NCBI RefSeq assembly: GCF_025362435.1
Contig: NZ_JANYGL010000123.1
Coordinates: forward strand, 1 to 37,226
Origin: Polymorphobacter sp.
GTDB taxonomy: Bacteria > Pseudomonadota > Alphaproteobacteria > Sphingomonadales > Sphingomonadaceae
Direction of reading: 5' to 3'
Length of the DNA stretch: 37,226 bases
The notes beneath the pieces are model-generated. The model was not told the origin of the DNA. It made no database searches and saw only the letters and a program-made list of their open reading frames with translations. Position 1 is the stretch's first letter. Each line of letters opens with the position of its first letter. Both the position numbers and the translations under genes were made by a program. Positions 1 to 37,226 of the stretch are shown here, piece after piece.

Positions 1-108
1 CGTTCTCCTGCGATCCCGGCTTGACGGGCATCCAGCCAGAGCGGCGGGGGCAGGAGGGGTATTGAAGGCACAAACCGCGTTTCGTAACTGGGTATTAAAT
101 GCGCAGTA

Positions 109-711
109 TTATTGGACGCCCTTTGGTTGCCGTCGCTGGACGCCCGCCCGTTTCCGCCTGATCCGCTCGGCTACTACGGGTCTGTTTCGCGCGCCAGCGT
201 CAATTACACGCTGTAGGATTGCATCAGCGTTCAAGGGTCCAAACAGGAAAGAACTGATATTCTCGGGCGCGGCCCACCTCTTCATTGTGCTTTCGGACTC
301 TCCGAATAGTTCTGCGAGGCGCTTTATTGGAGCCTTCTCCACTATGCGGTGGACTTCCCCTTCGAAGGAAAATCCTTCCGGGCGACATGCTTGCCGATAA
401 ATAGCCGCGCGTGACATTACTTCGAGTTTTGCTGGTGAATTATGAGGTCTTCCCCGTCCTCCGACTGCCGCCTTTATATAATCAGGCATTCCCCCAGAGC
501 CTATTTCCCCAAGTATGAATGACACATGGTAGAACGCGAGACGAATATCGGCATCCGAAGGATCGCGAGTCGCTACACTGGCTGCGCGCATAGCTAGTGC
601 CAGGTCATTCATCCATCTTCTTGCCGTCTCGGTAGATCGATCTTTCGACGCCGAAAAAGCTGAAGCCACGGCTTGGCCGAAAAGACGGCGCAATTCCATG
701 CCGTCGCTCAT
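109..711 (-). CDS. Hypothetical HTH-like protein coupled to the integrase
   Basis: About 200 residues. I do not recognise the family. I start it at ATG 711 (MSDGMELRRLF...) because this ATG overlaps the integrase TGA stop as ATGA (708-711), a classic coupled start. Longer readings upstream only re-read integrase DNA. Near the C-terminus there is a helix-turn-helix-like stretch (KRLAELFGESESTMKRW, about residues 137-153), followed by a basic tail. The middle contains a Gly-rich segment and a GRPHNSPAKLE motif. Base composition is visibly less GC-rich than in the housekeeping genes to the right, as expected for part of an integrated element. A DNA-binding accessory protein of the element, such as a regulator or excision factor, is an inference from the HTH and the operon position. 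The reality of the ORF is fairly sure; the function is not. Confidence 0.65.
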   Translation of the reverse strand: MSDGMELRRLFGQAVASAFSASKDRSTETARRWMNDLALAMRAASVATRDPSDADIRLAFYHVSFILGEIGSGGMPDYIKAAVGGRGRPHNSPAKLEVMSRAAIYRQACRPEGFSFEGEVHRIVEKAPIKRLAELFGESESTMKRWAAPENISSFLFGPLNADAILQRVIDAGARNRPVVAERIRRKRAGVQRRQPKGVQ

Positions 712-1991
712 CCTACGCTTCGCGCCATCGCGATCACATTGGACGTTTCGGATGCTCCCGCGATAAGTTGTCCTAGATATTTCGCCCAAGCGTCGAGTGC
801 AGCGCGTTTCTCATCCAAGTAAGCATAGAGATTGTAGACACCACGGATGCCGGCCGTTTCCCCCGATATGTGATTGATCACGCGTTCCGTGACCTCGATC
901 GGGATGCCGAGTTGTTGCAGCGCGGTTGTGCCAGTGCGGCGCAGATCGTGAAACACCCACGGCGCGATAGTAACCGGCTCGCGATCTTCGCCCAGGGCGT
1001 CGGCGCGCTCGTCCGCCATCTCCTGCATGATCGGCACCATGTACCCGTCCAGCTTCGTCTTCAGCTTACTGAAACTGCTAATCGGCGTCCTGCCCGTGGT
1101 GGAGAACAGCAGCCCCTTACGCGACCATGTTAGAGCGTCAAGTTCCGCAACCGCCAGCGGCGACAATGGCACGATGTGGTCATTGTCGTTCTTGGCGCGC
1201 GGACCGGGTAGGTTCCATAAGCCGTTCGCCTGCGACAGCTCGGTCCACGGTAGACCGGCGACCTCGTTGCGCCGCTGCAGCGTTATGACCAGCAAGCGCA
1301 GCCATGGCCCAAAGGGGGCGGAGAGATGATAGCTTGCCCGCCATACGGCGACGATCTCGTCCGGCGTTAAAACACGCTTGCGGGGCTTCGGCGCGGGCGG
1401 TGCAGCCATGTCCGCGATCGGCGATACGGCTATATCGCCGCGATTGACCGCCCAGCGAAACAGCTTGCGTACGACCGCGTGAGTATTTCGGGCCGCCGCC
1501 GGGGTTGCTCGCATTCCGTCGAATACGGCGGTGACTTCGTGCCGCTCAATGGACGCCAGCGACCGCCCCTTAAATCGGGCCTCGAAATACGTCTCTAGCT
1601 GGCGCTTGGCCGTTCTCCATGTGTCCGGCCATTCACCTTTCAAATAGCCGTCCACGAACCGCGTGATGTAGCTCGATACGTCGAGGTCCGCCGCTGTTGC
1701 CGCCGCCTTGCGCCTGGCTTCGACCGGATCGACGCCCGCCCGTACCTCAGCAAGATATAACTCGGCCTTGGCGCGAGCCGACTTCACCGTCCACGGCGAG
1801 CCATGAACGCCGATCGTCAAGCGACGGGCAGGGCGGCCAGTGACGCGGTACTGTAGGACGTACGACCGAACCCCGCCCTTGGTAACGCGCAAGCCAAAGC
1901 CGCGTGTCTCTGCATCCCACAGGAAGGCATCGCCAGCCGCCGGAATCGGCATGGTATCCACTGTCGTCTTGGAAAGTCGGCCCTTTGCCAC
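708..1991 (-). CDS. Tyrosine recombinase/integrase (P4-type, Arm-DNA-binding)
   Basis: About 427 residues, the usual length for integrases of genomic islands and P4-like elements. These enzymes catalyse site-specific recombination between attP and a chromosomal attB, often a tRNA 3' end. The N-terminus (KGRLSKTTVD...RGFGLRVTKGGVRSYVLQYR) is the Arm-DNA-binding domain typical of this group, followed by a SAM-like core-binding domain. The catalytic set is visible: Arg about 241 (LQRRNE), His348 and Arg351 (HDLRR), His374 (INHIS) and the nucleophile Tyr about 386 (GVYNLY). I choose the GTG at 1991, preceded by GGGAG at good distance, over a longer reading to 2048 whose extra N-terminus (MFPPPFPATLITW...) is unlike the family. 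Its stop overlaps the next gene as ATGA. The 3' remnant of a tRNA-Arg gene 150-190 bp upstream is the likely att site. It looks intact. Confidence 0.93.
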   Translation of the reverse strand: MAKGRLSKTTVDTMPIPAAGDAFLWDAETRGFGLRVTKGGVRSYVLQYRVTGRPARRLTIGVHGSPWTVKSARAKAELYLAEVRAGVDPVEARRKAAATAADLDVSSYITRFVDGYLKGEWPDTWRTAKRQLETYFEARFKGRSLASIERHEVTAVFDGMRATPAAARNTHAVVRKLFRWAVNRGDIAVSPIADMAAPPAPKPRKRVLTPDEIVAVWRASYHLSAPFGPWLRLLVITLQRRNEVAGLPWTELSQANGLWNLPGPRAKNDNDHIVPLSPLAVAELDALTWSRKGLLFSTTGRTPISSFSKLKTKLDGYMVPIMQEMADERADALGEDREPVTIAPWVFHDLRRTGTTALQQLGIPIEVTERVINHISGETAGIRGVYNLYAYLDEKRAALDAWAKYLGQLIAGASETSNVIAMARSVG

Positions 1992-2137
1992 GTCGCTCCC
2001 GCGTAATCGCCACGTAATCAAAGTAGCGGGAAACGGCGGGGGGAACAAGGGGCGAACGGGAACTATGTTTTAGACGGATGCTCGATGGAAAACCCGTTAG
2101 TTCCCGGACAGTCCCGCTAAGCCATCAGGCCACGAAA

Positions 2138-2182
2138 CTTCTAATCCTGAGGTCGCTGGTTCGAACCCAGCCGGGCGCACCA
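2138..2182 (+). other. att-like 3' fragment of tRNA-Arg(TCT)
   Basis: Sequence matching the 3' part of a tRNA: anticodon loop CTTCTAA (2138-2144, anticodon TCT), the 3' anticodon strand, variable loop AGGTC, a complete T arm (stems 2155-2159 and 2167-2171, loop TTCGAAC), acceptor strand CGGGCGC, discriminator A and encoded CCA (2180-2182). The matching 5' acceptor strand GCGCCCG and the D arm are absent upstream, and the 5' anticodon strand does not pair, so this is not a functional tRNA. A tRNA 3' end beside a tyrosine integrase is what an attachment site looks like. The element then lies to the left and the chromosome resumes at 2183. The intact tRNA-Arg should sit at the other end, outside this window. 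Confidence 0.75.
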
Positions 2183-2286
2183 CGAATTGAATGCCAAGGT
2201 CGATGGTTGCCGTGGCCGCGCGGTAGCGGGCAGGGCGGCGCCTAGCCGCAAGTTCGTTGGAAGACGCTGTCCCCGCCGGGCCAGCC
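2183..2286. other. No recognisable gene next to the att site
   Basis: Apart from the candidate small gene that follows, the stretch from the att remnant to the secreted-protein gene (2183-2791) carries no ORF I can support. This part is GC-rich, without obvious repeats or RNA structure. The second gap, 2482-2791, contains an AT-rich patch (about 2494-2520) that could serve as a minus-strand promoter for the small ORF. It also carries upstream sequence for the plus-strand gene starting at 2792. Confidence 0.4.
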
Positions 2287-2481
2287 TTATCGCCTGGCTA
2301 CGGGGTCCTCGGCCTGGGTCGAGTTGCGTGCGCGCATCTCGGCGACCGCATTGTCGCGCTCGAGGTGGCGCGAAATTTCATGCGATCGAAGCCAGGATAG
2401 CTGGGTGTCGAGCGTGCGACGGCACACTGTCCACGAGCCATTACCCGAACGTACGACATAATCGATGACGGTCTCGGACAC
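2287..2481 (-). CDS. Candidate small protein, 64 aa, unknown function
   Basis: A GTG-started ORF (MSETVIDYVVRSGNGSW...) with a good GGAGAG ribosome-binding site four bases upstream and an AT-rich, promoter-like stretch behind it (about 2494-2520). The N-terminal half alternates hydrophobic and polar residues (DYVVRSGNGSWTV), suggesting a beta-hairpin. The C-terminal half (RHLERDNAVAEMRARN) looks helical. The beta-strand followed by an Ala/Glu helix vaguely resembles short DUF2188-type proteins, but I cannot assert membership. It lies in a poorly coding stretch next to an att site, so it could also be chance. Evidence is the RBS, the start and a plausible composition only. Confidence 0.35.
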   Translation of the reverse strand: MSETVIDYVVRSGNGSWTVCRRTLDTQLSWLRSHEISRHLERDNAVAEMRARNSTQAEDPVARR

Positions 2482-2791
2482 ACCGCTCTCCGTTATAAAT
2501 AATCACAATAAACATCCTGCCGCAGAAAAGGTTTCTCGGTCGTAACCAATTTTCAAGCGGGTGTTCGATGGTCGCGGCCGAGCCTGAATTGTTGGCCGCG
2601 CCGGTCCGGGCCAGTGCATCTCCGGCAGGTAGCTCTGGCAACGCCTTGGCTCGCCGCCTTCGACTCAAGTCGCGATGAACCTGCCTAACTCTCCGCTGAA
2701 CAATCCGTTTTGCGCCATTCAGTTACAGGGGAGTAAATAACGATTAGTGACAGCGATCTTGCCGTCACGTCGCACGCTATGGAGTCCACCG

Positions 2792-3184
2792 ATGAAACTC
2801 GCCATTGCCTTGATGACCGCATTGCTCGCCACTGCCGCGAGCGCGCAGACCGCGCCGTCGACGACGGCTTCGGAGCGTGCGAGCGAGACTCCCGCCGCAC
2901 GCGCACAGCGTCTGGCGAACGACCGCGCGCATTCCACCGCACATGCCAACGAGACCCCGGCGCAGCGGTCGCAGCGCCTTGCCGCCGACAAGGCGCGGTC
3001 GATGAACGCCGAGCGCAACGAGACGCCGACGGCGGCCGATGCAACTGCGGACCAGAAGCGGCTTGCTGCCGACGAGTCGCGATCGTTCGCCAAGCGCGCC
3101 GCGACCGAGACCCCGGCACAGCGCGAGCAGCGGCTTGCTGCAGACCGGGCGCGCGGGATAGCGAAGAAGCACCACCACGCCTGA
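2792..3184 (+). CDS. Secreted repeat protein, 130 aa
   Basis: Starts at ATG 2792, preceded by GGAG (2781-2784). Residues 1-18 (MKLAIALMTALLATAASA) are a clear Sec signal peptide with an A-x-A cleavage site. The mature part is low in complexity and made of imperfect repeats of about 25-30 residues, each built on ETPAxRxQRLAADRARS. Recognisable copies of the ETPA...QRLA core begin near residues 29, 50 and 105, with a degenerate copy between. The repeats are rich in Ala, Arg, Gln and Glu, should be helical or disordered, and alternate acidic and basic residues. It ends in a His-rich tail (KKHHHA). I know no function. A periplasmic, stress- or metal-related role would be a guess from the signal peptide and His tail. 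It is convergent with bdhA, with a hairpin between. Confidence 0.75.
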   Translation: MKLAIALMTALLATAASAQTAPSTTASERASETPAARAQRLANDRAHSTAHANETPAQRSQRLAADKARSMNAERNETPTAADATADQKRLAADESRSFAKRAATETPAQREQRLAADRARGIAKKHHHA

Positions 3185-3197
3185 GCCTGACGAGATT

Positions 3198-3224
3198 CGC
3201 GGCACCGGCAAGCCCGGTGCCGCG
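3198..3224. terminator. Bidirectional hairpin terminator between convergent genes
   Basis: A perfect 11-bp GC-rich inverted repeat (CGCGGCACCGG at 3198-3208 and its complement at 3214-3224) with a 5-nt loop. It sits in the 46-bp gap between two convergent genes. No strong T tract follows on either side, so it may be a weak or Rho-assisted terminator. Confidence 0.6.
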
Positions 3225-3230
3225 CATCGA

Positions 3231-4013
3231 TTACTGCATGAACCAGCCGTGGCTGACTACGATGCTCTGGCCGGTCAGCGCGTTCGACGGGAAGCCGGCG
3301 AGGAACAGCGCTGTCTGGGCGACGTCGTCGACGGTGGTGAACTCGCCGTCGACGGTGGCGGCGAGCATGACCTTCTTGACGACGTCGTCCTCGGAAATGC
3401 CGAGTTCCTTGGCCTGCTCGGGAATCTGCTTCTCGACGAGCGGGGTGCGGACGAAGCCGGGGCAGATGACGTTGGCGCGGACATGGTATTCGGCGCCTTC
3501 CTTGGCGACGACCTTGGCGAGGCCGATCAGGCCGTGCTTGGCCGCGACATACGCCGACTTGAGCTTCGACGCTTCCTTGCTGTGGACCGACCCCATGTAG
3601 ATGACGCTGCCGCCGCGGCCCTGCGCATACATGTGCTTTAGGCACGCGCGTGTCGTCAGGAACGCACCGTCGAGGTGGATCGCGAGCATCTTCTTCCAGT
3701 CGGCGAACTTGTAATCGACGACCGACGCGACGATCTGGATGCCGGCGTTCGACACGAGGATATCGATCCCGCCGAACTTGGCGACAACCGCGGCGATCCC
3801 GGCTTCGACCTGATCCTCGTCGGTGACGTCCATCGCCACGCCCATCGCGCGCTCGCCGCTCGGGTCGAATTCAAGTGCGGTGGCGTTGGCGGCGGCGATG
3901 TTGAGGTCGGCGATCGCGACCTTGGCGCCGGCGGCGAGATAGACCCTGGCGATATCCTTGCCGATGCCGCTGGCGGCTCCGGTGACGACGGCGACCTTGT
4001 CGGTGAGCATCAT
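3231..4013 (-). CDS. bdhA: 3-hydroxybutyrate dehydrogenase (SDR family)
   Basis: A 260-residue short-chain dehydrogenase. By resemblance to the D-3-hydroxybutyrate dehydrogenase group it interconverts (R)-3-hydroxybutyrate and acetoacetate with NAD+, the cytoplasmic step after polyhydroxybutyrate (PHB) breakdown. The N-terminal Rossmann motif TGAASGIG (about 11-18), the NAG motif (89-91) and the catalytic Ser142, Tyr155 and Lys159 (YVAAK) are present. The C-terminal VVSHGWFMQ is typical of bacterial BdhA. Start ATG 4013 has AAGGAG at 7 nt; a second ATG follows at once (4010). It is the last gene of an operon with a patatin-like lipase (gap of 4 bp) and a CMD-family protein. Its RBS lies over the stop codon of the lipase gene, so coupling is likely. 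Confidence 0.9.
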
Positions 4014-4017
4014 GGGC

Positions 4018-5181
4018 TTACTCCTTGCTCGTGAAATCATAGACATCGACGCCGTGGGCATCGGACGGCGGGCTCAGGACCTCGGGGTGGGCGAGGGTGC
4101 GTGTTGCGTCGCGAAGACCGGCCGCCCAATGCTCCTCCATCGTCCGCCGCGAGAATTCATAGTCCTTCGACTGGCCCTCGTAGGTCGGCGAGCGATAGAT
4201 CAGCTGGACGATGTTGAACACCGCCGGGTCCGACGCCCCGGTCAGGATCTTCGCCTCGGCACTTTCGGCGAGTTCGGGCGGCAGCTTGGCGAGGAGCTGG
4301 TTGAACACCGCGCGAAGCTTCTGGGTTTTGCGGAACGAGTCGGTGGCCGACCGGGTGCGGCTCGAAAACTGGACTTCCTTCATCCGCACCGCGACCTCGC
4401 TGAGATCGCGCGGCAGCTCGCCGCGCGCGCTCCACAGGTCGACCTGGAGGACCAACGTGTCGAGGTCGGAGCGCGACGACAGCACCCAGTCGAGCGGGGT
4501 GTTCGAGACCATGCCGCCGTCCCAATAGAATTCGCTGTCGATCTCGACCGCGGGAAACGCGGGCGGCAGCGCTCCCGACGCCATGATGTGTTCGGGGCGG
4601 ATGGTGTCGGTCGCATTGTCGAAATAGGCGAAGTTGCCGGTGCGGACGTTGACCGCGCCGACCGAGAAGCGGGTTTCCCTGGCGTTGATCCGGTCGAAGT
4701 CGACGAAGCGTTCGAGCGTCGATCGCAGCGTCGCGGTGTCGTACCAGCTGGTCGCCGCGAGCGATCCGTTCGGCGAGAGGTATGGCGGCGGGAAGCGCGG
4801 CTTGAAGAAGCCCGGCACGCCGTTGGTCATGATCTGGCCCGCGGCGATCTGGTTGACCATCCCGCGCGCGACGTCGCCCGACAGCAGTCCCGACCAGAAA
4901 TGGCTCATGCCGCCGTCGCCGGCATCGCTGACGAATTCCCAGAAGCCGCGCAGCTTGGCGATGCCCTCGGCGGTGTCGTTGCCGGCGATGATCGCCGAGT
5001 TGATCGCGCCGATCGAGATCCCCGCGATCCATGTCGGGCGAATGCCGTGCCCGACGAGCGCCTCATAGACCCCCGCCTGATACGCGCCCAATGCGCCGCC
5101 GCCCTGGAGGAGGAGGGCGACGCTTTCGAACGGGGTGCCGTTCGGCCGCGCCGTATCGCGCGACGCGACGCCGCTATTCAC
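4018..5181 (-). CDS. Patatin-like phospholipase with DUF3734 tail
   Basis: About 387 residues. Patatin-fold lipid acyl hydrolases use a Ser-Asp dyad. The oxyanion motif [12 protein letters not shown] (about 26-37), the nucleophile elbow GISIG (Ser57) and the Asp motif DGG (Asp221) are all present. The C-terminal region ([22 protein letters not shown]) matches the DUF3734 extension found on patatin proteins of proteobacteria. No signal peptide is visible, so it is probably cytoplasmic or peripheral to membranes. The start is GTG 5181, overlapping the end of the upstream gene by 8 bp; no clear Shine-Dalgarno is seen, so it is presumably coupled. Being directly upstream of bdhA suggests a role in releasing hydroxyacids or fatty acids from storage polymer or lipid. 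That is inference; the hydrolase call itself is secure. Confidence 0.88.
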
Positions 5182-5740
5182 GCTCGGGCACGGGAACGTT
5201 GAAGCCGTTGAGCGTGGTCGACACGAGGCTGTAGAGGCCGACGAGGTAGATCATCTCGTTCAACGCGTGCTGGCCGAAGGTCTTGAGCGCGAGCGCGTAG
5301 ATCGGCTCGGGCAGGGTGCCGCCTCGAACGAGGGCGAAGGCAAGGTCGAAGGCGATGCTTTCCTCGGGCGACAGGTCGGCCGGCTTGAGGTCGGCGACGA
5401 TCGTCGCTAGCCGCTCGGCGGGCATGCCCTCGCGCTCGGCGACGGCGATGTGGGCGTACAGCTCGTACGCCGCATCGAAGCGCGCGCCGACGACGAGGAT
5501 GACGATCTGGCGGACGTTGTCGGGCAGCACCGCCTGCGCGGTCATCGCCAGCGTCAGGTCCCAGATCGCCTTGCCGATGGCGGGCTCGTGGAGCCACGGA
5601 TTCCACGGGCCCATCAGCGCACCGTCGTCGCGCTCGACCTTGAAGGCGTTGAAGTTGCTGGCGATGCCTTTGCGCATATCGTCGTAGAGCGGCTTTTGCT
5701 CGGGCGACAGGTCGGCGGGGGCGATCAATGGCAGGCGCAT
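5174..5740 (-). CDS. Carboxymuconolactone decarboxylase/AhpD-like protein
   Basis: 188 residues, all-helical, with the AhpD/CMD core (ALMGPWNPWLHEPAIG, then NVRQIVILVVGARFDAAYELYAHIAVAEREG at about 75-105). The motif position that carries CxxC in peroxidase-active AhpD has no cysteines here, so thiol peroxidase activity is unlikely. Many such proteins of this length are annotated only by family. First gene of the operon with the patatin lipase and bdhA. The ATG at 5740 has a good AGGAG. A 21-bp palindrome lies 15 bp upstream of the start codon. The actual substrate is unknown. Confidence 0.8.
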   Translation of the reverse strand: MRLPLIAPADLSPEQKPLYDDMRKGIASNFNAFKVERDDGALMGPWNPWLHEPAIGKAIWDLTLAMTAQAVLPDNVRQIVILVVGARFDAAYELYAHIAVAEREGMPAERLATIVADLKPADLSPEESIAFDLAFALVRGGTLPEPIYALALKTFGQHALNEMIYLVGLYSLVSTTLNGFNVPVPERE

Positions 5741-5755
5741 CGGCGACTCCTGTGA

Positions 5756-5776
5756 TTATGATGCAGTGCACCATAA
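5756..5776. promoter_or_regulatory. 21-bp palindromic operator upstream of the CMD-patatin-bdhA operon
   Basis: Half-sites TTATGATGCA and TGCACCATAA are separated by one G. They match as an inverted repeat in 9 of 10 positions. The site lies 15 bp upstream of the first start codon of the operon, where a repressor would block transcription. The core TGCAxTGCA is reminiscent of the TGC-rich sites of the PHB regulator PhaR, from memory. A TetR-type repressor is equally possible. Confidence 0.6.
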
Positions 5777-5838
5777 ACCACCCGTGAGACAAGCGTGCTA
5801 CAGTTTCTGCGTGGCCGAAACGATCCGGCCGCGCGGCC

Positions 5839-6873
5839 TCAGACCGAAGCGCGGAGGGTCGCGCGGACGCCGACGTGGGCGGGGTCGTAGAACACGCTCG
5901 ACCCGAGGCTCGCCGCCATTGCCCCGATCAGCTTGGTGCCGATGCCGGTGCCGGTCGGGGTCTTCGAGGCGGGAAGGCCGGCCCCGTCGTCCTCGACCCG
6001 CAGGACGAATTCGCGCGCGCCGTCGAGCGCCAGCTCGATGCGGATCTCGCCCGCCTGGCCCTGGGCATAGGCGTATTTGCACGCGTTGCTGACGAGCTCG
6101 TTGACGATCACCCCGAGCGATACCGCGCGGTCGGTCGCCAGCCGGATCGGCGCGGCGATCAGGCGGAGCGTGCGCGGCGACGCGGGGGTCGACCACGTCT
6201 TTTCGAGCTCGCCGACAAGCGCCGCGAGGTAGTCGTCCATCGCCACACCCTCGACATCGTCCGACGTGTAGAGCCGCTTGTGGACCTGCGCGATCGCGGT
6301 GATCCGCGCCTGCGTATCGGCGAGCGCGCTCTTCGCGGCGGGGTCGGTCAGCGCCTTCGCCTGGAGGTGGATGAACGCCGAGACCAGCTGGAGCGAGTTC
6401 GCTACCCGATGGTTGACCTCGTGCAGCAGCGCCTCCAGCCGCGCGTTCGACGCCCGCAGCGCGACCTCGGCCTCGGCCTTCTGCGCCTTCAGCGCGACCG
6501 CGGTCAGGGCGGTGTCGAAGGCGTTGGTCAGCAGGTCGAAGAAGTCGTCGCCGACGGTTTTGACGACATAGTCGATCGCCCCCGCCTTGAGCGCGGCGAC
6601 CGCGATGCGGCTTTCCTCGGACCCGGTGACGTAGATGATCGGCGGAACCGTCGGCAGCGCGCGAAGCGCCTCGAGCGTGCTCAGCCCGTCGTAGTCGGGC
6701 ATATAATGGTCGACGGCGACAAGGTCGAAGACGCTCTCGGTCGCCTTGGCGACGCCGTCGGGGCCGTTGGTCGCGACGCTGACGTCATAGCCGCGCTTGC
6801 CGAGCGCGCGCGACACCAGCCGGCACAGCCCCTCGTCGTCGTCGATATAGAGGATGCGGGGCCGCTGGCTCAC
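5839..6873 (-). CDS. Hybrid REC - HisKA_2/HWE histidine kinase
   Basis: 344 residues. The N-terminal receiver domain (1-120) has the acidic pair DDD at 11-13, phospho-acceptor Asp55 (VAVDHYMP), Thr84 and Lys105. A linker helix follows, then a HisKA_2-type dimerisation domain with LLHEVNHRVANSLQLV (phospho-His about 155). The C-terminal HATPase has the N box (NELVSNACKYA) and G boxes (DDGAGLP, GTGIG). This order, receiver before kinase, is common in alphaproteobacteria, where the receiver controls the kinase. It lacks membrane segments and is cytoplasmic. It overlaps the preceding response regulator by 4 bp (ATGA). It may pass phosphate onward to an unlinked regulator; some HWE/HisKA_2 kinases feed the PhyR general stress response, but no phyR or ecfG is in this window. 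Confidence 0.9.
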   Translation of the reverse strand: MSQRPRILYIDDDEGLCRLVSRALGKRGYDVSVATNGPDGVAKATESVFDLVAVDHYMPDYDGLSTLEALRALPTVPPIIYVTGSEESRIAVAALKAGAIDYVVKTVGDDFFDLLTNAFDTALTAVALKAQKAEAEVALRASNARLEALLHEVNHRVANSLQLVSAFIHLQAKALTDPAAKSALADTQARITAIAQVHKRLYTSDDVEGVAMDDYLAALVGELEKTWSTPASPRTLRLIAAPIRLATDRAVSLGVIVNELVSNACKYAYAQGQAGEIRIELALDGAREFVLRVEDDGAGLPASKTPTGTGIGTKLIGAMAASLGSSVFYDPAHVGVRATLRASV

Positions 6874-7313
6874 GCGTCGTCGCCGACCTCGGGCACTTGA
6901 ATGACCGACAGGAACAGGCCGAGCTGCTGGATCGCGCGGGCGAAATTCTCGTAGTTGACCGGCTTGGTGATGTAGACGTTGGCGCCGAGATCGTAGCAGC
7001 GCTGGATCTCCTGCTTGTCGTCGGTCGTCGTCAACACGACCACCGGCGTCCGCTTCAATCGCGGATCGGCCTTGATCTTGGCGAGGATGTCGATGCCGCT
7101 CATGTCGGGCAGGTTGAGATCAAGCAGGATCAGCGCCGGGCCATTGTTCGCCGGCCCATCGGGCGCGTGGAACAGATAGCTCAGCGCGGTCGTGCCATCG
7201 ACGAAATGGCGGATGGCGTTGGCGATGCCCGCACGGCGGATGTTCTTCTCGATCAGCCGTGCATGACCTTCGTCATCCTCGACCATGATGATGTTGACGC
7301 TATGTTCGCTCAT
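6870..7313 (-). CDS. Single-domain response regulator (CheY/Rcp1-like)
   Basis: 147 residues, one receiver domain with acidic residues ED12-14, phospho-acceptor Asp65 (LILLDLNLPDMSG), conserved TTT and Lys of the ITKPV motif. The extended loop between beta2 and beta3 (LFHAPDGPANNGPALI) is characteristic of the Rcp1 type partnered with phytochrome-like kinases. No output domain, so it relays phosphate. ATGA overlaps on both sides (with the kinase stop at 7310-7313 and with the next start at 6870-6873) put it in a tightly coupled operon. It probably takes phosphate from the CHASE3 kinase upstream and could pass it to, or compete with, the receiver of the next gene. Confidence 0.93.
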   Translation of the reverse strand: MSEHSVNIIMVEDDEGHARLIEKNIRRAGIANAIRHFVDGTTALSYLFHAPDGPANNGPALILLDLNLPDMSGIDILAKIKADPRLKRTPVVVLTTTDDKQEIQRCYDLGANVYITKPVNYENFARAIQQLGLFLSVIQVPEVGDDA

Positions 7314-8809
7314 GCGGCGATCCCCTCGCGCGGTTCGATCCTCAGGACTTCGGGCAGCGATAGTCGAAAGGTCGCTCCAGCACCAAGCTCTGAAATACAG
7401 GTGACGATGCCACCAAGACGGTACGATAGAGCACGGACATGGGCGAGGCCGAGTCCCTCGCCCGGCTGATCCTGGACTCCCGAGCGCCGGAAAAGCTCGA
7501 AAATGCGTTCGTGATCCTTCGAGGCGATTCCGCGGCCGTTGTCGGCGACGTCGATGATGATCCGCTGCTGCTCGCGCCGGGCGCTGACGACGATCCGCCC
7601 GGGACGCCCCGGCTGAAGATATTTCGTCGCATTTTCAATAAGGTTGGACAGGATCTGCTCGAGCGCAAGCCGGTCGGTAACGAGGGTCGGCATCGGGCTC
7701 TGGATGGCGATCTCGGCACCGAGCTCGTTGAGTCGGTACTGGAGGCTATCGCGAATCGACGCAGCCAGCGCGGCGATATCGACAGCCGCGGGGGCCAGCG
7801 TCCGCCGCCCTTCGCGCGACAGCCGCAGGATCGCGTTGATCAGCCGGTCCATCCGGTTGGTCGACGTCCGGATGAAGCCGATCGCCTCGGGAAGGTCGGT
7901 AAGTGCGTCGCGCGCCGCGCTATCCATCAGCTCAGGCGCGCTGGCGTCGACACGGTCGGCGAGCCCGGTCAGCGGGCCGATCCCGGCTTCGAGTTCGGCG
8001 GTGAAGCCCATGATGTTGACCAGCGGCGACCGCAGGTCGTGGCTCACGATATAAGCGAAGCGCTGGATCTCGTCGTTGGCCCGGCTGAGTTCGGTGGTTC
8101 GTGCTGCGACCGCGCCCTCGAGACCGGCATTGACGCCGCGCAGGCTGTCCTGCGCGCGGTTGAGATCGTCGGTGTAGCGCAGGACGATCCACGACATCCC
8201 CCCCATCAACAGCAGGATCAGGACGCCGACGACGCTGAGAACGATGTTGAGCAGGTCGGACGCATGGTCCTGCGCGGCGATCCGCAGCTTGAGCAGCCGC
8301 TGCTCCTCGCTCTCCATCACCGATGTCTGCTGGCGCAGCCCCGCCATCGACACGAAACTGTCGTCGACCGCGAAATCCGCCATTGCCCGGATCGCCGCGC
8401 TCGCGCTTTCAAGCCGGTCGATCGTCTTGCGCGCCGACGCGCGATGAAGCTCGGCTTCCTGCCGCAGCCCGGCGACCCGGCGCTGCTGCGCGGCGTTGTC
8501 GCGCGTCAGTCGTGCGATCGCGTCGATCGCCAGCGGGATGTCGTGCATCGTCCGCTTGTAGTTCGCGAGCGCGCCGTCGCGATGATACAACAGGTAACCC
8601 CGCCGCGCGTTTTCGAGCTGCTCGGTAAGGATCGTGAAACGGTCGAGCGCGCGCTCGACTTCGAAGGTGTGGACGACCAGCGCGGCGCGATGCCGGCTCT
8701 CGCGCGCGGCAAGGACGACCCCCCCGCCGACGACGGCCAGCAGGAGGAAGCTGCCGATCATCGCCGCGAAGACGACGCGCTGGAAAAAGCGATCGGTGAT
8801 GGTCACCAC
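7310..8809 (-). CDS. CHASE3-domain membrane sensor histidine kinase
   Basis: About 499 residues from the GTG at 8809 (a GTG at 8806 is the alternative; neither has a strong Shine-Dalgarno). Longer readings add an Arg-rich N-terminus that is only the shadow of the upstream gene. TM1 (about 12-35), an extracytoplasmic CHASE3 domain with the characteristic TEQLENARRGYLLYHRD, and TM2 (about 186-210). A coiled-coil linker leads to HisKA with YIVSHDLRSPLVN (phospho-His257). The HATPase has the N box (LSNLIENATKY) and G boxes (DNGRGIA, GEGLGLAHV). It should autophosphorylate in response to an unknown extracytoplasmic or membrane signal and feed the adjacent Rcp1-like regulator, whose start overlaps its stop. 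Confidence 0.92.
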   Translation of the reverse strand: MVTITDRFFQRVVFAAMIGSFLLLAVVGGGVVLAARESRHRAALVVHTFEVERALDRFTILTEQLENARRGYLLYHRDGALANYKRTMHDIPLAIDAIARLTRDNAAQQRRVAGLRQEAELHRASARKTIDRLESASAAIRAMADFAVDDSFVSMAGLRQQTSVMESEEQRLLKLRIAAQDHASDLLNIVLSVVGVLILLLMGGMSWIVLRYTDDLNRAQDSLRGVNAGLEGAVAARTTELSRANDEIQRFAYIVSHDLRSPLVNIMGFTAELEAGIGPLTGLADRVDASAPELMDSAARDALTDLPEAIGFIRTSTNRMDRLINAILRLSREGRRTLAPAAVDIAALAASIRDSLQYRLNELGAEIAIQSPMPTLVTDRLALEQILSNLIENATKYLQPGRPGRIVVSARREQQRIIIDVADNGRGIASKDHERIFELFRRSGVQDQPGEGLGLAHVRALSYRLGGIVTCISELGAGATFRLSLPEVLRIEPREGIAA

Positions 8810-8828
8810 CGATCGATAGCGAACCCGA

Positions 8829-9662
8829 TCAGGTCGCGATAGCGCGATTGGCCCGCCCAGCCAGTTCGGTGACGAACTGCCACGCGACGCGGCCCGAGCG
8901 GTGACCGCGCCCGGTCGCCCATTCGAGCGCCTCGCCGTCGCGGTAGGCAAGGCCGTACGCCGCCGCATAGCCGGCGACGATCGCGAGATAGGTGACCTGG
9001 TCGCAATTGTGGAAGCCGAGGCTCAGCCCGAAGCGGTCGGCGAGCGCGAGCCGGTCGTCGAGGACGTCGCGCGCGTTGATCGCGCTCGCCGCCTCGATGT
9101 CGGCGTGCTCGCGCGCCACGAGGTGCCGCCGGTTCGACGTCACGGCGATCCGGACATTATCGGGCCGCGCCTCGATGCCGCCGTCGAGGATCGAGCGCAA
9201 CGCCTTGTACTGGCGCTCGTCGGCCTCAAACGAGACGTCGTCGGCATAGACGATGAAGCGCCGCGCGGTCTGCCCGAGGGTGCGGAACAGCGCCGGCAGG
9301 CCGGTGAGGTCGTCGCGCGCAACCTGGATCAGCGCGAGTGCCGGGCCGGTCGCATCGGCGGCGACCGCGGCGTGGACCGCACGGACGAGCGAACTCTTGC
9401 CCATCCCGCGAGCACCCCACAGCAGGACGTCGTGCGCGGCGGCCCCGGCGGCATGGCGCCGGGTGTTCGCGAGGAGCGCGTCGCGCTGGGCGTCGACCCC
9501 GGCGAAGCGCGACAGCGGTTGTGCGGGGGGAGGGGGAACGGCGCGGAGGATGCCGCCCTCGAAGACGAAGGTGTCGCCGACCGCGGGGTCTGCGGGGGCA
9601 GGGCGGGGAGGGGCGAGGCGGTCGAGCGCGTCGGCGATGCGGAGGAGGAGGTCGTCGTTCAT
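8829..9662 (-). CDS. DUF815-family AAA+ ATPase
   Basis: 277 residues from ATG 9662 (MNDDLLLRIADALDRL). Walker A is LLWGARGMGKSSLV (about 81-93) and Walker B is FIVYADDVSFE. The motif VTSNRRHLVARE is the sensor region typical of DUF815 proteins. Residues RDVLDDRLALADRFGLSLGFHNCDQVTYL and GRGHRSGRVAWQF close the domain. DUF815 ATPases are soluble and widespread in alphaproteobacteria. Their biological role is not established. Nineteen bases separate it from the sensor kinase that follows, so it is probably the first gene of the signalling operon. That association may be simply positional. Upstream lie a palindromic repeat pair and, divergently, yajC. Confidence 0.88.
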   Translation of the reverse strand: MNDDLLLRIADALDRLAPPRPAPADPAVGDTFVFEGGILRAVPPPPAQPLSRFAGVDAQRDALLANTRRHAAGAAAHDVLLWGARGMGKSSLVRAVHAAVAADATGPALALIQVARDDLTGLPALFRTLGQTARRFIVYADDVSFEADERQYKALRSILDGGIEARPDNVRIAVTSNRRHLVAREHADIEAASAINARDVLDDRLALADRFGLSLGFHNCDQVTYLAIVAGYAAAYGLAYRDGEALEWATGRGHRSGRVAWQFVTELAGRANRAIAT

Positions 9663-9704
9663 CCCGGCGCGGTACCACCGGCGGCGGCGCCGCGAAAGTC
9701 GGCC

Positions 9705-9899
9705 CCTTCTAAATCCTCCCCCGTCTTCGGGGGAGGGGGACCGCGCCTCTTGGCGTGGTGGAGGGGGCCTCACACGCGGAATTCACGTTGCGGAGCCCTC
9801 TCCACCATCGCGAAGGGCGATGGTCCCCCTCCCCCGCAAGAGCGAGGGAGGATTAAGAAGCAAGTGCTCCCGCGAGGGCGAGGGCGAGGGAGGATCTAG
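9705..9899. repeat. Paired two-hairpin palindromic repeat (copy A)
   Basis: Two copies of a unit of about 60 bp in inverted orientation (9705-9768 and 9796-9860), separated by about 27 bp, plus a degenerate half copy (9861-9899). Each unit has a hairpin of type CCTCCCCCG / CGGGGGAGG followed by a second of type ACCxCGCC / GGCGxGGT, and ends in GTGGAGGGGG. The second stem differs between arms by compensated changes, showing selection on pairing. The same family recurs at 11956-12015 and 12383-12560. It fills the divergent gap between the DUF815 gene and yajC. Confidence 0.85.
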
Positions 9900-9947
9900 C
9901 GAAGGTCTTCCCTCGAAGCCGGGGACGACCCCCCACACGCCCCCCAT

Positions 9948-9975
9948 TTGCGCGCTACCCCGCATCGGCTATAGA
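9948..9975 (+). promoter_or_regulatory. Candidate sigma-70 promoter of yajC-secD
   Basis: -35 TTGCGC (9948-9953), 16-bp spacer and -10 TATAGA (9970-9975), giving a leader of about 27 nt before the yajC start. A reasonable but not perfect match. Confidence 0.45.
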
Positions 9976-10008
9976 CCCCCGCAATCCTGTTCCACGGAAG
10001 CGACTTTC

Positions 10009-10353
10009 ATGTTCTCATCCCCGGCCTATGCCCAGGCGGCAGCGGCCCCCGGCGGCCTCCAGGGCAACCTGCTCCTGTTCCTGCCGTACGTCGCGATCTT
10101 CGCGATCTTCTACTTCCTGATGATCCGGCCGCAGCAGCAGCGCGCCAAGGCGCATCGCGCCGCGATCGACGCGGTCAAGCGCGGCGATGAGGTCGTCACC
10201 GGCGGCGGGCTGATCGGGCGGGTGACCAAGGTCGCCGAAACCGAGCTCGAGGTCGAGGTCGCGACCGGGGTCAAGCTCCGCGTCGTCAAGGGCACGTTGT
10301 CGGAAGTCCGGACCAAGCCGCTCCCCGCCGCCGCCAACGACGCAAAGAACTAA
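10009..10353 (+). CDS. yajC: Preprotein translocase subunit YajC
   Basis: 114 residues. YajC is the small inner-membrane partner of SecDF that assists SecYEG translocation. After a short N-terminus (MFSSPAYAQAAAAP) comes a single membrane segment (LLLFLPYVAIFAIFYFLMI) followed directly by the family signature RPQQQRAKAH. The soluble domain has GDEVVTGGGLIGRVTKV and ends near VKGTLSEV. A GGAAG precedes the ATG by 8 nt. It starts the yajC-secD-(DUF559)-secF cluster; secD follows after one base, so the two are co-translated. Confidence 0.96.
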   Translation: MFSSPAYAQAAAAPGGLQGNLLLFLPYVAIFAIFYFLMIRPQQQRAKAHRAAIDAVKRGDEVVTGGGLIGRVTKVAETELEVEVATGVKLRVVKGTLSEVRTKPLPAAANDAKN

Positions 10354-10354
10354 C

Positions 10355-11953
10355 ATGCTCGGCTTTCCGAACTGGAAAGTGTGGACGATCCTCGCCACGC
10401 TCGTCCTCGGCGTGATCTTCGCGATCCCCAACTTCGTCCCCGCGTCGACGCTCAGGTCGATGCCGTCGTTCGTGCCCACCGGCACGCTCAACCTCGGCCT
10501 CGACCTGCGCGGCGGCAGCTACATGATGCTCGAGGCGGCGACAGACGACGTCCGCAAGCAGAAGCTCGACAGCCTCGAGGAAACCGCGCGGACCGAGCTG
10601 GCGGGAGCCGATGGCGGCCCGGTCAAGTACCGCGACCTCGGCATCAGCGGCAACGCCGTCTCGCTGACGGTGACCGATCCGACGACGCTCGACCGCGCGG
10701 TCGAGACGCTGCGCAAGGTGACGCGCCCGGTCGGCAACCTGACCGGCCAGCGCGACGTCGAGATCGCCGTCGTCGACGGCAACCGGGTGACGATGACCCC
10801 GACCGACGCCGGGATCACGTCGGCGACCAACAGCGCGATGGAGCAGGAAGTCGAGGTCATCCGCCGTCGGATCGACGAACTCGGCACGCGCGAGCCGACG
10901 ATCGTCCGCCAGGGCGACAACCGCGTCGTCGTCCAGGTTCCCGGCTTGCAAGATCCATCGGCGCTCAAGGCGTTGATCGGCAAGACCGCCAAGCTCGAGT
11001 TCAAGCTCGTCGACACCGAGGCCGATCCCGCCGAGGTCGCCGCGGGTCACGCCCCCGCCGGCAGCCAGATCCTGCCGTTTGCCGACCAGCCGGGCACCGT
11101 CGCCGTCAAGCGCCGTGCCATGATTACGGGCGACCAGCTCGTCGACAGCCAGGTCGGGCAGGACGACAATGGTTCGCCCGCGGTCACCTTCCGCTTCGAT
11201 GCAACCGGCGGCCGCCGCTTCGCCAAGGCGACGCAGGAGAATGTCGGCAAGCCGTTCGCGATCATTCTCGACAACAAGGTGATATCCGCGCCGCGTATCA
11301 ACGGCGCGATCCTCGGTGGGTCGGGGATCATCACCGGCAACTATACCACCGCGAGTGCCAACCAGTTCGCCATCCTGCTCCGCTCGGGCAAGCTGCCGGT
11401 CGAACTCAAGATCGTCGAAGAACGCACCGTCGGCCCCGATCTCGGGGCGGACTCGATCCGCGCCGGCAGCCTCGCCGCCGGCACTGCGGTGATCGCGGTC
11501 GCGCTGCTGATGATCGTCACCTATGGCCGCTTCGGCGTCTATTCGGTGATCGCGCTCGTCCTCAACATGATCCTGATCATCGGCGTGATGTCGGTCGTCG
11601 GAGCGACGCTGACGCTGCCGGGGATCGCCGGGCTGGTCCTGACGATCGGCGCGGCGGTCGACGCCAACGTCCTGATCAACGAGCGCATCCGCGAGGAGCA
11701 GCGCAAGGGCAGGGGCGTCATCGCCTCGGTCGAAGTCGGCTTCCGCGACGCGACGCGGACGATCTGGGACGCCAACTCGCTCAACATCATCGTCGCGATC
11801 ATCATGTTCCTGTTCGGCTCGGGTCCGATCAAGGGCTTTGCGGTGGTGCTGTCGATCGGCATCGCGACGAGCGTCTTCACCGCCGTAACCGTCGTCCGCC
11901 TGATGGTCTCCCGCTGGCTGACCAGCGCCCGCCCGAAGGCGCTGGCGATATGA
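10355..11953 (+). CDS. secD: Protein translocase subunit SecD
   Basis: 532 residues, normal length. SecD with SecF uses the proton-motive force to pull translocating proteins into the periplasm. N-terminal TM (about 9-26), then motif LNLGLDLRGGSYMMLEA. The periplasmic P1 region includes the base (VEVIRRRIDELGTREPTIVRQG), and the C-terminal half holds five TMs with GAAVDANVLINERIREE. Following an ATG one base after the yajC stop, it has no strong Shine-Dalgarno of its own. Normally secF follows at once in this class. Here about 640 bp carrying palindromic repeats and a DUF559 gene intervene. Confidence 0.97.
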   Translation: MLGFPNWKVWTILATLVLGVIFAIPNFVPASTLRSMPSFVPTGTLNLGLDLRGGSYMMLEAATDDVRKQKLDSLEETARTELAGADGGPVKYRDLGISGNAVSLTVTDPTTLDRAVETLRKVTRPVGNLTGQRDVEIAVVDGNRVTMTPTDAGITSATNSAMEQEVEVIRRRIDELGTREPTIVRQGDNRVVVQVPGLQDPSALKALIGKTAKLEFKLVDTEADPAEVAAGHAPAGSQILPFADQPGTVAVKRRAMITGDQLVDSQVGQDDNGSPAVTFRFDATGGRRFAKATQENVGKPFAIILDNKVISAPRINGAILGGSGIITGNYTTASANQFAILLRSGKLPVELKIVEERTVGPDLGADSIRAGSLAAGTAVIAVALLMIVTYGRFGVYSVIALVLNMILIIGVMSVVGATLTLPGIAGLVLTIGAAVDANVLINERIREEQRKGRGVIASVEVGFRDATRTIWDANSLNIIVAIIMFLFGSGPIKGFAVVLSIGIATSVFTAVTVVRLMVSRWLTSARPKALAI

Positions 11954-11955
11954 CG

Positions 11956-12015
11956 CCTTCTAAAATCCTCCCCGCCTTCGGGGAGGGGAACCATGCCCTT
12001 GCATGGTGGAGGGGC
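11956..12015 (+). repeat. Two-hairpin palindromic repeat (copy B, single unit)
   Basis: One unit directly after the secD stop: hairpin CCTCCCCG / CGGGGAGG with loop CCTT, then hairpin ACCATGC / GCATGGT, ending in GGAGGGGC. It has the same architecture and orientation as the left arm of copy A. It lies 32 bp upstream of the DUF559 start codon. Confidence 0.85.
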
Positions 12016-12047
12016 AGCGGTGCGAGCTCGCGCGCCGGACAGGCCAC

Positions 12048-12599
12048 ATGAGCGGCGCACCCGCGATCGTCGACACCGCCCGCCGTCTTCGTGGCACGAT
12101 GAGCCTCCCCGAAGTCATGCTTTGGCAGGAACTCCGCCAGCGCCCGGGCGGACTCAAATTCCGCCGCCAGCACGCCATCGGTGAGTATGTGCTCGATTTC
12201 TACTGCGCCTCGGCTCGTCTCGCGGTCGAGATCGATGGTCGCTCGCACGATGCCGGCGACCGGCCCGAACGCGACGCTGCTCGCGACGCATGGCTTGCGG
12301 AACGCGGTGTCCGGTGCGTGCGGATCATCGCTGCAACCGTACTTGCCGACCCCGCAGGCGTCGCCGCATGGCTCGGTACCTTGATCTTCCCCGGCACGGG
12401 GAGGGGGACCGCGGCCCTCTTGGGGCGTGGTGGAGGGGCGGCCGAGCGAACCCGCTCTTCGAGCCCGTTGTACCGCCCCTCCACCATCGCAAGGGCGATG
12501 GTCCCCCTCCCCGAAGGCGGGGAGGATCAAGGGGTCTGCTCCGCAAGCGGGGAGGATCCTGTCGTCCGTGCGCTTGAAGGTCAGTCCGCATGCCGTTGA
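12048..12599 (+). CDS. DUF559 endonuclease-like protein inserted between secD and secF
   Basis: DUF559 proteins are small PD-(D/E)XK-fold nuclease-like proteins related to the Vsr mismatch endonuclease; their role is not established. Residues 1-112 are canonical: SLPEVMLWQELR (19-30), GLKFRRQHAIGEYVLDFYC, and the catalytic-type set Asp50 ... Glu61-x-Asp63 (VEIDG), then RDAWLAERGVRCVRI. I start at ATG 12048 (MSGAP). A longer reading from 12003 begins inside repeat copy B. The family usually ends near VAAWLGTLI (about residue 113). Here the frame runs on for about 70 low-complexity residues encoded by repeat copy C and stops at 12599, 10 bp inside secF. The natural stop was therefore probably lost when the repeat arrived. 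Absent from the usual secDF arrangement, so a likely insertion. Confidence 0.85.
   Translation: MSGAPAIVDTARRLRGTMSLPEVMLWQELRQRPGGLKFRRQHAIGEYVLDFYCASARLAVEIDGRSHDAGDRPERDAARDAWLAERGVRCVRIIAATVLADPAGVAAWLGTLIFPGTGRGTAALLGRGGGAAERTRSSSPLYRPSTIARAMVPLPEGGEDQGVCSASGEDPVVRALEGQSACR
12383..12560. repeat. Paired two-hairpin palindromic repeat (copy C)
   Basis: Left arm 12383-12441, right arm inverted at 12473-12532, separated by about 31 bp. A further partial hairpin unit (GCTCCGC / GCGGGGAG type) lies at 12534-12560. It has the same two-hairpin design as copies A and B. It overlaps the 3' end of the DUF559 reading frame, supplies its terminal codons, and ends 30 bp before the secF start. Confidence 0.85.
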
Positions 12600-13546
12600 A
12601 GATCGTTCCCGACAATACCAACATCGGCTTCGTCAAGCTGCGCTACCTCGCGTTCGCGCTGACGCTGCTGCTGACGCTCGGCTCGATCGGGTTGCTGGCG
12701 ACGCGCGGGCTCAACCTCGGGGTCGATTTCGTCGGCGGGTTGACGATGGAGGTGGCATTTCCGTCCCCGCCGCCGCTCGACCGGTTGCGTGGGGAGGTCG
12801 GAAGCCTCGGCGTCGGCGATGTCTCGCTGCAGGAGTTCGGCAACGCCCGGACGATCCTGATCCGCCTGCCGCTCCCCCCGGGCGACCAGGCGGCGGTCCA
12901 GCGCGTCGTCGCCAAGGTCCAGGCCGACCTCAAGGGCAAGTACGGCAACGTCAGCTTCCGCCGCACCGAATCGGTCAGCGGCAAGGTCAGCCAGGAGCTG
13001 ATCCGCAAGGGCGCGCTCGCGGTGCTGCTGTCGATGGCGGCGGTGGCGCTGTTCACCTGGTTCCGCTTTGAGTGGCATTTCGGCGTCTCGACCGTCGTCG
13101 CGCTGGTCCACGACGTCACGGTGACGCTCGGCTTCTTCGCGCTGACGCACCTCGAGTTCGACTTGAACGTCGTCGCGGCGATCCTGACGATCATTGGCTA
13201 CAGCCTCAACGACAAGGTCGTGATCGACGACCGGATCCGCGAAAACCTGCGCAAGTACCGGCAGATGGACATCGGCCCGATCATCGACCTCAGCGTCAAC
13301 GAGACGCTGCCGCGGACGGTGATGACCAGCCTCGCGATGATCACTGCGCTGACGGCGATGCTGCTGCTTGGCCCCGACGTCATCTTCGGCTTCACCGCGG
13401 CGATGTTGCTCGGGATCGTCGTCGGCACGTATTCGTCGATCTTCGTCTCGTCGTCGCTGCTGATCGCGCTCGGCGTCAAGCCGAAGATCGAGCCGCTGGC
13501 GAAGAAGACTGGCCCCTCGATCAACGTCGAGCGGGCGCGCCGTTAA
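12590..13546 (+). CDS. secF: Protein translocase subunit SecF
   Basis: 318 residues, full length. Partner of SecD in the inner membrane. N-terminal TM (about 16-40), then the SecF signature LNLGVDFVGGLTMEV, a short periplasmic domain, and five C-terminal TMs containing the conserved GYSLNDKVVIDDRIREN (about 203-219). The ATG at 12590 has GAAGG upstream. It overlaps the end of the DUF559 frame by 10 bp, so its translation may be helped by ribosomes ending on that frame. Without the DUF559 read-through, secF would be separated from secD by an untranslated hairpin-rich stretch. It is the last gene of the sec cluster. Confidence 0.96.
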   Translation: MPLKIVPDNTNIGFVKLRYLAFALTLLLTLGSIGLLATRGLNLGVDFVGGLTMEVAFPSPPPLDRLRGEVGSLGVGDVSLQEFGNARTILIRLPLPPGDQAAVQRVVAKVQADLKGKYGNVSFRRTESVSGKVSQELIRKGALAVLLSMAAVALFTWFRFEWHFGVSTVVALVHDVTVTLGFFALTHLEFDLNVVAAILTIIGYSLNDKVVIDDRIRENLRKYRQMDIGPIIDLSVNETLPRTVMTSLAMITALTAMLLLGPDVIFGFTAAMLLGIVVGTYSSIFVSSSLLIALGVKPKIEPLAKKTGPSINVERARR

Positions 13547-13577
13547 GCCTGCATTTTGTAGGATTTGGCCCACTATC

Positions 13578-13606
13578 TTGACATCGCGAACCAATTAGGC
13601 TATGAG
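13578..13606 (+). promoter_or_regulatory. Strong sigma-70-type promoter placed for a leaderless transcript
   Basis: A perfect -35 TTGACA (13578-13583), 17-bp spacer and -10 TATGAG (13601-13606). The ATG of the next gene begins at 13612, where transcription itself should start. Confidence 0.6.
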
Positions 13607-13611
13607 CGGGG

Positions 13612-14013
13612 ATGGTCGTTCCCCCGCCTCGTCGCCGTCGTCGTCGCACCGGCTGGATCCCGGCGCGCCAGCGTCAGTTCGTTACCGACCTCGCAACCTC
13701 GGGTAACGTCCGCGAGGTCTGCGCGCGGATCGGCCTGTCGCGGGCGAGCGCGTACAAGTTTCGCGAACAGCCGCACAACGCCGCCTTCGCCCACGCGTGG
13801 GACGCGGCGCTTGATAAATACATAAGTGAGATCGCGAACGAAGCGGCCGATCGCGTTATCGACGGCGAGACGCGGCCGGTAAAATACAAGGGCGCGATCG
13901 TCGGCGAGAAGGTCGTCATCAGCAATCGCCTGCTGACCGCGCTCCTGCTCTATCGCTCGCAACCGCGGACTAGCCGCGCGAAGCCGCCGAAAACGTCAAC
14001 ACTGTCAACTTAA
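13612..14013 (+). CDS. Small HTH protein (terminase-small-subunit-like)
   Basis: 133 residues. After a very basic N-terminus (PPPRRRRRRTGW) comes a homeodomain-like HTH (ARQRQFVTDLATSGNVREVCARIGLSRASAYKFRE, about 18-52), then an acidic/aromatic helix (NAAFAHAWDAALDKYI). I know this type as a recurrent small DNA-binding protein in sphingomonads that resembles the N-terminus of phage terminase small subunits. Its function is unknown. The C-terminal residues TLST come from one arm of a direct repeat (13995-14069). Start ATG 13612 lies only 5 bp after a good -10 box, so the mRNA may be leaderless. No intrinsic terminator separates it from secF. Regulator or prophage relic are both possible. Confidence 0.75.
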   Translation: MVVPPPRRRRRRTGWIPARQRQFVTDLATSGNVREVCARIGLSRASAYKFREQPHNAAFAHAWDAALDKYISEIANEAADRVIDGETRPVKYKGAIVGEKVVISNRLLTALLLYRSQPRTSRAKPPKTSTLST

Positions 14014-14069
14014 CGCCGCGACCGCAGGGCGCGATCACGGCGTTTAAAATGCCAACTCTGTCAACTTAA
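13995..14069 (+). repeat. Direct repeat flanking a hairpin
   Basis: Two 19-bp copies, 13995-14013 and 14051-14069, match in 17 positions and share CTGTCAACTTAA. They bracket a stem-loop. The first copy includes the stop codon of the HTH gene. The arrangement could be a duplication at an insertion point or a protein-binding array. Confidence 0.6.
14012..14044. terminator. Stem-loop terminator between convergent genes
   Basis: Stem AACGCCGCGA (14012-14021) with TCACGGCGTT (14035-14044), one mismatch, 13-nt loop, followed by TTTAAAAT. Suitable as a terminator for the HTH gene, and in reverse for the DUF3775 gene. Confidence 0.5.
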
Positions 14070-14077
14070 GCAGAGCG

Positions 14078-14479
14078 TCAGACGACCTGCCCGAGCCCGT
14101 CGCACGACAGGTCGAACGCGGCGAGCCCGCCTTCGAGGTACGCAGCCAGCATCGGCAGGTCGAGCAGGAAGTCGGCGGCGTCGTCGACCTCCTCGCTGGC
14201 GTCGTCCATCGCGTCCGACCACTCGCTCGCATCGTACGTCCCGCGCCCGACGAGCGCGAGCGCGACGAGTTCGGCCTTCTCGTCGTCGGCGAGGTCGTCG
14301 ATGATTGCGCGAAGTTCTTCCTCGGTCGGGTTGTCGCCGTCGTCCTCGATCTCGTCGGCGGCACCGTCGTCGGTCGGGTTCGAGCCGTCGTCGGGGTCGG
14401 TATCGGGCACCAGCGCCTCGAACTCGCGGGCCCGGAGGATAACGCGGCAGACGGTTTCGAGCGGGATAGTCAATTCCAT
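14078..14479 (-). CDS. DUF3775 protein
   Basis: 133 residues from ATG 14479 with AGGAG at 8 nt. Readings to 14779 merely cross the neighbouring gene. The pattern MELTIPLETVCRVILRAREFEA, then PDDGSNPTDDGA, then EELRAIIDDLADDEKAELVALALVGRGTYDASEW, ending in LAAYLEGGLAAFDLSCDGL, is what I know as DUF3775 of alphaproteobacteria. The protein is strongly acidic, with a run of Asp/Glu around residues 40-60, and soluble. No enzymatic motif is present and no function is known. It lies 73 bp downstream of the nitronate monooxygenase gene on the same strand, but its own strong ribosome-binding site suggests it may be separately expressed. Confidence 0.85.
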   Translation of the reverse strand: MELTIPLETVCRVILRAREFEALVPDTDPDDGSNPTDDGAADEIEDDGDNPTEEELRAIIDDLADDEKAELVALALVGRGTYDASEWSDAMDDASEEVDDAADFLLDLPMLAAYLEGGLAAFDLSCDGLGQVV

Positions 14480-14552
14480 GGGCGTCTCTCCTGTGTCGAC
14501 CGCAACGACGCCGGTGCGCCGGGGTTCCTCACCCGGCTGCGGCCAAGCCTGA

Positions 14553-15509
14553 CTATGCCGCGACCGCGCGCAACGGGGCGATGCCGATCCGGCCGCGTGC
14601 GCTATCGTATTCGCGGCGGAGCTTGGCGACGAACGCCGCTGCCGGCATAACGGCGTCGATCGCGCCGATCCCCTGACCGCAGCCCCAGATTTCCTTCCAC
14701 GCCTTGGGCGCGGCGCCGCTGCCGAAGTCCATCGTCGAGACGTCGCCCTCGGGCAGGTGGTCGGGGTCCATGCCGGCAAGGGTGATCGACGGCTTGAGGT
14801 AGTTGCCGCTGACCCCGGTGAACAGGCTCGAATAGACGATGTCGGACGCCGAGCTGTCGACGATCATCTGCTTGTAGCGCTCGTCGGCGCGCGCCTCGGT
14901 CGTGGCGATGAAGGCCGAGCCGATATAGGCGAAGTCGGCGCCCATCGCGGTCGCTGCGAGGACCGACGCGCCGCTGGCGATCGACCCCGACAGCGCGAGC
15001 GGGCCGTCGAACCACTTGCGGATTTCCTGGACGAGCGCGAACGGCGAGGTCGTGCCGGCGTGCCCGCCTGCGCCGGCAGCGACCGCGATCAGGCCGTCGG
15101 CACCCTTCTCAATCGCCTTGTGGGCGAAGCGGTCGTTGATGACGTCGTGGAGGACGATGCCGCCGTACGAATGGATCGCCTCGTTGACGTCGGTCCGCGC
15201 GCCGAGCGAGGTGATGATCACCGGCACCTTGTACTTCACGCACAGAGCGAGGTCGTCCATCAGCCGGTCGTTCGACTTGTGGACGATCAGATTGACCGCA
15301 TAGGGCGCGTCGTCGGGGCCGAGCTCGGCGTTCAGGCGGACGAGCCACTCTTCGAACTGCGCGATCGGCCGCGCGTTGAGGCTGGGGAAGCTGCCGATCA
15401 CGCCCGCCTTGCACTGCGCGATGACGAGGTCGGGGTTCGAGATGATGAACAGCGGCGAGCCGATCACCGGGATCGACAGGCGGCGGGAGAGCGAGGCGGG
15501 GATCGACAC
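14553..15509 (-). CDS. Nitronate monooxygenase family flavoprotein
   Basis: 318 residues. FMN-dependent TIM-barrel enzymes of the 2-nitropropane dioxygenase family oxidise alkyl nitronates such as propionate-3-nitronate; some members have other or unknown substrates. Recognisable motifs are PVIGSPLFIISNPDLVIAQCKAGVIGSFPSLNARP at the N-terminus and the FMN phosphate-binding segments GLIAVAAGAGGHAGTTSPFALV (about 138-159) and LSGSIASGASVLAATAMGADFAYIGSAFIAT (about 172-202). Here the catalytic-His position falls in AGGHAG. Third gene of an operon behind the isoaspartyl peptidase and ferredoxin reductase genes (gap of 12 bp). An oxidoreductase partner next to it is suggestive, but the family does not need one. 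Confidence 0.88.
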   Translation of the reverse strand: MSIPASLSRRLSIPVIGSPLFIISNPDLVIAQCKAGVIGSFPSLNARPIAQFEEWLVRLNAELGPDDAPYAVNLIVHKSNDRLMDDLALCVKYKVPVIITSLGARTDVNEAIHSYGGIVLHDVINDRFAHKAIEKGADGLIAVAAGAGGHAGTTSPFALVQEIRKWFDGPLALSGSIASGASVLAATAMGADFAYIGSAFIATTEARADERYKQMIVDSSASDIVYSSLFTGVSGNYLKPSITLAGMDPDHLPEGDVSTMDFGSGAAPKAWKEIWGCGQGIGAIDAVMPAAAFVAKLRREYDSARGRIGIAPLRAVAA

Positions 15510-15521
15510 GGGCGAAGTCTC

Positions 15522-16751
15522 CTAGGCGGCAGCCGCTGGCAGCAGCGATTTGAGCGGCACTGTATTGTCTGCCAGCAATGCCGGGTCGGCGGCAAGCCCC
15601 GCCTCGACCAGCGCCTTGCCCTGGACGAAATCGCGCGCGGCGTTGATGCAGTCGAGTGCGATGACCCGGCCGCCGCGCAGGTAGATCAGGCTCCACGACC
15701 GCGACTCGGGGGTGCCGCGGACGACGGTGGCGTCGTGCCCGGCGCTCAGCCCGACGGTCTGGAGCTTGAGGTCGTACTGGTTCGACCAGAACCACGGCAC
15801 CGCGTGATAAGGCTTGGGGAGCCCAAGGATCACCCCGGCGGCGACCTTCGCCTGGTCGATCGCATTCTGCACCGATTCGAGGCGGATGCCCGCGCCGTCG
15901 GCAAACGCGTTGGCGTGGTGGGCGCAGTCGCCGATCGCGAAGACATCGCGCAGCGAGGTGCGGTTATGGTCGTCGACCTCGACCCCGTTGTGGGTCACCG
16001 CCCCGGCAAGGCCGAGCGCTGCGACCGACGGGACGATGCCGATGCCGACGATGACGACCTGCGCCGCGATCGTCCCGCCGCTGGTGCGGACGCCGGTGAC
16101 GTGGGCGCTGCCCTCTATCGCCTCGATGCCCGCGCCGAGGTGGATGACGACGCCGCGGGCGCGGTGCTCGGCCTCGTAGAAGCGCGAGACCGGCGCCCCG
16201 GCGACGCGCGCCAGCACGCGGTCCTGCGCCTCGAGGATGGTGACGCGCTTGCCCGCCTTCGACAGCACCGCCGCCGCTTCGAGACCGACATAGCCGCCGC
16301 CGACGATGACGACGTCGGTCGCCGCGGCGAGGTCGGCGGTCAGCGCATCGACGTCGGCGCGGCTGCGGATCGAATGGACCCCCCGCAGGTCGCCGCCGGG
16401 CAGGGGCAGCGCGCGAGCATGGCCGCCCGCCGCCCAGATCAGCTTGCCGTAGCCGAGCGTCGACCCGGCGGCGGTGGTGACGGTGTGCGCTGCGGCGTCG
16501 ACCGAAATCACCTTGTGGCCGAGCAGCAGCGTGACGTTGCGCTCGCTCCAGAACGCCAGCGGGCGGAGCGCGAGGCGGTCGGCGGTCTTGTCGCCGGCGA
16601 GATAGTCCTTGCTCAGCGGCGGGCGCTCGTACGGCGGGTCGATCTCCTCGCCGACGATGGTGATCGAGCCGGTGAAGCCGCCCTGGCGCAACGAGATCGC
16701 CGCCTGCGCCCCCGCCTGCCCGCCGCCGACGATCAGGACGTCGTGGACCAA
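15522..16751 (-). CDS. FAD-dependent ferredoxin reductase (ThcD/rhodocoxin-reductase type)
   Basis: 409 residues. Two dinucleotide-binding motifs: FAD at LIVGGGQAGAQAA (about 6-18) and NAD(P)H at VVIVGGGYVGLEAA (about 147-160). YERPPLSKDYL (about 41-51), the FAD motif DVFAIGDCAHH, and a C-terminal reductase domain (VPWFWSNQYDLKLQTVGL) are typical of reductases that pass electrons to [2Fe-2S] ferredoxins of P450 or ring-hydroxylating systems. No ferredoxin or oxygenase gene is adjacent, so the electron acceptor is not identified here. The start is TTG 16751, three bases after the stop of the preceding gene; no ATG or GTG fits, so it probably relies on coupling. Confidence 0.9.
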   Translation of the reverse strand: MVHDVLIVGGGQAGAQAAISLRQGGFTGSITIVGEEIDPPYERPPLSKDYLAGDKTADRLALRPLAFWSERNVTLLLGHKVISVDAAAHTVTTAAGSTLGYGKLIWAAGGHARALPLPGGDLRGVHSIRSRADVDALTADLAAATDVVIVGGGYVGLEAAAVLSKAGKRVTILEAQDRVLARVAGAPVSRFYEAEHRARGVVIHLGAGIEAIEGSAHVTGVRTSGGTIAAQVVIVGIGIVPSVAALGLAGAVTHNGVEVDDHNRTSLRDVFAIGDCAHHANAFADGAGIRLESVQNAIDQAKVAAGVILGLPKPYHAVPWFWSNQYDLKLQTVGLSAGHDATVVRGTPESRSWSLIYLRGGRVIALDCINAARDFVQGKALVEAGLAADPALLADNTVPLKSLLPAAAA

Positions 16752-16754
16752 GGC

Positions 16755-17681
16755 CTAGGCCTCGTCGGCGTAGATGGCGACACGCGGCGCGGTCGTCGAT
16801 GTCACCGAGCCGCGGTACATCCCGCTGGTGTTGCACGTCCACGTCGCGTCGCCGGCTGGAGACATGACGATCACCCCGCCGGCGCCGCCGACCGAGCCGA
16901 CCTCGGCGATCAATGTCCGCGCCGCGTCGGCGACGCTTTCGCCGAGCAGCCGGACGCGGGCGCAGATCTCGTGCGCGACGCCGAGGCGGATGAAGTCCTC
17001 GCCCGACCCTGTTGCCGATACGGCGGCGGCGCGGTCGTCGGCGTAGGTACCCGCACCGATCAGCGGCGAATCGCCGATGCGGCCCCAGCGCTTGCCGGTG
17101 ACGCCGCCGGTCGAGGTCGCGGCGGCGACGTGACCGTTGGTGTCGCGGGCGACCGCGCCGACGGTGCCGTATTTCATCGCGCGGTCGAAGGTCGTGCCCG
17201 CTTCGGCGAACTGGCGCGCACGTTCGGAGGTGCGGAACCACGCCGGGTCGACCTGCTCGAGCCCGGTGGTCAGCGCGAAGGCGTCGGCGCCGATCCCGGC
17301 GAGCATGACGTGCGGGGTCTGCTCCATCACCGCGCGGGCGAGCGCGACCGGCGATCGGGTGCGGGTGACGCGCGCGACGGCTCCGGCATTGCGTGTGGTG
17401 CCGTCCATGATCGCGGCGTCGAGCTCGACCGTACCGTCGGCGGTGAATACGGCGCCACGCCCGGCGTTGAATTCGGGGGCGTCCTCGAGCGATTGCACCG
17501 CCGCCTCGACCGCATCGAGCGCGGCTCCGCCGGCGGCGAGGACCGCCGCCCCGGCGGCGAGCGCTGCGGCCAGCGCCGCGCGCGCAGCGGCATCGGCTGC
17601 GGCGGGCAGGTTGTCGCGGCTCATGCCGCCGGCCCCGCCGTGGATTGCGAGCGACCAGATGGGGGGAGCGGCGGTGGACAT
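16755..17681 (-). CDS. iaaA: Isoaspartyl peptidase / type III L-asparaginase
   Basis: 308 residues. Ntn-hydrolase made as a precursor that cleaves itself before a catalytic threonine. Such enzymes degrade isoaspartyl dipeptides from damaged proteins and hydrolyse L-asparagine. IHGGAGGM (13-20) at the N-terminus, EFNAGRGAVFTADGTVELDAAIMDG (70-94), and the autoprocessing site KYGTVGAVARD with Thr173 as the new N-terminal nucleophile. WGRIGDSPLIGAGTYAD and the STGG motif complete the active site. I start at ATG 17681 (MSTAAPPIW); the frame extends to 17717 by a TTG codon but adds no family sequence. First gene of a three-gene operon. The reason for its pairing with two redox enzymes is unclear. 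Confidence 0.9.
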   Translation of the reverse strand: MSTAAPPIWSLAIHGGAGGMSRDNLPAAADAAARAALAAALAAGAAVLAAGGAALDAVEAAVQSLEDAPEFNAGRGAVFTADGTVELDAAIMDGTTRNAGAVARVTRTRSPVALARAVMEQTPHVMLAGIGADAFALTTGLEQVDPAWFRTSERARQFAEAGTTFDRAMKYGTVGAVARDTNGHVAAATSTGGVTGKRWGRIGDSPLIGAGTYADDRAAAVSATGSGEDFIRLGVAHEICARVRLLGESVADAARTLIAEVGSVGGAGGVIVMSPAGDATWTCNTSGMYRGSVTSTTAPRVAIYADEA

Positions 17682-17861
17682 CGGCGTGGTGGTAGCGGCT
17701 GCGTCCGGCGGCGGCAATCGGCGGCGTTTTTCGCTGTCCTACAGGGGGAGACCTGGGTTAGCCTCCACCGTCGCCAACGGGCGGCACGCGTTCTTTCTCA
17801 TCGGTGCACTTCGTCTCGTCTCGCCGGGAAAAAGCGAAGCGAAAAAACGCATGCGTCTGTG

Positions 17862-17880
17862 TGAACTTATTTTGAACTTA
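17862..17880 (+). repeat. Tandem octamer, 11-bp period
   Basis: TGAACTTA occurs twice, at 17862-17869 and 17873-17880, one helical turn apart. It is AT-rich in a GC-rich region and lies 19 bp upstream of the -35 of the tRNA promoter. It could be an activator or UP-like site, or chance. Confidence 0.35.
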
Positions 17881-17898
17881 GCCTGCCGACACCCGGCA

Positions 17899-17928
17899 TT
17901 GACCGGCGGGGGCCAGCGCGACTATATC
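17899..17928 (+). promoter_or_regulatory. Promoter of tRNA-Met
   Basis: -35 TTGACC (17899-17904), 18-bp spacer and -10 TATATC (17923-17928). The tRNA 5' end follows about 25 bp after the expected start point. Confidence 0.6.
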
Positions 17929-17959
17929 GCGCCTCCCGTTCATGGCGGGCGTCGGGCCT

Positions 17960-18033
17960 GGCGGGGTAGCTCAGCTGGTTAGAGCACGGGAATCATAATC
18001 CTGGGGTCGGGGGTTCAAGTCCCTCTCCCGCTA
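17960..18033 (+). tRNA. tRNA-Met (CAT), elongator type
   Basis: Full cloverleaf of 74 nt without CCA. Acceptor GGCGGGG pairs with TCCCGCT (G-U at both ends). The D arm is AGCTCAGCTGGTTAGAGC. The anticodon stem CGGGA / TCCTG holds loop ATCATAA (anticodon CAT). The T arm is GGGGG-TTCAAGT-CCCTC. The encoded 3' end is A followed by CCG, so CCA must be added by nucleotidyltransferase. A G1-U72 pair at the acceptor end and the overall sequence fit elongator tRNA-Met rather than the initiator; tRNA-Ile(CAT), which would carry a modified C34, is less likely. Confidence 0.93.
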
Positions 18034-18054
18034 CCGCCCGACAGGAACGCAGCC

Positions 18055-18978
18055 GTGAACCGCGAGACCAGCGCCGACATCGCCCCGATCCCGCTCAGCC
18101 TCGTCGAGGCCGACCCGGCGGCAGCCGCAGCGGCGTTCGGCGATGCCTTCGGGCGGACCGGGTTTGCCGTCGTCTCCGACCACAATATCGACGCCGCGCT
18201 GATCGATCGCGCGCTTACCGCGACCAAGGCATTCTTCGCGCTCCCCGAACCGGTCAAGCGCCGCTACCACATCTCCGGGGGCGGCGGGCAGCGCGGGCTG
18301 ACCCCGTTCGGCATCGAGACCGCCAAGGGCGCAAGCGCCTCGGATCTCAAGGAATTCTGGCACATGGGGCGCGACTTGCCCCCCGGCGATCCCTTGAAGG
18401 CAGTGATGCCCGACAACGTCTGGCCCAATGAAGTGCCCGACTTCCACCCCGCCGTCGCCGCGCTGTTCGCCGCGCTCGATACCGCCGGGGGCCGCGTCCT
18501 CCGCGCGATTGCCCTCCATCTCGGGCTTGCGGCGGACTTCTTCGAAGAGCCGACCCGCGACGGCAATTCGATCCTGCGGCTGCTCCACTACCCGCCGGTG
18601 ACCGGCACCCCGGCAGCCGTCCGGGCAGGGGCGCACGAGGATATCAATGTCATCACTCTGCTGCTCGGGGCCGAGGAGGCAGGGCTGCAACTCCTCGACC
18701 GCTCGGGCGTGTGGCGCGACATCGAGGCTCCGCCGGGGACTTTGGTGTGCAATATCGGCGACATGCTCGACCGGCTGACCGGCGGCGCGCTGCCGTCGAC
18801 GACGCACCGGGTGGTCAATCCGGCCCCCGAACGGGCGCGCGTTGCGCGCTATTCGACGCCGTTCTTCCTGCACTTCCGCCCGGATTATCTAATCGAGCCG
18901 CTTGACGGGCAGGGGGCCGAGCCGATCACTGCCGACGCGTTCCTGCGCCAGCGCCTCCGTGAAATCGGGCTGATCTAG
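18055..18978 (+). CDS. 2OG-Fe(II) oxygenase (isopenicillin N synthase-like)
   Basis: 307 residues. Non-haem iron dioxygenase of the DIOX_N/2OG-FeII_Oxy family. The N-terminal domain carries FGDAFGRTGFAVVSDHNID. The iron ligands are His194 and Asp196 (AHEDINVITLLLG) and His251 (STTHRVVNP), and the 2-oxoglutarate-binding Arg265 lies in RYSTPFFLH. All catalytic residues are present. The substrate cannot be told: the family includes ethylene-forming enzyme, flavonoid and gibberellin oxidases and many uncharacterised bacterial enzymes. The start is GTG 18055 with AGGA upstream, 22 bp after the tRNA, so it may be read from the tRNA promoter. Its TAG stop overlaps in antiparallel fashion the stop of a small minus-strand gene (CTAG). 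Confidence 0.9.
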   Translation: MNRETSADIAPIPLSLVEADPAAAAAAFGDAFGRTGFAVVSDHNIDAALIDRALTATKAFFALPEPVKRRYHISGGGGQRGLTPFGIETAKGASASDLKEFWHMGRDLPPGDPLKAVMPDNVWPNEVPDFHPAVAALFAALDTAGGRVLRAIALHLGLAADFFEEPTRDGNSILRLLHYPPVTGTPAAVRAGAHEDINVITLLLGAEEAGLQLLDRSGVWRDIEAPPGTLVCNIGDMLDRLTGGALPSTTHRVVNPAPERARVARYSTPFFLHFRPDYLIEPLDGQGAEPITADAFLRQRLREIGLI

Positions 18979-19109
18979 CGCGAGATGGTGGTTTCAGCGT
19001 TGCTGCTCGAGACGCCGTAGGCGACGATGCCGCCGACAAGGATTCCCGCCGCGATGCCGATCACCCAGACCAAGTTGGTGCGAGCGAAGCGGCTGGGTCG
19101 ATTGTGCAA
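18975..19109 (-). CDS. Small single-TM membrane protein, 44 aa, sigma-54 controlled
   Basis: A TTG-started ORF, easily missed by length and start codon. GGGAG lies 6 nt before the TTG at 19109. The product has a basic N-terminus (HNRPSRFART), one strongly hydrophobic membrane helix (LVWVIGIAAGILVGGIVAYG, about 13-32) with GxxxG-type spacing, and a short polar C-terminal tail (SSSNAETTISR). By the positive-inside rule the N-terminus would be cytoplasmic. About 45 nt of leader connects it to a perfect -24/-12 promoter (19166-19180). Its stop overlaps the stop of the convergent oxygenase gene. I recognise no family. A small regulatory or stress membrane protein is an inference from size, topology and promoter type. 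Confidence 0.6.
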   Translation of the reverse strand: MHNRPSRFARTNLVWVIGIAAGILVGGIVAYGVSSSNAETTISR

Positions 19110-19165
19110 TATCGTCTCCCAAGGCCGTGGGTCATCGACTGCGCGCCCCGGTCGTTAACTACATA

Positions 19166-19180
19166 GCAAGGGTCGTGCCA
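19166..19180 (-). promoter_or_regulatory. Perfect sigma-54 (-24/-12) promoter
   Basis: On the minus strand the site reads TGGCACG-ACCC-TTGC followed by T. This matches the RpoN consensus TGGCACGNNNNTTGCW in every fixed position, with exactly ten bases between the GG and GC pairs. Expected start point near 19154, leading into the 44-codon membrane protein gene. An enhancer-binding activator would be required; I could not assign its site upstream. Confidence 0.8.
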
Positions 19181-19230
19181 GTTTTGTGACGGGGGGTAAG
19201 CCACTGGACTTGCGCTGTGGCCCGTCCGCC

Positions 19231-20001
19231 TCACCGCTCGGGTGTAAAGTCAGCCGACACTTTAGCGTAGGTCGCGGCAATGAAGGTCAGCCCATCGGGC
19301 GGCGCATTGACCCCGAGCGCAAGGCGGTTGCGCGCGGCCAGCGCCGTTGCGAGGTCGTCCGCCGACCAGCGTCCCTCGCCGACCAGCCGCAGGCAACCGA
19401 CCATCGACCGCACCTGATGGTGGAGGAACGACCGTGCCGCCGCCGCGATCGTGATGACCGGGCCGTCGCGCTCGACGGTGAGCAGGTCGAGCGTCTTGAC
19501 CGGCGAGCGCGCTTGGCAGCGGACCGTGCGGAAGGTGGTGAAGTCGTGCCGCCCGACGAGCAACTGCGCCGCCTCGTGCATCTTCCCGGCGTCGAGCGGC
19601 ACCGCCACTTGCCAAGCCCGCCCACGATCGAGGACCAGCGGCGCCCGGCGGTTGACGATGCGGTAGCGGTAGCTGCGCCCGATGCAGTCGAAGCGCGCGT
19701 GGAATTCGGGGTCGGCGACCTCGCAGGCGACGACCGCGATGGGGAGGGGGCGGAGGTGGGCGTTGGCCGCCTCCATCAGCCGGAAGGCGTCGATCGCCCG
19801 TTCGACGTCGACGTGCGCGACCTGCCCCACGGCGTGGACCCCGGCGTCGGTCCGGCCGCAGCCGGTGACGACGACGGTCTCGCCGGTCGTCTTGAGGATC
19901 GCCGCCTCGATCGCGCCTTGGACGCTCGGGCCGTGGCGCTGGCGCTGCCAGCCCATGAACGGGGCGCCGTCATATTCGACGGTCAGCCGGAAGCGGGTCA
20001 A
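19231..20001 (-). CDS. truA: tRNA pseudouridine synthase A
   Basis: 256 residues. Converts U38-U40 in the anticodon arm of tRNAs to pseudouridine. N-terminal [19 protein letters not shown]; catalytic Asp52 in [14 protein letters not shown] (48-60); IGRSYRYRI; and [15 protein letters not shown], all characteristic. The start is TTG 20001, overlapping the fmt stop as TTGA (19998-20001); no nearer ATG or GTG preserves the conserved N-terminus. The longer frame upstream is only the shadow of fmt. Third gene in a minus-strand operon after a CoiA-like gene and fmt, an arrangement uniting tRNA-related functions. Confidence 0.95.
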
Positions 20002-20897
20002 ACGCGGGTCCCGGCGGCGATCGGCCAGCCGTTCAGCAGCGCCGCCGCCGCCATTGCGGGCTTGCCCGCGCGCTGGACGAGGGTCGGGCGGATCGCCCCG
20101 CTGCCGCACGCGATCGTCAGCCGGTCGTCGAGGATCGTACCGGGGGCGGCGTCGCCGTCGACCACGTCCGCCGCGAGCAGCTTGAGCCGCTCGCCGCCGA
20201 TCTCGACATAGGCGCCGGGGAAGGGGTTGAACGCCCGGATGGCGCGCTCGACCGCGGCGGCGGGGAGGGTGAGGTCGAGCCGCGCCTCGGCCTTGTCGAC
20301 TTTGGCGGCGTAGGTCGCCCCGTCGGGCTGGACGACCGGGGTCAGGGTATCGAGCCGGGCCAGGGCGTCGACGATCAGCCGGGCGCCGATCTCGGCAAGC
20401 TCCGCGGTCAACTCGCCCGCGGTCTTGCGGTCGACCGGGGTCGCCTCGACGAGGAGCATCGGCCCGGTGTCGAGCCCGCGCTCCATGCCCATGATCGTCA
20501 CCCCCGTCGCCTCGTCGCCGGCAAGGATCGCGCGCTGGATCGGCGCCGCCCCCCGCCACCGCGGCAGCAGCGAGGCATGGATGTTGAGGCACCCCCGGCG
20601 CGGCGCATCGAGGACCGCTTGCGGCAGGATCAGCCCGTAGGCGGCAACGACGGCAAGGTCGAGGTCGAGCGCCGCCAAGGCCCCACGGTCGGCGTCGTCC
20701 TTGAAGTTGGCCGGGGTCCGGACCGCAATCCCGAGAGCTTCGGCGCGGAGGTGGACCGGCGATTGCGTCAACGCCTTACCACGCTGCGCCGGACGCGGCG
20801 GCTGGGTGTAGACCGCCACGACGTCTTGCCCGTAGGCAACGAGGGCGTCGAGCGCCGGCACGGCAAACGCCGGGGTTCCCATGAAGGCGATCCGCAT
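19998..20897 (-). CDS. fmt: Methionyl-tRNA formyltransferase
   Basis: 299 residues. Formylates initiator Met-tRNA with 10-formyl-THF. [16 protein letters not shown] at the N-terminus, the folate site and catalytic motifs [34 protein letters not shown] (Asn-His at [10 protein letters not shown]; Asp in GLDTGPML), and a C-terminal OB-like tRNA-binding domain with [10 protein letters not shown]. The ATG at 20897 is preferred over a 12-codon longer reading because it matches the family N-terminus; no strong Shine-Dalgarno. Ten bases after the stop of the CoiA-like gene, and overlapping truA. The deformylase gene def, often fmt's neighbour, lies nearby but is on the other strand beyond recR. Confidence 0.95.
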
Positions 20898-20907
20898 GGC
20901 CGTGGGG

Positions 20908-21921
20908 CTAGGCGATGGCGGGGTCGCGCGCAACCGGGACGACGCTCCACACCGGGGCGTAGCCGGGCTGGTCGGCGATCATCGCCGCCCATTCGGGGGT
21001 GATCGGCACCACCGCCGTCGCCAGCACCGTCCGGCTCGCCCGTGCCGCCGCCTCGATCGGGCGGCCGCAGCGAAAGCAGCCGGTAACGGCCACTCCGGTG
21101 GCACGCCGAACCCGGATGCGGCCGCGGACCGGGTCAGCGGGGAGCAGCCTGCCCAGCGCGGCGAGGACGGTCGGGCGCGCGCCGATGGCGGCAATCTCGA
21201 TGGTGCAGACCGACCCGCCGTGGACGATAGCGAGGCCGGTCACGACCCGGGTTAGCGCGCCGCAACCGCCACCCCAGCAGGTCGCGATCGCTCCCTCGAC
21301 CGTGACCGTGGCGGCGGCCCCGGTGAGGATGCCGAAGCGCAGCCGCCGGTCGAACACGGCGGCGAGAAAGTCGCGGGCAGGCAAGCCCTGCACCGTCAGC
21401 CCCGCCGCCAACGTCCCACGTACCCGCACCGCTGGCACGTCGGCGTTGACCGCGAACCCGGGCCGCCGGAACAGCCACAGCCCGCGGACCCCGCTCGCGG
21501 CGTAGCGCGCCTGCCGCCGCGCGGTCTCGTCGTCGGCCTGTCCCGACCATTGCACCTCGACCGCGACGCGGTGCTTCCCCCGCGTCGCCAGCACGTCGGC
21601 CCGCCACGGCTCGCCGCCGGGCGTGCTGCCCGACACCTCGGCCTCGGCGGTCCAGCCTGCCGCCCGCGCCGCGGTGATTGCCAGCGCCTTGAGGTGGAGA
21701 TGTTCGGGGCTCTCGTCCCCCGACGCGCAGCCGCCGAGCGCGTGATGGGCGAAGAAGCGCGTCCCGAGCCGCGACGTCTTGAGCACCACCGGTGACCCGC
21801 AGCAATGCATCCGCAGGTGCCGGACACGGCGGTTGGTCGCGGTCAGCGCCGCCCACTCGACCGAGGTCAACGCCACCGCGTCGAGGCTGCGATCGGCGTC
21901 GTCGAGGCAGCGGAGCGGCAT
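20908..21921 (-). CDS. CoiA-like nuclease-domain protein
   Basis: 337 residues. Competence protein CoiA-like proteins carry a PD-(D/E)XK nuclease domain; CoiA itself aids recombination of transforming DNA in streptococci. The N-terminal part has [32 protein letters not shown]. Next comes [27 protein letters not shown], typical of this family. The nuclease-like residues are Asp in WRADVLA and Glu/Gln in [10 protein letters not shown], followed by [18 protein letters not shown]. The C-terminal third, with [10 protein letters not shown] as one Cys pair, is less conserved and could bind a metal. Start ATG 21921. It heads the operon with fmt and truA, an unusual partner. Its role in a Gram-negative cell is unproven. 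Confidence 0.82.
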
Positions 21922-21996
21922 GCCCCGACCGTGGCGTGTCCGCCCCCTCGCGTCCAGCAGTTGCCGGGGGCGTGCCGGCCCGCCATATCAAAGGCG

Positions 21997-22593
21997 ATGG
22001 CCGCTCCCGAAATCGACGCGTTGACCCAGGCGCTCGCCCGCCTGCCGGGGCTCGGCCCGCGTTCGGCGCGACGCGCGGTGCTCCATTTGCTCAAGCGCCG
22101 CGAGACCGCGCTGGTGCCGCTGATCGCCGCGCTGACGACGGTCGAGGCACGGCTGGCGACGTGCTCCGTCTGCGGCAACGTCGACACGCAGGACCCGTGC
22201 GCGGTCTGCACCGACCCGCGCCGTGACCAGACCAGCCTGTGCGTCGTCGAGGAGGTCGCCGACCTGTGGGCGCTCGACCGGGCGCGGCTGTTCCCCGGGC
22301 GCTACCATGTCCTCGGCGGGCGTCTGTCGGCGCTCGACGGGGTGCGTCCCGAGGACCTCAGCATCGATGCGCTTGTCGGGCGGGTCGCTGGCGGCGGCAT
22401 CGACGAGGTGGTGTTGGCGATGAACGTCACGCTCGAAGGGCAGACGACGATGCACTTCATCGCCGACCGGCTGAGCAGCCTGCCGGTGCGGGTGACCCAG
22501 CTCGCCCACGGCATGCCGGTCGGCGGCGAGCTCGACTATCTCGACGAGGGGACGCTGGCGCAGGCGTTGCGGGCGCGGCGTCCGGTCCAATAG
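21997..22593 (+). CDS. recR: Recombination mediator protein RecR
   Basis: 198 residues, full length. RecR works with RecO and RecF to load RecA at gaps. Helix-hairpin-helix [20 protein letters not shown] (about 13-32), zinc ribbon Cys56, Cys59, Cys68 and Cys71 ([16 protein letters not shown]), then a Toprim domain with [14 protein letters not shown] and a C-terminal [21 protein letters not shown]. Start ATG 21997 ([13 protein letters not shown]); the upstream extension of the frame is non-family. Shine-Dalgarno is poor (AAAGG very close). The 75-bp gap to the divergent CoiA-like gene must hold both promoters. def follows after 43 bp on the same strand. Confidence 0.96.
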
Positions 22594-22636
22594 CCCGATT
22601 CTTGACCGGCTGGCAGCGCGATCCTATTTCAGCGGC

Positions 22637-23185
22637 ATGACTATCATGCCGATCATCGAAGCCCCCGACCCGCGCCTCCGCGTCATCTCCGAACCCGTCA
22701 CCGTCGTCGACGACGCCCTGCGCGCGCTGATGGATGACATGCTCGAGACGATGTACCACGCGCCGGGCATCGGCCTCACCGCGATCCAGGTCGGCGTGGC
22801 GAAGCGCGTGCTGGTGATCGACCTCCAGCGCCGCGGCGACGTCGTCGAGGAAGGGGTCGAGCCCGTCGACGTCCGCGAGCCCCAGTACTTCGTCAACCCC
22901 GAGATCGTCTGGGAGTCGGACGAGATCAACCTGTACAACGAGGGCTGCTTGTCGGTGCCCGAGCTGTATGGCGACGTCGCTCGCCCGCTCCGGATCCGGG
23001 CGAAGTGGCTCGACTACAACGGGGTCGCGCACGAAGAGGAGCTCGACGGGCTGATGGCGACATGCCTCCAGCACGAGATGGACCATCTCGAGGGCATCCT
23101 GTTCTTCGACCATTTGTCGAAGCTCAAGCGCGACATGATCGTCAAGAAGCTGATGAAGCTCAAGCGCGGCAAGATCGCGGCGTAG
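22637..23185 (+). CDS. def: Peptide deformylase
   Basis: 182 residues. Metalloenzyme that removes the N-formyl group from nascent proteins. Motif 1 reads GIGLTAIQ (44-51), motif 2 EGCLSVPE with metal ligand Cys104, motif 3 QHEMDHLEG with ligands His146 and His150 and catalytic Glu147. Motif 1 is usually GxGLAAxQ; Thr replaces the first Ala. Otherwise it is a type 1 enzyme with a slightly long insertion (RRGDVVEEGVEPVDVREP) before the central strand. Two bases of context separate nothing else: it is convergent with the SDR gene, with only 4 bp between stops. A later in-frame ATG (codon 4) is a possible start. Confidence 0.95.
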   Translation: MTIMPIIEAPDPRLRVISEPVTVVDDALRALMDDMLETMYHAPGIGLTAIQVGVAKRVLVIDLQRRGDVVEEGVEPVDVREPQYFVNPEIVWESDEINLYNEGCLSVPELYGDVARPLRIRAKWLDYNGVAHEEELDGLMATCLQHEMDHLEGILFFDHLSKLKRDMIVKKLMKLKRGKIAA

Positions 23186-23189
23186 GCGC

Positions 23190-23891
23190 TTACGCCCGGT
23201 GGCGGCTGCCGGTCTCGAAGTCGGCCGCAAGCAATCCGACGAGCATATCCGCCACCGCTGACGGCGGCTTGATCGTCGTTGCGTCTTCACCGGGGAAGGC
23301 TCGGGCGCGCATCGTCGTCGCGGTCGCGCCCGGGTCGAGCACCGCGACACGCACCGCGCTGACGTTGCGGACCTCCTCGCCGTAGGTCAGGACGAGGCTG
23401 TCGAGCGCCGCCTTGGTCGCGGCGTAGGTGCCCCAGTAAGCGCGCGGCGTTGTCGCCACCGACGAGGTCAACGTCACCAGCCGCCCGGCGTCGCTGGCGC
23501 GGAGCAGCGGGTCGAACGCCCGGATCAGCCGCCAGTTCGCGGTCAGGTTGAGCGCGACGACGAAGTCGAAGTCCTTCGGCGAGATATGGGGCACCGGGGT
23601 CAGCGTGCCGAGCGTCGCGGCGTTGAGGATGAGCATGTCGAGCTTGCCCCAGCGCGCATGGAGCGCCGCCGCCAACCGGTCGACCGCGTCGCCATCGGTC
23701 AGGTCGAACGGGGCGATCGTCGCGCTGCCGCCTGCTGCATGGATCCGGTCGTCGACCTCGATCAGCCCCGCCTCGGTCCGCGCGGTCAGGACGACATGCG
23801 CACCGGCGGCGGCGAGCGCCTCGGCGGTCGCTGCGCCGATCCCGCGCGACGCCCCGGTGACGAGCGCGAGTTTGCCTTGAAGGGTGGTCAT
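23190..23891 (-). CDS. SDR family oxidoreductase
   Basis: 233 residues from ATG 23891, with AAGGA just upstream; the longer frame to 23915 adds nonfamily residues. Classical short-chain dehydrogenase: NAD(P) motif TGASRGIG (about 12-19), NAA at the NNAG position (LILNAA), catalytic Ser in LTSSVATT and Tyr-x-x-x-Lys in [10 protein letters not shown]. Arg in the cofactor-site TARTEAG fits NADP preference. Substrate unknown; proteins of this type are often annotated as YciK-like or generic SDRs. It follows purF on the same strand after 46 bp, a pairing I have seen in sphingomonads but whose meaning is unclear. Convergent with def. Confidence 0.88.
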
Positions 23892-23937
23892 CGTGTCCTT
23901 TTTCTCCCCCTGCACAGGAGGATGCGAAGCGCCGAGG

Positions 23938-25401
23938 CTAGATCATCCGCTCCGCCAGCATCGACAGCTGGTCGGGGACCTCGATGTCTTCCTGGTCGGT
24001 CAGCCGCGTCGGATAGTCGCCGGTGAAGCAGGCGTCGCAATGCTGCGGGGCCGAGTCGTCGCGCATGTCCTCGCCGAGCGCGCGGTACAGCCCGTCGATC
24101 GACAGAAAGGCGAGGCTGTCGACCTTGATGTATTCGCGCATCCGCTCGACGTCCATGTTGGCGGCGAGGAGCTTCGAGCGCTCGGGGGTGTCGACGCCGT
24201 AGTAGCAGCTGTGGCGCGTCGGCGGCGAGGCGATCCGCATATGGACCTCCTCCGCCCCGGCATCGCGGAGCATCTGGACGATCTTGAGACTGGTCGTGCC
24301 GCGGACGATCGAGTCGTCGATCAGGACGATCTTCTTGCCGTCGATCAGCGCGCGGTTGGCGTTGTGCTTGAGCTTGACGCCGAGGTTGCGGATCTGGTCG
24401 CCCGGCTGGATGAAGGTCCGCCCGACATAGTGCGAGCGGATGATGCCGAGCTCGAACGGGATGCCAGCGGCCTGCGCAAAGCCGATCGCGGCGGGGGTGC
24501 CCGAGTCGGGAACCGGCACCACCATGTCGGCGATGCACGGGCTTTCCTTGGCCAGTTCGACGCCGATCTGCTTGCGGACCTGATAGACGCTGCGGCCGTC
24601 GACGACCGAGTCGGGCCGCGAGAAATAGACGTGCTCGAAGATGCACGGGCGCGGACGGACGACGCCGAAGGGGCGCAGCGAGCGCAGGCCGCGCGCGGTG
24701 ATGACGATCAGCTCGCCGGGTTCGACCGAGCGCAGGAAGGTCGCGCCGACGACATCGAGCGCGACCGTCTCCGAGGCGAGGATGTACGCGTCGTTCAACC
24801 GCCCGAGGACAAGCGGGCGGACGCCGAGCGGGTCGCGGCAGGCGATCATGCCCTCGCCGGTCAGGCACAGCAGCGAATAGGCGCCCTCGACCTGCTTCAA
24901 TGCGTCGATGAACTTGTCGAGCAGGGTGCGGTAGGTGCTGGTAGCGACGAGGTGGATGATGACCTCGGTGTCGCTGGTCGACTGGAAGATCGAGCCGCGC
25001 CGGACGAGGTCCTTGCGAAGCTTGACCGCGTTCGAGATGTTGCCGTTGTGGCAGATGGCGAAGCCGCCCGAGGCGAGCTCGGCGAACAGCGGCTGGACGT
25101 TGCGCAGCGCGGTCTCGCCGGTCGTGGCGTAGCGGTTGTGGCCGATCGCGACCTCGCCCTTGAGCCGGGCGATGACGTCGTCGGAGTCGAAGTTGCCCGC
25201 GACATGGCCCATCGCGCGATGAGTGTGGAAGTCCTTGTTGTCGAAGCTGGTGATACCGGCAGCTTCCTGCCCGCGATGCTGAAGCGCATGGAGCCCGAGC
25301 GCGCAGAGCGCCGCGGCGCCTTCGGCTCCGTAGACGCCGATCACCCCGCATTCCTCGTGGAGATGATCGCCGTCGAAAGGGTCGGTCGTAAAGTCGTCCA
25401 T
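23938..25401 (-). CDS. purF: Amidophosphoribosyltransferase
   Basis: 487 residues. First committed step of purine synthesis: PRPP plus glutamine gives phosphoribosylamine. Short propeptide ([17 protein letters not shown]) before the catalytic Cys18 of ECGVIGVYG, so the enzyme is of the self-processed, Fe-S-containing Bacillus type. Glutaminase motifs GHNRYATTG and [13 protein letters not shown]-loop [13 protein letters not shown]. Cysteines in [14 protein letters not shown] and CDAC (DACFTGDYP) are positioned as [4Fe-4S] ligands. I choose ATG 25401, with GGGAG upstream and the propeptide length of the family, over the longer reading. Divergent from hisI across a 96-bp gap. A purine-responsive element was not identified. 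Confidence 0.96.
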
Positions 25402-25497
25402 CGGGACTCCCCAGGGCGGCAACTTGCGGCGCATATAGGGCGGCACGGCGCATCTGTCTCCCCTCTGCCGTCACTAAAGTGCAACAGGAGCAGTGAA

Positions 25498-25863
25498 TTG
25501 AGCGACGCGAACCGCGAAACCGGAACAATCCTCGATCCGCGGTGGGACGATCGCGGGCTGATCCAGACGGTGACGACCGACGCCAAGACGGGCGAGGTCC
25601 TGATGGTTGCGCACATGAACGCGACCGCGCTGGCGGCGACCTTGGCGACGGGCGAAGCACATTACTGGAGCCGGTCGCGGCAGGAGATCTGGCACAAGGG
25701 CGCGACGTCGGGGAACACGCAGACGGTGGTCGAACTGCGGATCGACTGCGACCAGGATGCGCTGTGGCTGCGGGTCACGCCGGCGGGCCCGGCATGCCAC
25801 ACGGGGGAGCGGTCGTGCTTCTATCGGGCAATTACGGCGGATGGCTCGCTGGCGCGCGACTGA
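25498..25863 (+). CDS. hisI: Phosphoribosyl-AMP cyclohydrolase
   Basis: 121 residues. Third step of histidine synthesis, a Zn/Mg-dependent cyclohydrolase. [21 protein letters not shown] (about 55-75), the Mg motif DCDQD (83-87) and zinc ligands Cys84, Cys100 and Cys107 ([12 protein letters not shown]) are all present. It is the stand-alone HisI form without the HisE domain. The start is TTG 25498 with a good GGAG at 7 nt; no ATG or GTG lies nearby in frame. Convergent with the antiporter gene, with only 4 bp between their stops, so transcription may run into each other. No other his genes are in the window. Confidence 0.94.
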
Positions 25864-25867
25864 GCCG

Positions 25868-27007
25868 CTACGGCACGATCACGAGGAAGAGGAACAGCGC
25901 GAGGATCGCGAGGTGGATCGCGCCCTGGAGGATCGTCGCGCGGCCACTGCTCAGCGTCAGCGTAGTGACGACGAAGGTCAGCGCGAGGAACACCAGCCCG
26001 GTATCGCCGAGCCCGAGGGTCAGCGGCTGGCCGGTCCACAGCGCAACCGCCGCGACCGCCGGGATCGTCAGCGCGATCGACGCCAGCGCCGAGCCGAGCG
26101 CTAGATTGACGCTCGTTTGGAGCCGGTTGACCCGTGCCGCCCGGACTGCCGACACCGCTTCGGGAAGCAGGACGAGCGCGGCGACGACGACGCCGACCGC
26201 CGCTGCGGGTTCGGCGACGTTGGCGGCACGCATCGCCGCCTCGAGTTCGGGCGACAGCGTCTTGGCGAGAAGGACGACGGCTCCCAAAGCGACCGGCAGG
26301 ATCAGCGCGGCGATGCCGGTCGCCAGCGTCGAGGGCGGGGCGGCATGCGCGTCGCGTGCGTCGGCGCCGGCGGGAAGAAAATAGTCGCGGTGGCGGACGG
26401 TCTGAACGAACAGGAATACCCCGTACAGGACGACCGCGACGACCGCGACGAAGATCAGCTGGGCATGGGTGTAGACCGGGCCCGGGGCCGAATGGGTGAA
26501 CTCGGGCAGCACCAGCGACGCCGTCGCCAGCACCGCGAGCACCGCAAGGTACGACGACGCAGCGCGGGCGCGGAACACCGGCTCGCCGAAGCGGATGCCG
26601 GCGACGAGCAGGCACAGGCCGAGGACGCCGTTGCACACCAGCATCACCGCGGCGAAGACGGTGTCGCGGGCGAGGCTCGCCTCGTGCGTGCCCTTCGCCG
26701 ACAGCATGATCGAGACGATCAGCGCGACCTCGATCACCGTCACCGCGAGCGCGAGGACCAGCGTGCCGAAAGGCTCGCCGATGCGGTGGGCGATGACCTC
26801 GGCGTGATGGACCGCGGCGAACACCGTCGCGAACAATGCCGCGCCGAGCAGCAGCATGCCGCCGCCGCCCGCCATGCCGGGGCCGACCAGCGCGATCGCC
26901 AGCCACGCTGCGACGGGAACCACCCACGACCACGGTGGAATGACCTTGCGCACGTCCGAATGCGGCACGGCTTCGGCGGGCTCTGGCTCAAGGGTTTCGA
27001 TCGGCAT
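25868..27007 (-). CDS. Ca2+/H+ antiporter (ChaA-like, CaCA family)
   Basis: 379 residues from ATG 27007. Integral membrane cation exchanger with about 10-11 hydrophobic segments. The two alpha repeats are visible: FGTLVLALAVTVIEVALIVSIML (alpha-1, with the acidic Glu in VIEV) and LPEAVSAVRAARVNRLQTSVNLALGSALASIALTIP (alpha-2, with Glu and the GSALAS turn). Between them is a hydrophilic, His/Asp-rich loop (GADARDAHAAPP). Such proteins exchange Ca2+, Na+ or K+ for protons. ChaA is the nearest name I recall, but exact specificity is not visible. Divergent from the MerR gene, whose operator lies in the 85-bp gap. Confidence 0.88.
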   Translation of the reverse strand: MPIETLEPEPAEAVPHSDVRKVIPPWSWVVPVAAWLAIALVGPGMAGGGGMLLLGAALFATVFAAVHHAEVIAHRIGEPFGTLVLALAVTVIEVALIVSIMLSAKGTHEASLARDTVFAAVMLVCNGVLGLCLLVAGIRFGEPVFRARAASSYLAVLAVLATASLVLPEFTHSAPGPVYTHAQLIFVAVVAVVLYGVFLFVQTVRHRDYFLPAGADARDAHAAPPSTLATGIAALILPVALGAVVLLAKTLSPELEAAMRAANVAEPAAAVGVVVAALVLLPEAVSAVRAARVNRLQTSVNLALGSALASIALTIPAVAAVALWTGQPLTLGLGDTGLVFLALTFVVTTLTLSSGRATILQGAIHLAILALFLFLVIVP

Positions 27008-27061
27008 CGTACCGACTATGCGCGTATGAACGCCGCTTGCGCAACGACCCACGCTCTTGCC

Positions 27062-27079
27062 GTTGACGCGCACGTCAAC
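27062..27079. promoter_or_regulatory. Perfect inverted repeat, likely MerR-family operator
   Basis: GTTGACG and CGTCAAC are perfectly inverted around CGCA. The site lies 14 bp upstream of the ATG of a MerR-family gene, in the divergent gap with the antiporter. Position and symmetry suggest autoregulation by the MerR protein. TTGACG also resembles a -35 element. Confidence 0.6.
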
Positions 27080-27092
27080 TACATCGCTTGAG

Positions 27093-27590
27093 ATGTCCAG
27101 CGAGCCGCAACCAGCCTTCGCCCATGTCGCCGTGCCGCCGCCGCCGTGCGGGGCCGAGACCTTCACCATTACCGACCTCAGCACCGGGTTCAACGTCACG
27201 CCGCGGGCGATCCGCTTCTACGAGGACCAGGGGCTGATCGCGCCGACGCGCAACGGCCAGAACCGGGTCTATTCGCGGCGCGATCGCAACCGGCTGGCGT
27301 GGATCCTGCGCGCCAAGAACGTCGGCTTCAGCCTCGCCGAGATCCGCGAGATGATCGACCTGTACGACCTCGGCGACGGCCGCGTGCAGCAGCGCCGGGT
27401 CACGCTCGAGAAATGCCGTAACCGGATCGCGCTCCTTGCCGAACAAAAGGCAGACATCGACGCGACGATCGATGAACTGCAATCTTTCTGTGCGCTGGTC
27501 GAAGAGGAGCTGGCTCACCCAGCCAGCGAGCGCGAGCTCGGCAACAGCACTAGCGAGCGCGAGCCCGGCAACAACGAGAACCATCACTGA
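27093..27590 (+). CDS. MerR-family transcriptional regulator of the fatty-acid operon
   Basis: 165 residues. The HTH begins at [45 protein letters not shown] (about 25-68), followed by the MerR helices and a coiled coil ([24 protein letters not shown]). There is no Cys-based metal-binding loop. It resembles the LiuR-type MerR regulators of branched-chain and fatty-acid breakdown, consistent with being the first gene of a beta-oxidation operon. I prefer ATG 27093 to the TTG at 27057, which would lie in the operator. The C-terminal tail has a small repeat ([16 protein letters not shown]). Its stop overlaps the ATG of the acyl-CoA dehydrogenase (TGATG), so they are co-translated. Confidence 0.9.
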
Positions 27591-29416
27591 TGCCCAGTTA
27601 TCGCGCCCCGGTCAAAGACACGCAGTTCGTCCTCAGCGCGGTCGTCGGCCTCGAGAAATACTCGAACCTACCGGGGTTTGCCGACGCGACGCCCGACGTC
27701 GTCCAGGCGATCCTCGAGGAAGGAGCGAAGTTCTGCGAGGGCGTCCTCCAGCCGCTCAACCTCAGCGGCGATCAGGAAGGCTGCACCCGGCATCCCGACG
27801 GCTCGGTGACGACGCCCGCCGGCTTCAAGGCGGCGTACGACCAGTTCGTCGAGGCGGGCTGGGGGACGCTGACTGCTAACGCCGAATATGGCGGGCAGGG
27901 GCTGCCGCACGTCGTCGGCACCGCGATCGCCGAATATCTGTCGAGCGCCAACATGGCTTTCTCGATGTACCCCGGGCTCAACGAAGGTGCGCAGGCGGCG
28001 ATCGCCGCGGTCGGATCGGACGAGCAGAAGCGCAAGTTCCTGCCGAAGATGGTCGAGGGCCGCTGGACGGGCACGATGAACCTGACCGAGCCGAAGTGCG
28101 GCACCGACCTCGGGTTGATCCGTACCCGCGCCGCCCCGCAGGCCGACGGCAGCTACGCCGTCACCGGGACCAAGATCTTCATCTCGGCGGGCGAGCACGA
28201 CCTGTCGGACAACATCGTCCACCTCGTGCTGGCGAAGACGACCGGCGCGCCCGACAACGTCAAGGGCATCAGCCTGTTCATCGTGCCGAAGTTCATCGTC
28301 GGCGACGACGGCAGCCTCGGCGACCGCAACGGCGTCAAGTGCGGCTCGATCGAGCACAAGATGGGCATCCACGCCAACTCGACGTGCGTGATGAACTACG
28401 ACGGCGCCACCGGCTATCTGATCGGCGAGGAGAACAAGGGTCTCCGCGCGATGTTCATCATGATGAACGCGGCGCGGTTGGGCGTCGGCGTGCAGGGCCT
28501 CGCGCAGGGCGAAGTCGCCTACCAGAACGCCGCGATCTATGCCCGCGACCGGGTGCAGGGCAAGGCGCTGACGGTTGCTGGATCGACCACCGTCGCCCCC
28601 GGCCCGGGTGCCGATGTCGTCGCCAGCAAGGCCGACCCGATCATCGTCCACGCCGACGTCCGTCGAATGCTGATGGACGGCCGCGCGTTCAACGAAGGTG
28701 CACGCGCGCTGATCCTGTGGGGGGCGCTTCAGGTCGACCTCGCGCACAAGGCGGCGACGCCCGAGGAGCGCCAGACCGCCGACGACCTGATCGGGCTGCT
28801 GACCCCGGTGATCAAGGGTTATTGCACCGACAAGGGCTATGAGATCGCGACCGCGTCGCAGCAGGTCTATGGCGGCCACGGCTACATCGCCGAATGGGGC
28901 ATGGAGCAGTTCGTCCGCGACGCGCGCATCGCCCAGATCTACGAAGGCACCAACGGCATCCAGGCGATGGACCTCGTCGGGCGCAAGCTTGGGATGAACG
29001 GCGGACGCGCGCTGCGGACGTATCTCGGCCTGCTGTCGCAGACGATCGCCGATGCCAAGGGTGACGATCGGCTGGCGAATCTCGCCGGCGGGCTCGAGAA
29101 GGCCAGCGGCGAACTCCAGGCGTCGACGATGTGGCTGATGCAGAACGGGCTGACCAACCCCGACAACGCCGGGGCGGCGGCGACGGCGTACCTCCACCTG
29201 ATGGGTATCGTCGCGCTCGGCCAGATGTGGCTTGTCATGGCGAAGGCGAGCCACGCTGCGCTCGACGCCGGCGCCAGCGATGCCGCGTTCTTCGAGAACA
29301 AGCTGATCACCGCGCGGTACTTCGCTGAGCGCTTCTTTCCCGACGCGGGCGCGCTGCGGCGCAAGCTCGAGGCGGGGTCGGAGAGCCTGATGGCGCTTCC
29401 GGCGGAAGCATTCTGA
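27590..29416 (+). CDS. Acyl-CoA dehydrogenase, large C-terminal type (DmdC/FadE-like)
   Basis: 608 residues, as for the about 600-residue acyl-CoA dehydrogenases that include 3-methylmercaptopropionyl-CoA dehydrogenase (DmdC) and long-chain enzymes. Catalyses the FAD-dependent alpha,beta-dehydrogenation of acyl-CoA. An N-terminal short segment ([12 protein letters not shown]) typical of this subfamily, then the helical domain, the FAD motif [13 protein letters not shown] (about 163-175), KIFISAGEH, and [39 protein letters not shown] with the catalytic base Glu in YEGTNG. The C-terminal extension follows. Overlaps the MerR stop by one base. With the downstream thiolase and hydratase/dehydrogenase it supplies all four beta-oxidation steps. 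Chain-length preference cannot be read. Confidence 0.93.
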
Positions 29417-29447
29417 CCAAACAAGCAATATCCTTGGGAGACGAACC

Positions 29448-30659
29448 ATGGCCGAAGCACTGATCTACGACGCGGTCCGCACCCCGCGCGGCAAGGGCCG
29501 CAAGGACGGCAAGCTCCACGAGATCACCCCGATCCAGCTGGCGACGCAGGTCCTCGAGGCGGTTCGCGACCGCACCGGGATCGACACCGCCGACGTCGAC
29601 GACGTTGTCCTCGGCTGCGTCGCCCCGGTCGGCGAGCAGGGCTCGGACATCGCTCGGACCGCGGTGCTCAACGCCGATTATGCCGAGACGACGGCGGGCG
29701 TCCAGATCAACCGCTTCTGCGCGAGCGGCCTCGAAGCGGTCAACATGGCCGCCGCCAAGGTCATCTCCGGCGAAGCGATGTTCGCGATCGGCGGCGGTGT
29801 CGAGAGCATGTCGCGCGTGCCGATGGGCGCCGACGGCGGCGCGTGGCCGATGGACCCGGCGGTCGCGTACAAGACCTACTTCATGCCGCAGGGCATCGGC
29901 GCCGACCTGATCGCGACCAAGTACGGCTTCAGCCGCAACGACGTCGACGCCTATGCCGTCGAGAGCCAGAAGCGCGCTGCGCGGGCGTGGAGCGAGGGCC
30001 GCTTCAAGAACTCGGTGGTCGGCGTCCGCGATGTCATCGGCGAGATCGTCCTCGACCGCGACGAGCACATGCGCCCCGGCACCGACATGCAGTCATTGGG
30101 CGGCCTCAACCCGGCGTTCGAGGCGATCGGCGAGGGCATGCCCGGCTTCGACGCGATCGCGCTGCAGAAGTACCCCGAGGTCGAGAAGATCTTTCACGTC
30201 CACCACGGCGGGAACTCGAGCGGCATCGTCGACGGCGCCGCGGCGGTCCTCGTCGGCAACCGCGACATGGGGGCGAAGTACGGCATCAAGCCGCGCGCGA
30301 AGATCCTCGGCATGGCGTCGATCGGCTCCGAGCCGGCGATCATGCTGACCGGGCCGACGCCGGTGACCGAGAAGCTGCTCAAGCGCCTCGGCATGACCGT
30401 CGCCGACATCGACCTGTTCGAATTGAACGAGGCGTTCGCCAGCGTCGTCCTGCGCTACATGCAGGCGCTCAACATCGATCACGACAAGATTAACGTCAAC
30501 GGCGGCGCGATCGCGATGGGCCACCCGCTCGGCGCGACCGGCGCGATGATCCTCGGCACGGTGCTCGACGAGCTCGAGCGGACGGGCAAGTCGACCGCGC
30601 TGGTGACACTGTGCGTCGGCGCCGGAATGGGCACCGCGACGGTGATCGAGCGGATTTGA
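29448..30659 (+). CDS. Acetyl-CoA acetyltransferase (thiolase)
   Basis: 403 residues. Thiolytic cleavage of 3-ketoacyl-CoA, last step of the beta-oxidation round. Nucleophile Cys91 in [12 protein letters not shown], catalytic His in [15 protein letters not shown] and Cys in [16 protein letters not shown] are present. The N-terminal SDIARTAVL and [10 protein letters not shown] motifs fit the FadA-type rather than the PhaA-type. GGAG precedes the ATG. Located 31 bp after the acyl-CoA dehydrogenase and 150 bp before the bifunctional enzyme; the gap is filled by a palindromic repeat. Although annotated as an acetyl-CoA acetyltransferase class, the context favours fatty-acid degradation over PHB synthesis. 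Confidence 0.94.
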
Positions 30660-30666
30660 TCTTAGT

Positions 30667-30793
30667 CTCCCCTCCCCTTCAGGGGAGGAGTGAGAGACAG
30701 CGCGCTTGCGCTGGCCCGGGGGTGGGGAAGCCACAAGCTCGGTCCTCGCGGCGACTCCCCCACCCCCAACCCCTCCCCTGAAGGGGAGGGGAG
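30667..30793. repeat. Palindromic repeat pair of a second family
   Basis: Hairpin CCTCCCC-TTCA-GGGGAGG (about 30669-30688) and an inverted copy, CCCTCCCC-TGAA-type (about 30770-30793), enclose GGGGGTGGGGA and its complement TCCCCCACCCCC. It is an inverted pair like the repeats near secDF, but the sequence differs (GGGGTGGGG head, no ACCxxGCC hairpin). It lies between thiolase and the hydratase/dehydrogenase gene. Confidence 0.8.
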
Positions 30794-30809
30794 CAGGAAG
30801 GAAGAATTG

Positions 30810-33005
30810 ATGACCACCCTCCACCACGACCTCGACGCCGACGGCATACTGACCCTGACGATCGACCTGCCCGGCCAGTCGATGAACGTCATCAACGCCG
30901 ACTTCACCACCGACCTCGCCGCCGCGATCGAGACGATCAAGTCCGACGCGGCGATTCTGGGCGTCGTCATCACCAGCGGCAAGGCGTCGGGCTTCATGGC
31001 CGGGGCCGACCTCAAGGGCATGGGCGGGCTCGTCGGCGGGACGAGCGCTGGCACCGGGCCGGGCGGCGGCAAGTCGCCGATGGCCAAGCTGTTCGACAAT
31101 GTGTTTCGCCTCAACCAATTGTTCCGCAGCCTCGAGACGTGCGGCAAGCCGGTCGCGGCGGCGATCAACGGCCTTGCGCTCGGCGGCGGGCTCGAACTGA
31201 CGCTGGCGTGCCATTACCGCGTCTGCAGCGACAATCCGAAGGTCCAGCTTGGCCTGCCCGAAGTCCTCGTCGGGCTGTTTCCCGGCGCAGGCGGGACGCA
31301 GCGGCTTCCGCGCCTGATGGGCGTCCAGCCGGCGCTGATGTATCTGCTCCAGGGCAAGTTCATGTCGCCGCAGGAAGCGCTCGGCTTCGGCGTCGTCCAC
31401 GCGCTCGCTCCCGCCGCCGATGTCGTCGCGGCCGCGAAGGCGTGGGTCAAGGCCAACCCGACGAAGTTCACCCAGCCGTGGGACGAGAAGTCGTTCAAGT
31501 TCCCCGGCGGCGTTGGCGCGATGAACCCCGGGTTCGCCCAGACCTTCGTGGCGGGCAACGCGATCACCGCCAAGCAGACCAACCACAATATGAACGCGCC
31601 GATCGCGATCATGTCGGCGGTGTACGAAGGCACGCAGCTGCCGTTCGACACCGCGATCCGCATCGAGAGCAAGTACTTCGCCAAGGTCGTCGCCGACCCG
31701 CAGGCGGGCAACATGATCCGCTCGCTGTTCGTCTCGAAGCAGGCGGCGGAAAAGGGCGCGCGCCGCCCGAAGAACGTGCCGCCGATGCCGCCGAAGAAGA
31801 TCGCTATGCTCGGCGCCGGGTTGATGGGCGCGGGCGTGGCGATGGTCGCGGCGCAGGCCGGGATCGAGGTCGTCCTGCTCGACCGCGACATGGCGGCCGC
31901 CGAGAAGGGCAAGCAGTACACCGCCGACCGGCTGGCGAAGAAGCGGACCGACCCGGCGAAGATGGAGGCGCTGCTCGCACGCATCCACCCGACCGCCGAC
32001 TACGCCGACCTCGCGGGCTGCGACCTGATCATCGAGGCGGTGTTCGAGGAGCGCGGGATCAAGGCCGAGGTGACGAAGAAGGTCGAGGCCGTCGTCGGTG
32101 CCGGCACGATCTTCGGCTCGAACACCTCGACGCTGCCGATCACCGGGCTGGCCGAGGCATGGTCGAAGCCGGCGAACTTCATCGGCATCCACTTCTTCTC
32201 GCCCGTTGAGAAGATGCCGCTGGTCGAGATCATCGTCGGCAAGGAAACCGGCCCCGAGGCGATCGCCAAGGCGCTCGATTTCGTCGCCGCGATCCGCAAG
32301 ACCCCGATCGTGGTCAACGATTCGCGCGGCTTCTATACCTCGCGCTGCTTCGGCACCTACGTTCAGGAAGGGCTGGCGTTGCTGGCCGAGGGTGTCGGCC
32401 CGGCGCTGATCGAGAACGTCGGCAAGCACATGGGGATGCCGGTCGGCCCGCTCGCCGTCAACGACGAGGTCGGGCTCGACCTGTCGTTGAAGGTCGCCAA
32501 GCAGACCCGCGCCGACCTTGGCGATGCGTACAAGTCGAGCCCGAGCGAGGAGGTCATCGCGACGATGAACGAGCTCGGCCGCTTTGGGCGCAAGAACGGC
32601 AAGGGCTTCTACGTCTACCCCGAAGCCCCGGCGAAAAAGTATCTGTGGCCTGAGCTGTCGGCAACGGTCGCGACCCCCGGCGAGCATAGTGACGCGACGC
32701 CCGAGGCGATCCGCGAGCGGCTGCTGTACCGCCAGATGGTCGAATGCGCCCGCTGCTTCGCCGAAGGCGTGCTCGAAACACCCGAGGACGGGGACCTCGG
32801 CGCGATCTTCGGCTGGGGCTTCGCGCCGTTCACCGGCGGGCCGTTCAGCCACATGGACACGCTCGGGCTGGCAAACGTTGTCGCGATCCTCGACGGACTG
32901 ACGCAACGCCACGGCGACCGCTTCACCCCGCCGCAACTCCTCCGCGACATGGCAGCAAAGGGTGAGACCTTTTACGGGCGGGCGGCGGCGAAGCTTGCAG
33001 CGTAG
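30810..33005 (+). CDS. fadJ: Bifunctional enoyl-CoA hydratase / 3-hydroxyacyl-CoA dehydrogenase
   Basis: 731 residues. N-terminal crotonase domain with ASGFMAGADLKGM and AINGLALGGGLELTLACHYRV (oxyanion hole and hydratase Glu region, PEVLVGLFPGAGGTQRLPRL). The central NAD domain has IAMLGAGLMGAGVAMVAAQAG (about 331-351), and the C-terminal HCDH domains end with FAPFTGGPFSHMDTLG. The dehydrogenase His is in FIGIHFFSPVEKMPLVE. Steps 2 and 3 of beta-oxidation. FadB and FadJ types are not easily separated by eye; fadJ is used because there is no fadBA order. ATG 30810 has AGGAAGG upstream. Longer readings cross the repeat. It ends 12 bp before a perfect hairpin. Confidence 0.94.
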   Translation: MTTLHHDLDADGILTLTIDLPGQSMNVINADFTTDLAAAIETIKSDAAILGVVITSGKASGFMAGADLKGMGGLVGGTSAGTGPGGGKSPMAKLFDNVFRLNQLFRSLETCGKPVAAAINGLALGGGLELTLACHYRVCSDNPKVQLGLPEVLVGLFPGAGGTQRLPRLMGVQPALMYLLQGKFMSPQEALGFGVVHALAPAADVVAAAKAWVKANPTKFTQPWDEKSFKFPGGVGAMNPGFAQTFVAGNAITAKQTNHNMNAPIAIMSAVYEGTQLPFDTAIRIESKYFAKVVADPQAGNMIRSLFVSKQAAEKGARRPKNVPPMPPKKIAMLGAGLMGAGVAMVAAQAGIEVVLLDRDMAAAEKGKQYTADRLAKKRTDPAKMEALLARIHPTADYADLAGCDLIIEAVFEERGIKAEVTKKVEAVVGAGTIFGSNTSTLPITGLAEAWSKPANFIGIHFFSPVEKMPLVEIIVGKETGPEAIAKALDFVAAIRKTPIVVNDSRGFYTSRCFGTYVQEGLALLAEGVGPALIENVGKHMGMPVGPLAVNDEVGLDLSLKVAKQTRADLGDAYKSSPSEEVIATMNELGRFGRKNGKGFYVYPEAPAKKYLWPELSATVATPGEHSDATPEAIRERLLYRQMVECARCFAEGVLETPEDGDLGAIFGWGFAPFTGGPFSHMDTLGLANVVAILDGLTQRHGDRFTPPQLLRDMAAKGETFYGRAAAKLAA

Positions 33006-33016
33006 CATCCGATAAG

Positions 33017-33055
33017 CAAGGAGGTGGCGTGCGCCACCTCCTTGTCCTTCTTCTT
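33017..33055 (+). terminator. Terminator hairpin overlapping the RBS and start of the next gene
   Basis: Perfect 13-bp stem CAAGGAGGTGGCG (33017-33029) with CGCCACCTCCTTG (33032-33044), loop only TG, followed by a T-rich tract (33042-33055). It begins 12 bp after the stop of the hydratase/dehydrogenase gene, as a factor-independent terminator should. It also holds the Shine-Dalgarno AAGGAGGTG and, in its loop, the GTG start codon (33029-33031) of the next gene. Confidence 0.75.
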
Positions 33056-33838
33056 GCCGGGCTGTTGCTCGCCGCGGTCGCGATCGCCGGCTGGCGCGAA
33101 GCCACGCGCATCCCCGTCGTTGTCGGCTACGACATCGCAGTTCCCGGCTGGCCTGCCGGCCAGGCGCCGTTACGCATCGTCCAGCTGAGCGATACCCACG
33201 CCGGGCTGCCCGACATGCCGATCGAGCGGCTGTACGCGATCATCGCGCAGGCGAATGCGCTCAAGCCCGACCTGATCGTACTCACCGGCGACTATCAGGG
33301 CGAGAAGCTGTTTGTTAACACGCCAACCAACCTCGACAAGGTCGTCAAGCCGTTCCGTGACCTGCGCTCGCGTCTCGGGACGTTCGCGGTGCGCGGCAAT
33401 CACGACGATGCCTACTGGTCACCGATCGTCCTGCCGCGCTACCGGATGACGTATCTGCAGAACCGCTGGGCCGACGCCGGGCCGGTGATCATCGCCGGGA
33501 TCGACGATCTGTCGATGGGCAGCCCGAATGTCGCCGCCGCGCTCGCGGGCATACCCCCGGGCAAGCCGGTGATCATGCTGATGCACGAGCCCGACAACTT
33601 CGTCCAAGTCCCGGCGTCGGTCGCGCTGACGCTCGCCGGGCACACCCATGGCGGGCAGATGAGCTGGCCGGTTATCGGTGCACCGTGGATCGGCACCGAA
33701 TTCGGCCGCGCCCACCGTCGCGGTCTGTTCGTCGAGGGCGGCAGGCGGCTGATCGTCTCGTCGGGGGTCGGAACGACGACCGTCCCGATCCGCCTCGGCG
33801 TCCCCCCGGAAATCGTCCTGATCACCCTCCACGGGTGA
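33029..33838 (+). CDS. Membrane-anchored metallophosphoesterase (YkuE-like)
   Basis: 269 residues. N-terminal anchor (HLLVLLLAGLLLAAVAIAGW, about 3-22) followed by a calcineurin-like phosphoesterase domain. Metal ligands: QLSDTHAG (Asp55, His57), LTGDYQG, RGNHDDAYW and AGHTHGGQM, all four blocks of the family. The active domain would face the periplasm. YkuE-type proteins act on lipid A or UDP-sugar-type phosphates in some bacteria; the substrate here is unknown. GTG 33029 is supported by an ideal Shine-Dalgarno and by the anchor it starts; no later start keeps the anchor. Both the start and the RBS lie inside a terminator-like hairpin, so expression is probably low or conditional. Convergent with cysK, with 4 bp between stops. 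Confidence 0.9.
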   Translation: MRHLLVLLLAGLLLAAVAIAGWREATRIPVVVGYDIAVPGWPAGQAPLRIVQLSDTHAGLPDMPIERLYAIIAQANALKPDLIVLTGDYQGEKLFVNTPTNLDKVVKPFRDLRSRLGTFAVRGNHDDAYWSPIVLPRYRMTYLQNRWADAGPVIIAGIDDLSMGSPNVAAALAGIPPGKPVIMLMHEPDNFVQVPASVALTLAGHTHGGQMSWPVIGAPWIGTEFGRAHRRGLFVEGGRRLIVSSGVGTTTVPIRLGVPPEIVLITLHG

Positions 33839-33842
33839 GGCT

Positions 33843-34759
<917 letters not shown>

Positions 34760-34763
<4 letters not shown>

Positions 34764-36091
34764 CGCGCTGTCTCCGCTTGCTCGGTTTCAATAGCAATTT
34801 CGATCGCCGCGCGCGAGCCGTCTTCGGGGGCGACGAAGCGGTCGGCGCGGCGCAGCCCCGGGAACTGCCACGCCCAGATCAGCGTCACGACGACCGCGCC
34901 GACGCCGCCGGCGACGACCGCCTCGACCGGGCCAAGCCACGCCGCGGTCAGTCCGCTCTCGAACTCGCCGAGCTCGTTCGACGCCGAGATGAACACCGAC
35001 GACACTGCCGACACGCGCCCGCGCATCTCGTCGGGGGTGTGGAGCTGGATCAGCGACGAGCGGACATAGACCGAGATCATATCGGCCGCGCCGAGCACTG
35101 CCAGCGCGCCGAGCGACAGATACAGATCCTTCGACAGGCCGAAGACGATCGTCGAGACGCCGAACAGCGCGACGCAGGCGAACATCTTGACCCCGACGTG
35201 CCGCGTGATCGGCAGCCGCGTCAGCAACAGCGCGGTGATCGCCGCGCCCGCCGCCGGGGCCGCGCGCAACGGCCCGAGCCCGGCGACGCCGACGTGGAGG
35301 ACGTCGCGGGCATAGACCGGCAGCATCGCCGTCGCACCGCCGAGCAGCACCGCGAACAGGTCGAGGCTGATCGCGCCTAGGACGATCTGGTTGTGGCGGA
35401 CGTAGCCGAGACCCTCGAGCGTCGCGCGCCACGGGCTCAGCAGCGAGCGTGCCGGTCGGGGGACCGGAGTGATGAGGAACAGCGCGCCGAGCGCGATCGC
35501 GAACAGGACCGTGGCAAGGAGATACGGCGCAGCGGGGGAGGCGGCATAGAGGAACGCACCCAGCGGCGGCCCGATGACCCCGCCGCCCTGCCAGCCGATC
35601 GAGTTCCACGCGATCGCCGTCGGCAGCATCTCGCGCGGCACGAGGTTGGGGGCGAGCGCCGACAGCGCCGGACCGATGAAGGCGCGGCCGACCCCGAGCA
35701 GGACCGCAACGACGAACAACGCGGGCAGGGTGACATCATGCGCGAGCGCCAGCCCGCCGAGCAACGCTGCGCAGAACAGCACGAGCGCGGTCGCGGCGCG
35801 GGCGATGTAGCGCCGGTCGACCCGGTCGGCGATGTAGCCGACGACGAGGGTCAGCGCGAACAGCGGCAGAAACTGCGCGAGCCCGATCATGCCAAGGAGG
35901 AACGCCGCGTCCTTGGTCGACATCGTCAGCCGGGCAATGTCGTAGACCTGCCAGCCGATGACGATGACGAGCATCGCGCTGGCGACATTGGCGGCGACCC
36001 GCGCCGCGAAGAAGGCACGGAAGTTGGGAATGGCGAAGGGGTTCACGCGGAGGGTGTTAAGGGAGCGACGTGGGATAGGGCAAGAAAGCAT
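34760..36091 (-). CDS. MFS transporter (EntS/MFS_3-like)
   Basis: 443 residues by the ATG at 36091, which has AAGGGGA just upstream; a GTG at 36046 ([17 protein letters not shown]...) is a credible alternative that fits the family N-terminus. Twelve hydrophobic segments, with the MFS motif A-like [16 protein letters not shown] after TM2 (about residue 84-100) and [34 protein letters not shown] in the middle. [15 protein letters not shown] is typical of the MFS_3 (enterobactin-exporter-like) group. Substrate unknown. It overlaps cysK by 4 bp. Divergent from tgt across an 83-bp gap. Confidence 0.9.
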
Positions 36092-36174
36092 TGCTTCCCC
36101 TTTCCGTTACTCCCGGCTTCGGCAGGAGGGGCAGAAGAAGTGACGGGCGCGCGCAACCTCGCTATCCCCCTGCA

Positions 36175-37226
36175 ATGACCGCCCCACGCTTCGACTTCAC
36201 CATCGCCGCGACCGACGGCGCGGCGCGTACCGGGACGATCACGCTTCGCCGCGGCACGATCCGGACGCCCGCGTTCATGCCGGTCGGGACCGCCGCCACG
36301 GTCAAGGCAATGCGCCCGGCGGAGGTTCGCGCGGCGGGGGCCGACATCATCCTCGGCAACACCTACCATTTGATGCTCCGCCCGACCGCCGAGCGGATCG
36401 CGCGGCTCGGCGGGCTCCACAAGTTCATGGGCTGGGATCACCCGATCCTCACCGACAGCGGCGGCTACCAGGTGATGAGCCTCGGCGCGCTGACCAAGAT
36501 TACCGAGGAGGGCGTCACCTTCGCCTCGCACCGCGACGGATCGAAACATGCGGTCACGCCCGAGCGCTCGATCGAGATTCAGCGGCTGCTCGGCTCCGAC
36601 ATCGTCATGGCATTCGACGAGCTCGTCGCGCTGCCGGGGACGCCGGAGGCGGTCGCCAGCGCGATGCGGCGGTCGATGCGCTGGGCAAAACGGTCGCGTG
36701 ATGGCTTCGACGGCGGGGGAGCGCATGCCGAGGCGTCAGCGATCTTCGGCATCCAGCAGGGCGGACTCGACGAGAATCTTCGCGCCGAGTCGGCAGCGGC
36801 GCTGACCGACATCGGCTTCGATGGTTACGCGATCGGCGGGCTCGCGGTCGGGGAGGGGCAGGCGGCCATGCTCGGCGTCCTCGATTTCGCCTGCGCGCAG
36901 CTTCCGACCGACCGACCGCGCTACCTGATGGGGGTCGGCAAGCCCGACGACATCGTCGGCGCAGTGCTGCGTGGGGTCGACATGTTCGACTGTGTTTTGC
37001 CAACAAGGTCGGGGCGGACGGGGCAGGCGTTCACCCGTGACGGGCCGATCAACCTGCGGAATGCGAAGTACGTCGAGGACGAGGCGCCGCTTGATAGCGA
37101 GTGCCGGTGTCCGGTGTGTGCGTCGGCGAGCCGGGCGTATATCAGCCATTTGGTGCGGTCGGACGAGATCCTCGGGGCGATGCTGATGACCGAGCATAAT
37201 GTTTGGTTTTATGAGACGTTGATGGG
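36175..37226 (+). CDS. tgt: tRNA-guanine transglycosylase (3' end outside window)
   Basis: About 350 codons from ATG 36175, running to the window edge; about 25-35 codons are missing. Replaces G34 of GU(N) tRNAs with preQ1 in queuosine synthesis. [12 protein letters not shown], the general base Asp94 in ILTDSGGYQ, nucleophile Asp272 in [12 protein letters not shown], the GGLAVGEG motif (221-228) and the zinc set [18 protein letters not shown]. It aligns from memory closely with the Zymomonas mobilis enzyme. In the substrate pocket FDELVALPG (148-156) has Leu150 where Zymomonas has Cys158 (FDECTPYP). No strong Shine-Dalgarno is seen before the ATG. 5' end complete, 3' partial. Confidence 0.95.

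Follow-up and report, generated by a model that had tools for sequence, protein, structure and literature searches.

A DUF559 gene enclosed by inverted triplex-type repeats was found to constitute a recurrent mobile unit, which also exists as gene-less and internally deleted derivatives. DUF559 proteins are common and little is known of their function, and we found no report in the open-access literature of a link between them and repeats of this type. The analysis concerned a window of 37,226 nucleotides (contig NZ_JANYGL010000123.1) from the genome of a Polymorphobacter sp., in which the stretch between secD and secF would be a copy of a minimal kind of mobile element, i.e., a single gene for a PD-(D/E)XK nuclease placed between inverted G+C-rich hairpin/triplex-type repeats. 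We consider it probable that the DUF559 protein of such a nuclease-REP element acts at the repeat ends both in cis and in trans, with cleavage as its presumed activity. In this process the nuclease would recognise the repeat ends, probably extruded as a hairpin or triplex on single-stranded DNA, and would nick there, and host repair or replication would then capture the unit between genes, in many cases directly after a stop codon that separates two neighbours in an operon. Pairs without a gene (REPINs) would depend on the enzyme acting in trans, in the way that MITEs depend on a transposase.

The DUF559 gene between secD and secF

A first-pass annotation of the window, made from its letters alone, had placed a DUF559 gene between secD and secF, and a Pfam profile search bore this out, with the ORF matching PF04480 at 88.3 bits against a cut-off of 20.6 (Table 1). 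An alternative in-frame ATG lies upstream of the start given in the table, at 12003. The frame stays open across the downstream repeats, and its TGA stop overlaps the start of secF. In the copy of another genome, G005, there is a single downstream unit, yet the frame ends at the same place, and as the overlap is present in both despite their different downstream repeats, the inserted gene and secF may be translationally coupled.

Table 1. Features of the DUF559 locus in the window and of the related repeat pair on its yajC side.
Feature	Position	Strand	Details
Gene-less inverted pair, REPIN-like, upstream of yajC	9706..9859	.	folding, motif scan (L024)
secD, left host gene	10355..11953	+	ORF list, Pfam
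Upstream repeat unit	11965..12014	+	arms CCTCCCC / GGGGAGG / GGAGGGG; small hairpin inside second loop
DUF559 gene (putative nuclease)	12048..12599	+	183 aa; PF04480 match, ORF end
Downstream inverted pair, REPIN-like	12386..12525	.	units 12386-12438 (+) and 12476-12525 (-); spacer 37 bp (L010)
Extra half unit, cut off	about 12533..12560	-	read by eye
secF, right host gene	12590..13546	+	ORF list, Pfam

The first-pass annotation had also described copies of one and the same two-hairpin repeat on both sides of the gene. Inverted copies do flank it, the upstream unit matching 12498-12527 over 30 nt at 97%, but the unit possesses a third arm in addition to its hairpins, and the repeat downstream, although present as described, is an inverted pair plus a cut-off half unit rather than one copy. 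The left arm of the (+) unit of this downstream pair is imperfect. The paired copy that had been reported upstream of yajC is real, and a partial duplicate of the end of that pair continues to about 9899.

Elsewhere in the window, a lone triplex-type repeat of another class (CCCCTCCCCTTCAGGGGAGGGGTTGGGGGTGG) lies at 30760-30791 (-), inside long overlapping ORFs, and ORFs at 2838-3166 contain direct repeats, about 53 and 41 bp long, that have diverged. Behind secF there is an ORF at 13612-14013 (133 aa) that has no Pfam match, and whose N-terminal part resembles, by eye, a helix-turn-helix.

A dispersed repeat with three arms

The three arms CCTCCCC, GGGGAGG and GGAGGGG were present with zero mismatches at 9715-9766, 11967-12014 and 12476-12525. 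The third arm mirrors the second, and the second hairpin of the unit sits in the loop between these two. Single-strand folding of three pieces around the gene and of two yajC-side units gave z values of -3.1 to -5.0 relative to shuffles, and the downstream pair folded as a whole gave z = -10. The compensated stem changes noted in the first-pass annotation held up as well: among 24 distinct units of the Polymorphobacter genome, the outer four pairs of hairpin 2 were Watson-Crick in 88.5% of cases versus 52% (maximum 70%) when partners were shuffled, and the same test of stem covariation on 107 units across loci gave 87.5% versus 48%.

The assembly that holds the window (2.9 Mb in 165 contigs, 97% complete) contains 24 dispersed matches to the window repeat with three or fewer mismatches, while the reversed pattern has none, and these reversed-pattern and shuffled controls rule out chance repeats. 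Fifteen of the 24 matches belong, as counted by eye, to 14 inverted pairs that enclose no gene and whose units stand about 30-60 bp apart, and the ends of the gene-less pairs in this genome resemble CTAAATCCTCCCC. The dispersed palindromes are often paired in inverted orientation, and the gene-less (REPIN-like) pairs are commoner in this genome than gene-bearing units. Hairpins of the general type number 179, versus 0 in the reversed control, and 66 units are of a GGGGACC class.

The Polymorphobacter genome has three DUF559 matches, all of which are bracketed, by two repeat families. The units in the secD-secF gap and at pntAA-pntAB are both bracketed by the CCTCCCC...GGGGACC class, and the third gene, a neighbour of acpP, fabF and a fabG-like gene, by another class (CCCTCTCCCGC...GGGAGAGGGCGAGAGACG), the host genes at the pnt and acpP loci having been named by reading their sequence.

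Bracketing of most of the DUF559 genes surveyed

The bracket of a gene was scored as the best inverted repeat between the 400-bp flanks of the DUF559 domain, with a threshold of 15 or more. This score was reached by 69 of 91 DUF559 genes of the Polymorphobacter genome and its relatives, versus 1 of 118 shifted controls, in a set that comprises part of the genome matches, stronger ones preferred, and that leaves out the clipped loci L048 and L053. Among named Sphingomonadales the counts were 57 of 72 loci and, in the shifted control, 1 of 135 (the loci being the best 80 of at least 512 relatives, less eight that were clipped). Phylum-wide, 12 of 27 DUF559 genes were bracketed compared with 0 of 27 HNH genes used as a control (1 of 28 DUF559 and 3 of 30 HNH loci being left out), and 13 of 20 in a second phylum-wide set.

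A scan for the arms themselves, i.e., for a pyrimidine arm, a purine arm and its mirrored purine arm, found the motif within 250 bp of 192 of 216 DUF559 genes, versus 5 of 299 shifted positions and 0 of 216 sets of shuffled flanks; 8 of 224 genes were left out for their short flanks. With duplicates removed the count was 190 of 213 distinct genes. In 124 of these 213 the motif stands on both sides, inverted and with the pyrimidine arm outermost, and 23 have no three-arm motif within 250 bp. The separate sets gave 80/91, 42/48 and 68/73, and ycjD of E. coli gave 0/1. As shifted positions are mostly coding DNA, the flanks of other genes are a fairer control, and there the motif was found at 1 of 27 HNH genes, 0 of 18 Y1_Tnp genes and 7 of 28 secF genes (two of the seven being DUF559-filled gaps), or on either side of 8 of 73 and on both sides of none; left out were 3 of 30 HNH, 8 of 26 Y1 and 2 of 30 secF loci. 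The comparison of 190 of 213 with 8 of 73 shows that DUF559 genes are repeat-flanked beyond expectation, as the initial suspicion of a link between gene and repeat would have it. No polarity of the two unit ends was found.

The putative nuclease

D50, E61, D63, G64 and H67 are invariant among 15 aligned DUF559 domains, and D50, E61, D63 and H67 are taken for the PD-(D/E)XK core. The genes are under purifying selection, with dN/dS of about 0.07-0.25. A structure model of the enzyme (pLDDT 88.6) had as its closest nuclease folds in Foldseek the putative endonuclease 3hrl and the homing endonuclease I-Bth0305I, followed by PvuRts1I and Vsr, with TM values of 0.65/0.74 for I-Bth0305I and about 0.5/0.4 for Vsr; the list also included mitoribosomal chains. 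The model suggests a fold that DUF559 has in common with I-Bth0305I and Vsr. The contexts differ, I-Bth0305I being found in that of an intron and Vsr in that of a methylase, whereas in DUF559 the catalytic domain stands alone and its gene is placed between repeats.

Matching of enzyme and repeat

Between genomes, the similarity of DUF559 proteins predicts the similarity of their repeats (rho 0.59, permutation maximum 0.04), and within genomes a gene's own repeat resembles the repeat of its nearest homologue elsewhere more than the repeats of sister genes do in 54 cases versus 9, with 1 tie (p = 6e-9), a match that can arise from linkage alone. Dispersed copies provide partial independent support in G058, where, among the matches listed, two repeat families, mostly in gene-less pairs, each bracket a DUF559 gene of their own. 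G016 is a counterexample, with 98 units of the GGGGACC class and two DUF559 genes that both show other classes.

The number of DUF559 genes rises with the number of hairpins, with a rho of 0.76 over 98 genomes, that of the window included, which are not independent of each other, and of 0.60 within the family. It had been proposed that genomes without DUF559 should also be without the repeat. This stood insofar as DUF559 is present in 35 of the 36 genomes that have at least 20 hairpins, versus 28 of 62 poorer ones, the exception being G003, whose genome is 71% complete and has 90 hairpins and no DUF559 match. Within the family, presence or absence of DUF559 (53 versus 6 genomes) showed no significant relation to the repeats (p = 0.23) in a test that is weak because only 6 of the 59 genomes are without DUF559. 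The median number of hairpins was 1.5 in 16 genomes with weak DUF559 matches only and 50 in 47 genomes with strong ones, and as the former are so poor in hairpins, it may be that such elements account for only some members of the DUF559 family.

In six genomes a strong DUF559 match is accompanied by fewer than 5 hairpins, a finding in keeping with DUF559 being a passenger, i.e., a cargo kept between two repeat units that are moved by some other enzyme. The excess of gene-less pairs over gene-bearing units would suit a passenger too. The cargo of such a system should vary, yet of ten convergent pairs of units lying 300-1000 bp apart, nine were seen by eye, among the matches listed, to hold a DUF559 gene (in G038, G058, G014, G055, G032 and G034, and three times in G050). 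In this listing, gene-sized intervals between repeats are thus DUF559 genes, and varied cargo was ruled out by this test. The bracket, moreover, is seen again and again, formed by repeats of different classes, in many genomes and in three phyla, and a search for the Y1/RAYT family had no match in 26 of the 36 repeat-rich genomes. We regard a mere passenger as unlikely, and the DUF559 protein itself as the probable agent at the repeat ends. As for the tenth convergent pair (G033, L361 about 820-1210), its loop contains no DUF559 and consists of long C and G runs, which are probably a sequencing or assembly artefact at the strong hairpin of an ordinary pair.

Mobility, and occupied and empty junctions

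Movement of whole units is indicated by a relative, G050, which has three DUF559 copies at unrelated places; over the gene, two of them agree at 98% and the third at 92%. A fourth copy (L362 about 700-965) has lost an internal part of its DUF559 gene and kept both bracketing repeats, and may well represent a stage on the way from a gene-bearing unit to a gene-less pair. Next to each of the copies lies a short further sequence that they have in common, so the stretch that moved may exceed the bracket. No target-site duplication was found, as direct repeats at unit ends, compared over 123 units, equalled those of shuffled pairs, and the exact ends of the unit are therefore not fixed. Together with the hydrolytic fold suggested by the model, this absence would favour nick-and-repair of a homing-like kind over DDE-type transposition.

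Thirteen secD-secF junctions were tried, one of which could not be placed. Of the 12 read, two were filled by DUF559, in the Polymorphobacter genome (G000) and in G005, three held gene-less pairs of other classes (G001, G033 and G015), and seven were empty. The comparison with empty junctions of close relatives, which the first-pass annotation had called for, could thus be made within the genus, G004 being one of the seven. With five of the 12 junctions occupied, three by gene-less pairs and two by DUF559 genes far more diverged than secF, the gap looks like a hot spot. The same annotation had held that repeats in this gap without the gene, and in unrelated places, would count against a role of DUF559. 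Taken literally, that is what the three relatives with gene-less pairs show, the repeats there being of other classes, and repeats are indeed present in unrelated places; non-autonomous derivatives of a mobile element look likewise, so the observation does not discriminate. Among seven pntAA-pntAB junctions read, that of G000 is filled. Nothing is inserted in those of G002 and G004, both of the same genus, or in that of G008, whereas other ORFs occupy the gap in G001, G003 and G005; in G005 and G003 these look like a HicAB toxin-antitoxin pair.

The DUF559 genes in the secDF gaps of G000 and G005 differ at a dS of 2.1 compared with 0.27 for secF, and may accordingly be separate arrivals or replacements. 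Such a pattern, as if the gene at one junction had been replaced or reinserted, would suit a homing-type nuclease, which would cut the repeat or an allelic site and be copied only by recombination into existing repeats. The further shared sequence that adjoins the G050 copies points the same way, as does the place of I-Bth0305I among the top matches of the predicted fold. The repeat-free junctions at secDF in G004 and at pnt in G002 and G004 suggest, on the other hand, that units arrived at repeat-free sites, and spread by homing alone seems to us quite improbable compared with a nuclease that acts at the ends of its own mobile unit.

Relation to Vsr, RAYT transposases and other mobile elements

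The one experimental hint that we found on DUF559 proteins is Caulobacter VsrA, which, according to the available text of PMC12907096, is needed for the SOS/DNA-damage response of a methylase mutant, and for which the authors propose a role as a mismatch-repair nuclease at T:G mismatches. VsrA and the Vsr-like fold of the model would both agree with DUF559 being an ordinary Vsr-like repair nuclease whose gene is located by chance in repeat-prone gaps. That HNH, Y1 transposase and secF genes of the same genomes are bracketed on both sides in 0 of 73 cases, and that bracketed units are duplicated as wholes, makes such a coincidence very hard to accept. The idea that an IS200/RAYT-type Y1 transposase acts in trans on the repeats, which would fit the absent target-site duplication and the service of RAYTs to REPs elsewhere (PMC3733652, in the text available), can be practically dismissed, as a profile search for Y1_Tnp (PF01797, the RAYT family) had no match in the 97% complete Polymorphobacter assembly with its 179 hairpins, none of the 18 Y1 genes was flanked by the motif, and the tag GTAG or its complement CTAC was present at 5 of 246 repeat feet. 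For this genome it is largely refuted, save for the chance that a Y1 gene lies in the 3% not covered by the assembly, and a RAYT elsewhere in the genome was rejected on the same search. CGTC was present at 2 of the 246 feet, and over all genomes, Y1_Tnp matches were found in 20 of 98, including 10 of the 36 repeat-rich ones. The REP/RAYT-like layout without a tyrosine transposase that had been read from the window was thereby confirmed for its genome.

The unit of DUF559 gene and repeats is like a REP/RAYT system (REPtron) in several respects: its palindromic units are short and occur singly or as inverted pairs, with many gene-less copies; one enzyme gene is bracketed by the same units; there are several types of repeat, each with its own enzyme gene; and there is no target-site duplication. 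It differs in having a putative PD-(D/E)XK nuclease instead of an HUH/Y1 transposase, no GTAG tag, and repeats that carry a third, mirrored purine arm. As enzyme and tag differ, it works like a REP/RAYT system and is not a member of one. With MITEs and their parent insertion sequences it has in common the inverted ends and the internally deleted and gene-less derivatives; the differences are that its sole gene appears to encode a PD-(D/E)XK nuclease, not a DDE transposase, and that target-site duplication was not detected. In the available text of a survey of GTAG and CGTC repeats (PMC3733652), CGTC repeats are said to have no dedicated transposase, and untagged families are left for study.

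Triplex-type repeats of E. coli and DUF559 genes in other phyla

The arm order of C-rich, G-rich and mirrored G-rich, and the arrangement as inverted pairs, are shared with the PIT/TMECO repeats of E. coli, and a CCCTCTCCC-type core like theirs is present in many of the classes seen here. Many of the units described here differ in having an extra hairpin in the second loop, for which our limit was 30 nt, wider than the published 1-6 nt (PMC4666352, available text). Triplex-type repeats have been described since about 2000 (Hoyne et al. 2000, cited in PMC4666352). In the text available of Holder et al. 2015 (PMC4666352), the intrastrand triplex motif, e.g., CCCTCTCCCTTGAGGGAGAGGGTTAGGGTGAGGGT, is given as 23 copies in K-12, with 5 inverted pairs, and as occurring in more than 260 genomes; the E. 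coli unit is reported to form a triplex in vitro as a single strand, the repeats are associated with genome instability, and their flanking genes are reported to have no common function. That text names no mobiliser and has no word beginning with 'nuclease' or 'DUF'. In Enterobacter sp. 638, 100 such palindromes were presumed by the authors to act in transcription termination (PMC2869309, available text). We found no explanation in the open-access literature of how triplex repeats of the E. coli type spread.

One of the E. coli repeats, TMECO no. 9 (1,351,204-1,351,239), lies 167 bp from ycjD, which is annotated as a DUF559 protein and scored 167 bits in MG1655. By simple arithmetic, the chance that a given gene of this size is this close to one of 18 sites is about 0.3%. 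A second, degenerate unit was seen by eye at the 3' end of ycjD; the motif as such flanks just one side of the gene, which did not pass the strict three-arm scan. The ycjD site is variable, its region being covered to at least 80% in 3333 of 5426 complete E. coli genomes. A clean empty site was not found in the three viewed genomes whose match ends behind fabI (L306-L308), where RND efflux genes adjoin fabI in place of ycjD and sapF is out of view, and in a fourth region viewed ycjD is cut short. The E. coli control genome gave no DUF559 score, though ycjD of MG1655 scores well, and we think that the control strain is one without ycjD.

Thirteen plasmid loci, chosen from 43 and 38 matching records, widened the range of hosts. 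An inverted bracket (score of at least 15) was present in 10 of the 13, and a three-arm motif on at least one side also in 10 of 13. The bracketed genes include three from Deinococcus, located within or beside hpa and paa genes, one from Pseudanabaena, and one on pSymB of S. meliloti with a bracket of over 100 bp. In S. parapaucimobilis, the pntAA-pntAB junction on a plasmid is filled by a DUF559 gene, as it is in the Polymorphobacter genome, and another DUF559 gene lies between a GatB/YqeY-type gene and dnaG. No inverted bracket was found at the loci of Picosynechococcus, Synechocystis and A. brasilense, the two motifs in Synechocystis matching too poorly to score as one, and the strict scan found no three-arm motif in Picosynechococcus, Pseudanabaena and Novosphingobium THN1. 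In Deinococcus, and likewise in Synechocystis, the pyrimidine arm points inward, opposite to the window. As the Pseudanabaena repeat fails the strict scan, the cyanobacterial case is the weakest.

On the Pseudanabaena plasmid (L353), the bracket is an exact 40-bp inverted repeat containing CCCCCTAAATCCCCCAATTCTGGGGGACTT, a repeat that is common in cyanobacteria.

It is a broader proposition that DUF559 proteins are the dedicated mobilisers of a superfamily of palindromic triplex-type repeats that spans Pseudomonadota, Deinococcota and Cyanobacteriota and takes in the orphan PIT/TMECO repeats of E. coli, and one that, in our judgement, could fall either way.

Significance

REP-like DNA is widespread among bacteria, and to our knowledge RAYT is the only dedicated enzyme known for it. 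If DUF559 proteins do act on the repeats that enclose their genes, they would represent a second way of sowing bacteria with REP-like DNA, unrelated to RAYT and working via a restriction-fold nuclease on non-B DNA. The link gives a testable role to DUF559 proteins and to triplex-type repeats alike, and it predicts that each DUF559 enzyme has its substrate spelled out in the flanks of its gene, and that every orphan family of repeats has an enzyme to go with it. The link may bear on the genome instability that has been associated with triplex-type repeats (PMC4666352, available text), and also on the arrival of small genes inside conserved operons, such as those of secDF and pnt.
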